Assembly (NCBI RefSeq): GCF_900101095.1 | Contig: NZ_FNFM01000004.1 | Location: 62,001-126,000, forward strand | Direction: 5' to 3' | Source: Actinopolyspora mzabensis | GTDB lineage: Bacteria; Actinomycetota; Actinomycetes; Mycobacteriales; Pseudonocardiaceae | DNA: 64,000 nucleotides | Shown: positions 1-64,000 of the stretch, one piece after another | How positions within the stretch are numbered: the stretch's first letter is position 1 | Layout: each line of letters begins with the position of its first letter | The notes under the pieces: model-generated | What the model saw: only the letters and a program-made list of their open reading frames with translations | Told to the model about the DNA's origin: nothing | Database searches by the model: none | Position numbers and translations under genes: made by a program

Positions 1-2
1 TC

Positions 3-869
3 GCTCGACTGGTGGGCGTTTCCCCGGAACGGGTGGCCACTGGAAGTTCGGTGGGACAACTGGTCGGATCGGTGGCGGCTGGCGTGCCCGACAACAGCAG
101 CGTGCTGGTGGTCCGGCGGGAGTTCACGAGCGTGGTGTTTCCGTTCGCCGCACAGCACGACCGTGGCGTGCGGGTTACCGAGGTCGCCCCGGACCGGTTG
201 TTCGACTCCCTGCCAGAGCACGACGTGGTCGCCGTCAGCGTGGTGCAGTCCGCCGACGGCGCGATGGTGGATCCCGACCGACTGCGCGCGTTCGCCGAGC
301 GACACGGTGTCCGGGTGCTGCTCGACGTGAGTCACGCGGCGGGCTGGATGCCGTTGGAACTGCACTGGGCGGACTGGGTCGTGGGATGCGGCTACAAGTG
401 GTTGCTCACGCCGCGCGGTGCGGCCTGGCTGGCGGTCGGTCCGAGTGCACCGTGGCCGCGTCCGCACGGCGCGAACTGGTACGCGGGGGAGGACCCGTGG
501 CAGAGCATCTACGGTCTGCCGCTGCGGCTGGCGAGCGACGCGCGTGCGCTGGACTCCTCACCGGACTGGTTCGCACAGCTGGGAGCGGCGAGCTCGCTGC
601 GCTGGTTGGTCGGACTCGACAGGGCCGCGATCCGCGAGCACTGCCTCGCGCTGGCCGGGGCGTTGTGCTCGGAGCTGGGCCTGGCCGAACCCGATTCGCC
701 CATAGTCTCCTTCGAGGCGCCCGAAGCGCTGTCCCGGTTACGTGATGTCGGTGTTCGGTTCTCCGAACGGGACGGCAGGATCCGGGTGGCTTTCCACGTC
801 TACAACACGGCGGAGGACGTTCGAATGCTCCTGGACGCGCTCCGGTCCGACCCCGCCTTCCCGGCGTAG
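3..869 (+). CDS. Class V aminotransferase-like PLP enzyme (5' truncated by window)
   Basis: The reading frame is open from the window edge, so the N-terminus is missing; a GTG at 12 is only an internal codon. The visible part matches the fold-type I class V aminotransferase/cysteine desulfurase/kynureninase group. An Asp-Val-Ser-His stretch (LLDVSHAAG) sits where PLP-contacting Asp and His lie, and the probable Schiff-base lysine follows in GCGYKWLLTPRG. The C-terminal part (VRFSERDGRIRVAFHVYNTAEDV) resembles the small domain that closes the active site. The substrate cannot be told from sequence. A small membrane protein gene follows after 42 nt. Family assignment is fairly firm; the specific reaction is unknown. 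Confidence 0.75.
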   Translation, partial: ARLVGVSPERVATGSSVGQLVGSVAAGVPDNSSVLVVRREFTSVVFPFAAQHDRGVRVTEVAPDRLFDSLPEHDVVAVSVVQSADGAMVDPDRLRAFAERHGVRVLLDVSHAAGWMPLELHWADWVVGCGYKWLLTPRGAAWLAVGPSAPWPRPHGANWYAGEDPWQSIYGLPLRLASDARALDSSPDWFAQLGAASSLRWLVGLDRAAIREHCLALAGALCSELGLAEPDSPIVSFEAPEALSRLRDVGVRFSERDGRIRVAFHVYNTAEDVRMLLDALRSDPAFPA

Positions 870-911
870 TTGATGTGCTGTTCTCTGCCCGAGCGTTACC
901 CGCTACGGTAG

Positions 912-1934
912 GTGCCCGTGTCGGATCACCACGGTGCACCCGAACAGATGACGGGGTCGCAGCAAAACTTCGAGCGCGGGGACACCGCGCCACTCAACGC
1001 TGTCCGCGGCGGCCACGGGGGGTCACCCGAACGAGCAACGCCGGCGTGGAACGGGGATGCTCGTTCGGAAGGGGCCGGCGAGGAGCGCACCCGACCGACG
1101 TTTCCCCCGCCCGAGCGGGCCAATCACGGGCAGCCCCAGCACCCCCGATCCCAGCCTTCGCACCCGCAGCACTCCCAGGGGGCCCAGCCTCCGGGCCCGG
1201 CGCCGTCCGGGCCGATACCGGGAGCCGGTCAGGTTTCCCCGCCGTCCGATCCGACACGGGGAAATGCCGGGTACGGCGCCTTCGGCGCAGAAGTGCCGAA
1301 CGGCGCTCCCGGAGGCGGTTCATCCGCTTCCGGAGGCGGGATCACTCCGCTGGGGTGGGCGAAACGCGCGCTGCTGCTCTGCGCGGTTTCGGTGGTCTCC
1401 GGACTGCTGTGGGTGGTGATCAAACCGAGTGCGCCCCCGGCCCCCTCCGACGACTCCACCACGGATCCCGGAAAACCCCGGACCGCCTACGATTTCGCCC
1501 CCGGGCTCAGCGACGAACCCGCCAACTGCGCGGAGCATTCGACCGGCAAGATCTCGGACTTCTTCGCCGACCACCCCTGCGAACACCTCACCCGTGCGCT
1601 GTACACCACGCAGTTGGAGAACGGGGAGAAGGTGCTGACCTCGGTGGTTACCGTGCGCATGCCCGACGCCGAGAGCGCCGAGCAGCTGGAGCGCATGGCC
1701 ACCCGAAACGCCACCGGCAACATCGAGGATCTCGTCACGGCGGGGCGCGACCTGCCGGAGAAGTACCCGAGCCTGTCACACGACTACGGATACGACTCGA
1801 AGCAGCGGCAGCGCTTGGTGGTCATCGGCGAGTCCTCCTATTTCGGGCGCAGTGACAGTGATGACGGCAGGCTCAAAAACGTCACCACCGAAGCCCTCAA
1901 ACTCGGCGCGTACCAGGACAAAAACCCCGATTGA
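912..1934 (+). CDS. Single-pass membrane protein with Pro/Gly-rich cytoplasmic N-terminus
   Basis: This 340-residue protein begins with about 148 residues rich in Pro, Gly, Ser, Gln and His that look disordered. One hydrophobic helix follows (around residues 153-172, LLLCAVSVVSGLLWVVI), then a roughly 160-residue domain that should lie outside the membrane. The outer domain has two cysteines (near CAEH and HPCEHL) and ends in polar sequence. This layout is common in actinobacterial envelope proteins of unknown function. I do not recognise a named family. The GTG at 912 is the most upstream start; GTG 918 is also possible. It lies 42 nt after the aminotransferase gene and may share its transcript. 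Confidence 0.7.
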   Translation: MPVSDHHGAPEQMTGSQQNFERGDTAPLNAVRGGHGGSPERATPAWNGDARSEGAGEERTRPTFPPPERANHGQPQHPRSQPSHPQHSQGAQPPGPAPSGPIPGAGQVSPPSDPTRGNAGYGAFGAEVPNGAPGGGSSASGGGITPLGWAKRALLLCAVSVVSGLLWVVIKPSAPPAPSDDSTTDPGKPRTAYDFAPGLSDEPANCAEHSTGKISDFFADHPCEHLTRALYTTQLENGEKVLTSVVTVRMPDAESAEQLERMATRNATGNIEDLVTAGRDLPEKYPSLSHDYGYDSKQRQRLVVIGESSYFGRSDSDDGRLKNVTTEALKLGAYQDKNPD

Positions 1935-2110
1935 CGGGTTCCTCACCCAGCTGCCGTACCGAGCTCGCGAGACCGAGGCGCGGGGCGTCGATTTCGCGTG
2001 AGATCGAGCCACGCCATGATCGGGGCGGAGCCCGTGGTCGATCGCCGGGGATCACCGCGTGCCGCCCCGGCAGCCGGCGCCGGCCACCCCGCTTGCCCGG
2101 ATCGTTCGCC

Positions 2111-2563
2111 CTACTCCCGTCCCGGGAACGCGGGCGCGCTCGGTTCGATTCCCAACCGCAACCGCCACCGCGTCGCCCTGGTGGCGGCCTCGGTCAGGCA
2201 GGTCAGCGCCAGCTCGCTCAGCTGCCGGCTCTCCGAGCGCTCCAGCACCGCCAGCCATCCGACGGAGCAGTCCTGTTCCGCCGCGAGCAACGCGCGCAGT
2301 GCCGAGTTCTGGTCGGTGACGGCTTTCGGCGGACGGTACGCCGGTTCGGCCGAGGGTGGCGCCGCACCCGCGGCGCGCAGCAATCGTCGTGCGCGATCGC
2401 GATGCTCGCGATGTGTCGCAGCGGCCTCGTCGACCTCCGATCTCACCTTCGGTTCCTCGGTGAAGGCCGTTGCCAGTCCGTAGAGCCACACCGCGGCGTG
2501 CTCTGCCTCCAGCGCTTTCCGCGCCGCCTGTTCGCTCGATTCGGAGAGTTCCGTCGTACTCAT
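2111..2563 (-). CDS. Ferritin-like DUF4439 domain protein
   Basis: This 150-residue protein is predicted to be mostly helical, with a pattern typical of the DUF4439 ferritin-like family: ALEAEHAAVWLYGLATA near the N-terminus, THREHRDRARRLL in the middle and ALLAAEQDCSVGWLAVLE later. The spaced Glu/His residues resemble those of four-helix ferritin-like bundles, but whether metal is bound cannot be read from sequence. The ATG at 2563 overlaps the stop of the upstream lipoprotein gene by four bases (ATGA), which implies translational coupling; an in-frame start further upstream would run into that gene. Actinobacteria often carry such pairs near rimP. The cellular role is not known. Confidence 0.75.
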   Translation of the reverse strand: MSTTELSESSEQAARKALEAEHAAVWLYGLATAFTEEPKVRSEVDEAAATHREHRDRARRLLRAAGAAPPSAEPAYRPPKAVTDQNSALRALLAAEQDCSVGWLAVLERSESRQLSELALTCLTEAATRATRWRLRLGIEPSAPAFPGRE

Positions 2564-3069
2564 GCCACGACCTCCCGCAGGCCCGCGCAGCCAGCCGAGA
2601 CGCACCCCGCGAGCCCCGCTCGATAGCCGGACAGCTCGGGAACGGTTCGGGCCGCCTGGCGCTGTGCCTCTTGCAACGCCGTCCGCAGGCGCTCCGCGGC
2701 CTGCTCGGCCCCCGCGGCGTTGCCCTGCCGTTCGCTGGGGGCAGTGCTCGTCCTGGTGGATTCACCACCCGCCAACCGGTCGATCTCGCGCCGTAGCTTC
2801 CCGGCGTGTTCCTCGCGTGCGTCGGCGATGACCCGCGCGCTCCCGGCGATCTCGGGGTGGCTCTCGGCCGTGGCTCGTGCCAGCTCCGCGTCGGCTCGCG
2901 CCGTCTCGGCGAGCTCGAGCAGCGGGTCCGGGTCCGGTTCCGCGGAACCGGAACAGCTCAGCAGTGCCGGTGAGAGCGTGGCCAGCGCCGAAAGGCGCAG
3001 CAGGGTGCGTCGGTCCACGTTTCCGGCGGGGGCGTCGCGGCCGATCCGGGGAGGAAAATCCACGGTCAC
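2560..3069 (-). CDS. Putative lipoprotein with helical C-terminal domain
   Basis: The 169-residue product starts with a polar stretch, then a twin arginine (VDRRTLLRLSALATLSPALLSCSG). That gives a signal sequence with a lipobox-like Leu-Leu-Ser-Cys, the Cys being near residue 39. This suggests a lipid-anchored protein exported by Sec or possibly Tat. The rest is Ala/Glu/Arg-rich and probably helical, with coiled-coil character (ELAETARADAELARATAESH and AEQAAERLRTALQEAQRQAA). Its stop overlaps the start of the DUF4439 gene, so the two products are probably made together and may interact. It is divergently transcribed from rimP. No specific function is recognised. Confidence 0.7.
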   Translation of the reverse strand: MTVDFPPRIGRDAPAGNVDRRTLLRLSALATLSPALLSCSGSAEPDPDPLLELAETARADAELARATAESHPEIAGSARVIADAREEHAGKLRREIDRLAGGESTRTSTAPSERQGNAAGAEQAAERLRTALQEAQRQAARTVPELSGYRAGLAGCVSAGCAGLREVVA

Positions 3070-3317
3070 ACATATTGCCAGTCGGTGGCGGGGATCGGTC
3101 GCCAGTGGTCCCGTGATCGTGTCGTTATCGCTTCGCCGTACGCCGCGCTCGGCAGCGGTTGGACGCGATACCCTGGAATACCACGGTCACCGTCGGTGCG
3201 TCCCGACCGTGGGGCTTCGCTGCCCCGCGAAGCGGTTGACGTCGGCACGAAGGAAAATCATCCGGCGTCGCCAGCACCGGACAATTTCAGCCGCCGCGAA
3301 CTTTTTGGAGTGCAAAC

Positions 3318-3875
3318 GTGTCCAGCCCGCCGCGGGACGAGATAGTCGCGCGCCTGACGCCCACCGTTTCGCAGGCCGTAGCGGAGGTGGGATACGACCT
3401 CGAGGAACTCGACGTGCAGCAAGCCGGTCGCCGGCGGCTGGTCAAAGTGATCATAGATGCCGACGACGGGGTGGCGCTCGATGACATCGCCGATGTCAGC
3501 AGAGCCCTGTCCAAGGTGCTCGACGAGCACGACCACGTGCTGGCGGGGCCATACAATCTCGAGGTCACCTCACCCGGTGTCGATCGTCCACTGACCAAAC
3601 AGCGGCACTGGCATCGTGCTCGCAACAGGCTCGCCAGGATCAGAACGGTCGGCGGTGAGGAGCTGCTCGGCAGGGTCGGCCCCGCGGCAGAGCACGGTGT
3701 GCTGGTTCTGGCCGATGGTCGTGTTCGTCGGTTGATTTACGGTGACATCGAGCGCGCGGTGGTCGAGGTTGAGTTCCAGCAGCCACCGGCGGAGGAATTG
3801 GTCAAGCTCGATCGGGCTGCGGACGTTGCCGCGGACGACGGCGGCGACGGAAATGACACGGAGGAGTCGAGGTGA
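3318..3875 (+). CDS. rimP: Ribosome maturation factor RimP
   Basis: RimP assists assembly of the 30S subunit. The 185-residue protein has the two-domain layout of the family: an N-terminal alpha/beta domain containing [45 protein letters not shown], and the hallmark [14 protein letters not shown] followed by a C-terminal SH3-like barrel. An acidic tail (about 20 residues, [12 protein letters not shown]) extends past the core. The start is a GTG at 3318. The stop overlaps nusA by four bases (GTGA), so the two are translationally coupled. The rimP-nusA-ylxR-infB order is the conserved bacterial operon. Confidence 0.95.
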
Positions 3876-4951
3876 ACGTCGACATCGCCGCGCTGCGGGC
3901 GATCGAACGCGACAAGGACATCCCATTCGAGACGGTCCTGCAGGCTATCGAGTCGGCCCTGCTGACGGCCTATCGCCACACGGAGGGGCATCAACCGCAC
4001 GCCAGGGTCGAGGTGGACCGCAAGACCGGCGTGGTGCGTGTGATTGCTCACAGTCTCACTCCCGAGGGGGAGGTCGCCGAGGAATGGGACGACACGCCGG
4101 AAGGGTTCGGCAGGATCGCTGCCACCACAGCGCGCCAGGTGATCCTGCAGCGGCTGCGGGACGCCGAGCACGAGAAGACCTTCGGTGAGTTCTCCACCAA
4201 GGAGGGGGAGGTGCTGGGCGGAGTCATCCAGCGCGACGCCAGGGCCAATTCCCGCGGCATGATCGTTGTGGAGGTCGGTGACAGCGAGGGCGTCATCCCG
4301 GCGGCGGAGCAGGTGCCGGGAGAACGCTACGAGCACGGCAGCCGGATCAAGTCCTACGTGGTCGGCGTTTCACGCACGGTGCATGGTACGCAGATCACTC
4401 TCTCGCGTACCCATCCGAACCTGGTCCGCAGGCTGTTCGCCCTGGAGGTTCCCGAGATCGCCGACGGGACCGTGGAGATCCCCTCGGTGGCCAGGGAGGC
4501 CGGGCATCGCTCCAAGATCGCCGTACGGTCGACGGTCGAGGGGGTCAATGCCAAGGGGGCCTGTATCGGTCCGATGGGCGCCCGGGTGCGCAACGTGATG
4601 AACGAGCTCGGCCAGGAGAAGATCGACATCATCGATTACTCCGACGATCCGGCGACTTTCGTGGGTAACTCGCTTTCGCCCGCTAAGGTAGTCTCGGTGG
4701 AGGTCGTCGACGAACGAGCGAAGACGGCACGGGTGATCGTGCCGGATTTCCAGCTCTCGTTGGCGATCGGCAAAGAGGGGCAGAACGCCAGGTTGGCGGC
4801 TCGGCTCACGGGATGGCGCATCGACATTCGCAGTGATGCCGATCCGAGTTCGCCCGCCACGACCGCTGGGCATCCGGATGCCGAACCCCCGGGTGTGGAG
4901 GGGGTCGTCTCCCAGGTGAATGATCTGCCGACCGTGGGTTCGGCGGAGTGA
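3872..4951 (+). CDS. nusA: Transcription termination/antitermination factor NusA
   Basis: NusA binds RNA polymerase and nascent RNA, modulating pausing, termination and antitermination. The 359-residue protein has the N-terminal polymerase-binding domain ([32 protein letters not shown]), then an S1 domain ([37 protein letters not shown]), then two KH domains ([27 protein letters not shown] and [21 protein letters not shown]). The C-terminal acidic repeats of proteobacterial NusA are absent, as is usual in actinobacteria. The start codon is GTG within the rimP stop overlap. A gap of 47 nt separates it from the inferred ylxR start. Confidence 0.97.
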
Positions 4952-4998
4952 GAACTACGGGTTAGAATCACAGGTGGCTCAGCGCGAGGGGAGCGAGA

Positions 4999-5361
4999 AT
5001 TCGTACACGATCGACCGGTAACCGTGGAACTCACGAGCCGATCCGGACGTGTATCGGTTGTCGCACCCGGACGTGGGCTTCCGATCTGCTGCGGGTGGTG
5101 GCCGAGGATGGCCGTGGGGCCGTTCCCGATCCCGGGCGCAGGATTTCGGGACGGGGTGCGTGGTTGCACCCCGATCCCGCGTGTCTACGTTCGGCCGAAC
5201 GGCGTCGGGCCTTTTCACGCGCATTGCGCGTGCGAGGACAACTCGACGGCACAACAGTGCAGGCCTATGTGGAGCAGGTTGCTCACGAGCAAGCCAACAC
5301 GGGTTTTTCCCGTACCGGTCAGTTAAAGGAAGCAGGTCGACCCGTCATGAATCAGCCGTGA
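4999..5361 (+). CDS. ylxR: YlxR family nucleic-acid-binding protein, apparent ATT start
   Basis: YlxR (DUF448) proteins are small basic nucleic-acid-binding proteins encoded between nusA and infB. The frame from 4999 gives about 120 residues with the family signature RTCIGCR (codons from 5044) followed by [49 protein letters not shown]. There is no ATG, GTG or TTG between the in-frame stop at 4963-4965 and the signature. The first GTG, at 5095, would delete RTCIGCR. An ATT at 4999 has an AGGGGAG ribosome-binding sequence at 4987-4993 with 5-nt spacing, so I place the start there. A one-base frameshift relative to a GTG at 5024 is the alternative. The gene is firm; the start is not. Confidence 0.8.
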
Positions 5362-5441
5362 AGCTGAAGCCATGAACGCGCACCGGCAGTAGGACGAGGT
5401 CGAGCGGGTCTGCCGCCCGACCTCACCAGATGAGGAGAGCA

Positions 5442-8400
5442 GTGGCAGGTAAGGCCCGCGTGCACGAGCTCGCCAAGGAGCTCGGCGTTACAAGCAAGGA
5501 CGTACTCAACAAACTCGCCGACCAGGGCGAGTATGTGAAGTCCGCGTCGTCGACGGTGGAAGCACCTGTGGCACGCAGGTTGCGCGACGCGTTCACCAAG
5601 GCGGACAAGTCCACCGCGGCCGCAGCGGACAACGGTAGTACCGCTACGCAGTCGAAGTCGGAGAACAAGACGAACGGGCAGGACACCAAGGCCCAGTCCG
5701 AGCAGAGCACGGCGCGCTCCGGTTCCGAGAAGACGGCCTCCCGGGTTCCCAAGCCCGGACCGAGGCCCAAGCCCGGACCGAAACCTGGCCCACCCGAGAC
5801 GAAACCCGCGGCCCAGGCCGACTCGGAGCAGTCCGGCGGCGATGCCGACTCCCAACGTTCCCGGCCGCCCGCTGCCGAGTTCCAGGACGAGACCGGCTCC
5901 CGGGAGGAACAGGCCAAGGGAGCCGACTCGAGTGGCCAGGGCAACGGATCGCAGCAGGCTCCGGCCGACAAATCGAACAAGCAGGCCCGGGCGGCCTCCG
6001 GCCAGGACGGACCGGCGAAGAGCGAGCGCCAGGTGCCCAAGCCCGGACCGCGCAATGTGCCCAAGCCCGGACCGCGGTCTTCGGACGACCAACAACAGCA
6101 GCAGGCCGGCGGCGAAAGCAGCGACGGCAGCGTAGTGCCGCCCAAGCCGCAGGCTCCCAAGCCGGGACCGCGCTCGCCGCGGGTCGGCAACAACCCGTTC
6201 GGTGTCGGCAGCGGTTCCCCGGGACAGCGCGGCGGCTCCGGCGGAAAGCAGGGTGGCCAGGGTGGTTCCGGCGGCCAGCGTCAGTCCGGTCGAGGCGGTC
6301 AGGGACAGGGCGGTCAGCGTCCGGAGAAGCAGGGCGGCGGCCAGCGTTCCGAGAAGCAGGGCGGCGGCCAGCGCCCGGACAAGCAGGGCGGTCAGCAGCA
6401 GGGCTCGGGACAGGGCCAGCAGCAGACCCCCGCGGCCAAGAGCAACCAGCGCAGTGAAGGTGCTGCAAAGCCGAACCCCGGCATGATGCCGCCTCGCCCG
6501 AACCCGGGCATGATGCCCTCCCGGGCACCCAAGCCCGGTGGTGGCGCCGGCAGCGGTTCCGGTGGCGGCGGTCGTGGCGGTCCCGGTGGTGGCCGTGGTC
6601 GCGGTCGCGGTGGCAACGCTCCGGCCGGTGGCCCCAGTGGCCCCAGTGGCCCCGGTGGTGGCCGTGGTGGTCCGCCGAGCGGCGGCGCCCCCGGCGGCGG
6701 TCCCGGTGGGGGCCGTAGCGGCAGCGGCGGCGGTTTCCGGGGACGCCCCGGGGGCGGTCCGGGAGGCGGCCGTGGTGGCACGGCCGGTGCCTTCGGCAAG
6801 CCGGGCGGTCCGTCCCGGCGCGGGCGCAAGTCCAAGCGCCAGAAGCGCCAGGAGTACATGGACAACATGCAGGCGCCCTCGGTCGGCGGGGTGCGGCTGC
6901 CGCGGGGTAACGGCGAGCCGTTGCGGCTGCGCCGAGGTGCCTCGTTGACCGACTTCGCCGAGAAGATCAACGCCAACCCGGCTTCGCTGGTGCAGGCGAT
7001 GTTCCATCTCGGTGAGATGGTCACCGCCACGCAGTCCGTCTCCGACGAGGTCCTCGAACTGCTCGGCCAGGAGATGAACTACAAGGTCGAGATGGTCAGC
7101 CCCGAGGACGAGGACCGGGAACTGCTCGAGTCCTTCGACCTCAGTTTCGGTGATCCGGGCAGCAGCAGCGACGAGCTGATGTCGCGTCCGCCGGTCGTGA
7201 CCGTGATGGGGCACGTCGATCACGGTAAGACGAGGTTGCTGGACACCATCCGCAAGTCGAACGTCCAGGAGGGCGAGGCAGGCGGAATCACCCAGCACAT
7301 CGGTGCTTATCAGGTGCAGACCGAGCTGGCTGGCCAGGACCGTCCGGTCACCTTCATCGACACACCCGGTCACGAGGCGTTCACCGCCATGCGTGCCCGG
7401 GGTGCGAAGTCCACCGACATCGCTGTGCTGGTCGTGGCCGCCGACGACGGCGTGATGCCGCAGACCGTCGAGGCGATCAACCACGCCCAGGCGGCGAGCG
7501 TGCCGATCGTGGTGGCGATCAACAAGGTCGATGTTCCGGGTGCCGATCCGGACCGCATCAAGCAGCAGCTCACCGAGTACAGCCTGGTCGCCGAGGAGTA
7601 CGGCGGCGAGACCATGTTCGTGGAGATCTCCGCGAAGCACGGCCAGAACATCGAGGGGCTGCTCGAGTCGATCCTGCTCACCGCGGACGCCACCCTCGAC
7701 CTGCGGGCCAATCCGAGCATGCAGGCCCAGGGCGTGGCGATCGAGGCGCATCTCGACCGCGGTCGCGGCCCGGTGGCTTCCGTGCTGGTGCAGCGCGGCA
7801 CGCTGCGGATCGGGGACTCGATCGTGGCCGGTGGGGCGCACGGCCGGGTACGTCGGATGATCAACGAACACGATCAGGACGTCACCGAGGCCAAGCCGTC
7901 GCAACCGGTCCAGGTCGTAGGGTTCACCTCGGTTCCCGGCGCCGGTGACACCTTCCTCATGGTCAACGAGGACCGGGTGGCGAGGCAGATCGCGGATCGC
8001 CGTGCCGCCAGGATCCGCGAGGCGCAGAACGCAGCCAAGCGCAAGCGTGTGAGCCTCGAGGACCTGGACAAGGTCCTGCAGGAGACCAACCAGCTCAACC
8101 TGATCATCAAGGGCGACAACTCCGGTACCGTCGAGGCGCTGGAGGAGTCCCTGAACAAGATCGAGGTCGGGGACGAGGTCGAGCTGCGGGTGATTCACCG
8201 TGGTGTCGGCGGCATCAACGAGAGCGACATCAACCTCGCCACGGCGGAGAACACCATCGTTCTCGGGTTCAACGTCCGAGCAGAGGGCAAGGCGGCCGAG
8301 GTCGCCAACCGCGAAGGTGTGGAGATCCGGTACTACTCGGTCATCTACCGCGCCATCGAGGACATCGAGCAGGCCCTCAAGGGCATGCTCAAGCCCGAGT

Positions 8401-8702
8401 ACGAAGAGGTGCAGCTCGGCAGGGCCGAGGTGCGCGAGGTGTTCAAGTCCTCCAAGGTCGGTACCATCGCCGGTTCCATGGTGCTCAACGGCATCGTGCG
8501 GCGTAACTCCAAGGCCCGGCTGTTGCGGGACAGCGTGGTCGTGGCGGAGAACCTCACGATCAGCTCGCTCAAGCGGTTCAAGGACGACTCCACCGAGGTC
8601 CGCGAGGGCTTCGAGTGCGGTATGACCCTGGGATCGTACTCGGACATCAAGGAGAGCGACATCATCGAGGCCTACGAGATGCAGGAGAAGCCGCGCATCT
8701 GA
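5442..8702 (+). CDS. infB: Translation initiation factor IF-2
   Basis: IF-2 is the GTPase that brings initiator tRNA to the 30S subunit and drives subunit joining. The 1086-residue protein begins with the IF2_N module ([37 protein letters not shown]). Then come about 350 residues of low-complexity linker with repeated PKPGPR units, [11 protein letters not shown] repeats and a Gly/Arg-rich section, followed by a second IF2_N-like segment (around 7,000). The G domain has GHVDHGKT (from residue 590), [20 protein letters not shown] and SAK, then domains II-IV. The GTG at 5442 is chosen over the ATG at 5430 because GAGGAGAG lies 5-10 nt upstream of it. A strong hairpin follows the stop. Confidence 0.97.
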
Positions 8703-8715
8703 GACCTCTTCGGTG

Positions 8716-8743
8716 GGTGGGGACCGAGCGTTCGGTCCCCACC
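8716..8743 (+). terminator. Hairpin terminator after infB
   Basis: A 12-bp perfect stem (GGTGGGGACCGA pairing with TCGGTCCCCACC) with a 4-nt loop begins 13 nt after the infB stop. There is no T-run, so this is an actinobacterial hairpin-only terminator or RNA-processing structure. Confidence 0.6.
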
Positions 8744-8770
8744 GTGCCGTGGGTCTCGTGCCGGCGTGGA

Positions 8771-9070
8771 ATGCCGATGTACGTAGGTGCGCTCGAACTG
8801 GATGTGCTGCTCGGTGACGTTCAGTCGTTGAAGCAGAAACGTGCGGTGGTCCGGCCGCTGGTCTCGGAACTGCGGCGGCGCTTCGACGTCGCGGTCGCCG
8901 AGGTTGGTGGCAACGATCTCTACCGCCGCGCGGTCATAGGGGTCTCGGCCGTCTCCGGAGAGGCGGGGCAGGTTCGAGAGGTTCTGGAAGCGTGCGAGCG
9001 CGCGGTCGCCGGACATCCGGAACTGGAACTGCTTTCTACCCGGCAGCGCATGCTCGGCCCACAGGATTGA
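8771..9070 (+). CDS. DUF503 family protein (YlxP-like)
   Basis: This 99-residue protein matches DUF503 (YlxP in Bacillus), often encoded between infB and rbfA. The family motif is clear: MYVGALELDVLLGDVQSLKQKRAVVRPLVSELRRRFDVAVAEVGGNDLYRRAVIGVSAVSGEA. The fold is a small ferredoxin-like alpha/beta domain and its biochemical role is not established; the context suggests ribosome biogenesis. The ATG at 8771 or the one at 8777 could be used. An in-frame opening reaches back into infB, but that part is unlike the family. Confidence 0.88.
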   Translation: MPMYVGALELDVLLGDVQSLKQKRAVVRPLVSELRRRFDVAVAEVGGNDLYRRAVIGVSAVSGEAGQVREVLEACERAVAGHPELELLSTRQRMLGPQD

Positions 9071-9219
9071 GCTTGTTCCCGCGAGCCGACATGTGCTCTG
9101 CTGCCCGTCAGGGGTGACGGGTTCCCCCTCGTGGGCACGGGGAGTGCCCTCGCGAGTTGTCGGACGAACACGACTATGGGGTCGTCCCGTGGGGGATCGA
9201 CCGACAGAGGAGGTGCGCC

Positions 9220-9714
9220 GTGGCTGATTCGGCGCGCGCCCGCAGACTGGCCAAACGTATCGCGCAGATCGTGGCTTCCGGGCTGGAGCACGAGGTCAAG
9301 GACCCCAGGCTGGCCATGGTGACCATCACCGACGCGCGACTCACCGCCGACCTGCGGGACGCGACTGTTTACTACACGGTCTTCGGTGACGACACCGACG
9401 AGAGCGCCACAGCGGCGGCGCTGCACAGTGCCGCCGGCGTGCTGCGTTCCCGGGTGGGACAGCAGACCGGGGTCCGGTTCACACCGACGCTGACTTTCGT
9501 CCCCGATTCCGTCCCGGGTAACGCGCGTAGGTTGGACGAGGTCCTCACCCAGGCCAAGGAGGCCGACGCCGAGGTGGCGCGACTCGCTTCGTCCGCCACT
9601 CCGGCGGGGGAGCCGGACCCGTATCGCTCGTCCGAAGCGGAGACCGTCGAGGACGTCGGCCCCGCTACGGCCGGCGGCGAGGACGAGCAGGACTTCGGTG
9701 GTCGACGGGACTGA
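9220..9714 (+). CDS. rbfA: Ribosome-binding factor A
   Basis: RbfA is a late 30S assembly factor with a KH-like fold that helps 16S rRNA 5'-end maturation. The 164-residue product shows the family pattern: [53 protein letters not shown], then [27 protein letters not shown]. The C-terminal 40 residues are acidic and probably disordered. The GTG at 9220 is preferred because AGAGGAGG lies just upstream (9206-9213); a GTG-headed extension back to 9157 has no family similarity. In many actinobacteria a DHH phosphoesterase gene follows, but none is seen here. Confidence 0.95.
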
Positions 9715-9843
9715 ACCGGAGATCTCGTACGGGGCGCTTCTCGTGGGCCGGGGGTAGTTCCCGGGGGCGCTGCCGTGCTTCTTGTCGCGGACGTCGACTC
9801 ACCGGTGCTGGAGCCCAGCGAGGAGTGCCCGTCGAATGGGAGC

Positions 9844-9861
9844 GTTCCCCCTAGGGGGAAC
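9844..9861. terminator. 18-bp palindrome between convergent rbfA and CGNR gene
   Basis: GTTCCCCCTAGGGGGAAC is a perfect 18-bp palindrome in the short interval between two convergent genes. This position suits a bidirectional terminator, though the zero-loop geometry and lack of T-runs make that tentative. Confidence 0.4.
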
Positions 9862-9866
9862 CCCTC

Positions 9867-10379
9867 TCACTCGCGGTTACGGGCGCGGAAAGCTGCCACG
9901 TTCACCCGATTCGCACAGCGGGTCGAACAGAACTGTTTGGTCCGGTTGGCCGTAGTGTCCAAAAAGTAGTTCTCGCAGTCCGGGGCCGCGCACCGTCCCC
10001 ATCGGTCGCTGCCGTGCCGCACCACTCCTTGCGCGAGTCCCCACGCGGCGACCGCTGCCATCTCCACTGCCGGCTCGGCGTCGACGTCCGCGACGTGGAT
10101 GTGCCATCCCGCGCCGTGGTCGGACAGCCTCGGGCGTGGTGGATGGGCCGTAAGTAGTTCGTTCGCCTCCGCGAGCAGCGTCGACGCGTCGCCGTTACTG
10201 GCCGCCGCCAGCGCTCGTCGGATTCCCGCAGCGACCTCTCGCAGCACGCGCAGGTCGGACTCGGTGACTCGTTGTGCCCACCAGGGTTCGTGCCGCAGTG
10301 CTTCGCGCAGCGTCTCCGGGCTCGTCAGATCCGCGTTGGCGAGACGAACCGCACCCGCCGTGTAATCGGCATTGTCCAT
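9867..10379 (-). CDS. CGNR-type zinc finger regulator (ABATE domain)
   Basis: The 170-residue protein has the layout of CGNR zinc-finger proteins: an N-terminal ABATE-like stress-associated domain (about residues 1-120, with LREALRHEPWWAQRVTESDLRVLREVAAGIRRAL) and a C-terminal zinc ribbon RCAAPDCENYFLDTTANRTKQFCSTRCANRVNVAAFRAR. The four cysteines and the following basic helix fit DNA binding. The eponymous Cys-Gly-Asn-Arg reads Cys-Ala-Asn-Arg here, a mild variant. It is probably a transcription factor of unknown signal. It is divergent from the MATE exporter gene with about 65 nt between starts, so it is a reasonable candidate to control that exporter. Confidence 0.82.
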   Translation of the reverse strand: MDNADYTAGAVRLANADLTSPETLREALRHEPWWAQRVTESDLRVLREVAAGIRRALAAASNGDASTLLAEANELLTAHPPRPRLSDHGAGWHIHVADVDAEPAVEMAAVAAWGLAQGVVRHGSDRWGRCAAPDCENYFLDTTANRTKQFCSTRCANRVNVAAFRARNRE

Positions 10380-10445
10380 GACTGATCCTTACCGTAGCCT
10401 CTGTGTAAGGGTCGGTTCCCGTGTTTACAGCTTACTGGAGGTGTG

Positions 10446-11789
10446 GTGTCCGAGACCGATGAACGGGTTCCGGTGCGGCGGGTGCTCGCGCTGGCTCTCC
10501 CGGCGTTGGCCGTGCTGGCCGCGGAACCGCTGTACGTACTCGTCGACACAGCCGTGGTCGGGCACCTTGGCGCGATTCCGCTGGCAGGGTTGGCGCTGGG
10601 CGGGACGCTGTTCACGGTTGTCTCCAGTCAGCTGACTTTTCTCTCGTACGGCACCACGGCTCGAGCCGCGCGACTGCACGGGGCAGGACGACGTGCCGAT
10701 GCCGTCTCGGAGGGTGTGCAGGCGACCTGGCTCGGTGCCGGGGTCGGTTTGGGCATCCTGCTGCTGGCGCAGTTGTTCGCCGGTCCGGTCGTGCGGTTGA
10801 TGACCGGTGGCGGGGCCATCGCGGAGGTCGCGACAGGTTGGCTGCGCATCGCGTTGCTCGGGGCTCCGATGGTGCTGATCAGCCTCGCCGGGCACGGGTG
10901 GATGCGTGGGGTGCAGGACACGGTTCGGCCGTTGCGTTACGTGTTGGCGGGCAACGCTGTCTCGCTCGTACTCTGCCCCGTGCTGGTCTACCCGGTTGGC
11001 TGGGGAGTGGAGGGCTCCGCGGTGGCCAACGTGGTCGGCCAGACCATCGCGGCGAGCCTGTTCGTCCGTGCGCTGCTGACGGAACGGGGCACCACTCTCC
11101 GTCCGGACACCGCGATGATGCGCGCCCAGCTCTCGCTGGGCCGGGATCTGATCCTGCGCACCCTGGCCTTCCAGGCGTGCTTCCTGTCCGCCACTTCGGT
11201 GGCGGCACGGACCGGCGCGGACACCGCGGCTGCCCACCAGGTCGTCTGGCAGCTCTGGAGCTTTCTGGCGCTGGTACTCGACTCGTTGGCTATCGCCGCC
11301 CAGTCACTTGTGGGAGCGGCGCTGGGACGAGAGGCGGCGCGCGCGGCCAAGAGCATCGGAAAGCAGGTGAGCTGGTACGGACTCGGCTTCGGTGTGCTGC
11401 TCGGCGTGTTGTTCGCCGTGCTGTTCCCCGTGCTGCCGTCCGCCTTCACCAGCGATTCCTCGGTGCTGGCCGAGATCCCCTACGCCTGGTGGTTCTTCGT
11501 GGCCCTGCAGCCGGTCGCCGGGATCGTCTTCGCGTTGGACGGGGTGCTGCTCGGCGCGGGTGACGCCGCCTACCTGCGAACAGCGACGATGCTCAGTGCC
11601 GCGATCGGCTATCTCCCACTGATCTGGCTCTCGCTGGTCTTCGGCTGGGGGCTGGCGGGCATCTGGACCGGACTGAGCCTGTTCATGTTCGGTAGGTTGT
11701 TGACGCTGCTCTCCCGGGCGCGCTCGGATCGGTGGGCTGTCGTGGGAGCCAGGCGGGTTCCAGGCGAGGCCACGGCCCGCCAGCAGTAG
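10446..11789 (+). CDS. MATE family (DinF-type) efflux transporter
   Basis: This 447-residue protein has about 12 hydrophobic segments and the two-lobed MATE layout. The opening RRVLALALPALAVLAAEPLYVLVDTAVVGHLGAIPLAGLALGGTLFTVVSSQLTFLSYGTTARAARLHGAG is typical of the DinF subgroup, and PLRYVLAGNAVSLVLCPVLVYPVGWGVEGSAVANVVGQ matches the domain junction. It should be a Na+ or H+ antiporter exporting cationic or other organic compounds; the substrate is unknown. GTG 10446 is preferred to 10443 because GGAGG at 10437-10441 gives a usable spacing. dinF-like genes commonly follow rbfA in actinobacteria. Confidence 0.9.
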   Translation: MSETDERVPVRRVLALALPALAVLAAEPLYVLVDTAVVGHLGAIPLAGLALGGTLFTVVSSQLTFLSYGTTARAARLHGAGRRADAVSEGVQATWLGAGVGLGILLLAQLFAGPVVRLMTGGGAIAEVATGWLRIALLGAPMVLISLAGHGWMRGVQDTVRPLRYVLAGNAVSLVLCPVLVYPVGWGVEGSAVANVVGQTIAASLFVRALLTERGTTLRPDTAMMRAQLSLGRDLILRTLAFQACFLSATSVAARTGADTAAAHQVVWQLWSFLALVLDSLAIAAQSLVGAALGREAARAAKSIGKQVSWYGLGFGVLLGVLFAVLFPVLPSAFTSDSSVLAEIPYAWWFFVALQPVAGIVFALDGVLLGAGDAAYLRTATMLSAAIGYLPLIWLSLVFGWGLAGIWTGLSLFMFGRLLTLLSRARSDRWAVVGARRVPGEATARQQ

Positions 11790-11819
11790 CCGGTTTCGGT
11801 AGGTAGTGCCGGGAGCTGC

Positions 11820-12320
11820 TCAGTTGCCGTTCCAGAACCAGTCCGTGCCGCGCACGTCCTTCATGGCCGAGCGACGCTTCTCGGCGTCCAGCCGCTGCAG
11901 GTAGACGATCCCGTCCAGGTGGTCGGTCTCGTGCTGCAGACAGCGCGCCATCAGGTCGGCCCCCTCGACGGTGACCGGTTCGTTGCGCAGGTTCACCCCA
12001 CGAACCACCGCGTGGGAGGCCCGATGCGTGGGGTAGCTCAGACCGGGGACGGACAAGCAGCCCTCCTCCCCGTCCTGCTCCCCCGAGGTCGACACCAGCT
12101 CCGGGTTGAGGACGTAGCCCTTCTCACCGTCGACGTTGTAGCTGAACGCCCGCAGGCTCACCCCGATCTGTGGCGCGGCCACACCGGCGCGCCCCGGTTC
12201 GGTCACGGTGTCCAGCAAGTCCGTGACCAGTGAAGTTATTCTGTCGTCGAAGACAGTGACCGGTTCCGCCACCGTGCGTAGCACCGGGTCGCCGAACCGT
12301 CGGATCGGCTTGATCGTCAC
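11820..12320 (-). CDS. def: Peptide deformylase
   Basis: This enzyme removes the formyl group from the initiator methionine of new proteins. All three deformylase motifs are present in the 166-residue protein: GVAAPQIG (motif 1), EGCLSVPG (motif 2, metal-binding Cys) and HETDHLDG (motif 3, two metal-binding His and the catalytic Glu). The GTG at 12320 is supported by AGGAGG about 10 nt upstream; the much longer open frame upstream overlaps truB on the other strand and is not coding. The gene converges on the MATE gene and is divergent from truB. Confidence 0.95.
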   Translation of the reverse strand: MTIKPIRRFGDPVLRTVAEPVTVFDDRITSLVTDLLDTVTEPGRAGVAAPQIGVSLRAFSYNVDGEKGYVLNPELVSTSGEQDGEEGCLSVPGLSYPTHRASHAVVRGVNLRNEPVTVEGADLMARCLQHETDHLDGIVYLQRLDAEKRRSAMKDVRGTDWFWNGN

Positions 12321-12449
12321 CCTCAACCTCCTGCTCCTGCGCGCGCACCACGTTAGCGAGCCGTGTTTCAGAGGTGCACCTCGGGGCGTGTGTCCGGCGG
12401 GGGAGACCCGTTTCGGTCCGGTCGTCGATATCAGGCAGGATGGGGTGTC

Positions 12450-13361
12450 GTGCCGCGTCAGACCCGTACCTCTTCGCAGCAGACAGTTCCCGCCGGTTTG
12501 TTGGTCGTGGACAAACCGGCGGGGATGACCTCGCATGACGTCGTTTCCCGCGTTCGTCGCATCATGGGTACCCGCAAGGTCGGGCACGCCGGAACGCTCG
12601 ATCCGATGGCCACCGGTGTGTTGGTGCTCGGTTTGGAGCGCGCCACCAAGCTGCTCGGCCACCTCGCGCTCGACACCAAGGCCTATCTGGCCACTGTCCG
12701 ACTCGGTTCGGCGACCGATACCGAGGACGCGGACGGGGAAGAGGTCTCCACCGCCGACGCTTCCGGGGTCACCGAGTCCGCCGCGGCGGCCGCGATGGCC
12801 GAGTTGACCGGTGACATCGAGCAGGTTCCCAGCAAGGTCAGTGCGGTGAAGATCAACGGGCGCCGTGCCTACGAGCTCGCCCGCAGCGGCGAGGAGGTCG
12901 AGCTGAGCGCCCGGCCGGTCACCGTCTCGCGGTTCGACCTGCTCGCCACCCACTCCGCCGGTGAGGCTCTCGACCTCGACGTGATGGTGGAGTGCTCCTC
13001 CGGGACCTACGTTCGCGCGCTGGCACGCGATCTGGGGGAGCGGTTGGGTGTCGGGGGGCATCTGACCAGACTTCGCCGTACCCGGGTCGGTCCGTTCGGG
13101 CTGGTAACCGCCCACGGTCTCGAGTACCTGGAACAGCACCCCGAGCTGTCCATGGACCTCGATCAGGCCGTCGCCGCAGCTTTCCCGCGGCATCAGATCG
13201 ACGCGGCAACCGCACGGGCACTATCGCACGGCAAATCCGTCGCCGGCGCGGACATTGCCGGCACCTACGCGGCGTTCGACCCCGAGGGGCACGCCCTCGC
13301 GCTGTTGCGGAATCAGGGGACGACGGCCAAACCGGTGTTGGTGCTGCGTCCGGCCGGGTGA
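12450..13361 (+). CDS. truB: tRNA pseudouridine-55 synthase
   Basis: TruB makes the universal pseudouridine 55 in the tRNA T-loop. The 303-residue product has LLVVDKPAGMTSHDVVSRVRRI at the N-terminus, the catalytic-Asp loop KVGHAGTLDPMATGVLVLGLERATKLLG, the KAYLATVRLGSATDTEDADGE segment, PSKVSAVKINGRRAYELARSGEEVEL and the SSGTYVRALARDLGERLG motif. The C-terminal part is an actinobacterial TruB extension. GTG 12450 gives the family length; an open frame upstream to 12363 lies in the def-truB promoter region and is not conserved-looking. Confidence 0.95.
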   Translation: MPRQTRTSSQQTVPAGLLVVDKPAGMTSHDVVSRVRRIMGTRKVGHAGTLDPMATGVLVLGLERATKLLGHLALDTKAYLATVRLGSATDTEDADGEEVSTADASGVTESAAAAAMAELTGDIEQVPSKVSAVKINGRRAYELARSGEEVELSARPVTVSRFDLLATHSAGEALDLDVMVECSSGTYVRALARDLGERLGVGGHLTRLRRTRVGPFGLVTAHGLEYLEQHPELSMDLDQAVAAAFPRHQIDAATARALSHGKSVAGADIAGTYAAFDPEGHALALLRNQGTTAKPVLVLRPAG

Positions 13362-13534
13362 CGAGCGGCGACGCCTCGTCGTCCCGGGAGAGCTCGTCGT
13401 TTCCGGCGATGAACCGCCGCCTCGGAGGCCGCCGGTGTGTTGCTGCTCCCGCTCGGGCTCGTCACGAGGCTCTTCGCGGCGACACGCCCAGGTCCCGCCC
13501 GTGTGGCACGCACGGCTAGATAGGGTGGAAAGCC

Positions 13535-14515
13535 GTGCAGCGTTGGCGTGGCTTGGAGCAGCTTCCCAGTGGGTGGGGCCGGTGTGTGGTCACCATCGGA
13601 GTTTTCGACGGGATGCACCGGGGGCATCAGCAACTGATCGGGCAGGCGGTGCGGCGGGCGCGCCAGCGCGGTCTGCCGTGCGTACTGGTCACCTTCGACC
13701 CACATCCGGCGGAGGTGGTCCGCCCGGGCAGTCATCCCGCCCAGCTGACCACCCTGCAGCGCAGGGCCGAACTGGCAGAGAAACAGGGAGTCGACGTTTT
13801 CTGCGTGCTCCCGTTCACCGCGGAAATGTCGCGAATGCCCGCCGACGAATTCGTTCACGAGATCATCGTGGAGCGGCTGCACGCCGCGGTCGTCGTGGTG
13901 GGCAAGAACTTCACCTTCGGCCACAAGGCAGCGGGGGACATAAACCTGCTGCACACGCTCGGGCAGCGGTTCGGTTTCGAGGCCGAGTCCGCCGAACTGC
14001 TGGGCGGCCACACCGACGGGGTGGAACAGCACGAACCGCCGGTCACGTTCTCCTCGACCTTCGTGCGTTCCTGTGTCGACGCGGGTGACGTGGCCGCCGC
14101 TGCCGCCGCGCTGGGGCGCTATCACCGGCTGGAGGGGATCGTCGTTCGCGGCACCGGCCGAGGGGGGAGGGAACTCGGATACCCGACCGCCAATCTGTCC
14201 ACCCCCGAGTTCGCGGCCATACCTGCCGACGGGGTCTACGCCTGTTGGTTCACACATCGGCAGCGTGGCGCGACGGAGCCGGAACAGACCCTGCCCGCCG
14301 CGGTCTCGGTCGGGAGCAATCCCACCTTCTCCGGCACCGAGCGCACCGTGGAGGCGTTCGTACTGGATGTCGATCGCGATTTCTACGGCGAGTACGCCGA
14401 GTTGGACTTCGTGGAGCGGTTGCGCGGAATGGTTCGCTTCGACTCGGCCGAAGAACTGGTCGCTCGGATGGCGCAGGACGTGGCCGAGACACGTGCTCTC
14501 CTCATGCCGCGGTGA
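13535..14515 (+). CDS. ribF: Bifunctional riboflavin kinase/FAD synthetase
   Basis: RibF converts riboflavin to FMN and then to FAD. The 326-residue protein has an N-terminal FAD synthetase domain with the nucleotidyltransferase motif VTIGVFDGMHRGHQQLI and TFDPHP, plus VVVGKNFTFGHKAAGD. The C-terminal riboflavin kinase domain (from about residue 195) has RYHRLEGIVVRGTGRGGRELGYPTANL and a later SVGSNPTFSGTERTVEAFVLD. The length is normal for the family. The GTG at 13535 begins directly at conserved sequence. truB-ribF-rpsO is a common actinobacterial order, here with two small genes inserted before rpsO. No FMN riboswitch was seen upstream. Confidence 0.96.
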   Translation: MQRWRGLEQLPSGWGRCVVTIGVFDGMHRGHQQLIGQAVRRARQRGLPCVLVTFDPHPAEVVRPGSHPAQLTTLQRRAELAEKQGVDVFCVLPFTAEMSRMPADEFVHEIIVERLHAAVVVVGKNFTFGHKAAGDINLLHTLGQRFGFEAESAELLGGHTDGVEQHEPPVTFSSTFVRSCVDAGDVAAAAAALGRYHRLEGIVVRGTGRGGRELGYPTANLSTPEFAAIPADGVYACWFTHRQRGATEPEQTLPAAVSVGSNPTFSGTERTVEAFVLDVDRDFYGEYAELDFVERLRGMVRFDSAEELVARMAQDVAETRALLMPR

Positions 14516-14652
14516 TCCGGTCCGCCGTACGGTTGACTAACCAGGCATTATGAAACATTTTTCGGATTCCGGCCCCGTGCATGTCGTCGGCCTGGCAATA
14601 TTCGGAACTCGAGAGGGTTCATCGATCCGAACGGCAGCCGGGGGGAGCCAAC

Positions 14653-15162
14653 GTGCAGGAACGCGAGGTCGTCCAGCGGAATCTGGCGTTGCAACGTCAG
14701 TGGTACGGCGAACCGCTGGGCGATCGGGTACGGCGACTGGTGGTCGCCTACCGCACTTCACAGGCTCAGTTGGCGGAAGTACTGGGGATCAGCGCACCGA
14801 TGCTCAGCCAGGTGATGAGCGGCAGGCGTGCCAAGATCGGTAATCCCTCCGTGCTGGCCAGGCTCGTCATGCTGGAACGCAAGGTGTTCACCCCGGGGGT
14901 GGCAGCCGGGGAGTCCGAAGCGATGCAACAGGCACTCGAGGACGTCAAGGACTCCCGGCCCGCGCTCGGAAGGGACAGCATGCCCGTTCGGCAGGTGGGA
15001 AACGGTGAGGAAGCGGTGCGGCCCGCCCTGCGGCAGATCGCCCAGCCGCACGAGCTGGAATGGGCTGCCGACCTGCTGGACGGCTACCATCCCGCCCTGG
15101 CCGGGCTGTTGCGAAGAGCCGCTTCCGGCGAGACCAGGTCCGAGGACAGCAGACCCGCATGA
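14653..15162 (+). CDS. XRE-type helix-turn-helix DNA-binding protein
   Basis: The 169-residue protein carries a helix-turn-helix around residues 20-60 (LGDRVRRLVVAYRTSQAQLAEVLGISAPMLSQVMSGRRAKIGNPSVLARLVMLE). The sequence TSQAQLAEVLGISAPMLSQVMSGRR fits the XRE/Cro fold. The rest is helical and charged, with a conserved-looking end AADLLDGYHPALAGLLRRA. A GTG at 14653 with GGGGGAG at 14641-14647 is preferred over an ATG at 14581. It is probably a transcription regulator of unknown target. It sits just downstream of ribF and upstream of the RNA ligase-like gene on the same strand. Confidence 0.82.
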   Translation: MQEREVVQRNLALQRQWYGEPLGDRVRRLVVAYRTSQAQLAEVLGISAPMLSQVMSGRRAKIGNPSVLARLVMLERKVFTPGVAAGESEAMQQALEDVKDSRPALGRDSMPVRQVGNGEEAVRPALRQIAQPHELEWAADLLDGYHPALAGLLRRAASGETRSEDSRPA

Positions 15163-15295
15163 GTGGTGGCCGCGAGTGGGGCACTGCCCGAGGTTCGGCC
15201 CGGGACTCGCCGTGGAGACGCCGTGACGGCGAACGTGGGACGCGTCCCGGTGCGGAACGCGACACCCCCGCTGGTGGACCTCGGGAGGATTCCTG

Positions 15296-15874
15296 ATGCG
15301 TTTGTTCACCGCGTTCTGGCCCTCCGAAGCCGCCGTCGCCCACCTTGCCGCCGTGTTGCACGAAAACCGGCGCGGTAAGTGGTCGGGTGGAGCGGAGCGG
15401 ACGCGCGGGTTCCGTCCGATCCCGCCCCGCCGGTGGCACATGACCCTGTGCTTTCACGGTGACGACGCCGATCCGGACACCGTGGCCGCCCGTTTACGGG
15501 CCGGGGTGGCCGAACTCCACGAGAGCGAACCGGAGTTCGCCGTGCCGCCGTTGTGCCTGGCCGGGGCCGGCACGTTTCGCGGCGCGCTCTGGGTGGGGGT
15601 CGCGCCGGAGAACGAGGTCGACAGCGGTGGGGTCGCACCCGTGCTGCGCAGGGTGGCCCTGCTGGCAGGAGCGGACGTGCGGCGTTTCCGCCCACACGTT
15701 ACGGTCGCTCGCTGGTCGGGCGGTAGAGTGGAGCCCGATCGGCTCACCGATCGGTTGAACAGCTATGTGGGACCGGCCTGGTCGGCGGGCTCGCTCGACG
15801 TGGTCGCCAGTGAGCGGCACTCGGGAATGCTGACCTATCGGACGGTGTACCGGGTTCCGCTGAATCCTCGGTGA
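15296..15874 (+). CDS. thpR: RNA 2',3'-cyclic phosphodiesterase (2'-5' RNA ligase family)
   Basis: The 192-residue protein belongs to the two-histidine 2H phosphoesterase family. Both signature tetrapeptides are visible: HMTL (in RRWHMTLCFHG, near residue 49) and HVTV (in RRFRPHVTVARW, near residue 130). The opening MRLFTAFWPSEAAVAHLAAVL is typical of ThpR. Members hydrolyse 2',3'-cyclic phosphates on RNA ends or ligate 2'-5' bonds in vitro; the physiological substrate is uncertain. It follows the XRE gene by 133 nt and may share its transcript. Confidence 0.9.
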   Translation: MRLFTAFWPSEAAVAHLAAVLHENRRGKWSGGAERTRGFRPIPPRRWHMTLCFHGDDADPDTVAARLRAGVAELHESEPEFAVPPLCLAGAGTFRGALWVGVAPENEVDSGGVAPVLRRVALLAGADVRRFRPHVTVARWSGGRVEPDRLTDRLNSYVGPAWSAGSLDVVASERHSGMLTYRTVYRVPLNPR

Positions 15875-15884
15875 CACGCCTCGC

Positions 15885-15902
15885 AGCGGGTATACCGCTT
15901 TT
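15885..15902 (+). terminator. Short hairpin with T-run after thpR
   Basis: AGCGG and CCGCT form a 5-bp stem around a GTATA loop, followed directly by a short T-run, 11 nt past the thpR stop. The stem is short, so this is a weak call. Confidence 0.35.
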
Positions 15903-16088
15903 CGCCGGTCTCCCTGTTATGCTCGGTGGCAGCCTCCGGCTGCGGTCCGTGGCGGCCGGAGATCAGCCAGACGGGTGATTGCCAGCTTCGAGTGTTTGGC
16001 TTCAACCGAACGGTGACGATACGTAATCCGATGTCGTGCCCAGCACGGTATCGGCGGCACGGGACACGAAAAACAAGGAGACTCACTC

Positions 16089-16358
16089 GTGGCGCTGTCC
16101 ACTACCGACAAGCGGCAGATTCTGTCCGAGTACGGCCTGCACGAATCCGACACCGGATCGGCCGAGGCACAGGTCGCCCTGCTGACCCACCGGATCTCGG
16201 GGCTGACCGAGCACCTCAAGGAACACAAGCACGACCACCACTCGCGTCGTGGCTTGCTGCTGATGGTCGGCCGTCGCCGTCGGATGCTCAACTATCTGAC
16301 GCGGGTCGACATCACGCGCTACCGCTCGCTGATTCAGCGACTGGGACTGCGCCGCTGA
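16089..16358 (+). CDS. rpsO: 30S ribosomal protein S15
   Basis: S15 is a primary 16S rRNA-binding protein of the small subunit. The 89-residue product matches the family over its whole length, with [54 protein letters not shown] and the C-terminal [12 protein letters not shown]. The start is GTG at 16089 with AAGGAG upstream. In many bacteria S15 represses its own translation through a leader structure; the 214-nt leader here was not resolved into one. It is followed by a hairpin and then pnp. Confidence 0.98.
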
Positions 16359-16369
16359 CAGTTCGCCCG

Positions 16370-16395
16370 GGGGAGTGGCCGCGTTGCCACTCCCC
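16370..16395 (+). terminator. Hairpin between rpsO and pnp
   Basis: A perfect 10-bp stem (GGGGAGTGGC with GCCACTCCCC, 6-nt loop) begins 12 nt after the rpsO stop. It could end most rpsO transcripts or act as a processing site on an rpsO-pnp message, as known in other bacteria. Confidence 0.55.
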
Positions 16396-16642
16396 TTGGT
16401 GTATGGAGTGGAACTCCACGAGCGACGTCCGGATCACGACCGGCAAGCGACACAGGGTTTCCAACACAGAGTCCACACCGCTGCCAAGCAGAGGCCTTCG
16501 CCGGTCCTCGGTAGTGGCCACAGGGGGTGCCGGAATGAACATCCCCTGGGCTTCGATCGATGACCGGCCCCGTCGGACCACGCTGCGTGCGGTCGTTGTG
16601 GTCTCTGCGTTCGGAGGAGCCCGCAATTTCTAGGAGCATGAG

Positions 16643-18895
16643 TTGACAGACTCGCAGTCATACGACGACGGGGTGTACGAAAGCACCGCCGTCCTGGACA
16701 ACGGTGAATTCGGCCAACGCACCGTCCGTTTCGAGACCGGCAGGTTGGCCAAGTTGGCGGCGGGCAGCGTCACCGCTTACCTGGACGACGGCACCATGCT
16801 GTTGTCCGCCACCACCGCCTCCAAACAACCCAAGGACAGCCTCGACTTCTTCCCGTTGACGGTCGACGTCGAGGAGCGGATGTACGCGGCGGGCCGTATC
16901 CCGGGCTCCTTCTTCCGCAGGGAGGGCAGGCCCTCCACCGACGCGGTCCTGACCTGCAGGCTGATCGACCGCCCACTTCGCCCGAGCTTCGTCGAGGGGC
17001 TGCGCAACGAGGTGCAGGTCGTGGTCACGGTCATGAGCCTGAACCCCGAGGACTCCTACGACGTGCTGGCGATCAACGGGGCCTCGGCCTCCACCCAGCT
17101 GTCCGGACTCCCCTTCTCCGGCCCGGTCGGCGGCACCAGGATGTCGCTGATCGACGGCCAGTGGGTCGCCTTCCCGACCCACGAACAGCTCAAGCGGTCC
17201 GTGTTCAACATGGTCGTGGCCGGACGCATCGTCGGTGACGACGTGGCGATCATGATGGTCGAGGCCGAGGCCACCGAGGGGACCGACGAGCTGCTCGCCG
17301 AAGGTGCTCAGGCGCCCACCGAGGAAGTGGTCGCGGGTGGTCTGGAGGCGGCCAAGCCCTTCATCCGGGTGCTCTGCGAGGCGCAGCAGCGGTTGGCCGA
17401 GGCCGCCGGCGATGCCACCGAGGAGTACCCCGTCTACCCGGCCTACGCCGAGGACGCCTACACCGCCGTGGAGCAGGCCGTTTCCGGGGAGCTGGCCGAG
17501 GCGCTGGCCATCGGCGGCAAGCAGGAGCGGGAGCAGCGGCTCGACGAGCTGAAGGAAATCACGCTGCAGCGGGTCGGCGTCGAGGAGGGCGAGGCCTTCG
17601 CGGGCAGGGAGAAGGAGCTCGGTGCCGCGCTGAAGGCGTTGACCAAGAAACTGGTCCGCCAGCGCATCCTTCGGGACAAGGTCCGCATCGACGGCCGTGG
17701 CCTGACCGACATCCGCGGTCTCTCGGCCGAGGTGGGTGTGGTTCCCCGGGCACACGGCTCGGCGCTGTTCGAACGCGGCGAGACACAGATTCTCGGGGTG
17801 TCGACGCTGAACATGCTCCGGCTGGAGCAGACCATCGACAGCCTCGGACCGGACACCAGCAAGCGTTACATGCACCACTACAACTTCCCGCCCTACTCCA
17901 CGGGCGAGACCGGTCGAGTGGGTACGCCGAAGCGGCGTGAGATCGGGCACGGTGCGCTCGCCGAACGCGCACTGGTCCCGGTACTGCCGGGCAGGGAAGA
18001 GTTCCCCTACGCGCTGCGGCAGGTTTCCGAGGCGCTGGGCTCCAACGGTTCCACCTCCATGGGTTCGGTCTGTGCCTCCACACTGTCGCTGCTGAACGCC
18101 GGTGTTCCGCTCAAGGCCCCGGTGGCGGGCATCGCCATGGGGCTGGTCTCCGACGAGGTGGACGGGCAGACCCACTACGTGGCGCTGACCGACATCCTCG
18201 GTGCCGAGGACGCCTACGGCGACATGGACTTCAAGGTCGCGGGCACCAAGGACTTCATCACGGCCCTGCAACTGGACACCAAGCTCGACGGCATCCCCTC
18301 CGAGGTGCTCGGGCAGGCGCTGGGACAGGCCAGGGACGCCCGGTTGGCCATCCTCGGCGTCATGGCCGAGGCGATCGGGTCTCCGGACGAGATGAGCCCG
18401 CACGCACCGCGGGTGACCTCGATCAACGTTCCGGTGGACAAGATCGGTGAGGTCATCGGCCCGAAGGGCAAGATGATCAATACGATCACCGAGGAGACCG
18501 GTGCCGAGATCACCATCGAGGACGACGGCACGATCTACGTCGGCGCTTCGGACGGCCCCTCCGCGGAGGCGGCCATCGATCGAATCAACTCGATCGCCAA
18601 CCCACAGCTGCCCAAGATCGGTGAGCGTTTCCTCGGAACGGTGGTGAAGACCGCCGCGTTCGGTGCTTTCGTCTCCCTGATGCCGGGCAAGGACGGTCTC
18701 GTCCACATCTCGAAGCTCGGCAACGGCAAGCGCATCGGCAAGGTCGAGGACGTGGTCAACGTCGGCGACAAGCTCCGGGTGGAGATCGCCGACATCGACA
18801 GCAGGGGCAAGATCAGCCTGGTTCCGGTCGACGAGGAGTCCGAGTCGGTCAACGTCGACGAGGCCTCGGTGCAGCAGCCGTCAGAGGCGGAGTGA
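16643..18895 (+). CDS. pnp: Polyribonucleotide nucleotidyltransferase (PNPase)
   Basis: PNPase degrades RNA 3' to 5' by phosphorolysis and can also add tails. The 750-residue protein has two RNase PH-like cores joined by a helical domain: the first contains [46 protein letters not shown], the second [42 protein letters not shown] and [28 protein letters not shown] domain ([30 protein letters not shown]) and an S1 domain ([28 protein letters not shown]) follow. The start is TTG at 16643 with TAGGAG at 16631-16636. It lies in the usual place after rpsO, with its own 280-nt upstream region. Confidence 0.97.
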
Positions 18896-18909
18896 AGATC
18901 CTTCGGAAC

Positions 18910-18933
18910 CGGCGTTCCCGGCAGGGAACGCCG
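18910..18933 (+). terminator. Hairpin terminator after pnp
   Basis: A 10-bp perfect stem (CGGCGTTCCC with GGGAACGCCG) and a GGCA loop start 14 nt after the pnp stop, without a T-run. Confidence 0.55.
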
Positions 18934-19151
18934 ACAGGCCGAACCTCGGTCAAAAGTTCCGAGTCGATGATGACGGTCCGTGCGACGTGACCCGGCCCGC
19001 CCGGAACTCTCCGGGCGGGCCGCACTCGTCGGTGGCCACTGCACGCCCCGTCCGCTCCTCGTCGCTCGCGGGGGACGGTGCGCCGGCCGGGGGGATGCGA
19101 GCAATATCGTGCCCGCAGGGGATCGTGCAGCTTTCGAAAGGAGTCGAGCCG

Positions 19152-19901
19152 GTGGAGCCGATCAGGGTCGGGGTACTCGGTGCGCGCGGGAAAATGGGGT
19201 CCGAGGCCGTTCGGGCCCTCGGGGAGGCAGCCGACACCGAACTGGTCACCGAGATCAATCGGGAGGATTCGCTGCGTGGATTGTCCGAGGCCGGGGTCCA
19301 GGTGGCGGTGGATCTGACCCATCCGGATTCGGTCATGGACAACCTGGCGTTCTGCGTGGAGCACGGTATCCACGCCGTGGTCGGCACGAGCGGTGTCGGT
19401 ACCGAGGAGCTGAGCAGAATTCAGGGGTGGCTGGGTGAACAGCCGCGGATCGGCGTGCTCGTGGTCCCGAACTTCGCCATCGGGGCGGTGCTGGCCATGA
19501 AGTTCTCCGAGATCGCGGCGAGGTACTTCGACTCGGCCGAGATCGTCGAATCGCACCACCCCCGCAAGGCCGATGCCCCCTCCGGGACCGCGGCCCGGAC
19601 CGCGCGGATGATCTCGCAGGCCAGGGCCGAGGCGGAACTGGGGCCCATGCCCGACGCGACCACCAGGGACCCGGGGGGCGCCCGGGGTGCGGAGATCGAC
19701 GACGTCCACGTGCACGCGGTGCGCATGACCGGCCTGGTCGCGCATCAGGAAGTGCTGTTCGGCACCGAGGGGGAGACGCTGACGGTGCGGCACGACTCCT
19801 ACGACCGGCGTTCCTTCATGCCGGGGCTGTTGCTCGCGGTGCGCGAGGTCGGCCGCCGCGAGGGAGTCACCGTGGGCCTGGATCCCCTGCTGGGGCTGTG
19901 A
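19152..19901 (+). CDS. dapB: 4-hydroxy-tetrahydrodipicolinate reductase
   Basis: DapB reduces hydroxytetrahydrodipicolinate with NAD(P)H in the pathway to meso-diaminopimelate and lysine. The 249-residue protein starts at the nucleotide-binding motif VGVLGARGKMGSEAV. It contains TSGVGTEELSRI, the PNFAIGAVLAMKF segment and the catalytic ESHHPRKADAPSGTA. A GTG at 19152 with GAAAGGAG at 19136-19143 gives the family length; the upstream open frame is non-conserved. Many actinobacteria have an M16 peptidase gene between pnp and dapB; none is present. The stop overlaps the next gene's ATG. Confidence 0.96.
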   Translation: MEPIRVGVLGARGKMGSEAVRALGEAADTELVTEINREDSLRGLSEAGVQVAVDLTHPDSVMDNLAFCVEHGIHAVVGTSGVGTEELSRIQGWLGEQPRIGVLVVPNFAIGAVLAMKFSEIAARYFDSAEIVESHHPRKADAPSGTAARTARMISQARAEAELGPMPDATTRDPGGARGAEIDDVHVHAVRMTGLVAHQEVLFGTEGETLTVRHDSYDRRSFMPGLLLAVREVGRREGVTVGLDPLLGL

Positions 19902-20383
19902 TGTCCGAGGACGCGAAACGCCGTTCGTGGTCGCCGGGCGCGCGCGGAGCCGCGTTGCTGCTCGCGCTCGTGCTCGCGGTGTACCTGGTGCTGCTGGGAC
20001 GGCGGGCGGTGACAATGCTGCTCAGCGGTGTTCCGGCGTTCGCGGTGCTCGGCGTGGCGGTTTTCGTGCTGCCGGTCCTCGGTGCCCTCCTGGTTATCGA
20101 CCAGATCCGGTTCGGGATGCGTACGCAGCACCTCGCGGAGCGGATGAGTGACGAGGGGACGCTGCCGGACGTGTCGCATCTGCCGCTTCGTCCCTCGGGC
20201 CGAGTGCGGCGCGAGGCCGCCGACGAGTGGTTCGAGACCAAGCGCGCGGAACTGGAGCGGACCCCGAACGACTGGCGGGCGTGGTACGCCCTGGCGCAGG
20301 CCTATGATCTGGCGGGTGACCGGAACCGCGGCCGTCGTTCGATGCGCAGAGCCATCGAGCTGGAACGGCGGGATTCCGCGTGA
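19901..20383 (+). CDS. Two-TM membrane protein with C-terminal TPR-like segment
   Basis: The 160-residue protein has two hydrophobic helices in its first 65 residues (GAALLLALVLAVYLVLLGRRAVTML and PAFAVLGVAVFVLPVLGALLVIDQI). A cytoplasmic tail follows that includes a TPR-like repeat, NDWRAWYALAQAYDLAGDRNRGRRSMRRAIELE. Such proteins commonly follow dapB in actinobacteria and have no assigned function. Its ATG overlaps the dapB stop by one base (TGATG), implying coupling. GTG 19898 is an alternative start. Confidence 0.8.
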   Translation: MSEDAKRRSWSPGARGAALLLALVLAVYLVLLGRRAVTMLLSGVPAFAVLGVAVFVLPVLGALLVIDQIRFGMRTQHLAERMSDEGTLPDVSHLPLRPSGRVRREAADEWFETKRAELERTPNDWRAWYALAQAYDLAGDRNRGRRSMRRAIELERRDSA

Positions 20384-20399
20384 ACCGCACCCCGTTGAA

Positions 20400-20957
20400 T
20401 CACTCGAAACGCAGCTCCAGAGTTCCGGTGACGCGAAGTTCGCGCAGTGGTCTGCCCCCCGCGTCCAGGGTCCGGACCGTTCCGTCCGGTTCCCAACCGA
20501 CCCCGCGGTAGAAGGCCATGGACGCTTCGTCGGCCTCCGGGATCCATGCGATGCCTCGGGTGTTGCCCGCTTCTCGCAGCCGTTGGGCCAGCGTGCCGAG
20601 CAGTCTGCCACCGTGCCCCCGACGTCCCCAACGCGGCTCCACGAGCAGGCTGCTCACGAGCACGGTGTGGTTCGCGTCCTCCGGTACGGAGCCGTCCGCC
20701 GCGGCCGTTTCCGCTGCGGGAGCGGTACCGCCCACGCAGAAGCCGACCGTCCAGCTTCCCTCCGTGGCCAGCAGCACCGTCGTCGCGTTCTCCGCTACGG
20801 CCTCCGACCACTGCTGTTCGGTGGTGTCCTGGGTGAGCTCCTCCAACACACCGGGCGGCAGTAGCTCCGAGTAGGCGCTGCGCCAGGTGCCGAGCTGAAT
20901 CCGGGCGATCTCTGCCGCGTCCGCGACTGTGGCGGTCCGTACCTCGGCGTCGGCCAT
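20400..20957 (-). CDS. GNAT family N-acetyltransferase
   Basis: This 185-residue protein has the GNAT fold: RTATVADAAEIARIQLGTWRSAY at the N-terminus, then VSSLLVEPRWGRRGHGGRLLGTLAQRLREAG, whose RRGHGG is the acetyl-CoA pyrophosphate-binding loop (motif A), and AFYRGVGWEPDGTVRTLD (motif B region). The acceptor substrate is unknown. An Ala/Glu-rich insertion (APAAETAAADGSVPEDA) lies ahead of the core strand. The gene converges on the TPR membrane gene and is divergent from the DNA glycosylase gene; ATG is at 20957. Confidence 0.88.
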   Translation of the reverse strand: MADAEVRTATVADAAEIARIQLGTWRSAYSELLPPGVLEELTQDTTEQQWSEAVAENATTVLLATEGSWTVGFCVGGTAPAAETAAADGSVPEDANHTVLVSSLLVEPRWGRRGHGGRLLGTLAQRLREAGNTRGIAWIPEADEASMAFYRGVGWEPDGTVRTLDAGGRPLRELRVTGTLELRFE

Positions 20958-21064
20958 GCCGAAAACCTAACGTGTCCACCCCGACGGGGTCAGTGGTGGT
21001 GGCCGAAACCCGATCGGCGCACGGATACCCGGCGCGTCGGTGCCCGCTGGCAGGATTGCCCGGT

Positions 21065-22276
21065 ATGCGCACGATCGGTATCGCGGAGGCTCGACGGACA
21101 GTGCTGGCGGCCCAGGGATTCTCCGACCCTCCGGCAACCGGCACCTCGGACCGCGGGTTGCTGCGTCGCGTTCTGAAACGCACGAACCTGCTGCAGCTCG
21201 ACTCGGTCAACGTGGCGGTGCGTGCCCACTACATGCCCCTGTTCAGCAGGATCGGCGGTTACGACAGGTCGGTGCTCGACGCCGCGGCCTGGCATCCGAA
21301 CTCCCGGCGTCCTCGCATGCTCGTGGAGTACTGGGCGCACGAGGCCTCGTTGCTCCCGTTGGCCGATTGGCCGTTGCTGCGCTGGCGGATGCGGGAGTAC
21401 GCCGACACCTCCCGGCGCCGTTACCGTCAGCTGTCGCAGCGCGCCCCCGGGCTGACCGACGAGGTGCGTACCGCCGTGAAGGAGAGCGGTCCGGTCAGCG
21501 CGGCGGAGTTGGAACGTGAGATCGGCGGAGCCAAGGTGGGAACCGGCACTTGGTGGAACCGTTCGGACACCAAACACGCCTGTGAACTCCTGTTCGCCGC
21601 CGGGGAGTTGACCACGGCCACCCGACGCGGTTTCCAACGCCACTACGATCTGGTCGAGCGCGTGCTGCCCCCGGAGATCCTGGCCCAGGACCCGCCGGAG
21701 GACGAGGCCGTGCGCGCGCTGGTCTCGCGTGCCGCCCGTGCGTTCGGCATCGCCACCGAACCGGATCTGCGGGACTACTACCGGCTGTCTCCGGAGCGTT
21801 CCCGCGCGGCGGTGAGCGAACTCGTCGAGCAGGGCGAGCTTCGCCCCGTCGCCGTCGAGGGGTGGTCGGAGCCGGCCTACCTGCATCGCGGTGCTCGTAC
21901 GCCCCGTTCGGTCGGAGCTCGGGCACTGCTCTGCCCGTTCGATCCGCTGATCTGGTTCCGTCCCAGGGCCGAGCGACTGTTCGGCTTCCGGTACCGCATC
22001 GAGATCTACGTGCCCCGGCAGCAGCGGGAGTACGGGTACTACGTGTTTCCGTTCCTGCTGGACGATCGGATCGTGGCGCGGGTGGATCTCAAGGCGGATC
22101 GGCGGGCTGGTGTGTTGCGCGTTCCGGGGGCGTTCGCCGAACCGGAGGTGGACAGGGACCGCGTGGCCTCGGAGTTGGGCGTCGCCCTGCGGGAGATGGC
22201 CGACTGGCTCGGGTTGGACGAGGTGCTCGTCGGAGAGCGTGGTGATCTCGCCGCCGGATTGCGCCTCGTGGCGTGA
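21065..22276 (+). CDS. YcaQ-type winged-helix DNA glycosylase
   Basis: The 403-residue protein matches the HTH_42/DUF1006 family of winged-helix DNA glycosylases (AlkZ, YcaQ/AlkX). These excise alkylated bases and can unhook interstrand crosslinks. The catalytic segment reads NLLQLDSVNVAVRAHYMPLFSRIG, with Gln-Leu-Asp at residues 44-46. A Gln-x-Asp triplet is described for the YcaQ/AlkX subgroup and Gln-x-Gln for AlkZ, so YcaQ-type activity is inferred. Downstream, LCPFDPLIWFRPRAERLFGFRYRIEIYVP is a family hallmark. The ATG at 21065 begins at conserved sequence. It is not in a self-resistance cluster, so general repair is the likely role. Confidence 0.88.
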   Translation: MRTIGIAEARRTVLAAQGFSDPPATGTSDRGLLRRVLKRTNLLQLDSVNVAVRAHYMPLFSRIGGYDRSVLDAAAWHPNSRRPRMLVEYWAHEASLLPLADWPLLRWRMREYADTSRRRYRQLSQRAPGLTDEVRTAVKESGPVSAAELEREIGGAKVGTGTWWNRSDTKHACELLFAAGELTTATRRGFQRHYDLVERVLPPEILAQDPPEDEAVRALVSRAARAFGIATEPDLRDYYRLSPERSRAAVSELVEQGELRPVAVEGWSEPAYLHRGARTPRSVGARALLCPFDPLIWFRPRAERLFGFRYRIEIYVPRQQREYGYYVFPFLLDDRIVARVDLKADRRAGVLRVPGAFAEPEVDRDRVASELGVALREMADWLGLDEVLVGERGDLAAGLRLVA

Positions 22277-22425
22277 CCCTCGGACGGTCCGCTCCGTGCC
22301 CGTTGCCGCTACGCCGGCAGGAGTCGGTGGCCCACTGCTGCCCGTGGTCGGGCCACCGCGGCGAGACCGGAGGTGCTCGTACGAGGCGAGTTCGACGGAG
22401 CGCGGTCGACGAACCCCACCGGTGC

Positions 22426-23379
22426 TCAAACAGCCGAGGTCAACAGCGCTTGTCCACTGCCGGTGCGGCCGAACAGCTTCAGCTGGGGCGGCGTCGCCGG
22501 TGGTTCCGTGGCCACTTCCAGCTCGCTGGAGATGCTGCCGGTGGAGGAGGTGAGATCCACTTCCGCGGTGACCCCGTGCCCCACGGCGAACTGCAGCTCG
22601 CCGGAGCCGGTGATCAGTTCCACTTGCCCCGCCGCGCCCTCGGCCACCGTGATGTTGCCGCTGCCGGAACGCACCAGCAGGTCGTCGGCGACCCTGCCCA
22701 GCCACACGCTGCCGCTACCGGTCACCACTGATGAGGCCGCCGCTGTCGAGGAGATCTCGATCCGCCCGCTGCCGCTGCGCGCCTGTACACCCCCGCGCAT
22801 GTTTCCCAGCCGGAGCAGCCCGGAGCCCGTCCGGACCGTGGCGGTGCCGTTCGCTTCCTCGGTGACCACCGATCCGGAACCGCTCTGCAGACTCATGCGG
22901 CCCGCACCGCCGGTGACCCGGATCGACCCGGGGCCGGTTCGGGTGTTGATCCGCGAGCCGCTCGGTGCGTGCACCAGCAACGAGAGAGGGACCGAACGCA
23001 GCGGCACCGTGGTCGGCGGATGAACGGCCACTCTGCTGTTGGTCATGTCGACGCGGGTCTGATTCACCGCCTCCGCGGCCGCGTTCAGCTCGCGATCGCC
23101 CTCGCGGCCACCGCTGTTGCCCCGCCCGTTGCCCGGTTTGATCCCGGTTTCGTTGAACTGCTCGCTGACCCAGTTCAGCAGTCCGCTGAGTCCGCCACGC
23201 CAGTCCGGGTAGCCGTGCTCCGGTTCGTGCCTCACTTCGACGTGCACCGATTCGGACTCCTCCAGCACGATCTCGACCGGTCCGACTCCGTTGCTCAGGT
23301 CCAGTTCTACCGGTCCCGTGACCCGGAAATCGTGGGTGCGCAGCAGTTCCCGGGGTGGTGGTGCCGAATGTTCGCTCAA
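22426..23379 (-). CDS. DUF4097 beta-strand repeat protein
   Basis: The 317-residue protein has a short N-terminal region followed by repeated Gly-Ser-Gly strands (TRTGPGSIRVTGGAGRMSLQSGSGSVVTE, VRTGSGLLRLGNMRGGVQARSGSGRIEISS and several more). This is the DUF4097 parallel beta-helix-like fold related to putative adhesins. There is no signal peptide or membrane segment, so it is probably cytoplasmic. A TTG start at 23379 has AAGGAG upstream. It is the second gene of a two-gene operon, 49 nt after the HicB-like gene. Function is unknown; the pairing with an RHH protein recurs in actinobacteria in my recollection. Confidence 0.82.
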   Translation of the reverse strand: MSEHSAPPPRELLRTHDFRVTGPVELDLSNGVGPVEIVLEESESVHVEVRHEPEHGYPDWRGGLSGLLNWVSEQFNETGIKPGNGRGNSGGREGDRELNAAAEAVNQTRVDMTNSRVAVHPPTTVPLRSVPLSLLVHAPSGSRINTRTGPGSIRVTGGAGRMSLQSGSGSVVTEEANGTATVRTGSGLLRLGNMRGGVQARSGSGRIEISSTAAASSVVTGSGSVWLGRVADDLLVRSGSGNITVAEGAAGQVELITGSGELQFAVGHGVTAEVDLTSSTGSISSELEVATEPPATPPQLKLFGRTGSGQALLTSAV

Positions 23380-23428
23380 GGTGTTGTTCTCCTTCGGTGA
23401 GCCCCTACGGGAGGACGCGGTGGACGGA

Positions 23429-23974
23429 TTAACCGTTGACCCACCCCCTCAGTCGGGAGGATGCGGGCTCGTCCTGCCGGGATTCCCCGGAGTCTCCGGG
23501 CTGCTCGCTCCCGCTGCCACTCCAGGTGCCGGGGGGACGGGTTCCGTGCAACGCCCCCTGTACCGCCCTGGCGACCCAGGTGTTCAGGGAGACTCCCTGC
23601 GTGGAGGCCGCATGCTCGGCCTGGCCCTTGATCTCGTCCAGCAGGCGCAGCGTGATTCTGCTGATGTCACCGCTGTCGGCGCCGGGTGGTGGTTGCGGCG
23701 GTTCCTCCTCCGGAGGTTCCCGCCGCTGTTCCCCGGCTCCACTAACCACCGCGCGTACGTCCCTGCCCTCTAGGCGTACGTCGACCACGGGACCGTCCAG
23801 TTGCGTGGTCACCTCCGCGGCCAGATCCGACAGTGCGTTCATCAGGGTCAGCCGCATCGCGGGCTCCAGCGCCCCGGACAGCAGTGTCGCGGCGTGCCGG
23901 GTGTTCTCGTCACCCACCGAGGCTGCCGCGCTCAGGTCCTCACGGAGCTGGTTGATGTGTGAGCTCAGATCCAT
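23429..23974 (-). CDS. HicB-like protein with ribbon-helix-helix domain
   Basis: The 181-residue protein has an N-terminal alpha/beta region (residues 1-80) and a Pro/Glu-rich linker. Around residues 103-146 comes a ribbon-helix-helix segment, DISRITLRLLDEIKGQAEHAASTQGVSLNTWVARAVQGAL, of the type at the C-terminus of HicB antitoxin-like proteins. No HicA toxin gene is adjacent; the partner is a DUF4097 protein instead. RHH proteins bind short palindromic boxes as dimers. A striking three-box array overlaps this gene's start codon, so autoregulation is likely. A Ser/Gly/Glu-rich tail of 35 residues follows the RHH domain. Confidence 0.82.
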   Translation of the reverse strand: MDLSSHINQLREDLSAAASVGDENTRHAATLLSGALEPAMRLTLMNALSDLAAEVTTQLDGPVVDVRLEGRDVRAVVSGAGEQRREPPEEEPPQPPPGADSGDISRITLRLLDEIKGQAEHAASTQGVSLNTWVARAVQGALHGTRPPGTWSGSGSEQPGDSGESRQDEPASSRLRGWVNG

Positions 23975-24003
23975 GACATCACCATGACGTCATTTTGATG
24001 TCA
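23974..24003. promoter_or_regulatory. Three-box operator over the start of the HicB-like gene
   Basis: Three 8-bp boxes, TGACATCA (23974-23981), TGACGTCA (23985-23992) and TGATGTCA (23996-24003), are separated by exactly 3 bp, giving an 11-bp period, one helical turn. The outer two are reverse complements of each other and the centre one is a perfect palindrome, so the whole array is nearly symmetric. It overlaps the ATG (23972-23974, read on the minus strand). This is what cooperative RHH dimers would bind. The regulator is inferred to be the HicB-like protein itself. Confidence 0.7.
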
Positions 24004-24237
24004 CAGCAAGAGGTTCGTGGTGTCGCCATCCCGGTTCCGTGGGGCGTTCGGGTGTCGGCGGCGGAGCACGAGGGCCCCGAACACCACCGTGTACCGCGCC
24101 TCGAACCGGCGAACCCGGGTCGTTAGGGTGTTCGACGAGGGAAGTGGCCACGCCGATCGCCGGTGCGGGCCTCCCGGGGGAGTCATCGCCGGTGGCATCG
24201 CGCCGGCCGTATTACGCAGGAAAGGGGTTCGCCCGCC

Positions 24238-24990
24238 GTGACCGAGATCGTTCCACCGAAGGTACGGCTGATCGGCAAGACCGAGTTCTTCCCGCCCGAA
24301 GACGTGGACTGGTCGACCGATGCCGACGGGGGGCAGGCATTGGCGGAGTTCGCGGGTCGTGCCTGCTACCAGTCCTGGAGCAAACCGAATCCCGCCACCG
24401 CGACCAACGCCGGCTACCTGGACCACATCATGGAGGTCGGGCATCTCTCCGTGCTCGAGCACGGAACCGTGACCTTCTACATCAGCGGCGTCTCCCGCTC
24501 GTTGACCCACGAGTTGATCCGCCACCGGCATTTCTCCTACTCCCAGCTGTCGCAGCGTTACGTCCCGGAACGGGACGCGGGCATGGTCGAGCCCGACATA
24601 ATCGCCGAGGACCCCGAGCTGCACGAGAAGTTCCTGGCCGCGACCAAGGCGGGCCTGGAGGCCTACGCGGATCTGCAACAGGCGCTGCAGGACAAGTTCG
24701 CCGACGAGCCCAAGGCGACGCTGCGCCGCAAGCAGGCCAGGCAGGCGGCCCGCGCCGTGCTGCCCAACGCCACCGAGACGCGCATCGTCGTCACCGGCAA
24801 CTACCGCGCCTGGCGGCACTTCGTCGCGATGCGCGCCAGTGAGCACGCCGATGTGGAGATCCGCGGATTGGCGGTGGAGTGCCTCAGGCAGTTGCGGGGA
24901 GTGGCCCCCAACGTCTTCGGCGACTTCGACATCACCGAACTGCGGGATGGGACCGAGGTGGCTTCGAGTCCGTACGTGACCGAGGGCTGA
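24238..24990 (+). CDS. thyX: Flavin-dependent thymidylate synthase
   Basis: ThyX makes dTMP from dUMP using FAD, NADPH and methylenetetrahydrofolate. The 250-residue protein carries the ThyX motif [13 protein letters not shown] around residue 96, preceded by [23 protein letters not shown], and ends with the substrate-binding region [29 protein letters not shown] 24238 gives the family length, with AGGAAAGGGG upstream. In actinobacteria thyX commonly sits near dapB and dapA, as here. Confidence 0.96.
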
Positions 24991-25079
24991 TACGCCTCGT
25001 GGCCTTCGACGATCCACTGGGGGCCGTGGATCACCTCCTCGCGCGGACCTCACCCGGATGTCCAGGCTAGAGTGCGGGC

Positions 25080-25706
25080 ATGGGTGTGGCTAACGACGAA
25101 CGTCAGCAATTGTGTGATCTGTTCGAGCGGCTGGGTCCGGAGGCGCCGACACTGTGTCACGGTTGGTCGACGCGTGATCTGGCCGTTCACCTGGTGGTGC
25201 GGGAACACCGCCCGGACGCGGCGGGCGGGAAGCTGTTGAAGGCGCTGGCCGATCGCGGGGAACGTGTTCGGGGTGAGCTGGCTCAACTTCAGTGGGAGGA
25301 GCTGGTCGACCGGGTACGTCAGGGACCGCCCAAGTGGAACCCGCTCGGTATCGGGGCTGTCAACGAGGGCGTGAACAGCGCCGAGTACTACGTGCATCAC
25401 GAGGACGTCCGGCGGGCGCAACCGGGTTGGCAGCCGCGACCGGAGGACCCGGAGCGTGCGGAGGCCCTCTGGAAGGCGCTCTCCCGCACCGCCAGGTACT
25501 TCTACGGCCGCAGCCCCGTGGGCGTGGTGCTTCGTCGTCCGGACGGTCACGAGATTTCCGCGAAGAACGGGCCGCGGACGGTGCGCATCCTCGGTTCGTC
25601 CGAGGAGCTCCTGCTGCACGCCTTCGGCAGGAAACCCGCACAGGTCACCTTCGAGGGGAACGAGGCCGACGTGTTGGCGGTGGAGGATCTTCGCCGCAGT
25701 GTTTGA
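25080..25706 (+). CDS. TIGR03085 family metal-binding protein (DinB-like fold)
   Basis: The 208-residue protein belongs to the actinobacterial TIGR03085 group of the DinB/mycothiol-dependent maleylpyruvate isomerase-like superfamily. The N-terminal helical segment contains LFERLGPEAPTLCHGWSTRDLAVHLVVREHRPD, with the first metal-ligand His; EYYVHHEDVRRAQ supplies the further His residues. The C-terminal part resembles an SCP2-like domain. Activity is unknown; relatives transfer or use mycothiol. It begins with ATG at 25080, 89 nt after thyX. A hairpin follows the stop. Confidence 0.83.
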   Translation: MGVANDERQQLCDLFERLGPEAPTLCHGWSTRDLAVHLVVREHRPDAAGGKLLKALADRGERVRGELAQLQWEELVDRVRQGPPKWNPLGIGAVNEGVNSAEYYVHHEDVRRAQPGWQPRPEDPERAEALWKALSRTARYFYGRSPVGVVLRRPDGHEISAKNGPRTVRILGSSEELLLHAFGRKPAQVTFEGNEADVLAVEDLRRSV

Positions 25707-25718
25707 GCGAGTGGCTCC

Positions 25719-25739
25719 GGTGGGCCCGTCGGGCCCGCC
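25719..25739 (+). terminator. Hairpin terminator after TIGR03085 gene
   Basis: GGTGGGCCC pairs with GGGCCCGCC (one G-T pair) around a 3-nt loop, 12 nt after the stop. No T-run. Confidence 0.45.
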
Positions 25740-25914
25740 GTGGCCGGGAGACGACCCAGTGAAGTGACGTGTCTCACTTTTCGGGGTTGTGAAAGAATCC
25801 GGGTGTTGTTCGCGCCGGGCGCGGAACAACGCCTCGCTGCGGTTCGAATCGTCGTGATGTTTCCGTCGCCCGGACGTTGCCGGGACACAGTTCCGAGACG
25901 GGCACGTCCGATGA

Positions 25915-28610
<2,696 letters not shown>

Positions 28611-29007
28611 ACCGCGCTTTCCACTCGGGTCCAAGGTTTGCTCGTTCGGCGGAACCTCCCGACGGTTGTTGCGGTGGAAACCCACACCTCGATCGGGAGC
28701 ACACCACCGGACGATACGTGGGAGGGGGCTTCGTTCCCTTCCACAACCGTGGGCCCAGGACTGCTGAGATGACACTTTCGGGTGGACAATCCCGGGTGTG
28801 TCTCCGGCTATCGTGGACACATTTTGTTTGCAACATCACTTTCGTGTGGTCATGTTGCCTCGATGGTGTGACTGCGCGCGCTCGTTCCCGGCTGCGATGC
28901 CAATGTGGAAAACAGCCGGTCGGCAGAAAGCTTGCGAGGAAACTTTCGTGTTTTCGTCCGCCCGGTTCGCTCCGCAGTAAAAGTAGATCGCAGATTGGGG
29001 TCCGATC
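28611..29007. promoter_or_regulatory. 397-nt intergenic region upstream of the chaplin-like gene
   Basis: No gene is convincing here. The second half is less GC-rich than its surroundings (around 28820-28860 and 28970-29000). It contains an inverted repeat, GCAACAT (28830-28836) and ATGTTGC (28852-28858), around a 15-nt spacer. It probably holds the promoter and control site of the secreted peptide gene. No standard -35/-10 pair can be assigned with confidence. Confidence 0.45.
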
Positions 29008-29259
29008 GTGCGTAAGTCGCTTCGCCTTCTGACGGTGTCGGCAGCTGCCGCCGGTCTCATGGCCGTGGGGTCGCCCGCCATGGCCGACAGCAAAGACAAT
29101 GACGGCATCAACATCCTCAACGACAACAACGTCAGCGTCCTGCCGATCCAGCTCTGCGGGAACAACGTCGGTGTGCTCGGCATCGCGGGCAACATCGGCT
29201 CCTCGCAGAACAGCAAGTGCGTCAACGCACCCATCGTGGACCACCCCACGGCTCGCTGA
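29008..29259 (+). CDS. Small secreted chaplin-like peptide
   Basis: The 83-residue precursor has a clear Sec signal peptide (MRKSLRLLTVSAAAAGLMAVGSPAMA, cleavage probably after AMA). The mature peptide of about 57 residues is hydrophobic and Asn-rich: INILNDNNVSVLPIQLC, then CGNNVGVLGIAGNIGSSQNSKC and VNAPIVDHP. The alternating Asn/Val/Gly and the two cysteines resemble streptomycete chaplins, which assemble into amyloid coats on aerial hyphae. The spacing between cysteines (20 residues) is longer than I recall for chaplins. I call it chaplin-like rather than a chaplin. The start is a GTG; a strong terminator lies about 245 nt downstream. Confidence 0.72.
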   Translation: MRKSLRLLTVSAAAAGLMAVGSPAMADSKDNDGINILNDNNVSVLPIQLCGNNVGVLGIAGNIGSSQNSKCVNAPIVDHPTAR

Positions 29260-29803
29260 GCGGTTGGCCGGTCCCGGCGAGGTGTCCGAGGACCGGCCCA
29301 CGCCGCGGAAACGTGTGGCGGGATTCCCGTAGCCGGCGAGTCGGTCTTCGGGTGCGCGAGTGAAGTGGGAGCCGTCGGGCACACCGAGCCGAACGAGTAG
29401 GACCGGCGACGTTTCCCAACGGGCGCTGTCGGGGTGGGCGCGCTCGGGAAAGCGATCGAACGGGAACCGGTACGGGTCGAAGTCACACCAGGGGAGGGGG
29501 AGCGCTCGGCGTCGCACATCGTGTGCGGCGCCGAGCGTTTTTCCGTGGCAGGGACCGGCTTTGGCAGGGGGTGATTTCGGCGGGAAGCGGTTCACCGTCG
29601 TGCGGAACATCCCGCCCGCTGCTCGAGCGCCTGCGGGGGATGTCCCCGGCGACACTTGTGGAGCCGGTGTCGGTTCGCAAGAATCCTGCCTAAGGCAATC
29701 GGCCGCGCACCAGGAACCATCGGCCCCGAGCCCGAGAGGAATTCCGCTCCGCAGGCCGGGGAGGAAGTCGAACGAGAGACGGAGCACCGATACCGTGTTC
29801 GGT
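29260..29803. other. 544-nt region between the chaplin-like gene and ftsK
   Basis: Apart from the terminator at 29503-29542, nothing is firmly identifiable. The long minus-strand frame crossing it is low-complexity and opposite ftsK. No tRNA T-loop or complete cloverleaf was found by eye. The 3' part must hold the ftsK promoter and ribosome-binding site. Confidence 0.4.
29503..29542 (+). terminator. Strong intrinsic terminator with T5 run
   Basis: CGCTCGGCG (29503-29511) pairs with CGCCGAGCG (29529-29537). An inner CGCACA/TGTGCG stem extends the helix and five Ts follow. This is the clearest intrinsic terminator in the window. It would end transcription from the chaplin-like gene before ftsK. 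Confidence 0.82.
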
Positions 29804-32446
29804 ATGGCCAGCGGCACGACGGGTAAGGGGCGGTCGAACGCGCGTGGCGGCGGGGAGCGTCGTGGTTCCTCCGGGGCGAACACGAAGAAGTCCACCTCCA
29901 ACGGCTCCGGGAAGTCCACATCGAACGGTTCCGGCTCCAAGAGCACCAGGAGCGGGGGGACGCGATCCGGTCGATCCTCCGCCGGAAATGCCGCCACCGC
30001 CAAGCGCACCGCCAAGAACGGCTCACGGCGTTCCACCACCAACCGGGGGAACGGATCCAAGGGCGCCAACTCCCGCAACTCGCGGGGCGGGGGCGGGGGC
30101 TCCGAACTGGGCCGCAGTCTTGCCCGGACGACCGGAACCCTGTTGCGTACGTTGGGGCGCACCAGGGAGCTCGAACCCGCGCACCGGCGTGACGGAGTGG
30201 CTCTGATCCTGCTGGCCGTGGCGGTGGTCACCGCGGCGGGCGTGTGGTGGCAGGCGGGCGGTCCGGTCGGGCACTGGCTCGACTGGCTGCTGCGTTCGGT
30301 GGTGGGTTCGGCGGCACTCGCGCTTCCCCTCGTGCTGTTCGCGGTGGCGGTACTGCTCATGCGTACCGAGACCAATCCCGACGCGCGGCCGCGAATGGTG
30401 GTCGGAACGGCGCTGCTGCTGTTCGCGGGACTCGGTGTGCTGCACATCGTGACCGGGGCGCCCCGTCGGGCCGAGGAATGGCCGGAGGCTGGTGGGCTGC
30501 TCGGATACGCCGCGGGTGGCCCGTTGGCCAATGGGATGACCGGCGTCGTCGCGGTGCCGGTTCTCGTGTTGGTCTCGCTGTTCGCCGTGCTGTTGCTGAC
30601 CGGAACCGCGGTACGCGACGTTCCCGAACGACTTCGTCAGCTCGCCCATCCCGAACACGGTGCCGCCGAACCGGCCGAGGAGGAGCTTACTCCGTCCGAT
30701 GCGGGCAGTGCCGAGCTCCGTCGACCGGCCAGGCGCAGGCAGGCCGCCATGACCGGATCACCCTCACGGGAGGACTCCGAGGACGCCGTCGAGCGGGCCG
30801 GTACGGCCCAATCCGCCGCGACGCCGGAGCAGCCGCGGGCCGAATCGCGCACCGACACCTCGTCGAAGGCGGCCGAGGGCGGCGGAGCCGCATCGGTCCA
30901 GGCGACCGGGGCGACTCCGGAGGAGCCGCAGCAACTCACCATCAGCCGGACCGTGGAGGGGGATTACCACCTTCCGCCGCTCGACGTCCTGCAGGAAGGT
31001 GATCCAGCGAAACGGCACAGTACCGCCAACGACGCGATGATCGAGGCGATCAACGGGGTGCTGCGTCAGTTCAAGATCGACGCTGAGGTGACCGGATTCG
31101 TCCGCGGTCCCACGGTCACCCGCTACGAGGTCGAGTTGGGTCCCGGGGTCAAGGTCGAGAAGATCACGGCATTGACCAGGAACATCGCCTACGCGGTGGC
31201 CAACGACAACGTACGGTTGTTGGCCCCCATACCCGGCAAGTCCGCGGTTGGGATCGAGGTCCCCAACAGTGACCGCGAGATGGTGCGGCTCGGCGACGTG
31301 CTGCGTTCACCGACTGCGGCCAACGACACGCATCCACTGGTGATAGGGCTGGGCAAGGACATCGAGGGGCAGATGGTCACCGCCAATCTGTCCAAGATGC
31401 CCCATCTGCTCTGTGCCGGTTCGACCGGCTCCGGCAAGTCGAGCTTCGTCAACTCGATGCTGGTCTCGCTGTTGGCGAGGTCCACCCCGGACGAGGTCCG
31501 GATGATCCTGATCGATCCGAAGATGGTGGAGCTGACTCCCTACGAGGGGATTCCGCATCTGATCACCCCCATCATCACCGAGCCCAAGAAGGCGGCGTCC
31601 GCCCTCGGGTGGCTCGTCGAGGAGATGGAGCAGCGGTATCAGGACATGCAGGCCAACAGGGTCCGTCACATCGACGACTTCAACGCCAAGGTGCGTTCCG
31701 GTGAGATCACCACTCCTCCGGGAAGCGAACGCGAGTACCGTCCCTACCCGTACATCCTGGCGATCGTGGACGAGCTGGCCGACCTGATGATGACCGCACC
31801 CCGCGACGTGGAGGACGCGGTGGTTCGGATCACGCAGAAGGCGCGTGCGGCGGGCATCCATCTGGTGCTGGCCACCCAGCGTCCCTCTGTGGACGTGGTC
31901 ACCGGTCTGATCAAGACCAATGTTCCGTCCCGATTGGCTTTCGCCACCTCCTCGCTCACCGATTCACGGGTGATCCTCGATCAACCGGGAGCGGAAAAGC
32001 TGATCGGTATGGGTGACGGTCTCTATCTGCCGATGGGAGGCGCACGCCCGGGCCGAGTGCAGGGCTCCTTCGTCAGTGACGAGGAGATACACCGCGTCGT
32101 GGGCTACACCAAGGAACAGGCGGAACCCGACTACGCGGACGGGGTCACGGTTGCCAAGGCGGGGCAGCAGAAGGAGGTGGACTCCGATATCGGCGACGAT
32201 CTGGACGTATTGCTGCAGGCGGCGGAGCTGGTGGTCACCAGCCAGTTCGGGTCGACCTCGATGCTGCAACGGAAGCTGCGGGTCGGTTTCGCCAAGGCGG
32301 GCAGACTGATGGATCTGCTGGAGTCCAGAAGCGTCGTCGCCCCCTCGGAGGGCTCCAAGGCGCGTGAGGTGTTGGTCAAACCGGAGGACCTGGACAGTGC
32401 GCTGAATTCCATCCGGGGTGGTCCGCCCCCGGAGGAAACGGAATGA
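29804..32446 (+). CDS. ftsK: DNA translocase FtsK
   Basis: FtsK pumps chromosomal DNA across the closing septum. The 880-residue protein has a basic Ser/Gly/Lys/Arg-rich N-terminus (about 125 residues). Four or so membrane helices follow ([41 protein letters not shown] and others), then an acidic/Ala-rich linker. The motor domain has [23 protein letters not shown] as Walker A (around residue 540) and [16 protein letters not shown] as Walker B. The C-terminal winged-helix gamma domain is [52 protein letters not shown]. The ATG at 29804 or GTG at 29795 is the likely start; an open frame further upstream runs through the terminator. Confidence 0.94.
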
Positions 32447-32713
32447 GCCGTCCGCGGTGCTCCGATACGCCGTGGCAACCCCGTTACCGGTGCCTTAGCG
32501 ATCCGTCCCTCCGGGACTCGCCGGAGGAAGCCGGCGGTTCCCGGGAGCCGAGGGGCCCGTGCTTGGAAGGCCCGGTCGAACGGATCCGACGGTGTGCTCC
32601 CACCGCTCGGTCCGTTCGGCCGGGGGCTTTCCGCTGCGGCCTTCGGCCGTGTGGGGTGCGGGAGTCCTTCCGCCGCCGAGCGGCCGGCTTCCGAGTTCCG
32701 TTCCGGAACGAGC

Positions 32714-33214
32714 TCACTGTGGCGCGAGCTGTGCCTTCCGCAGTGCCTCAGCGGTGTTGGCGCTACTGGCGCCGAACTGCCGTACGGCGTGGTAGTACAC
32801 ATCGGCCGTGCGTTCGCACAGCGCGTCACCCGCGCAGCTGGAGTACATGTCCGCGCGGAAGTTGTCGTCGATGATCGCCCTGTTCCGTTCGGTGAACCGG
32901 TCCTGGAGCTTGTAGTTGCGGTACCCGAAGTCGTGCCGTTGGCAGCTCGGGGTGAAGTCGTAGCCGAGTGGAGCGTCCGGTGAGTACGAGCAGGAGTCCG
33001 AGGACCAGTCGAGTTGGTCGGGGTAGGGGCGTTCGGCGCGAATTTGTCCGAAATCGCCCAGTGTGACTTCGAAGAGATAGTGGTCGGTGGTTCGGCGAAG
33101 TTGCGAGTCGCCGATCGCCGCGTACGCGCTGGTACCGGTCAGCAGTGTCGCGAAACAGGCTGCCAGCAGCATTACCAGTACTCGCGGCCCGTTTCGAGTA
33201 TTCCGTTCGAACAC
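32714..33214 (-). CDS. Secreted phospholipase A2 (prokaryotic type)
   Basis: The 166-residue protein has an N-terminal signal peptide (residues 1-32, VLVMLLAACFATLLTGTSAYA). A PLA2 domain follows, whose catalytic His-Asp pair is at residues 94-95 (PSCQRHDFGYRNYK). Cysteines near residues 75 and 91 and two more in SSCAGDALCERT fit the two disulfides of the Streptomyces violaceoruber-type enzyme. It should hydrolyse phospholipids outside the cell with calcium. It converges on ftsK, with 267 nt between the genes. Such genes are scattered in actinomycetes and are unrelated to division. Confidence 0.88.
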   Translation of the reverse strand: MFERNTRNGPRVLVMLLAACFATLLTGTSAYAAIGDSQLRRTTDHYLFEVTLGDFGQIRAERPYPDQLDWSSDSCSYSPDAPLGYDFTPSCQRHDFGYRNYKLQDRFTERNRAIIDDNFRADMYSSCAGDALCERTADVYYHAVRQFGASSANTAEALRKAQLAPQ

Positions 33215-33296
33215 GGATCGTCCCCTAGCGACGGATGATCTGTAGTCGAATCAGTCCTATCGTTTCGGGCGGGCCAGCGCTTCGTGCGATCGGGCG

Positions 33297-33872
33297 TTAT
33301 CGAATGACCCGGTCGGCCCCTTCCGCGTGTCGCGGTTGGTTCCGCTCGTCCAGTCGCAGCAACATGCGCGTATTGCCCAGCGTGTTCGGCTTGACGTAGG
33401 GCAGGTCCAGGAACTCGGCGACACCCTTGTCCGCGGAACGGCGCATCTCCGCGTAGACGGCGGGACTGACCGGTGTCCCGGTGATCGGTTCGAATCCGTG
33501 TTTGGCGAAGAACTCGGTCTCGAAGGTGAGCACGAACAGCTTCGGCAGTCCCAGTTCCGCCGCGAGTTCGACGAGACCGTGCACCAGCCGATGTCCCACT
33601 CCCTGGCCCCTAACACGTGGATCCACCGCCACGGTGCGCACCTCTCCCAGATCCTCCCAGAGTACGTGTAGTGCGCCGCAGGCGACGATGTCCTTCGGGT
33701 CCCGATCCGCGCGTTCGGCCACCCAGAACTCCTGCACGCTCTCGTAGAGGGTGACCAGATCCTTTTCGAGGAGTACCCGGCCGGCATACGTGTCCACGAG
33801 CCGTTTGATTTCCCGAACGTCGCCGATACGAGCACGGCGAATCGTTATCCTATTTTCCGCATAATCATGCAT
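33297..33872 (-). CDS. argA: Amino-acid N-acetyltransferase (ArgA-like GNAT)
   Basis: The 191-residue GNAT protein resembles the stand-alone ArgA of mycobacteria (Rv2747), which acetylates glutamate or glutamine for arginine synthesis. Key features are ITIRRARIGDVREIKRLVDTYAGRVLLEKDLVTLYESVQEFWVAE, the acetyl-CoA loop VRGQGVGHRLVHGLVE and FFAKHGFEPI. As in mycobacteria it lies between ftsK and pgsA-clgR-pspA, which supports orthology. The last 20 residues (RNQPRHAEGADRVIR) are polar. It is divergent from pgsA. The function assignment is by homology and synteny. Confidence 0.85.
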   Translation of the reverse strand: MHDYAENRITIRRARIGDVREIKRLVDTYAGRVLLEKDLVTLYESVQEFWVAERADRDPKDIVACGALHVLWEDLGEVRTVAVDPRVRGQGVGHRLVHGLVELAAELGLPKLFVLTFETEFFAKHGFEPITGTPVSPAVYAEMRRSADKGVAEFLDLPYVKPNTLGNTRMLLRLDERNQPRHAEGADRVIR

Positions 33873-34190
33873 GAAGGTATTCTACTGCGATTTTCCGCTC
33901 CGGTGGACAGCCGGGGTTGAGGCCCGTCGGGATCTCGACCGGTTGCCGTACTCTCCGGGGAGGCGGGTTTCCCCACTCGTCGGCTCGTGGCCGAACGCTA
34001 TGCTTGGTCCACCAGTGGCGGTCGGTTCGTCCGCCGCTCTGAAGCCACGGCCGTCGCGCCGCACCCGCCGTCGGTGCGAGTTCGTCCGGTCGACCGCCCC
34101 TGCGGTGGACGGTGCGACCGTTGTCGCAGATCCTGGGGGTGGCACGGCGCACGAGGTCCGTAGCGGACAGGATCGGTTCGAGGAGTTGCC
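33873..34190. promoter_or_regulatory. 318-nt divergent intergenic region argA/pgsA
   Basis: No gene is supported. TATGCT at 33999-34004 resembles a -10 element for the plus strand, without a convincing -35. The stretch close to argA (33845-33895) is relatively AT-rich and could hold its promoter. Confidence 0.3.
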
Positions 34191-34829
34191 ATGACAGCGG
34201 ACAGTGCGGCGTCGGACCGGCCTGTGTCCGGCCAGGGCGACGCCGATACCGAGCGAACGGTTCCGGTGATCAACATCGCCAACGCGCTGACCACTTCCCG
34301 GTTGCTGCTCGTTCCCGTCTTCCTGATCGTCCTGTTCTGGGCGGGTGGGCACGACTCGCTGTGGCGCTGGGTGGCCACGGCGGTGTTCGCCATCGCCTCG
34401 ATCACCGATCGGATCGACGGCGACCTGGCTCGCCGCCGCGGGCTCATCACCGACTTCGGCAAGATCGCCGATCCGCTCGCGGACAAGGCGCTGACCGGAG
34501 CCGCGCTGATCGGACTGAGCGTGCTCGGTGATCTCGGATGGTGGGTTACCGGGATCATCATTTTCCGAGAGGCTTCGGTCACCCTGCTGCGATTCTGGGT
34601 CATCCGGCACGGTGTCATCCCCGCCAGCCCGGGTGGCAAGCTCAAGACGATTTTGCAGGCCCTGGCGATCGGCCTTTACCTGCTGCCGCTCGGTGACGCC
34701 GCCGATCCGCTGAAATGGGTGGTCATGGGGGCGGCCGTGCTGGCCACGGTGATCACGGGCGCCGACTACGCGGTGCGCGCGTTCCGGTTGCGCTCGTTGA
34801 GTCCGCGGTCGCGTGGAGTGCGCGCATGA
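34191..34829 (+). CDS. pgsA: CDP-diacylglycerol-glycerol-3-phosphate 3-phosphatidyltransferase
   Basis: PgsA makes phosphatidylglycerophosphate, the precursor of phosphatidylglycerol and cardiolipin. The 212-residue membrane protein has the CDP-alcohol phosphatidyltransferase signature DGDLARRRGLITDFGKIADPLAD (Asp-Gly-x2-Ala-Arg-x8-Gly-x3-Asp-x3-Asp). It has about five hydrophobic helices after a 25-residue polar N-terminus. It begins with ATG at 34191 and its stop overlaps cinA (ATGA). The ftsK-argA-pgsA-cinA-clgR order is as in other actinobacteria. Confidence 0.94.
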   Translation: MTADSAASDRPVSGQGDADTERTVPVINIANALTTSRLLLVPVFLIVLFWAGGHDSLWRWVATAVFAIASITDRIDGDLARRRGLITDFGKIADPLADKALTGAALIGLSVLGDLGWWVTGIIIFREASVTLLRFWVIRHGVIPASPGGKLKTILQALAIGLYLLPLGDAADPLKWVVMGAAVLATVITGADYAVRAFRLRSLSPRSRGVRA

Positions 34830-35326
34830 CTTTCCGCCCGGAGGAGCGGCGGGTGGCACACGAGGAGCTGGTCGGCGGCATTCTGGAATCGCTGCGGGCT
34901 CGTGATCTCACGATCGCCACCGCCGAGTCCCTGACGGCGGGGATGCTGAGCATGCTGCTGACCGACGTCAGCGGTGCCAGTTCGGTGGTGCGGGGCGGCC
35001 TCGTGGTGTATGCCACCGATCTGAAGAGTTCGCTCGCGGGCGTCAGCTCCGAGCTGTTGGCCGATGGCGGCGCGGTGCAGCCCGAGGTGGCCGAACAGCT
35101 CGCCCGTGGAGCTCGGCGACGCTGCGTGTCGGACTGGGGCGTCGGTCTCACCGGTGTGGCGGGGCCCGACTGGCAGGACGGGGTGCCGCCGGGCACGGTT
35201 CACCTGGGATTCGCCGGGCCACAAGGGTCCGTGATCCGGACGGAGCGGTTGAGTGGGGACCGTGGTTCGATCCGGTGCGGTGCCGCGCTGCGAGCCCTGG
35301 AACACTTGGAGGGGTTGTTGCGTTGA
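34826..35326 (+). CDS. cinA: CinA C-terminal domain protein (nicotinamide-nucleotide amidase, PncC-like)
   Basis: The 166-residue protein is the CinA C-terminal domain alone, which deamidates NMN to nicotinate mononucleotide in NAD salvage. Hallmarks are TIATAESLTAGMLSMLLTDVSGASSVVRGGLVVYATDLKSSLAGVSSELL, with AESLTAG carrying the active-site Ser, and VGLTGVAGPDWQDGVPPGTVHLGF. The competence/damage N-terminal domain is absent, as is normal for this type. The ATG at 34826 overlaps the pgsA stop. Confidence 0.92.
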   Translation: MTFRPEERRVAHEELVGGILESLRARDLTIATAESLTAGMLSMLLTDVSGASSVVRGGLVVYATDLKSSLAGVSSELLADGGAVQPEVAEQLARGARRRCVSDWGVGLTGVAGPDWQDGVPPGTVHLGFAGPQGSVIRTERLSGDRGSIRCGAALRALEHLEGLLR

Positions 35327-35422
35327 ATCGGAAGAGAACTCGACGTTGCCGCCGGCAGTCACGCGCGCTGTCTCGCTTCATGGGACATTGGGGTCGTTGG
35401 CTCCGTCTTGTGGATGAGACTC

Positions 35423-35436
35423 GTTCGCCCTCGGCG
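35423..35436 (+). promoter_or_regulatory. ClgR box upstream of clgR
   Basis: GTTCGC, a 5-nt spacer and GCG at 35423-35436 exactly match the GTTCGC-N5-GCG consensus reported for Streptomyces ClgR. It lies 97 nt upstream of the clgR ATG and beyond the cinA stop, so autoregulation is likely. Confidence 0.65.
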
Positions 35437-35532
35437 GACTCGTGGTAAGCGAGCCGTGCGTTGGCGTCGCGTTGAGTAGTGTGGGGCGTTGACGCGTCGC
35501 GCAGGATGTAGGCGACGGAATGGAGGCGCGCG

Positions 35533-36039
35533 ATGACCGTGTTGTTGCGGGAGGCGGTCGGAGAGCGACTGCGCCGCGCGCGGGCTGCTCAGTCCCGCAC
35601 CCTGCGGGAGGTTTCGCGCGCAGCCCGGGTGAGTCTTGGTTATTTGTCCGAGGTGGAACGCGGTCGCAAGGAAGCGTCGAGTGAGCTGCTCGGCTCTATC
35701 TGCGACGCGCTCGATCTCCCATTGCCCGAGTTGCTCGTGACCGTGGCGGGTGACTTGGGCTCCTCGGAGACCGTGGTAGCGCCTTCGGTCGTGGAGCAGG
35801 CCACGCCTGCCGAGATCGAGGGGGACCGGTTGGTCTCCAGCCTGATCGACTCCGAACTGGCCGAGGCGGAGATGGCCGACGGGGAGGCCGAACCCGTACC
35901 GGCCGGTGCCGAAAGTGTTTCGGATTCGTTCGACGCGGACGAGGACTCCGAGTCGCAGGACTGGCGGCTGCAGCCGGTGCTCAGCCAGCGCATCAGCCCA
36001 CCGGGACGCACTTCCAACGGGGTGGTAGTGGCCGCTTGA
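35533..36039 (+). CDS. clgR: ClgR transcriptional activator (XRE family)
   Basis: ClgR activates clp protease genes and, in mycobacteria, the psp cluster under envelope stress. The 168-residue protein has the HTH at about residues 15-60: [56 protein letters not shown]. An acidic linker follows, and a C-terminal tail [16 protein letters not shown]. ClgR in Streptomyces is degraded by ClpP through a C-terminal Ala-Ala, and this protein also ends Ala-Ala, so feedback through Clp proteolysis is inferred. The location upstream of pspA matches mycobacteria. Confidence 0.92.
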
Positions 36040-36060
36040 GGCTCCGTGACCGACCGAAAC

Positions 36061-36099
36061 ACCCGTGGATCTCCGAATTTTTGCCGGAGATCCACGGGT
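36061..36099 (+). terminator. Large hairpin between clgR and pspA
   Basis: ACCCGTGGATCTCCG (36061-36075) and its exact complement (36085-36099) form a 15-bp perfect stem with a T-rich 9-nt loop, 21 nt after clgR. No T-run follows the stem. It could terminate most clgR transcripts or cap their 3' end, leaving pspA to its own promoter in the 190 nt that follow. Confidence 0.65.
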
Positions 36100-36290
36100 C
36101 TTGGTGGAAGCCGTTCGGCCGAGCTGACACTATGGGGGTAGACGCTGAGGTCGGTAAGCGTTTCCGGTCTGTTGTGCGTGGGGTCCCCCGGTGCGGTGAA
36201 GCGACTCCGCGGAGCAACCGGCAGCGGCGTCCCATCGGCGTGAATGCCCGATCAGGGCGCAACCGGTAGGACAGAAAGCAGGCGGAGGAG

Positions 36291-37118
36291 ATGGCCAACC
36301 CTTTCGTGAAGTTCTGGAAGTACCTCATGGCGTCGTTCTCGTCCAAGGTCGACGAGCACGCCGATCCCAAGGTGCAGATCCAGCAGGCCATCGAGGAAGC
36401 TCAGCGGCAGCATCAGGCGCTGTCGCAGCAGGCCGCCTCGGTCATCGGCAACCAGCGACAGCTGGAGATGAAGCTCAACCGGCAGCTGAACGAGGTCGAG
36501 AAGCTGCAGGGATCGGCGCGCCAGGCCGTGACCATGGCCGATCAGGCTCGCGCCGAGGGAGACGAGACCAAGGCACAGCAGTACGAGGAGACCGCCCAGC
36601 AGCTGGCGGGCCAACTCGTCACGGCCGAACAAGGGGTGGAGGACCTCAAGAGCCTGCACGATCAGTCCCTGCAGGCTGCGGACCAGGCCAAGCAGGCCGT
36701 CGAGCGTAACGCCCAGGTGCTGCAGCAGAAGATCGCCGAGCGGACCAAGCTGCTCAGCCAGCTCGAGCAGGCCAAGATGCAGGAGCAGGTCGCGGGCTCG
36801 TTGCGGCAGATGAACGACATGGCCGCACCCGGCAACACGCCATCGCTCGACGAAGTGCGGGACAAGATCGAGCAGCGCTACACCACCGCGCTCGGCGAGG
36901 CCGACCTGGCGCAGAACAGTGTGCAGGGGCGGATGATGGAGGTTCAGCAGGCGGCCACGGACGCGGCGGGCGTCAATCGGCTCGCCCAGATCAGGGCGTC
37001 CATGGGGACCGGCGATCAGCAGCAGGTCACTGGTGGGACGACTCGGAGCGAGTCGACCCCCGCCCCGCAGCAGCAGCCGCAGTCGCAGCAGCAGAACCCA
37101 CAGTCCGGCCAAGCGTGA
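36291..37118 (+). CDS. pspA: PspA/IM30 family envelope stress protein
   Basis: PspA binds stressed inner membrane and forms large assemblies. The 275-residue protein is an extended coiled coil: [99 protein letters not shown], then long heptad-like helices, and a Gln-rich disordered end ([16 protein letters not shown]). The N-terminal amphipathic helix is as in the family. Start ATG 36291 with GGAGGAG upstream. pspM follows after 6 nt. Confidence 0.94.
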
Positions 37119-37124
37119 CCCACC

Positions 37125-38009
37125 GTGCGCGGGAGGGGTGACGGACTCGGGGAGTGGAGCGACTACGCGCTCCGGCAGCTGCGTGGACCGGTGCTCACCG
37201 GTGTTCGCCGCAGGATCGCGGCTTGGCGCGATCCGCGGGCACGCTTGCTCCGGAGACGGAGCAGGGCGAAGCGAACCGCTGTCGGCAGCGGAGTGACGAC
37301 CGGCGTCTTCGGAGGTGGGTCCTACCTCGCCTACGCGCCGGAAACCATCGGGCTTCCGGCCGACTCCGCCGGGGACGTGCTGCTCGACCTGACCTCGCTC
37401 GGACTCGGTGGAATGGCGCTGGCCGCCGGGGTGGGGACCGTGGGGGCGATACGTCGCTACCGTAGGCTCAACCGGACGCCGCTACCGGAACCGCCGCCGG
37501 AACCGGTCAGTCTGCCTGCGCCTGAATCCGCCGCCCACGAGCCCATGCGGCGACTACGCGATGCGGAGCAGAGCCTGTATCTCTCGTTGAGTCGGCTCTC
37601 CGATCACGTCGGGCAGCTCGATGAGCCGGTGGCCGAGGCGCGTGGTACCGCCACCGGGGTGGCGGCGACGTTGCGTTCGGTGGCCGAGCGTCTCGTGGCT
37701 GTGGAGGCCACGGTCGAACACGCTCCGGAAGCGGAACGCACCCAGCTGCGCGCGGACGTTCGTCGGATGCGCGCCGAACTCGACGACGGCGTGGAACGGT
37801 ACGGGGCTCTGGTGGCCGCGGCCGGACGCGCTGTGGCCGCAAGTGGGGGCGAGCAGCACGGGCATCAGTTGCGCGATGCCACGGACCGACTCGCGGGGCT
37901 GGCCTCGGCCCTGCGTGAACTCTCCGGTTACGAGTCCCCGGACACCGGTGACTCCGGCCCGCCGGAACAGCCCCCCGGGCGGCGTTCCCGGGGCGATTCC
38001 CCGCAGTGA
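37125..38009 (+). CDS. pspM: PspM-like phage-shock membrane protein
   Basis: The 294-residue protein follows pspA directly, as PspM (Rv2743c) does in mycobacteria, where PspM is the membrane partner of PspA. It has two hydrophobic helices (around residues 50-70, GSGVTTGVFGGGSYLAYA, and 85-105, LTSLGLGGMALAAGVGTVGAI). A cytoplasmic helical region follows, starting EPMRRLRDAEQSLYLSLSRLSDHVGQLDEPVAEARGTA, then a Pro/Gly-rich end. No pspN homologue follows; the next gene is a permease. Start GTG 37125, 6 nt after pspA. Confidence 0.85.
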   Translation: MRGRGDGLGEWSDYALRQLRGPVLTGVRRRIAAWRDPRARLLRRRSRAKRTAVGSGVTTGVFGGGSYLAYAPETIGLPADSAGDVLLDLTSLGLGGMALAAGVGTVGAIRRYRRLNRTPLPEPPPEPVSLPAPESAAHEPMRRLRDAEQSLYLSLSRLSDHVGQLDEPVAEARGTATGVAATLRSVAERLVAVEATVEHAPEAERTQLRADVRRMRAELDDGVERYGALVAAAGRAVAASGGEQHGHQLRDATDRLAGLASALRELSGYESPDTGDSGPPEQPPGRRSRGDSPQ

Positions 38010-38258
38010 AATCCGGTTGCCCGATTCCTGCTAACAGCCGGCCCGCTCCCGCTGCCGAAGCAGGTGGCCCGAAGCCCTCCCGAGTTGGTTTTCCGAACTG
38101 TTGTCGAATAGTAATCTTCACCGTTGGCTGTTGAGGTGATCTCGTGCGCCGCGTCGTGATGTCGCGATCCGCCCACTGGGCTGTCGGCCGGGAGAACACC
38201 GCGTTGGAACAACACGGCTCGGGACACGTTTCCCACGATTCCCGAACTGGAGGAGGAT

Positions 38259-39566
38259 GTGGCTTTGTGGGCCGTGCGCGGCAACGGTCGCCAGCCGCCC
38301 GCCGGCGAGGACGTGGCAACCGAGGAGCGGCTCAGCTGGCCACGGACCATGGGGCTCGGGCTGCAGCACTTGTTCGCCATGTTCGGCGCGACTGTGCTGG
38401 TGCCCCGGCTGACCGGACTCCCGGTGGCGACGACGTTACTGGCCTCCGGAGTGGGAACTCTGCTGTTCCTGCTGCTGACCCGGAACCGCGTGCCCGCCTA
38501 TCTGGGGGCCTCGGTGACCTTCGTGATGCCGCTGGGGATAGCTGCTGAGCGTTCCGGGGCGGGACCGGGCGGCATGGTGGGGGCCATCCTGGTGGTGGGG
38601 CTGTTGGTGACCGCTGTCGGGATCTCCGTCAAAGCGTTGGGAGTGCGACTGCTCGAGACGGTTATGCCCGCCGTCGTCACCGGGGGAGTCGTCGTGCTGG
38701 TGGGACTCGGTATGGCCACCCACTCGGTGGCGTTGTTCCGGGAAGCCGCGCGAAGCGTCCCGTCCTTCCGGCCGGTTCCGATGGCTGCCGTGGTTACCGC
38801 GTTGGTCATCGTGCTGTTGGCGGTCTTCGGCCGTGGACTGTTGAACCGTGGTTGTGTGCTGTTCGGGATCGCCGCCGGATGGTTCTACGCGTTCGCCGTC
38901 GGCGGGATCTACCAGATTCGACTCGAGGCGCTGCGCAGTGCCCCGTGGTTCGGGCTTCCCGAGCTGATCACCCCGCGGTTGCACATCTCGGTGATCCCGG
39001 TGGTGTTACCCCTGGTAGTTGTCCTCGCCGCGCAGCAGGTGGGAGTGGTCAAGGCCGTGGCGGCCTCCACCGATCGCGATCTCGACGGCAACGTGGGGGA
39101 TGCGCTGATCGGTGGTGGTCTGGCCACGACGCTTTCCGGGGCCGTGGGCGGAAGCGGGTTGATCGGCTACGCCGAGAACACCGGAGTGATGGTCGCCAGC
39201 AGGGTGTTCTCCACCGCGGCCTGCGTGACCGCGGCTGTGGCTGCCGTGATGCTGGCCTTCTCGCCGAAGGTCGTGGCGCTGCTGGACACCGTGCCGATCG
39301 GTGTCGTCGGAGCGGCGACTATGGTGTTGTTGGGGATGGTCACACTGATAGGTGGTCGGATCTGGCTGCGTGCTCGCATCCGGTTCGCCGATCCGGCCAA
39401 CCTGGTGATCGTGGTTGCCACCCTGTTCATCGGTGCGAGCAACCCCACGCTCTCGCTCGGCGGTTTCCGGCTGAGTGGCGTGGTCTGGGGATCATTGCTG
39501 CTCGTGCTGGTCCATCCCTTGCTGCGTGCCCTGGTCGACGCGATCCGGGGGCTGCCGCGTGCCTGA
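38259..39566 (+). CDS. NCS2 family uracil/xanthine permease
   Basis: This 435-residue transporter has about 14 hydrophobic segments and the NCS2 opening LSWPRTMGLGLQHLFAMFGATVLVPRLTGLPVATTLLASGVGTLLFLL. It also has PAYLGASVTFVMP and, in transmembrane segments 8-10, VVLAAQQVGVVKAVAASTDRD and GSGLIGYAENTGVMVASRVFS, the substrate-binding region with a Glu in AENTG. It resembles UraA-type uracil permeases more than xanthine ones, by the AENTG motif. It is likely a proton symporter for a nucleobase. The GTG at 38259 is preceded by AGGAGG. A palindromic terminator follows. Confidence 0.88.
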   Translation: MALWAVRGNGRQPPAGEDVATEERLSWPRTMGLGLQHLFAMFGATVLVPRLTGLPVATTLLASGVGTLLFLLLTRNRVPAYLGASVTFVMPLGIAAERSGAGPGGMVGAILVVGLLVTAVGISVKALGVRLLETVMPAVVTGGVVVLVGLGMATHSVALFREAARSVPSFRPVPMAAVVTALVIVLLAVFGRGLLNRGCVLFGIAAGWFYAFAVGGIYQIRLEALRSAPWFGLPELITPRLHISVIPVVLPLVVVLAAQQVGVVKAVAASTDRDLDGNVGDALIGGGLATTLSGAVGGSGLIGYAENTGVMVASRVFSTAACVTAAVAAVMLAFSPKVVALLDTVPIGVVGAATMVLLGMVTLIGGRIWLRARIRFADPANLVIVVATLFIGASNPTLSLGGFRLSGVVWGSLLLVLVHPLLRALVDAIRGLPRA

Positions 39567-39640
39567 GTCCTCCCGTTCCGGGAATCCTCGAGCACTCGTT
39601 CGGAGGACGGCTTCCCGGAAGCGACCGCCGGCTCACGGTT

Positions 39641-39662
39641 GCCCGTTCCCGCGGGAACGGGC
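39641..39662. terminator. Palindromic bidirectional terminator
   Basis: GCCCGTTCCC and GGGAACGGGC form a 10-bp stem around GC, between the convergent permease and ParA genes. Confidence 0.5.
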
Positions 39663-39680
39663 AGCGGCGAACGGGGCCCT

Positions 39681-40529
39681 TCAGTCCTCCGCGGCGTCGA
39701 GCTCGTCGTCCTCCGCCTCGTACGGTTCCGGATCGCGTTGCGGTCTACCCGCGCGGAGGGTGCGCGCCAGCAGCAGGTTGAACGCCAGGGCCACCTCCCG
39801 GGCCCCCGGTGTGCCCCATTGGTGCACGGGCACACAGGCTCCCTGGGCCTGCTGTACCGCCAGTCTGTCCGGTAGTGCTACCGGCATCACCAGTGGCCCG
39901 AATATCTCGCGTAACTCGTCGATCCTGAACTGGTGCTCGTGCGAGCGGGCACGAACCCGATTCACCACCACCCCGAGTGGTTGCAGGTCGGGATTGCTGG
40001 CCGTTCGTTCCGACTGCACCGCTTCGAATGCTCGTTGTACGCCGGAAACAGCGAATATGGTCGGCTCGGTGACCAGCAGCGCCCGGTCCGCGGCTATCAG
40101 CGCCGAACGTGTCAATCGTCCCAGCGAGGGTGGACAGTCCAACAGGATCAGTCGGTACGGCAGCTCTCCGTCGGCCGCCGCTTCGGTCAGCTCCGAGAGT
40201 GCTTCGGTCAGTCGAGTGAGGTGTTGTTCGTTGCCGTCCCAACCGTTGTGGATCTCGGCGTCCTCGGAGCCGACGAGCACGTCGACCTCCTCGCCCCAAG
40301 CGCTCGGTGCCACCGCGCGAGCCACCGTCTCGGGGCTCGGGTCGGCCAACACGTCGCTCAATCCGCGCTCGGTCTGCCCCGGCTCCAGCGAAGCCGTCGC
40401 GTTGCACTGTGGATCGAGATCCACCACGAGGGTGCGCGCGCCCTTGCGCATGGCCGCCGAAGCCAGCCCCAGCACCACTGTCGTCTTACCCACGCCGCCT
40501 TTGAGGCTCAGTACCGCCACCGTGTGCAC
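39681..40529 (-). CDS. ParA/Soj-like ATPase (orphan)
   Basis: The 282-residue protein is a MinD/ParA-type ATPase: the deviant Walker A KGGVGKTT opens the protein (residues 10-17), LVVDLDPQCNATASL is the A' motif and LILLDCPPSLGRLTRSALIAADRALLVTEPTIFAVSGV is Walker B. An acidic tail (EPYEAEDDELDAAED) ends it. No parB or parS-like repeat is next to it, so it is not the main chromosome segregation ParA. Such orphan ParAs position other cargo. The start is GTG 40529. It is divergent from a methyltransferase gene. Confidence 0.88.
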   Translation of the reverse strand: MHTVAVLSLKGGVGKTTVVLGLASAAMRKGARTLVVDLDPQCNATASLEPGQTERGLSDVLADPSPETVARAVAPSAWGEEVDVLVGSEDAEIHNGWDGNEQHLTRLTEALSELTEAAADGELPYRLILLDCPPSLGRLTRSALIAADRALLVTEPTIFAVSGVQRAFEAVQSERTASNPDLQPLGVVVNRVRARSHEHQFRIDELREIFGPLVMPVALPDRLAVQQAQGACVPVHQWGTPGAREVALAFNLLLARTLRAGRPQRDPEPYEAEDDELDAAED

Positions 40530-40627
40530 GCCCGTAGCCTACGTATCGCGCGAGTCGTCCGGGTGAACTGATCCGTCGCGGACCGGTCCGGTGCAGTAGT
40601 GCCGAACGGCGAGATTACGCTTCCCCT

Positions 40628-41374
40628 ATGAAGTCCGACGCCGTGTACCGGGTGCTGGAAGCCGAGTTGGTCGACGCACGTCGCCGTCGTGGCGGTGTGC
40701 CCGAGGTGCTGGATATCGGGGGCGGTAGCGGTGTCTGGGCGGTACCACTGGCGGTGTCGGGATGTTCGGTCACCGTGGTGGATCCCAGCCCCGACGCACT
40801 CGCCACGTTGCGTCGCAGGGCGGGCGAGGCGGGCGTGAGTGAGCGTGTGGCCGCGGTCCAGGGGGACACCGACGCACTGCGCGGAGCCGTCCCCGACGGA
40901 GGAGCCGATCTGGTCCTGGGGCACGGCCTGCTGGAGTACGTGGACGACGTCGGCGAGTCGCTGCGCGCGCTCGCCGCCACCGTTTCTCCCGGCGCCGCCG
41001 TCTCCGTGCTGGCCGCCAACAGGTACGCGGCCGTGCTCGCGCGAGCTCTGACCGGGCGGGTTCCCGAAGCGCTGCGGTTGTTCAACGATCCGAACGGTCG
41101 TCTCGACCATCCGGTGAGTGAGACGGTGCGGCGCCGTTTCGACACCGAGTCGCTACGGGACGTGCTCGTCTCCGTCGGTCTCGAGGTCGAGCTGGTGCAG
41201 GGCCAGAATGTGATTTCCGACCTCGTCCCCGGCTCGCTGCTGGAGGGATCCCATTCGAACGGCGATGCGCTGCGGGAACTGGAGATGGCAGCCGCGGCGC
41301 AACCGCCGCTGCGGGACATAGCCACCAGGCTGCACGCGTTGGCCCGTGTTCCCGGCGGTCACGCGGCGCAGTGA
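40628..41374 (+). CDS. Class I SAM-dependent methyltransferase
   Basis: The 248-residue protein has the Rossmann methyltransferase motif I VLDIGGGSGVWAVPLA, motif II CSVTVVDPSPDALATL and a later DLVLGHGLLEYVDDVGESLRAL. A C-terminal region (about 70 residues) follows that may bind substrate. The substrate is unknown. It starts at ATG 40628, divergent from the ParA gene, and the DUF3040 gene follows in the same direction after 182 nt. In actinobacteria a methyltransferase near DUF3040 and the dcw cluster recurs, but no role is established. Confidence 0.85.
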   Translation: MKSDAVYRVLEAELVDARRRRGGVPEVLDIGGGSGVWAVPLAVSGCSVTVVDPSPDALATLRRRAGEAGVSERVAAVQGDTDALRGAVPDGGADLVLGHGLLEYVDDVGESLRALAATVSPGAAVSVLAANRYAAVLARALTGRVPEALRLFNDPNGRLDHPVSETVRRRFDTESLRDVLVSVGLEVELVQGQNVISDLVPGSLLEGSHSNGDALRELEMAAAAQPPLRDIATRLHALARVPGGHAAQ

Positions 41375-41486
41375 GGAATACCCCTACAGGATGATGTTGG
41401 GTGATTATTATGGCCTCGGGGACGGGACCGGGTAGTCGTCTCGTCGCTGGGGCCGTATCCTCGAGTGTGACGCCCCCAAAAAGCGT

Positions 41487-41528
41487 TCACCGGAGCTTCG
41501 TGAAACGAAGTGAGTGGGGCTCCGGTGA
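41487..41528 (+). promoter_or_regulatory. Structured leader hairpin upstream of DUF3040 gene
   Basis: TCACCGGAGC (41487-41496) and GCTCCGGTGA (41519-41528) form a 10-bp stem. It encloses a small hairpin, TTCG-TGAAA-CGAA (41497-41509), and an unpaired stretch. It ends 28 nt before the DUF3040 ATG, so it could be in the 5' leader or act as an operator. Confidence 0.5.
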
Positions 41529-41556
41529 CACGAACTAGTGTGCCGGAGGAGGAGCC

Positions 41557-41967
41557 ATGCCACTCTCCGAGCACGAGCAGCGAATGCTCGATCAGATCGA
41601 GCGCGCGCTCTACGCCGAGGATCCCAAGTTCGCCTCCAACGTGCGTGGAGGGCGGTTGCATCGACCCTCCAGACGGCGCCGCCTACAGGGCGCCGCCGTG
41701 TTCGTGCTGGGGTTGATCCTACTGGTGCTCGGCGTGGTTATTCCGGTCACGGCAGCCGGGATACCCATTGTGAGCGTGGTCGGCTTCCTCGTGATGTTCG
41801 GCGGAGCAGTGATCATTCTGTTCGCCATGCGCGGTAGTGCGGAGGATCCGGAGTCGCAGTCGGGTGACGGCGGTGACGGTTCTTCCGGTGCGAAACGCAA
41901 GGCGGGGGAACGGAACTCCCTGACACAGCGAATGGAGGACCGTTTCCGGAAGCGCTTCGAGAGATAG
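41557..41967 (+). CDS. DUF3040 family small membrane protein
   Basis: The 136-residue protein starts MPLSEHEQRMLDQIERALYAEDPKFASNVRG, the conserved DUF3040 opening, followed by a basic stretch and two membrane helices (AVFVLGLILLVLGVVIPVTAAG and IVSVVGFLVMFGGAVIILFAM). A polar, charged C-terminal tail follows. The family is widespread in actinobacteria and often lies near mraZ, as here near the division cluster, but its function is not known. The ATG at 41557 has GGAGGAG upstream. Confidence 0.88.
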   Translation: MPLSEHEQRMLDQIERALYAEDPKFASNVRGGRLHRPSRRRRLQGAAVFVLGLILLVLGVVIPVTAAGIPIVSVVGFLVMFGGAVIILFAMRGSAEDPESQSGDGGDGSSGAKRKAGERNSLTQRMEDRFRKRFER

Positions 41968-42019
41968 TGCTCACGTGAGATTCGGGGACGGCGTTCGCCT
42001 CACCCGAGCAAAGCTGGGT

Positions 42020-42050
42020 ACGCCCGGATCACCGCGTGATCCGGGCGTTT
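42020..42050. terminator. Bidirectional hairpin between DUF3040 and transglutaminase genes
   Basis: ACGCCCGGATCA and TGATCCGGGCGT form a 12-bp perfect stem with a 5-nt loop, followed by TTT, in the gap between two convergent genes. Confidence 0.7.
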
Positions 42051-42078
42051 CCGTGTCCGGTCGTCGTTCGAACGATTT

Positions 42079-44316
42079 TCAGTCCCGACCCCTGGGCTTT
42101 CGACGTGTGGGCAGCCGCAGCACCGACTTCGGCAACAGGCGCTCCCGGAACCCGAGGGGTCTGGCCGCCCGCAGGCCCTCCTTCGCCCGGTGCAGGATCT
42201 CGAGCGATGATGTGGTCTCGCGCCGTCCCGGCGGGCCGTACCTTTCCCGTTCCACGGCGCTCGCCAGCTCGTGCCAGGCTCCCCGCTGTTCGGGGGGCAT
42301 ATCGTGCTTCCCGCTGATCCGGTCGGCGGTACGCCGCGGGGTTTCACCCGGTGGGGTGAGTTCCCCCCGGTCCGTGGCTTCGTCGAGCAATTCCCGCCAG
42401 GCATTCTCGGCAGCCCCGATACCTCCCGCGGCTATCAGGCTCGCTCGTCTTCCGCTCCGCAGTGCCCGTAGCGCGGCGGGCGTACCGGTGCTTCCCACCA
42501 GTACCACCAGTGTCGTGCCGCAGAGCAGCAGTATACCGATCGGTATGCCAGAACCCGTCGCAGCACCCGAATCCGCCCGCGGATCTTCCTGGCGTGGTGT
42601 GCCCTCGTTCCGCTGACTCGGGTTCGTCGTTCGCTCACTCGTGGCGGTGGTCTCCCCTTCGTCCTCCTGTCGGGGCGCAGTGGAATCGAGGTACGAGGGT
42701 GTGGAGCCACGGCCGTCCGACAGCGGAGTCGGATCGAAGGTCACCCAGCCGTGGCCGGGAAAGTGCGCCTCCACCCACGCGTGCGCGTCCTCGGTGGTGA
42801 TCACGCGTTCGTCGCCCCTGGTCCGCCCCGAGGTGAATCCGACCGCGACACGGGAAGGAACGCCGATCTCCCGCAGCAGTACGGCCATGGCGGAGGCGAA
42901 CTGCTCGCAGTACCCCCGTTTGCCCCGGAACAGGAAGTCCTCCAGCGCGCTGTGCGAGGAAGCGGGCGCGGTCCGCAGTTCGTAGCTGAAACCGTTCGTC
43001 GGATCGGTGAAATAGTTGTTCAACGCGAGGGCTTTGTCGAACCGGTTGTCGGCGTTCGCCGTTATGCGTCGTGCCAGCTCGCGCACCCGCTTCCCGGCAC
43101 CACTGGTGGCGAGATAGGCCCGATCGACCGAGGAGCTTCCCGACGAGGCCCGTAGTTCCGCCCTGCTCGGGTCGGGGAGGACGGCCAGCTCGGTGTAGCT
43201 TTCCGTATCGTCGGTTTCCCGAGTGAAAACCATTCCGGAATCGGGATCGTAACGCCAGCCGTCGCCTATACCGGAGACCCGGCGGGGTACTCCGAACACC
43301 GGTAACCAGGCATCGCGGTAGCCCACCGGCTCGATCTCGATCGGCTTCGGGGTCGCCGTCGACCGTTCGGGCCCGGGGGGCATGGGCAGCCGGCCCTGGA
43401 CCGGAACGCCCTCGGGGAGCCTGCCGAGCCGCCAGCCCCGCTCCGGGTCGAAGCGACTCAGCGTCATCGCACGCAGGTAGGTTTCCCTCGGTAACCCCTC
43501 TACCCGGAACAGCTCCACTTCCTCGTCGCGTGTCAGTTGCCCGCGCAACGAGGTGAACGGGCGCAGTCCGATCTCGCCGGTGTCCGGGGCCGTCGGGTTC
43601 CGGTCGGCGCCCGGGATCCTGCCCTGCGTCCCCACCCCAGTGAAGACCGCGCCCGCCAGCAAACCACCCACGCACGCCGTGGCCGTGACGGTGACGGCTT
43701 CGGAGATCCGCCGAGCGGAAACCCCGTCCTTCGTTCCCGCCCGCGGGAGTCCCACCCCGAGCGGGAGCAGGGCGGTGAACCCCAGGGCACTGAGTACGAA
43801 AACCCACCAGGGCAACATCCGGTCGGCCAGTGACGCGGGTATCGCGAACATGCACAGCAGCACCAGTCCGGCCACGGCCGGCGCGCGGCAGGTGACGGCG
43901 ATCCGATCAACCAGGATCGTGACCGCTCCGATCCCCGAACAGATCAGAGCCACTATGGCGCTCTCCGCCGGAACGGGCGGTATCCCGGTACGGACCACTC
44001 CGACCGCTTCGCCGAGCAGGTGCGAGAACTCCTCGAAGGTCGTGGCGGTGGGAACCAGCCCGAGAACACCGTGCTCGCCGAACAGCGCCGTGAGCATCAC
44101 GACCAGCGTGGCGAACTGCACCGGCACACCCCACCACGACTCACGTCTCATACGTAGCGCGATTCCGGTTCCGGCCACGGCCGTGGCCGTCATCACGGCG
44201 GGTGGGAACCACCGCCAGTCGGCGAGCACCACCGCGAAGGAGGTCGAGGTCAGCAGTACGGCGAGCAGGGCGAGTACACCGGTGGTGGTGCGACGGGCGG
44301 TCTCGCTCCGGTTCAT
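42079..44316 (-). CDS. Membrane transglutaminase-like protein (TgpA family)
   Basis: The 745-residue protein has about six N-terminal membrane helices (residues 1-230), then an extracytoplasmic domain with a transglutaminase core. The presumptive catalytic triad is Cys470 (GYCEQFASAM), His512 (DAHAWVEAHF) and Asp528 (VTFDPTP). A Pro/Thr-rich linker follows, then a last membrane helix and a C-terminal cytoplasmic domain (AENAWRELLDEATDRGEL). TgpA-type proteins are always with DUF58 and MoxR, as here; they may process or crosslink exported proteins, but the substrate is unknown. Its ATG overlaps the DUF58 stop (ATGA). Confidence 0.9.
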   Translation of the reverse strand: MNRSETARRTTTGVLALLAVLLTSTSFAVVLADWRWFPPAVMTATAVAGTGIALRMRRESWWGVPVQFATLVVMLTALFGEHGVLGLVPTATTFEEFSHLLGEAVGVVRTGIPPVPAESAIVALICSGIGAVTILVDRIAVTCRAPAVAGLVLLCMFAIPASLADRMLPWWVFVLSALGFTALLPLGVGLPRAGTKDGVSARRISEAVTVTATACVGGLLAGAVFTGVGTQGRIPGADRNPTAPDTGEIGLRPFTSLRGQLTRDEEVELFRVEGLPRETYLRAMTLSRFDPERGWRLGRLPEGVPVQGRLPMPPGPERSTATPKPIEIEPVGYRDAWLPVFGVPRRVSGIGDGWRYDPDSGMVFTRETDDTESYTELAVLPDPSRAELRASSGSSSVDRAYLATSGAGKRVRELARRITANADNRFDKALALNNYFTDPTNGFSYELRTAPASSHSALEDFLFRGKRGYCEQFASAMAVLLREIGVPSRVAVGFTSGRTRGDERVITTEDAHAWVEAHFPGHGWVTFDPTPLSDGRGSTPSYLDSTAPRQEDEGETTATSERTTNPSQRNEGTPRQEDPRADSGAATGSGIPIGILLLCGTTLVVLVGSTGTPAALRALRSGRRASLIAAGGIGAAENAWRELLDEATDRGELTPPGETPRRTADRISGKHDMPPEQRGAWHELASAVERERYGPPGRRETTSSLEILHRAKEGLRAARPLGFRERLLPKSVLRLPTRRKPRGRD

Positions 44317-45575
44317 CGGTCCATCCGTGCGATGTCCGGGGAAGCGGTCTGTTCGCAAAGGCTCTCCCACACGTGTGGTATCCGAGTCGTCGGTCCGTCG
44401 ACCGTGGTGACCGTCCATCCCGCGCCACGCAGTCGTCGTGCCACAGCCGACTGGCCATCCCCCCGCCCGTCGGTGTTCCAACCCGCCACGTTCAGCAGCA
44501 GCGCCAGACTGCGTGCACCTGCGGGACGAAGTGAGGCCAGCTCATCGGCGCCCGTTAGGCTCGTGCGTCCCAGGACCGCCACCAGGTCCTGCCCCCGCGC
44601 CGGATCCGCACCACCGGTGAGGTCCCGCCTACCGGAGGGTTGCAGCGCCGCAAGTGCCTCCAGCAGGAGGGCCTCGTCCGTTTCGATCTCGAGCCGGCCG
44701 CTCCGACGATCCTCGCCCGGGATCGGTTCCCCGCCCGCCCCCACCAGTCGTAGTCGCCGGTTGTTGTCGTACAGGTGGGAGCATATGCTCGCCGCGGCGG
44801 AAATCGCCCATTCCAAACTGGAGTGTTTGTTCACCCCACGATGCGCGGCGGCCCGCTGGTCGAGCAGCACGGTCGTCCCACCTCGTTCCGGGCGCTCCTC
44901 GGTACGGACCATCAGCTCGTCGCGTCGTGCCGTCGTCTTCCAGTGCACCCTGCGGATGTCGTCACCCTGCCGGTACTCCCGCACGGTGCTGTCATCGGGT
45001 TCCCCACCGGTGCGGGTGCTGCCGGAACCGGAATCGCCGCTTCCGGTGCCGAATCCGGCAGGTAGCCCGGTCAGTTCGAATACGCGCGGCACGACGGTCA
45101 ACCGGGTCGTGGTCAGGAGTTCCCTGTCGAAGGCCGAGAAGCCGAACGGATCTCCCGAGCGGCAGCGCAACGGCCCGATACGGTGCACTCCCCGGAGCTC
45201 GGCGTGGATCGCGTACTCCACCACCGTTCCGCTCCGTCCCGGAGAACGGTCGAGCACCCGGTACGCATCACCGCCCAGGGTGTTCGGAACGCCGTCGGTC
45301 AGCTCCGTCGCACCTACCGGCATGCTGGAGCGGGAGCTCAACCACAGCCGCACGGTGGTGGGGGTGTCGACCTCGGTCCGCCACGGTTCCAGCTCACGTC
45401 GTGCCGTGAGTCCCGTTCCGCCGCGTGCCGCGAGGGCAGCGGCGAGCAACGGCAGGGCTGCGAGAAACACCGCCACTCGGAGCAGGTCGCGTTCGTCGAG
45501 AACCAACGAACAGATCGCGGATGCGACGGCCGCGGCCAATAGGCACCGGCCGCGGATGGTCAAGCCGGACAACAC
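44313..45575 (-). CDS. DUF58 domain membrane protein
   Basis: The 420-residue protein has two N-terminal membrane helices (residues 5-50) and the DUF58 signature STVREYRQGDDIRRVHWKTTARRDELMVRTEE, plus a C-terminal vWA-like region. It is the middle gene of a moxR-DUF58-tgpA operon, separated by 4 nt from moxR and overlapping tgpA. These three are thought to form a chaperone-substrate system in which MoxR remodels a DUF58/vWA partner; the client here is unknown. The start is GTG 45575. Confidence 0.9.
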   Translation of the reverse strand: MLSGLTIRGRCLLAAAVASAICSLVLDERDLLRVAVFLAALPLLAAALAARGGTGLTARRELEPWRTEVDTPTTVRLWLSSRSSMPVGATELTDGVPNTLGGDAYRVLDRSPGRSGTVVEYAIHAELRGVHRIGPLRCRSGDPFGFSAFDRELLTTTRLTVVPRVFELTGLPAGFGTGSGDSGSGSTRTGGEPDDSTVREYRQGDDIRRVHWKTTARRDELMVRTEERPERGGTTVLLDQRAAAHRGVNKHSSLEWAISAAASICSHLYDNNRRLRLVGAGGEPIPGEDRRSGRLEIETDEALLLEALAALQPSGRRDLTGGADPARGQDLVAVLGRTSLTGADELASLRPAGARSLALLLNVAGWNTDGRGDGQSAVARRLRGAGWTVTTVDGPTTRIPHVWESLCEQTASPDIARMDR

Positions 45576-45579
45576 GGGG

Positions 45580-46650
45580 TCACCGTCGCCGGAGTTGTTC
45601 GGTGCCGTGCGGTACCGGTACTCGATCCAGCAGTTGGCCGATCAGATCGGCTCCGCTCTGCCGCGCCGCCCGGGCCTCGCCGCTGAGTACCAGGCGGTGT
45701 GCGAGTACCGGCACGGCCACCGCCTGGATGTCGTCGGGAACGACGAACTCCCGCCCTTCGATGGCGGCCTGGGCCCGCGCGGCGTGGATCAGCTGCAGCG
45801 TGGCTCGGGGGGAGGCTCCCAGCCGCAGTTCCGCCAGATCACGAGTGGCCGCCACCAACTCGATCGCGTAACGGCGCACCTCGACCGCGACGTGGATTTC
45901 GCTCACCGCCGCCAGCAGCTCGGCCACTTCGGCGGCGTCGGTGACGGGCTCCAGCTTGTGCAGCGGATCGGAGGAGGCACGTTCGTCGACCATCGCCAAC
46001 TCCGCCGTGGGATCCGGGTAGCCGATGGAGATCTTGCAGGTGAACCGATCACGCTGTGCTTCGGGGAGGGTGTAGGTGCCCTCCAGCTCGACCGGGTTCT
46101 GGGTGGCTATGACCATGAACGGGATCGCCAGCTCGTAGCTGTGCCCGTCCACGGTTACCTGGTTCTCCTCCATGCATTCCAGCAGCGCCGACTGGGTTTT
46201 CGGCGAGGCCCGGTTGATCTCGTCGCCGACCACGATGTTCGCGAAGACCGGTCCTTCCCGGAACTCGAACTTCTCGGTGCCTCGGTTGTAGATCGAGACC
46301 CCGGTTACGTCGCTCGGCAGCAGGTCCGGGGTGAACTGGATCCTGCTGGCGGTGCAGTTCACGGAACGTGCGAGTGCCTTGGCCAACGATGTTTTGCCGA
46401 CCCCGGGCACGTCCTCCACGAGCAGATGTCCGCGCGCCAGCATTGTCACCATGGCGAGCCGGACCACCTCGGGCTTCCCGACCAGCACGCTTTCCACGTT
46501 GGTGGTGATGCGCCGCAGCGTGTCGTGCATCCACTCGATGGGGAGGTCGTGCGGGACGTCCGTCGTGTTTCCGCCCATCGTTCCCCGCGTCGTCCCGCTG
46601 CCGACCGTGGTGGGCGCGGCGCCGCTCGCTGTGTTCCTCTCCGACGTCAA
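45580..46650 (-). CDS. moxR: MoxR family AAA+ ATPase
   Basis: The 356-residue AAA+ protein has Walker A GVGKTS (residues 83-88), Walker B VVGDEINRASPKTQSALLECMEENQVTVDG (sensor 1 region nearby in VIATQNPVELEGTYTLPEAQRDRF) and the lid domain SPRATLQLIHAARAQAAIEGREFVVPDDI. MoxR ATPases act as chaperones for vWA/DUF58 partners. The TTG at 46650 has GGAGG (46656-46660 on the minus strand), which decides the start; open frame further upstream is in the promoter region shared with the dcw operon. It leads the operon moxR-DUF58-tgpA. Confidence 0.92.
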   Translation of the reverse strand: MTSERNTASGAAPTTVGSGTTRGTMGGNTTDVPHDLPIEWMHDTLRRITTNVESVLVGKPEVVRLAMVTMLARGHLLVEDVPGVGKTSLAKALARSVNCTASRIQFTPDLLPSDVTGVSIYNRGTEKFEFREGPVFANIVVGDEINRASPKTQSALLECMEENQVTVDGHSYELAIPFMVIATQNPVELEGTYTLPEAQRDRFTCKISIGYPDPTAELAMVDERASSDPLHKLEPVTDAAEVAELLAAVSEIHVAVEVRRYAIELVAATRDLAELRLGASPRATLQLIHAARAQAAIEGREFVVPDDIQAVAVPVLAHRLVLSGEARAARQSGADLIGQLLDRVPVPHGTEQLRRR

Positions 46651-46948
46651 CAAACCTCCAGATACCGTTGCGCCCGGATCGTCACAGCCGGACGTGCTGC
46701 CACGGGTGAACCTGTGCCACTGCGGTCGGGGCGGCTGCGGACGTGCGCGGTGGTGCTGCCACGCACCTTGCCGGAAGTCTCTCAGACCCGATGTAAGTGG
46801 TGAGTGTGCGTACAACTCGCACCAACGAGGTCCGCGCCGTGTCCCGAAGCCCGCGTGACGACGGAGGGCTCTCGCCGGCGAGCCGCGCGGCAGCGGCGAA
46901 CCCCGATCCGCTCCTCGCACGGAGCGCCGGGTGGCCCGGCGTTTCCGG

Positions 46949-46990
46949 TTGACGGCGAAAAGGGGTGGGGTAATGTGGCCCCGAGTGGGG
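46949..46990 (+). promoter_or_regulatory. Promoter with MraZ-type triple box upstream of rsmH
   Basis: TTGACG (46949-46954) and TAATGT (46971-46976) are separated by 16 nt, a good primary-sigma promoter. TGGGG (46966-46970), TGGCC (46976-46980) and TGGGG (46986-46990) repeat with an exact 10-bp period, matching the TGGGN-N5 direct repeats reported for MraZ binding in other bacteria. The middle box is degenerate. The boxes overlap the -10 and the likely start site, where bound MraZ would act. It would drive the rsmH-led division operon. Confidence 0.72.
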
Positions 46991-46991
46991 A

Positions 46992-47022
46992 GTCCGATTT
47001 CGCCGTTCCGGCGGAATCGGAC
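46992..47022 (+). promoter_or_regulatory. Leader hairpin after the rsmH-operon promoter
   Basis: GTCCGATT (46992-46999) with AATCGGAC (47015-47022), a T-G pair, and CGCC/GGCG give a 13-bp stem with a 5-nt loop right after the predicted transcription start. It may stabilise or regulate the long leader. Comparison with the Rfam mraW RNA motif, known upstream of mraW in actinobacteria, is the natural test. Confidence 0.5.
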
Positions 47023-47382
47023 AGGCGGGGCGATCGAGCCGTGCGGGATGCGCGCCGGTGGTTCCGTGCGGGGTGGCTTCCGGGATTCCCGGGCGAATCG
47101 GCCCGGTTCCGGTCCGCAGGGGGTGGTTTCCGATGAGTCTCGTCGGTCGTGATCACGGGTTCGGAGACGTCGGAGAACGGTACTCGGCGGTGGTGCCGCA
47201 CCGCGTTCCGCCTCGTGAGTTCCTGTCCTCGGGCGGTCTCCGGTGTGTTGCTCCGGTGATCGAGTCGGACGGCTCGGGGACGGCGGGGAGGACGCGATCG
47301 CTTCGCCCGGGGTCATGAAAGTTCATCGTAGCTCGCCGCCCCGCCCGGCATGATCCGATCGGAACAGGAAGGAAAGGCCAGC

Positions 47383-48405
47383 GTGCCAGACAGCCCCGAA
47401 CCCGCTGCCGAGCCCGAGCGGGAATTCGCCGCGGGGAAGCCCGATCCGGAAACGGCACAGCAGCGGCATCTTCCCGTCCTGTTGGAACGAACCGTGGAGT
47501 TGTTCGAACCCGCGTTGCGGGAGCGCCGTACCACGGTCTTGGATGCCACGCTCGGGATGGGGGGCCACACCGAGGCGCTGTTGCGCGCGTTTCCCGGGGT
47601 GACCGTGATCGGCGTGGATCGTGACCCCGAGGCCCTCCGGCTGGCTCGGCAGCGTTTGGCGGACTACGGAGAGCGTGTTCGGCTGGTGCACGGGGTGGAC
47701 GATCAACTGGAGGAAATCCTTACCGAACAGGGGGTGTCCGAACTCGACGGAGTCCTGTTCGACCTCGGGGTCTCCTCGTTGCAGCTCGACGAGTCCGAGC
47801 GCGGTTTCTCCTACGCCAGGGATGCGCCGTTGGACATGCGCATGGACACCACCACCGGTCGGACAGCCGCCGACGTGCTGAACACCGCTTCGCGTGCCGA
47901 ACTCATCCGGATACTTCGGGAGTACGGCGAGGAGAAGTTCGCCGCCCGCATCGCGTCCGAAGTCGTGCGGGCTCGTGAGGTCGAGCCGTTCGGCAACAGC
48001 GCGCGGTTTGTCCGGTTGATCTACGACTGTGTTCCCGCCGCGGCCAGGCGAACCGGCGGCCACCCCGCCAAACGGACGTTCCAGGCGCTTCGTATCGAGG
48101 TCAACGGCGAGCTCGAGGTGCTGCGACGGGCTCTTCCCCAGGCCGTCGACGCGCTCAGCGGCGGTGGCCGCATCGTGGTGCTGTCCTACCACTCGCTTGA
48201 GGACCGGGCCGTCAAACGGGTCTTCGCCGAACGGGCCAAATCGCGTACCCCGGTCGACCTGCCGGTCGAACTGCCCGGGCACGGACCACAGCTGCGGCTG
48301 CTCACGCGTGGTGCCGAGTTCGCCGACGAGACGGAGGCGGCGAACAACCCCAGAGCGAGCTCGGTGCGGCTGCGCGCGGCCGAGCGGATCGAGGAGACGC
48401 CATGA
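47383..48405 (+). CDS. rsmH: 16S rRNA (cytosine-1402-N4) methyltransferase RsmH
   Basis: RsmH methylates C1402 in the 16S decoding centre and heads many dcw clusters. The 340-residue protein has [13 protein letters not shown], the SAM motif [50 protein letters not shown] and the C-terminal [24 protein letters not shown] 47383 is preferred to ATG 47350 because AGGAAGGAAAGG lies 5 nt upstream. The stop overlaps ftsL by four bases (ATGA). mraZ is missing upstream. Confidence 0.96.
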
Positions 48406-49196
48406 CGGCAGCCACACGGGGCGGTGGCCAGTCCGGCGGCAACGACCGCGGAAGGCGGCAACGCGCCGACAACCGTACCGATTCAAGGGGAACCACTCGT
48501 GCGAACCGGCGGACGCACGTCCGGTCCTCCTCGGGCGAGCGTGCCTACGAACGCAAGCAGGAACGTGGCCGCCGTTCCTCGGAACGAACCCCTTCCGCCG
48601 GAAAGCAGCGACGTTCGACGGTGAGCGGTGGTGCCACCGAATCGCACGAGCCCTCCGCACGAGAGGTGCTGCTCGGTTCCGGGCTTTTGCGCTCCGGCAG
48701 GAACACCCTGGTGTCCTTGACCGAGCGGATCGCCACCTCCCGGGTTCCGTTCGTGGGCACGGTGGTGGTCGTGCTCGTGACGGGAATCGTGGCAACGCTG
48801 TGGCTTTCCATCGCCGCGGTGGGCAACTCGTACCACATGCAGGAGTCCAAGCAGCGGGTCCAGGCCCTGTCCGAACGCAAGGAGGATCTGCTGCGGTCGG
48901 TGAGCAGGATGAGTTCGATCTCCGAGATCAGACGCCGCGCCGAGCGGATGAACATGGTTCCGGTGTCCGAGGTCGCGCATCTGGTGCGCAGGCCTGACGG
49001 ATCGATCGAAGTCGTCGGTGAGCCGCGCCCGGCCGAGGCACCCGAATCCGCCCAGCAGGGGGAGAGTGGCGAGTCGAATGGGGGCGGGGAACGCGCCGGT
49101 GACGGTGACTCCTCCGGCCAAAGCCCACCGCAGCGGCGGGGAGAGTCTCCGGGCGGTTCCGAGCAGTCGTCGTCGAACGAAGCGTCGGTGGGGTGA
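48402..49196 (+). CDS. ftsL: FtsL-like cell division protein
   Basis: FtsL is a small bitopic divisome protein that links FtsQ to FtsW/FtsI activation. The 264-residue product has a long basic N-terminus (about 110 residues rich in Arg, Gly, Ser), one membrane helix ([26 protein letters not shown]), a short coiled coil ([30 protein letters not shown]) and a Ser/Gly-rich outer tail. The sequence is poorly conserved, as usual; position between rsmH and ftsI supports the call. It overlaps both neighbours by four bases. Confidence 0.85.
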
Positions 49197-51157
49197 CAGG
49201 CATGGCTTCTCGTGATCGGCAGGGCGGCAAGCCCCGCCAGGGCGGCAATCGTTCGAGGCGGGCGCCGCGGCGTGGGACGGCCGCGAGCGGGGGCGCCAAG
49301 CTCGCTCGTGGCGGTGGTTCCGCTGGCAAGCGACGTGGTCCGCGCAAATCCCGCCTCGGAGTGGCCTCCAACAGGCGGCGGTTCGGTATCGGCCGGATGC
49401 TGCTGGTTCTGGCTCTGGTGTCCGCCGGGGTGAAACTGGTGGTGATACAGGGATTCGAGGCGAGCGCGCTGTCCGAACGGGCCGACGACCAGTTGCTCAC
49501 CAAGACCACGATCCCGGCACAACGCGGTTCCATCCTGGACTCCGATGGCAGGGTGCTCGCCTTCAGCAGCGCGTCCCGCAAGCTCTACGCCAATCCGAAA
49601 CTGCTGGATCAGCAGCAGCGTGCGGCTCGTGCGGACAATCCCGAAGCGCTGACCGGGCCGCAGAAGAAGCGGGAGATCGCCGCCTACATCGGCAAGGTGA
49701 CCAACGGCAGGGTGAGTGAACGGGAAACCCTGCGAGCGTTGTTCTCGGACGAGCAGTTCCTCTACTTCGGCTCGTTGATCGACCCCGCGGTCGCTCGCAA
49801 GATCCACGACGAGTACCAGCAGATCGGTACCGAGTACAGAGCGGTCCGGCAGTATCCGGCCGGATCGGTGGGTGCCGGTATCGTCGGTTCCGCTTCCTGG
49901 CGCAAGGGCAAGAACAAGATCCTGGGAAACGTGGGTCTCGAGAGCTCGCTGGACGGAGCGCTCTCCGGGGAGGACGGTCTCCGGATCTCCCACACCGCCC
50001 ACGGAAGCACCGGACTCGTCATTCCCGGCACCAAACGCACCATCCGACCGGCGGAGCCGGGCTCCGACGTGCGGCTGACCATCGACTCCGACCTGCAGTT
50101 CGTGCTCGACCGGAAACTCGACTCCTACGTTCGGGAGGTCAGCGCGGAAGGTGGAAGTGCGGTCGTGCTGGACTCACGTACCGGTGAGGTGCGCGCCCTG
50201 GCGAACTCCGACCCCTCGGTCGATCCCTCGCAGGGGAGCCGTGCCTCCCGCCACCTGAGCAATCCGGCGGTCACCACTCCCTACGAACCCGGTTCGGTGA
50301 ACAAGGTCATCACCGCAGCCGGGGCCATCGAACACGGGATCATGCGCCCCGAGAGCGTACTGCGCGTGCCGTCGAAGATCGAGATGGGTGGTGCCACGGT
50401 CAGGGACGCCTGGCAACACGGCACCATCCCGCTCACGTTCACCGGAGTGCTCGCCAAGTCGTCCAACGTGGGAACCCTGATGACGGCGAAGCAACTGGGC
50501 AAGGAGCGTTTCGGTGAGTTGGTGAAGAAGTTCGGGCTGGGCGCCGAGACCGGCATAGCCCTTCCCGGGGAGAGTTCCGGGGTCGTTCCGCCGAGCAAGC
50601 AGTGGTCGGACACCCGGTTCGCCAATCTGCCGATCGGTCAGGGACTGTCCATGACCGTGTTGCAGATGGCCGGGATGTACCAGGCCATCGCCAACGACGG
50701 GGTACGTATCCCGCCGCGAGTGGTCGACTCGACCATCGGGGCGAACGGCCAAGAGCATCAGCGGGCCGATCCGGAGGGGGTTCGGGTCGTCAGCGAGCGA
50801 ACCGCGGACACGGTCAAGAACATGCTGCGCGCGGTCGTGCAGGACGAGCAGGGCCAGCGCGGCACCGCGCCGCAGGCCGCGCTGGCCGGCTACCAGGTCT
50901 CCGGTAAGACGGGGACGGCGCAGCAGCCCGATCCCGAGTGCGACTGTTACAGCAACTCGCAGCACTGGGCGACCTTCGCGGGTATGCTGCCTGCCGACAA
51001 TCCGAGGTACGTGATCGGAATCATGATCGACGATCCCGACAGGGGGCAGCTCACCGCCGCTCCGCTGTTCCACGACGTCGCGGCTGATCTGACCCGCCGG
51101 TACGACATCCCGCTGTCCGCCGAACCGGCTCCGGAGATGACACTGCGGGTGAGATAG
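49193..51157 (+). CDS. ftsI: Penicillin-binding protein FtsI (PBP3-like, class B)
   Basis: FtsI is the septal transpeptidase that crosslinks new peptidoglycan. The 654-residue protein has a basic N-terminus (Gly/Arg-rich, 60 residues), a membrane helix (FGIGRMLLVLALVSAGVKLVVI), a dimerisation domain (RGSILDSDGRVLAFS) and a transpeptidase domain. The catalytic motifs are SVNK (Ser368), SSN (around 423) and KTG (572-574, SGKTGTAQQ). Start GTG 49193 overlaps the ftsL stop; ATG 49202 is possible. No PASTA domain is present. It is followed by a 198-nt gap, so murE may use a separate promoter. Confidence 0.96.
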   Translation: MTGMASRDRQGGKPRQGGNRSRRAPRRGTAASGGAKLARGGGSAGKRRGPRKSRLGVASNRRRFGIGRMLLVLALVSAGVKLVVIQGFEASALSERADDQLLTKTTIPAQRGSILDSDGRVLAFSSASRKLYANPKLLDQQQRAARADNPEALTGPQKKREIAAYIGKVTNGRVSERETLRALFSDEQFLYFGSLIDPAVARKIHDEYQQIGTEYRAVRQYPAGSVGAGIVGSASWRKGKNKILGNVGLESSLDGALSGEDGLRISHTAHGSTGLVIPGTKRTIRPAEPGSDVRLTIDSDLQFVLDRKLDSYVREVSAEGGSAVVLDSRTGEVRALANSDPSVDPSQGSRASRHLSNPAVTTPYEPGSVNKVITAAGAIEHGIMRPESVLRVPSKIEMGGATVRDAWQHGTIPLTFTGVLAKSSNVGTLMTAKQLGKERFGELVKKFGLGAETGIALPGESSGVVPPSKQWSDTRFANLPIGQGLSMTVLQMAGMYQAIANDGVRIPPRVVDSTIGANGQEHQRADPEGVRVVSERTADTVKNMLRAVVQDEQGQRGTAPQAALAGYQVSGKTGTAQQPDPECDCYSNSQHWATFAGMLPADNPRYVIGIMIDDPDRGQLTAAPLFHDVAADLTRRYDIPLSAEPAPEMTLRVR

Positions 51158-51250
51158 CCACGCCGGTGTCCCGTATCGGGCCGCTCGGACCGGAGGAGCG
51201 CGCGAGCCGGGTGGAGGATTGCCGGGCTCCTTCGCGAGGAATGGGCAGCG

Positions 51251-51270
51251 TTTCACTCGAACGAGTGAAA
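51251..51270. promoter_or_regulatory. 20-bp palindrome between ftsI and murE
   Basis: TTTCACTCG-AA-CGAGTGAAA is a palindrome with 9-bp arms, 86 nt upstream of the murE GTG and 93 nt after ftsI. It fits a dimeric repressor operator, or a short hairpin in an ftsI-murE transcript. It does not match the actinobacterial LexA consensus. Confidence 0.5.
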
Positions 51271-51342
51271 ACCGTTCGAGCAGGCGAGACCGCCTCGCGA
51301 CGCACCTGCCTACCGTAAAGCTGCTCCGTGGAGCGGTACCGG

Positions 51343-51348
51343 TAACCT
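51343..51348 (+). promoter_or_regulatory. Candidate -10 element for a leaderless murE transcript
   Basis: TAACCT matches the TANNNT -10 pattern. It ends 7 nt before the murE GTG (51356), so transcription could begin at the start codon itself. No Shine-Dalgarno sequence precedes the GTG, which supports a leaderless mRNA. Confidence 0.45.
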
Positions 51349-51355
51349 TTTTCCC

Positions 51356-52999
51356 GTGCCTTCCCCGGTTGCGAGTTCTCCGCCACGTCCCTCGCGTGTC
51401 GAGCCGGTACGTGTCGAGGAGTTAGCCGACTCGATCGGTGCCCGTGTAGTTCGTCCTGCCGAAACCCCGGAATCAGGGGCCGCCGCGCCCGTCGAGGTGA
51501 CCGGAGTGACGCTGCGTGCCCAGCACGTACGGCCGGGTGACGTCTTCGCCGCGTTGCGAGGTGCCAGAACGCACGGTGCCGAGCACGCGGCCACCGCGCT
51601 GGACGCGGGCGCCCGGGCGGTCCTCACTGATGAGGAGGGTGCCGCTCACCCCGAGCTGCTGCGGCACCCTGCTGTGTCGCGCGGTGAGGTCGTGCTGCTG
51701 GTTCATCCGGATCCGCGCGGTGTGCTCGGTGAGCTCTCCGCCGAGGTCTACGGTCGTCCCGCCGACAGGTTGTCGGTTATCGGCGTGACGGGGACCTCGG
51801 GTAAGACGACCACGAGTTATCTGATCGAGTCGGCGCTGCGCTCGGCCGGGCTGGTAACCGGCCTGATCGGGACCGTGGAGACCAGGCTGGCCGGCTCCCG
51901 GGTGGAAAGCGCGTTCACCACCCCGGAGGCCCCCGACCTGCAGGCACTGCTGGCGGTGATGCTCGAAGGGGGAGTCACCCACGTGGTCATGGAGGTGTCC
52001 AGTCACGCCCTCGTGCTGGGCAGGGTTGCCGGGCTCGGGTTCGCCGTGGGCGGCTTCACCAACCTTTCCAGCGAACACCTGGACTTCCACCGCGACATGG
52101 AGGACTACTTCGCGGCCAAGGCGATGCTGTTCGACGGTCGTTGCGCTCGGGAGGTGGTGTGCACCGACACCGAGTGGGGCCGGAGGCTGGTCGGCTCGGA
52201 GACCGTCACGGTGGCCGCACAGGGCACCGCGGACTGGACGGCCACCGATGTGGTCACCAGCAACACCGGTGCGCAGCGGTTCACCCTCAACGCTCCCGAC
52301 GGAACCCGCACCCGGGCCGAGCTGCGACTGCCGGGCTCGTTCAACATCGCCAACGCCCTGTTGGCCACCGCGATGACGCGAGCCGTCGGCGTCGAGTACG
52401 CCGACATCGCGAACGGACTCGGTGAGGTGGATGTTCCGGGACGCATGGAGCGTGTCGCGCTGGGACAGGACTTCGCGGCGGTGGTCGACTACTCCCACAA
52501 GCCGGGAGCCGTCGGCGCGGTTCTGGAGGCCGCACGCTCCCAGGCGGCGGGGAAGGTGATCGTCGTGCTCGGTTGTGGTGGCGACAGGGACACGGACAAA
52601 CGTCCGGTCATGGGAGCCACGGCAGCCCGGCGGGCCGACGTTGTGATAGTGACCGATGACAACCCCCGTAGTGAGGATCCCGCGCTGATCCGTGCCGCCG
52701 TGCTCGAGGGAACCACTCGGGTCGCGAAATCCGAACGTGCCGAATCCCACGAGATCGGTGATCGGCGTGCGGCCATCGCGGAAGCGGTACGGCGCGCAGC
52801 GGGCGGTGACGTCGTCGTGGTCGCCGGTAAGGGGCACGAAACCGGCCAGGAAGTAGCGGGTGTGGTTCACCCGTTCTCCGATCGCGACGAACTCGCCGCG
52901 GCGCTGGGCGAACGACTCGGGAGTCTGCAAGGGACGGAAACCGTCCCCGCTGGTCGAATCCCCGACAACCAGCGGGGAAGTGACGAGGAGGCAAGGTGA
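51356..52999 (+). CDS. murE: UDP-MurNAc-tripeptide synthetase (meso-DAP adding) MurE
   Basis: MurE adds meso-diaminopimelate to UDP-MurNAc-L-Ala-D-Glu in the cytoplasm. The 547-residue protein has the ATP loop GVTGTSGKTTTSYLI, the TTPEAPDLQALL substrate region, and DDNPRSEDP, whose Asp-Asn-Pro-Arg marks meso-DAP rather than lysine specificity. This agrees with the dapA and dapB genes in the window. No ribosome-binding site precedes the GTG at 51356. The stop overlaps murF by four bases (GTGA). Confidence 0.97.
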   Translation: MPSPVASSPPRPSRVEPVRVEELADSIGARVVRPAETPESGAAAPVEVTGVTLRAQHVRPGDVFAALRGARTHGAEHAATALDAGARAVLTDEEGAAHPELLRHPAVSRGEVVLLVHPDPRGVLGELSAEVYGRPADRLSVIGVTGTSGKTTTSYLIESALRSAGLVTGLIGTVETRLAGSRVESAFTTPEAPDLQALLAVMLEGGVTHVVMEVSSHALVLGRVAGLGFAVGGFTNLSSEHLDFHRDMEDYFAAKAMLFDGRCAREVVCTDTEWGRRLVGSETVTVAAQGTADWTATDVVTSNTGAQRFTLNAPDGTRTRAELRLPGSFNIANALLATAMTRAVGVEYADIANGLGEVDVPGRMERVALGQDFAAVVDYSHKPGAVGAVLEAARSQAAGKVIVVLGCGGDRDTDKRPVMGATAARRADVVIVTDDNPRSEDPALIRAAVLEGTTRVAKSERAESHEIGDRRAAIAEAVRRAAGGDVVVVAGKGHETGQEVAGVVHPFSDRDELAAALGERLGSLQGTETVPAGRIPDNQRGSDEEAR

Positions 53000-54504
53000 T
53001 CCGGCTCAGCCTCGACGAGGTAGCTGGGGCGGTCGGTGGCAGGCTGCACCGCGCCGATGGCAGCGAGGTCGTCACCGCGGCCGTCGAATTCGATTCCAGG
53101 AAGATTCGGCCCGGCGGGCTGTTCGTGGCGATGCCGGGCGAGCAGGTCGATGGTCACCGGTTCGCGGAGCAGGCGATCTCCGACGGTGCCGTCGCGGTAC
53201 TGGCCGCCAGGGAGGTCGCGGCTCCCGCCGTGATCGTTCCCGCCGTCGGTTCGGCCGAGCGGTCCCGTGCGATGGCGCTCGCGGCCGACGAGGACGGCTC
53301 CGGAGCCGCGGTTCTGGTGGCCATGGCCCGGCTCGCCCGTTTGGTCGTGGACAAACTCGCGAAGCAACTCACGGTCGTGGGAGTGACCGGTTCGTCCGGC
53401 AAGACCTCGACCAAGGACCTGATCGCGCAACTGCTCGAGCGGATGGGCCCCACCGTGGCTCCCCCCGGTTCGTTCAACAACGAGCTCGGGCATCCGTGGA
53501 CGGTGCTGCGCGCCGACGAACGAACCGAATACCTGGCGCTGGAGCTCTCCGCCCGCGGCATGGGGCACATCGCGGAACTCTGCGAGTCCGCGCCGCCCCG
53601 GATCGGGGCGGTGCTCAACGTCGGCAGTGCTCACCTCGGCGAGTTCGGCTCCAGGGAGGCCGTGGCGCAGGCCAAGGGCGAGCTCGTCGAGGCCCTGCCG
53701 AGCGCTGCCGAAGGCGGAGTGGCGGTACTCAACGCCGACGACCCGGTCGTTTCGGCCATGGCCGAGCGCACTCGGGCGCGGGTGCTGCGTTTCGGGCAGC
53801 ACCCCCACGCCTCGGTACGAGCCGAGCACGTGGAGGTGGACGAGCTCGCGCGGCCGCGTTTCACTTTGATCACTCCCGAAGGCCACGCCCCCGTACGATT
53901 GCCGCTGCACGGGGAGCACCACGTCGGCAACGCGCTGGCCGCGGCTGCCGTGGCGTTCGAGCTCGGAGCCACGACCGAGGACATCGCCGAGTGGCTGAAC
54001 GGGACCGAACAGCTGTCCGGAAAGCGGATGGAGGTCACCACCACCCCCGAGGGGGTGACCGTGATCAACGACGCCTACAACGCCAATCCCGAGTCCGTAC
54101 GGGCCGCGTTGAAAGCACTGGCGGCCATGACGCACGACCGTCCCGGCAGGGGATGGGCGGTACTCGGCGCGCTCGGTGAACTGGGCGATACGAGCCCCGA
54201 GGAACACGACGAGATAGGACGCCTGGCCGTGCGGCTGAACATCGATCGCCTGGTGGTGGTGGGTGACCAGGCACGCGCCATGCATCAGGGAGCCGCGCTG
54301 GAAGGCTCCTGGGGAGAGGAATCGGTTCTGGTGCCCGATGTGGACGCTGCCCTCGCGTTGCTGCGCGAGCAGCTGCGGCCCGATGACGTCGTGCTGGTCA
54401 AGGCCTCGAACGCCGCGGCGCTGTGGCGGGTCGCCGAGGAGCTGGCTCCCGCGGTGCCCGGTTCGCAGGAGGGCTCCACCGGACGGGACGGTGGTACGGC
54501 GTGA
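52996..54504 (+). CDS. murF: UDP-MurNAc-tripeptide:D-Ala-D-Ala ligase MurF
   Basis: MurF attaches D-Ala-D-Ala to complete the UDP-MurNAc-pentapeptide. The 502-residue protein has the N-terminal [23 protein letters not shown], the ATP loop [37 protein letters not shown] and [18 protein letters not shown]. It overlaps murE and mraY by four bases each, so these three are translationally linked. Confidence 0.97.
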
Positions 54505-55577
54505 AGCACATTCTGATCGCGGCCGCCGTCGGGCTGGTCGTCTCGATTCTGTTCACCCCGTACCTAATCCGGGTCTTTTCCAAGCAGGGGTTCGGTCAGG
54601 AGATCCGCGAGGAGGTGCAGAAGTCCCACTCGGCGAAGCGGGGAACACCCACCATGGGTGGGATGGCGATCCTCGTCGCCATGTGGGCGGGCTATCTGGC
54701 CACGCATCTCACCGTCTCCGAAGCGCTTCCCAGCGTCACGGCCCTGCTGGTGCTCGGCCTGACAACCGTGCTGGGTTTCGTCGGTTTCCTGGACGACTTC
54801 ATCAAGATCCGCAAGCGCCGCAATCTCGGACTCAACAAAACGGCCAAGCTCGTGGGGCAGATGGTCGCCTCGGTGCTGTTCGCGATCCTGGCCCTGCAGT
54901 TCAGGGACCAGAGCGGCATCACACCCGCCTCCGCGCACCTGTCGTTCATCCGCGACATCAGCGTGGTCTCGTTCGGTGTCATCGGCTTCGTCATCTTCGC
55001 CTACGTCGCGATCAGCGGTTGGTCCAACGCGGTGAACTTCACCGACGGTATGGACGGACTCGCGGGTGGTACCGCGGCGATGGTGCTGGCCAGCTACGTG
55101 CTGATCGGGTTCTGGCAGTTCCGCAACTCCTGTGCGCTGTTGGACGACCCGGGTCCGGCCTGCTACCAGGTGCGTGACCCGCTCGACGTCGCGGTGGTGG
55201 CCGCCGCCGCGATGGGAGCCTGTGTGGGGTTCCTCTGGTGGAACGCCGCTCCTGCCAAGATCTTCATGGGAGACACCGGCTCGCTCGCGATCGGTGGACT
55301 CGTGGCCGGGCTCTCCATGACGACCCGAACGGAACTGCTGATGATCGTCATCGGCGGTCTGTTCGTGGTGGAGGCGCTCTCCGTCGTGCTGCAGATCGTG
55401 GTCTTCCGCACCTCGCGGCGCAGACTGTTCCGGATGGCCCCCTTCCATCACCACTTCGAACTCGCCGGGTGGGCGGAGACCACGGTTATCATTCGGTTCT
55501 GGATACTGGCAGCGATCAGCTGCCTGTTCGGTGTCGGGCTGTTCTACGCCGACTGGTTGGCACTGGTACCGAGCTGA
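54501..55577 (+). CDS. mraY: Phospho-N-acetylmuramoyl-pentapeptide transferase MraY
   Basis: MraY transfers phospho-MurNAc-pentapeptide to undecaprenyl phosphate, forming lipid I. The 358-residue membrane protein has about ten helices and the active-site loops [65 protein letters not shown] and the family [20 protein letters not shown] 54501 overlaps the murF stop. A 116-nt gap follows before murD. Confidence 0.97.
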
Positions 55578-55693
55578 TGCCCGATGTGCCCGCCGAGAGA
55601 CGTTCCTCCGGAGCGAGCAACCGCCGTGCTCCGGGGTACGTCCCGGCGGGCCGATGAACGACACGGCAGTCCACGAAGAGCTTTGGTGAGGTC

Positions 55694-57112
55694 ATGAGCA
55701 AGGTGGGGACGCGGGTTCTGGTCGCCGGAGCGGGGGTTTCCGGCAGCTCGGCCGCCGAGGCGCTGCTGGCCGAGGGGGCGACTGTCATCGTGACGGACGC
55801 CTCGGAGGAGCGGCTTGCCGAGCTGGCCGGACCACGGATGCGGGGCGCCGAACTCCTCCCCGGACTCACCGAGCCCCCGAGCGATACCGACCTCGTGGTC
55901 ACCAGTCCCGGCTGGCGCCCCGATTCACCGCTGCTGACGGCAGCTGCGGCCGCCGGAATCGAGGTGATCAGCGAGATCGAGCTCGCCTGGCGTCTCGACC
56001 GGGCCTCCGGCCGACCCGCCCGCTGGCTTGCCGTTACGGGGACCAACGGCAAGACCACCACCGTCGGAATGCTGGAGTCGGTGCTGCGTGCGGCGGGCAT
56101 GGATGCTGTGGCCTGCGGCAACGTCGGGTTGCCCGCCGTGGATGCCGTCCGAGCGGGTCATCGGGTGCTGGCCGTGGAGCTGTCGAGTTTTCAACTGCAC
56201 TGGTCGAACACCTTCGCACCCGAGACCGGGGTCATCCTCAACCTCGCCGAGGATCACCTGGACTGGCACGGCTCGCTGCAAGCCTACGGCGCTGCCAAGG
56301 GCAAGGTGTACGGCGGGAACTCGGTTTCGGTCTACAACGGGGACGACCCCGCCTCCCGTGAACTCGTCAACGAGCACTCCGTGGCGCGACGGGTCGGGAT
56401 CACGCTGCGTGAGCCCGAAGCCGGTCAACTGGGAGTGCGGGACGAGGAACTGCTCGACCGCGCGTTCGGGCCGGACGGGGTTCCCGCATCGGCCGAAGCC
56501 GCACCGGTGTCGCTGGCCACGGTGGCCGATGTCCGGCAGGTGGGTGAGCACAATCTCGCCAACGCACTCGCCGCCTGCGCGTTGGCCAGGTCTTGCGGGG
56601 TGGCCGCGACCGCCTGTGCCGAAGGGCTCCGCGACTTCGCTCCCGGAGAGCATCGTTCCGTCGTGGTCGCCCGATCGGGGGGAATTGTCTACGTCGACGA
56701 TTCCAAGGCGACGAACCCACACGCCGCCTCGGCCGCGCTCGGTGCGCACCGGGACGTGGTATGGATCGCGGGTGGACTCCTGAAGGGTGCCGAGGTCGAC
56801 GAGCTGGTCCGGCAGCACGCCCACCGGTTGCGTGCTGCGGTGCTGATCGGTACTGATCAGGAGCCGATAGCCGAGGCGCTACGCCGTCACGCCCCGGATG
56901 TGCCGGTCGTCGGTATACCTCCGCGACGGGAAGCTGCCATGTCCGAGGCGGTGCGGTTGGCCAACGACCACGCGACGTCGGGAACCGCGGTCGTGCTGGC
57001 ACCGGCCGCGGCGTCCATGGACATGTACACCGACTACGCCCATCGTGGGCGGGAATTCGCGGCCGCGGTACGTGCCGTCCAGGCGGAACCGGCCGAATAT
57101 CCCAGGGGGTGA
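55694..57112 (+). CDS. murD: UDP-MurNAc-L-Ala:D-Glu ligase MurD
   Basis: MurD adds D-glutamate to UDP-MurNAc-L-Ala. The 472-residue protein has the N-terminal Rossmann-like domain (VLVAGAGVSGSSAAEALLAEGATVIVTD), the ATP loop AVTGTNGKTTTVGMLESVL, the VLAVELSSFQL region and ILNLAEDHLDWHGSLQAYGAAKGK. The C-terminal domain contains VYVDDSKATNPHAASAAL. Start ATG 55694; ftsW follows after 7 nt. Confidence 0.97.
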   Translation: MSKVGTRVLVAGAGVSGSSAAEALLAEGATVIVTDASEERLAELAGPRMRGAELLPGLTEPPSDTDLVVTSPGWRPDSPLLTAAAAAGIEVISEIELAWRLDRASGRPARWLAVTGTNGKTTTVGMLESVLRAAGMDAVACGNVGLPAVDAVRAGHRVLAVELSSFQLHWSNTFAPETGVILNLAEDHLDWHGSLQAYGAAKGKVYGGNSVSVYNGDDPASRELVNEHSVARRVGITLREPEAGQLGVRDEELLDRAFGPDGVPASAEAAPVSLATVADVRQVGEHNLANALAACALARSCGVAATACAEGLRDFAPGEHRSVVVARSGGIVYVDDSKATNPHAASAALGAHRDVVWIAGGLLKGAEVDELVRQHAHRLRAAVLIGTDQEPIAEALRRHAPDVPVVGIPPRREAAMSEAVRLANDHATSGTAVVLAPAAASMDMYTDYAHRGREFAAAVRAVQAEPAEYPRG

Positions 57113-57119
57113 GGCAGCT

Positions 57120-58532
57120 GTGGCAGCCCGGAACACGAGTGGGACTCGTGGACGAGGCACACAGGGGGTCGCGGACGGTCTGCGCGGGCTCAGTTCCGCG
57201 CTGACTTCCTGGTTGACCAGACCACTGGCCTCGTTCCACCTGTTACTCGTGGTGTTCGGGCTGCTGACGGCTTTCGGGCTGGTGATGGTGCTGTCGGCCT
57301 CCAGCGTGGAGTCCTTCAGCCGCCAGGGCTCCTCCTACAGCGTCTTCCTGAAGCACCTGCTGCACTGCCTCGTCGGGGCGGTTTGCTGTTACGTGGCCAT
57401 GCGAATGCCGGTGTGGATGCTGCGCCGGTTCAGCCACGTGTTCCTGTTGGTGTGCCTGGTGCTGCTGTCCTTGGTGCTGACCAGGTTGGGCTTCGCCAAC
57501 AACGGTGCGCAGAGCTGGTTCCGGCTGGGGCCGGTCTCGTTCCAACCGGTGGAGCCCGCCAAGATCGCGCTCGCGCTCTGGGGCGCTCACGTACTCGTCA
57601 CCAAGCGGGCCCTGCTCGGCCAGTACCGGCATCTGCTGGTACCGGTACTTCCCGCGGCGCTGTTGATGTTCGCCCTGGTGATGATGCAGCCCGATTTCGG
57701 CTCCACGGTGACTCTCGGCATCGTGCTGCTGGCGCTGCTGTGGTTCGCGGGTGCACCGTTGCGGTTGTTCAGCGCGCTGGTGCTCGGTGCCGTCACCGGT
57801 ATGCTCGCCCTGATTTTCCTCTTCCGCTACCAGATAAGCCGGGTGACCTCGTTCTTCGGTTCCGGAAGCGGCAACGAAGACAAGAGTTTCCAGGCGACCC
57901 AGGCGCGGTTGGCGCTCGCCGACGGCGGCATGTTCGGTGAGGGAATCGGGCGCGGGTGGTCCAAGTGGCAGTACCTGCCCGAAGCGGACAACGACTTCAT
58001 CTTCGCCGTGCTGGGTGAGGAACTGGGATTCGTGGGGTGCGCCTCGGTGCTGCTGTTGTTCGGTACCGTCGCCTACGTGGGGATGCGGATCGCCGCTCGC
58101 AACACCGATCCGTGGATCAAGCTGGTCTCGGCCACGCTCACCATGTGGCTGGTGGGACAGGCCGCGATCAACATCGGTTACGTGGTGGGACTGCTGCCGG
58201 TCACCGGACTGCCGCTACCGCTGATCTCCTCGGGGGGAAGTTCGGTGGTGATCACCATGGTCGTTTTCGGGCTGCTGGCCAACTTCGCCAGGCACGAACC
58301 CGAGGCCATCGCGGCGCTGCGCTCCCTCGGCCCGGGCAGGATCGGCAGGTTGCTCCGGTTGCCCACTCCCTCGCCCTACCGGCCTCCCGCCTCGCGTCGT
58401 CCCGCCGGGGCGGCCAACCCGCGCAGACCCCAGGCCGCCAAGCCGTCCGGCAAGAAGAACCGTTCCGAGGGGTCGAATTCCGCAAAACGGCGGGCGCCGA
58501 GCGGACAACGACGTTCCGGTGCCCCACGATGA
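57120..58532 (+). CDS. ftsW: Septal peptidoglycan polymerase FtsW
   Basis: FtsW is the SEDS glycosyltransferase that polymerises septal glycan with FtsI. The 470-residue protein has about ten membrane helices and the SEDS motifs QPVEPAKIALALW, MMQPDFGSTVTLGIV, EADNDFIFAVLGEELGFVG and LPLPLISSGGSSVVITM. The C-terminal tail (about 75 residues) is basic and Pro/Arg-rich. GTG 57120 follows murD after 7 nt, with AGGGGGTGAGG as ribosome-binding sequence. Confidence 0.95.
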   Translation: MAARNTSGTRGRGTQGVADGLRGLSSALTSWLTRPLASFHLLLVVFGLLTAFGLVMVLSASSVESFSRQGSSYSVFLKHLLHCLVGAVCCYVAMRMPVWMLRRFSHVFLLVCLVLLSLVLTRLGFANNGAQSWFRLGPVSFQPVEPAKIALALWGAHVLVTKRALLGQYRHLLVPVLPAALLMFALVMMQPDFGSTVTLGIVLLALLWFAGAPLRLFSALVLGAVTGMLALIFLFRYQISRVTSFFGSGSGNEDKSFQATQARLALADGGMFGEGIGRGWSKWQYLPEADNDFIFAVLGEELGFVGCASVLLLFGTVAYVGMRIAARNTDPWIKLVSATLTMWLVGQAAINIGYVVGLLPVTGLPLPLISSGGSSVVITMVVFGLLANFARHEPEAIAALRSLGPGRIGRLLRLPTPSPYRPPASRRPAGAANPRRPQAAKPSGKKNRSEGSNSAKRRAPSGQRRSGAPR

Positions 58533-58710
58533 GCCGGAAACCGTCGGAACGAGCGGTTTCCACCGACGGGAGCCGGGATCCCGTTCGACGGGCATGACAA
58601 GCTCGCGTGAAACGGATCCGGTGCTGTGAGTCACCGGACCGCCGCCACCGATCATCCCGAATCGCCACCCGGTCCAGCGGTGCGCGATCGAAAAACCAAG
58701 GAGGACTTCG

Positions 58711-59880
58711 TTGAACACGCAGCAACCGGGTGACCCGAGCGGTCGAGTTGGAGCACCGTCCCCCGCGGGGGAGGCTGGCGCCGGTTCGCCGCGACGTCGG
58801 GGACCCACGGTCGTCGTGGCGGGTGGTGGCACAGCAGGCCACATCGAACCCGCGATGGCGTTGGCCGATGCCGTCCGCAGGCTGCGTCCGGACGCAAGTG
58901 TGGTGGCTCTCGGGACGGAACGGGGACTGGAGACCGACATCGTGCCCGCACGCGGCTACCCGCTGGAACTGGTCCCCCCGGTGCCGATGCCGCGCAAGGC
59001 CAGCCCCGAGCTGCTCAGGATGCCCTCGAAGGTCCGCGATTCGGTACGCCGTACCCGTGAGGTGCTGGAACGGGTGGGGGCCGACGTGGTCGTCGGCTTC
59101 GGCGGCTATGTCTCCCTCTCCGCGTATCTGGGGGCCCGTGGTCGAGTTCCGATCGTCGTGCACGAGGCGAACGCGCGAGCCGGGCTGTCCAACAAGGTGG
59201 GAGCCCGGTTCGCGCGGGAAGTACTGGCGGCCGTGCCGGACAGCGGGTTACCCGGGGCACGTACCATCGGAATACCGCTGCGCGAGTCGATAACCACGTT
59301 GGACCGTGCCTCGCTGCGTGCGCAGGCTCGCGCGCACTACGGGCTGCGTCCCGACGCGCCGACCGTCCTGGTCTTCGGCGGTTCGCAGGGTGCGCAGACA
59401 CTGAACACCGCGTTCTCGGGAGCCTCCGACGAGTTGGGCAGGGCCGGTATCGGCGTGCTGCACGCACACGGGCCCAAGAACACGGTGGCGGTGCGGGAGC
59501 TTCCCGGAGCTCCGCCCTACGTGCCGGTGCCCTACCTGGAGCGGATGGATCTGGCATACGCGGCGGCCGATCTGGTGGTTTGCCGCTCGGGTGCGATGAC
59601 GGTGGCCGAGGTGTCCGCGGTGGGACTCCCCGCGGTGTTCGTGCCGCTGCCGCACGGCAACGGTGAACAGGCCCTCAACGCGCAACCCGTGGTCACCGCG
59701 GGAGGTGCGAAACTGATTTCCGACGCGGAACTGACACCGCAGCGCGTCATCGATGAGATACTGCCGTTGGCAGGTGATTCCGACGTGCTGGCACGAATGA
59801 ACCGCGCGACGCTGGGAACCGGGCATCGCGAGGCGGATCGGGTGCTGGCAGAGACCACGCTGGAGGTGGCCGGGGCGTGA
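58711..59880 (+). CDS. murG: Lipid II synthase MurG
   Basis: MurG adds GlcNAc to lipid I, forming lipid II at the inner face of the membrane. The 389-residue GT-B protein has the N-terminal [56 protein letters not shown], the [17 protein letters not shown] loop and the UDP-GlcNAc-binding region [36 protein letters not shown]. Start TTG 58711 has AAGGAGG at 58698-58704. The N-terminal 30 residues ([25 protein letters not shown]) are disordered. The stop overlaps murC (GTGA). Confidence 0.97.
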
Positions 59881-61382
59881 ACGACGATCAGGATGGCAGG
59901 CAGTCGCGGGAGACACTTTCGGAGGGTTCTCCCGCCATCACCGACGATCTGCTGTCCCGGGTGCATCTGATCGGCATCGGTGGGGCGGGGATGAGTGGTA
60001 TCGCCCGCATCCTGCTGGCCCGGGGGAGGAGGGTGTCGGGGTCGGACGCCCGTGATTCGAGAACCGTGCTCGCCTTGCGTACCCAGGGGGCCGCCGTCGC
60101 GATCGGACACGACGGGCCGAACCTGGACCAACTCGAATCGGGGCCGAGCGCCGTGGTGATCTCCACGGCCATCGAGGCCGAGAACCCGGAGCTGGCCGAG
60201 GCACGTCGCCGGGGCGTTCCGGTACTCGGCCGTGCCGAGGCGCTGGCCGCGCTGATGCGGGACCACCGGGTGGCATGTGTCACCGGCACGCACGGCAAGA
60301 CCTCCACCACCTCCATGCTCACGGTGGCGCTGCAGCACTGCAGACTCGATCCGTCCTTCGCCATCGGCGGTGATCTCAACGATTCCGGGGCGAACGCGCA
60401 TCACGGGGAGGGCGGGCTGTTCGTCGCCGAGGCGGACGAGAGCGACGGTTCCTTCCTGGTGTTCTCTCCCTCGGTGGCGGTGGTCACCAACGTGGAGCCG
60501 GACCATCTCGACCACCACGGCACTACCGAGGCCTACGTCGAGGTGTTCGAGAAGTTCGTGGAGCGGATCGAGCCGGGTGGAGTGCTCATCGCCGGAACCG
60601 ACGATTCCGGCGCCGCCGCGCTGGCCGACCGGGCCGAGCGCGCGGGGATACGGGTACGCCGCTACGGCACTGCCGTGGAGGGGCCGGACGACGCTCGCAT
60701 CGTCTCCTACGCGCCACGGCACGGTGGGGGGACGACGCAGCTGATCGTGGGCGGCAGTGGTTCCGTGGAACTCTACGTGTCGGTCCCCGGTGAGCACATG
60801 GCGGCGAACGCGGTCGCCGCGCTGCTGGCGGGGATCGAGCTCGGGGCCGAGACCGGCGAGTTGCTGGAGGGCCTGGCCGCGTTCGGCGGTGTTCGGCGTC
60901 GTTTCGAGTTCAAGGGAAGAGCCGACGGGGTGCGTGTTTACGACGACTACGCGCACCACCCCACCGAGGTGCGGGCTCAGCTGCGCGCCGCTCGTACCGA
61001 AGTGGATTCCGGCAGGATCGTCGTCGCCTTCCAGCCGCACCTGTTCTCCCGCACCGCCGCGTTCGCCGAGGAGTTCGGTGCGGCGCTGGCCGAGGCCGAC
61101 GAAGTGGTGGTGCTCGACGTCTACGGCGCGCGTGAGCAACCGCAGCCGGGGGTGTCCGGCCGACTGATCGCGGATGTGGTGCCGTTGCCCCCCGAAAGGG
61201 TGCACTACGAGCCTTCGATCACCGAGGTCGCGCCGCGAACGGCGGAGTTGGCACGTCCCGGTGACATCGTGCTGACCATGGGTGCGGGTGACGTCACCAT
61301 GCTGGGAGCGGAGATTCTGACCGAGATCGACAGTCGGGGCGGTGCCGCCGAGCCTGCCGCGGCGGAGACCCGAGACCGCTGA
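59877..61382 (+). CDS. murC: UDP-MurNAc:L-alanine ligase MurC
   Basis: MurC adds L-alanine to UDP-MurNAc, the first step of the stem peptide. The 501-residue protein has [29 protein letters not shown] at the start of the core, the ATP loop [45 protein letters not shown] and the C-terminal [19 protein letters not shown]. It overlaps murG by four bases. A strong hairpin follows the stop. Confidence 0.97.
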
Positions 61383-61391
61383 CCGGCACAC

Positions 61392-61424
61392 CCGGTTCCC
61401 GGGCCGGGCGAGCCCGGGAACCGG
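61392..61424 (+). terminator. Strong hairpin between murC and ftsQ
   Basis: CCGGTTCCCGGGC (61392-61404) pairs perfectly over 13 bp with 61412-61424 around a 7-nt loop, 10 nt after murC. No T-run. It suggests that ftsQ is transcribed at least partly from its own promoter. Confidence 0.6.
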
Positions 61425-61667
61425 CGGTTCGCGCGTTCACGGTAGGCGCGTCTCCCCGAACGAACACAGCCCGCTGCCTGCCGGGAACCGGCGAGAGGTT
61501 CCGCCGAGCGGGGGACAGGAGAACCGCGTCAACAGAGTTCCACCGAATCCCCGGCGACCCCACCTCGCCCGGTCGATCGGCGTGCGCGGGACGGTACCCG
61601 AGTACGCGGGCGAGTTCCGCTGTGGATTCCGAACGAAGCACCATCGGACGAAGATCGTGGAGTCGTC

Positions 61668-62429
61668 ATGGCGGATTCCGGAACGACACGGACACGTCAG
61701 CGCGGTCGCGCAGCCTCGAGAGCTCGGCGAGGGCGTGCAGCCGGTACCGAGTCCTCCGGTGTAGGGGTTCGAGGATGGATAACGCTGGGTTCGCTCGCCC
61801 TGTTGACCATCGGTGCGGTGGTGCTCTTTTTCACGCCGGTGCTGGGAGTGCGCTCCGTGCGGATCGAGGGAACCAGGGTGCTCGACTCCTCCCGCGTGCG
61901 GCAGGTGGCGGCGATCGAGCGCGGTACCCCGATGGTGCGGGTGGACCGTTCCGGGGTGCGGCGGCGGCTGAACGGTATTTCCAGGATCGATTCGGCCACC
62001 GTCCGGTTGTCACTGCCCGCCACGGTGGTCATCGGCGTCGAGGAACGTCGGGCGGTGATGTACACCGGGACCTCGAAGGGGTTCCGGCTGGTCGATGACG
62101 AGGGGGTCGGTTTCGCCACGGTCACCGAGCGGCCGAGCGAACTGCCCGAGCTCCGGCTGGGCTCGGAACAGCGGACGAAGCGCGTGCGGATGGCGGCTGT
62201 GACCGCCGTGACCGCTCTGGACGGAAAGACACTGGACCAGGTGAGAGTCGTACGTGTCGAGACCGGAACGGGAGCCCCGCGGGTGCGTATGTCGCTGCCG
62301 CGGGGACGCGCCGTCGAATGGGGCGGACCGGGCGAGTCCGAACGAAAGGCGGCGATTCTGCCCGTGCTGCTCACCCGCGCTGGTGAGGTCTACGACGTAA
62401 CCAGTCCGGAGTTGCCCACCGTTTCTTGA
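61668..62429 (+). CDS. ftsQ: Cell division protein FtsQ
   Basis: FtsQ is a bitopic divisome protein linking early and late components. The 253-residue protein has an Arg-rich cytoplasmic tail (about 35 residues), one membrane helix (WITLGSLALLTIGAVVLFFTPVLGV) and a POTRA domain (VRSVRIEGTRVLDSSRVRQVAAIERGTPMVRVDRSGVRRRLNGISRIDSATVRLSLPATVVIGVEERRAVMY). The FtsQ beta domain follows. ATG 61668 is the likely start. It is separated from murC by 285 nt with a strong hairpin. Confidence 0.92.
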   Translation: MADSGTTRTRQRGRAASRARRGRAAGTESSGVGVRGWITLGSLALLTIGAVVLFFTPVLGVRSVRIEGTRVLDSSRVRQVAAIERGTPMVRVDRSGVRRRLNGISRIDSATVRLSLPATVVIGVEERRAVMYTGTSKGFRLVDDEGVGFATVTERPSELPELRLGSEQRTKRVRMAAVTAVTALDGKTLDQVRVVRVETGTGAPRVRMSLPRGRAVEWGGPGESERKAAILPVLLTRAGEVYDVTSPELPTVS

Positions 62430-62562
62430 ACCGAGAACCGTCACGGCCGGTGATGCGGTGGCAGCCGTCTCCCGGGTGGTATCCCCCGTTCGGGTGGTGA
62501 TCACCCCGGGAGGCGGAGCAGTGACGAGACCACCGGACTCGTTCCCGCGCACCGGGTGCTTC

Positions 62563-63246
62563 TCAACGGGTTCCCAAGTAGAGGTGGTACTCCGTGCGCA
62601 ACGAGCCCAGCGTGACCGGAATCGTGTGCCGCCGTACCGTGCCGAAGACCTCCCGCATGGTCGTTTCCAGCTCGAGGGAGTGCGCCGCGGACCAGATCGC
62701 CACCACCCCGCCCGCCGCGAGTCTGCTGCGGCAGTCGGTCAGGAAGGCCGGTTCGTACACCGTCTCGTTGGCCTCGTGCACGAGATAACCGGGTCCGTTG
62801 TCCACATCGAGCAGTATCAGTTCCAGGGAACCGCTCGTGCGTTCGGCCAGGACCGCGGTGATATCCGAGGCGAACAGGTACACCCGTTCATCCGAACGGT
62901 CGTCGGCCAGTTCGGGAACCAGACCGCTCCGATACCATTCGATGACCGCCGGTTCCAGTTCCGCGACGGCAACCTCGCGCACGAGCGGTTCGGCCAGTAC
63001 CTCGTGCAGGGTGTACCCGAGTCCGAGCCCGCCGATCAGCACCCGCGCCCCGTGCCGATTCCCCTCGGCCTCCGGGACGGGCAACGAGTCCAGCGCCGTG
63101 CGTGCCAGCAAGCGCTCGCTCTCGGTGTGGGCGGTGTCCATCACGAACACCCCGTTGACCCGTAGCTCGAGCGTGCCGTCCGCGCGCCGCAGCAACACCA
63201 CCTCGCCCCGGGGCGAATCCACCGTGGCCACTCGTTCGACCGACAC
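62563..63246 (-). CDS. Spermidine synthase-like methyltransferase-fold protein
   Basis: The protein (227 residues from GTG 63246) resembles the spermidine/spermine synthase family: RVLIGGLGLGYTLHEVLAEPLVREVAVAELEPAVIEWYR is the SAM/dcSAM motif, followed by LELILLDVDNGPGYLV and LTDCRSRLAAGGVVAIWSA. Authentic putrescine-binding residues are not evident, so polyamine synthesis is unproven. It reads opposite to the cell division genes, between ftsQ and ftsZ. ATG 63330 and 63357 are alternative starts that add a Ser/Arg-rich N-terminus without family similarity. Role unknown. Confidence 0.8.
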   Translation of the reverse strand: MSVERVATVDSPRGEVVLLRRADGTLELRVNGVFVMDTAHTESERLLARTALDSLPVPEAEGNRHGARVLIGGLGLGYTLHEVLAEPLVREVAVAELEPAVIEWYRSGLVPELADDRSDERVYLFASDITAVLAERTSGSLELILLDVDNGPGYLVHEANETVYEPAFLTDCRSRLAAGGVVAIWSAAHSLELETTMREVFGTVRRHTIPVTLGSLRTEYHLYLGTR

Positions 63247-63772
63247 CTGTCCCACACCTTTCGTCGGGTGCGTCGACTCCGCGCTGTTTCGGCGCTCGGC
63301 GCGGCTCGGCGACCGTGCGGGTGTCGGCATCTGTTGCCCCGCCCCGCTTTTCCTCATCCGGCAGCACACAATATCGTTGACGAGGTCCACCGTTCGAAGG
63401 TCCGTGTGCATCCCGGATCAGCCGCCATGGACACCACGACTCGCGGATGCGTTCGCGGTACGGTGTGGACTGTGATCGTGACAAGCCGACGGGTCGGGTG
63501 TACTCGAGGTTTCGTGGTGTGGGGCGCGGAGCTTTCCGGGCGTCGTGCGGGCGTCCGTGGTCACGGCCGGTGAGTCGATGACACACGTGCGGCGGTAATC
63601 GGCGTGGCTGCTGGACTCCTGCCGTCCACGGTGCATAACGTCCGATCACTGCGGGTTGACGACGAGTCGGCCACGTAGTCGCACACCACACCGGACGCCC
63701 GACGGCGTCCACGACCCGAGACCTGTCACGGTCCACCCACAGCGAGCGCTTCAGCCACGACCAGGAAGGCGG
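63247..63772. promoter_or_regulatory. 526-nt region upstream of ftsZ
   Basis: This interval holds a possible N-terminal extension of the minus-strand gene (to 63411) and about 360 nt upstream of ftsZ. A TTGACG hexamer at 63656-63661 could be a -35 element, but no good -10 follows at 16-18 nt. Several promoters usually precede ftsZ in actinobacteria. No gene is supported. Confidence 0.4.
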
Positions 63773-64000
63773 ATGACGATGACGCCCCCGCACAACTACC
63801 TAGCGGTGATTAAAGTCGTCGGCATCGGTGGCGGCGGTGTAAACGCCGTGAATCGGATGATCGAGGTCGGGCTCAAGGGTGTCGAGTTCATCGCGGTGAA
63901 CACCGACGCGCAGGCCCTCCTGATGTCGGATGCCGACGTCAAGCTCGACATCGGCCGTGAGCTGACGCGCGGTTTGGGAGCGGGAGCCGCTCCCGATGTC
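63773..64000 (+). CDS. ftsZ: Cell division protein FtsZ (3' truncated by window)
   Basis: FtsZ is the tubulin-like GTPase that forms the division ring. Only the first 76 codons are inside the window. They read [20 protein letters not shown], continuing with the [53 protein letters not shown] segment, the start of the GTP-binding domain. AGGAAGG at 63762-63768 suits ATG 63773, with ATG 63779 as alternative. The gene continues off the end. Confidence 0.97.

Follow-up and report, generated by a model that had tools for sequence, protein, structure and literature searches.

The window, a 64,000-nt stretch of DNA from Actinopolyspora mzabensis, a member of a salt-loving actinobacterial genus, contains the head of a dcw cluster in which rsmH (mraW; 47383..48405, forward strand; PF01795, E 9.7e-108) is the first gene behind the promoter, with a penicillin-binding transpeptidase and a Mur ligase encoded farther downstream. 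The promoter, on the same strand, consists of a -35 element, TTGACG (46949..46954), a 16-nt spacer and a -10 element, TAATGT (46971..46976). Promoter spacing makes the A at 46984, 8 nt past the -10 element, the likely transcription start. The leader that would begin there (46984..47382, forward strand) contains neither mraZ nor a detectable mraW RNA according to profile and covariance searches, and near its end carries a purine-rich ribosome-binding region, AGGAAGGAAAGG (47366..47377, forward strand), that is largely conserved in the genus. The GTG start codon of rsmH at 47383 lies inside GTG(C/T)CAGA, a sequence present in all ten Actinopolyspora genomes. Upstream and divergent is a MoxR-type AAA ATPase gene (45580..46578, reverse strand; PF07726); a homologue is found upstream, on the opposite strand, at all ten loci of the genus and at 11 of the 20 from the family, the latter spanning at most 1.5 kb upstream in this comparison.

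Three TGG boxes run through the promoter on the forward strand: TGGGG at 46966..46970, which adjoins the -10 element, TGGCC at 46976..46980 and TGGGG at 46986..46990. They are designated boxes 1 to 3; comparison with mraZ-bearing loci places a further box, box 0, at 46956..46960 on this strand, where the window now reads CGAAA. A first-pass annotation of the window, made from its letters alone, had called the same promoter and the same boxes, and its coordinates are confirmed. All the boxes of the three-member array that it described are found, but a fourth, upstream box, lost genus-wide and invisible from the window, is missing from that description. Within the window the three-box pattern alone is weak evidence, since its single match compares with 0.14 expected and 14 of 100 shuffles contain at least one match; the form TTGAC...TAATGT of the pattern is rarer (0.02 expected, 2 of 100 shuffles). 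What lifts the signal above chance is its conservation: GTTGAC-N10-GGTGGGGTA occurs with zero mismatches exactly once in each of ten Actinopolyspora genomes, at the rsmH promoter. Just 5' of the -35 element, at 46937-46948, stands CGGCGTTTCCGG, with nine of twelve columns unchanged in the genus and an insertion in one genome (G006); this is perhaps an upstream promoter element or a site for some other protein.

The first-pass annotation had recognised here an operator of the MraZ type, and this is borne out by relatives that carry mraZ at this place behind the same promoter and boxes. Their promoters run in the order TTGAC, box 0, box 1 (GTGGGGTA), -10, box 2, box 3, with TGG every ten bases, and the four MraZ-type boxes sit at exact 10-bp spacing directly upstream of mraZ. 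From 99 loci (20 from the family plus 79 further ones) we retained 66 on the -35 element and box 1 alone, to avoid selecting for the answer, and set aside the 33 lacking that form, including 12 Streptomycetaceae loci. Among these 66 mraZ-bearing loci, in which at least three genomes are counted twice, TGG stands in phase at box 0 in 64, at box 2 in 66 and at box 3 in 64. The MraZ box of E. coli, as used in the first-pass annotation, reads TGGGN, letters that a search of the open-licence literature found printed in no paper. The middle box of the window, TGGCC, had been taken for a decayed one; this view falls, as the same letters form the middle box of mraZ-bearing G036, G013, L069 and L075.

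Outside Actinopolyspora, 26 of 27 genomes of the family match a pattern of four GTGG boxes, as do 11 of 24 from the same order; none of the ten Actinopolyspora genomes does. Of its 45 matches, 37 precede mraZ, each in a different genome; the remaining eight are found at other places in G019, G020 and G034, and six of these eight overlap within one tandem repeat. Read backwards as a control, the pattern gave 36 matches in 14 of 61 genomes; such an array is therefore not rare in genomes of this kind, and it is the location that counts. The array is single-copy in 34 of the 37 relatives that have it in full, and each of the 37 has one directly upstream of mraZ. This distribution suggests that loss of mraZ costs mainly control of the dcw cluster itself.

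No mraZ (PF02381) is found in any of the ten Actinopolyspora genomes. By comparison, mraZ is present in 51 of 51 genomes outside the genus in a first sample and, in a second, in 237 of 239 other genomes of the family, the two misses being one genome that is 83% complete and one assembly in 900 contigs. The Actinopolyspora genomes are about 99% complete, and five of the nine relatives of the window's genome are in one or two contigs. A lineage-specific MraZ profile, built from nine sequences and run against whole genomes at E<=10, had no match in nine of the ten and only one poor match, with an internal stop, in G009 (E 1.1), nothing credible. Applied in three forward frames to the ten rsmH leaders, the same profile found no intact or broken mraZ, which upholds the annotated absence of the gene between promoter and rsmH. 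A relic of mraZ within the leader is likewise rejected, because the leaders reached at most 0.5 bits, against 3.5 for the best first-order Markov shuffle. The Actinopolyspora rsmH sequences form one group in the rsmH tree (98/97 support; 10 of the 15 rows), and a single loss of mraZ therefore suffices. A search of the open-licence literature returned no paper on mraZ loss in Actinopolyspora or on overlap between an MraZ box and a hairpin.

In 15 of 20 family loci the structured mraW RNA (RF01746) lies between mraZ and rsmH at the curated score, the only threshold at which the other five were searched, while a covariance model at E<=5 detected it in none of the ten Actinopolyspora loci (L021-L030) and gave no match in the window between 46500 and 47700. 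Presence in relatives together with this lack of detection indicates that whatever stood between promoter and rsmH has been lost or replaced. The distance from box 1 to the conserved GTG of rsmH varies from 287 to 609 nt across the genus. Indels are frequent in the alignment of the genus leaders and their lengths are not always multiples of three, and neither of two leader ORFs compared with Pfam matched a family; a coding leader is thus not supported, and the first reading of the leader as apparently non-coding stands. Taken whole, the 401-nt leader is no more stably folded than its shuffles (z -0.88). Its unusual length in front of a dcw cluster is a likeness to Rhodobacter sphaeroides, where the dcw 5' leader reportedly comes with an sRNA, UpsM.

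Across the genus, the boxes have fared very differently from one another. Box 0 is lost in all ten genomes and box 1 is intact in all ten. Box 2 keeps TGG in four (G000, G004, G007 and G009) and reads TGA in the other six. At box 3, three genomes (G000, G003 and G008) have TGGGG in phase, three (G004, G007 and G009) have it displaced by 1 or 2 bp and four (G001, G002, G005 and G006) read CGGGG. Only the window's own species, among the ten, has three boxes in phase, and the exact 10-bp period noted at first holds for the window's genome but is absent from the three members of the genus closest to it. For the most part, then, close relatives have not conserved the three boxes, an outcome that the first-pass annotation had named as refuting its view and that favours reading them as a relic over an operator on which MraZ still acts. 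The description of operator and promoter as kept can be upheld for the promoter and box 1, and not for the other boxes.

Changes were counted on the rsmH topology, along which the neutral length, from 121 fourfold sites, is 2.67. The columns of TTGAC and GGTGGGGTA show no change and the -10 hexamer shows one, while each column of box 0 has one to three. GGTGGGG at box 1 is unchanged in seven of seven columns and GGGG of box 3 in four of four, in all ten genomes, which is above the conservation of fourfold sites. Only 17% of fourfold sites escaped change, and seven unchanged columns at box 1 are therefore unlikely by drift (about 5e-6 if columns are independent). Since box 1 and the GGGG of box 3 exceed fourfold conservation, not all letters of the boxes drift freely.

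With box 0 gone, boxes 2 and 3 eroded and the promoter kept, the locus very probably represents an mra promoter that has been kept and an MraZ operator that is decaying, following a genus-wide loss of mraZ; the first-pass suggestion that the boxes are a relic gains support from the absence of mraZ and from the erosion within the genus. In the ancestor of Actinopolyspora, mraZ would have disappeared from the head of the dcw cluster together with the mraW RNA that followed it. The old mra promoter would have been preserved for its role in driving rsmH and the genes for division and cell wall beyond it, and the four-box operator woven through it, deprived of MraZ, would then have decayed, with box 0 disappearing genus-wide and boxes 2 and 3 mutating or slipping out of phase in most species. 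Box 1, abutting the -10 element, may have been held unchanged by promoter function or by some other factor. As far as sequence comparison can tell, the boxes presumably bound MraZ in the ancestor, the promoter is probably active, and the dcw genes would now be without MraZ control.

The mraZ-less Streptomycetaceae provide a second lineage for comparison. In the twelve Streptomyces and Kitasatospora loci examined mraZ is absent, as it is genome-wide, and ten of the twelve keep TTGAC(T/G)-N16-TAGNNT upstream of rsmH. A three-box array occurs in none of these loci. In the ten promoters (L092, L097, L099, L101, L108, L109, L115, L121, L123 and L125) box 1 is gone, from which it follows that a promoter of this kind needs no box-1-like sequence in general; GTGGAG or GTGGGG stands near the place of box 3 in nine of the ten. 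A weak match to the mraW RNA, 28.1-48.6 bits and hence below the curated score of 50, is found in 11 of the 12 loci, the two weakest having E-values of 0.036 and 0.11. Loss of mraZ by Streptomycetaceae as a whole is rejected, as 51 of 121 genomes there give a match, which by our reading of the E-values is strong in 46; this patchy distribution means that mraZ loss itself is not unusual. The retention of box 1 in Actinopolyspora, set beside its absence from these Streptomycetaceae promoters, counts against the decay reading, as do the three boxes in phase in the window's own species.

One explanation for that retention is that box 1, perhaps along with box 3, has passed to another DNA-binding protein, which still uses it to regulate the dcw genes. 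The zero changes of box 1 over the neutral tree length would fit such a takeover. So would the confinement of the combination of -35 and box 1 to rsmH, where alone it occurs without mismatch, two one-mismatch matches lying elsewhere in the ten genomes; a sequence so confined is no common promoter type. Box 1 touches the -10 element, however, and its role in the promoter could be enough to preserve it. The search for a binding protein, which covered MraZ, yielded no candidate. In Dietzia the mraZ promoter is bound by MtrA (PMC9602371), and a direct repeat of the MtrA type was therefore looked for; in its literal form it is absent from 250 nt upstream to 150 nt downstream of box 1 in all ten genomes. 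On balance a takeover appears improbable.

Still less likely, by a good margin, is that the G-tracts are kept as a DNA G-quadruplex, a structure proposed for the mraZ promoter of S. aureus (PMC11796246). Only 0.5% of all 45-nt stretches in the window match, in absolute value, the best 45-nt G4Hunter score of its promoter (1.04), and G001, G002 and G005 carry GGGG-C-GGGG-T-GGGG with a fourth GGGG further on, scoring 1.75-1.82. The other seven members of the genus score 0.75-1.35, not above 19 mraZ-bearing relatives (1.0-1.55), the four-tract pattern matched a single sequence, from a relative, and the number of tracts differs between clades. With high scores confined to those three genomes, a G-quadruplex is not supported as a general cause.

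The first-pass annotation had also proposed that an MraZ encoded elsewhere still acts here. Boxes 1 to 3 in phase in the window's species would suit this idea, but at the level of sequence it is refuted: PF02381 is missing from ten genomes about 99% complete, the lineage profile finds nothing credible even at E<=10, and the array is eroded in sister species. A remote MraZ is accordingly rejected as scarcely credible. That the boxes match by chance and have nothing to do with MraZ, as the 14 of 100 shuffles with three TGG(G/C) boxes might allow, is very unlikely: 66 mraZ-bearing loci share the -35, box 1 and -10 in this same register, and four-box arrays there stand immediately before mraZ.

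An unsought finding concerns predicted hairpins near the 5' end of the mRNA, a placement that follows from the likely transcription start. In the window, a 14-bp hairpin is predicted in the leader just behind box 3 (46992..47022, forward strand), both in the 401-nt fold and in a local fold. It appears in the local fold of five of the six members of the window's subclade, the exception being G008, and one of its pairs is changed on both sides among four aligned members of the subclade. A different, shorter hairpin, of 7 bp, is predicted in mraZ-bearing loci, where box 3 itself (GTGGGGC) could base-pair, over a loop of 7-9 nt, with an arm farther downstream. Among 62 distinct four-box rows, all seven pairs can form in 38 and at least six in 46, whereas with shuffled right sides the corresponding counts are 1.2 (maximum 5) and 10.8 (maximum 20). 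The family accounts for nearly all of this, with all seven pairs in 37 and at least six in 42 of 45 Pseudonocardiaceae rows (44 rows within L031-L103 plus L083, a Pseudonocardia), compared with one and five of the other 18 rows. When the arm is reversed as a control, at least six pairs still form in 27 of 44 rows, and G-rich and C-rich composition therefore explains part of the pairing.

In one fixed register, 79.6% of cells pair across 35 aligned rows, against 39.6-60.0% when the register is slid, a comparison inflated by relatedness of the rows. Only one of 500 shuffles reaches the covariation score, but 48 of 500 reach the count of pairs in which both sides have changed; relatedness inflates these tests as well, and the score is biased upwards because the outgroup row L096 was added after its paired changes had been seen. 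Among the family rows, paired changes are clearest in L045; L096 shows them as well, and variants of the right arm in mraZ-bearing Pseudonocardiaceae mostly keep the pairing. In one Actinopolyspora clade (G001, G002, G005 and G006) a U-rich arm is available for pairing with the GGGG of box 3, and an extra G in G006 is matched, by our reading of the alignment, by an extra C. This hairpin belongs to the best fold of G002 and G006 and is absent from the best fold of G001 and G005. We offer tentatively, as a doubtful model, that the last MraZ box may have served two purposes, as DNA operator and as left arm of an mRNA hairpin, and that the RNA role, not MraZ, might decide which of its letters outlive the regulator; the box-3 pairing in that clade and the GTGGAG or GTGGGG of nine mraZ-less Streptomycetaceae promoters would be in keeping with it.

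According to PMC8475190, which cites Eraso 2014 and Fisunov 2016 for the MraZ-regulated dcw promoter of E. coli and Mycoplasma, MraZ acts as a repressor both in E. coli and in M. genitalium. Those systems share with the present one their repeated boxes ahead of dcw genes, and the mraZ-bearing relatives of the window have their array upstream of mraZ; the window differs in having no mraZ, rsmH as first gene and a reduced array, and the relatives in having arrays of four TGG at 10 bp. Natural loss of mraZ is described for longitudinally dividing Neisseriaceae, where PMC9395523 links it to cell shape and states that mraZ deletion lowers expression of dcw genes in Neisseria elongata. Both there and in Actinopolyspora, mraZ was lost in one lineage from the head of a dcw cluster otherwise present; the Neisseriaceae account deals with cell shape and dcw expression, the Actinopolyspora case with the fate of the operator.

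The locus thus offers a natural experiment, in which an operator decays after loss of its regulator while a promoter within the same 40 bp stays under selection. In Actinopolyspora neither mraZ nor mraW RNA is detected, while mraZ-less Streptomycetaceae keep weak matches to mraW RNA; these are two lineages in which the contributions of MraZ and of mraW RNA to control of the dcw cluster may be probed.
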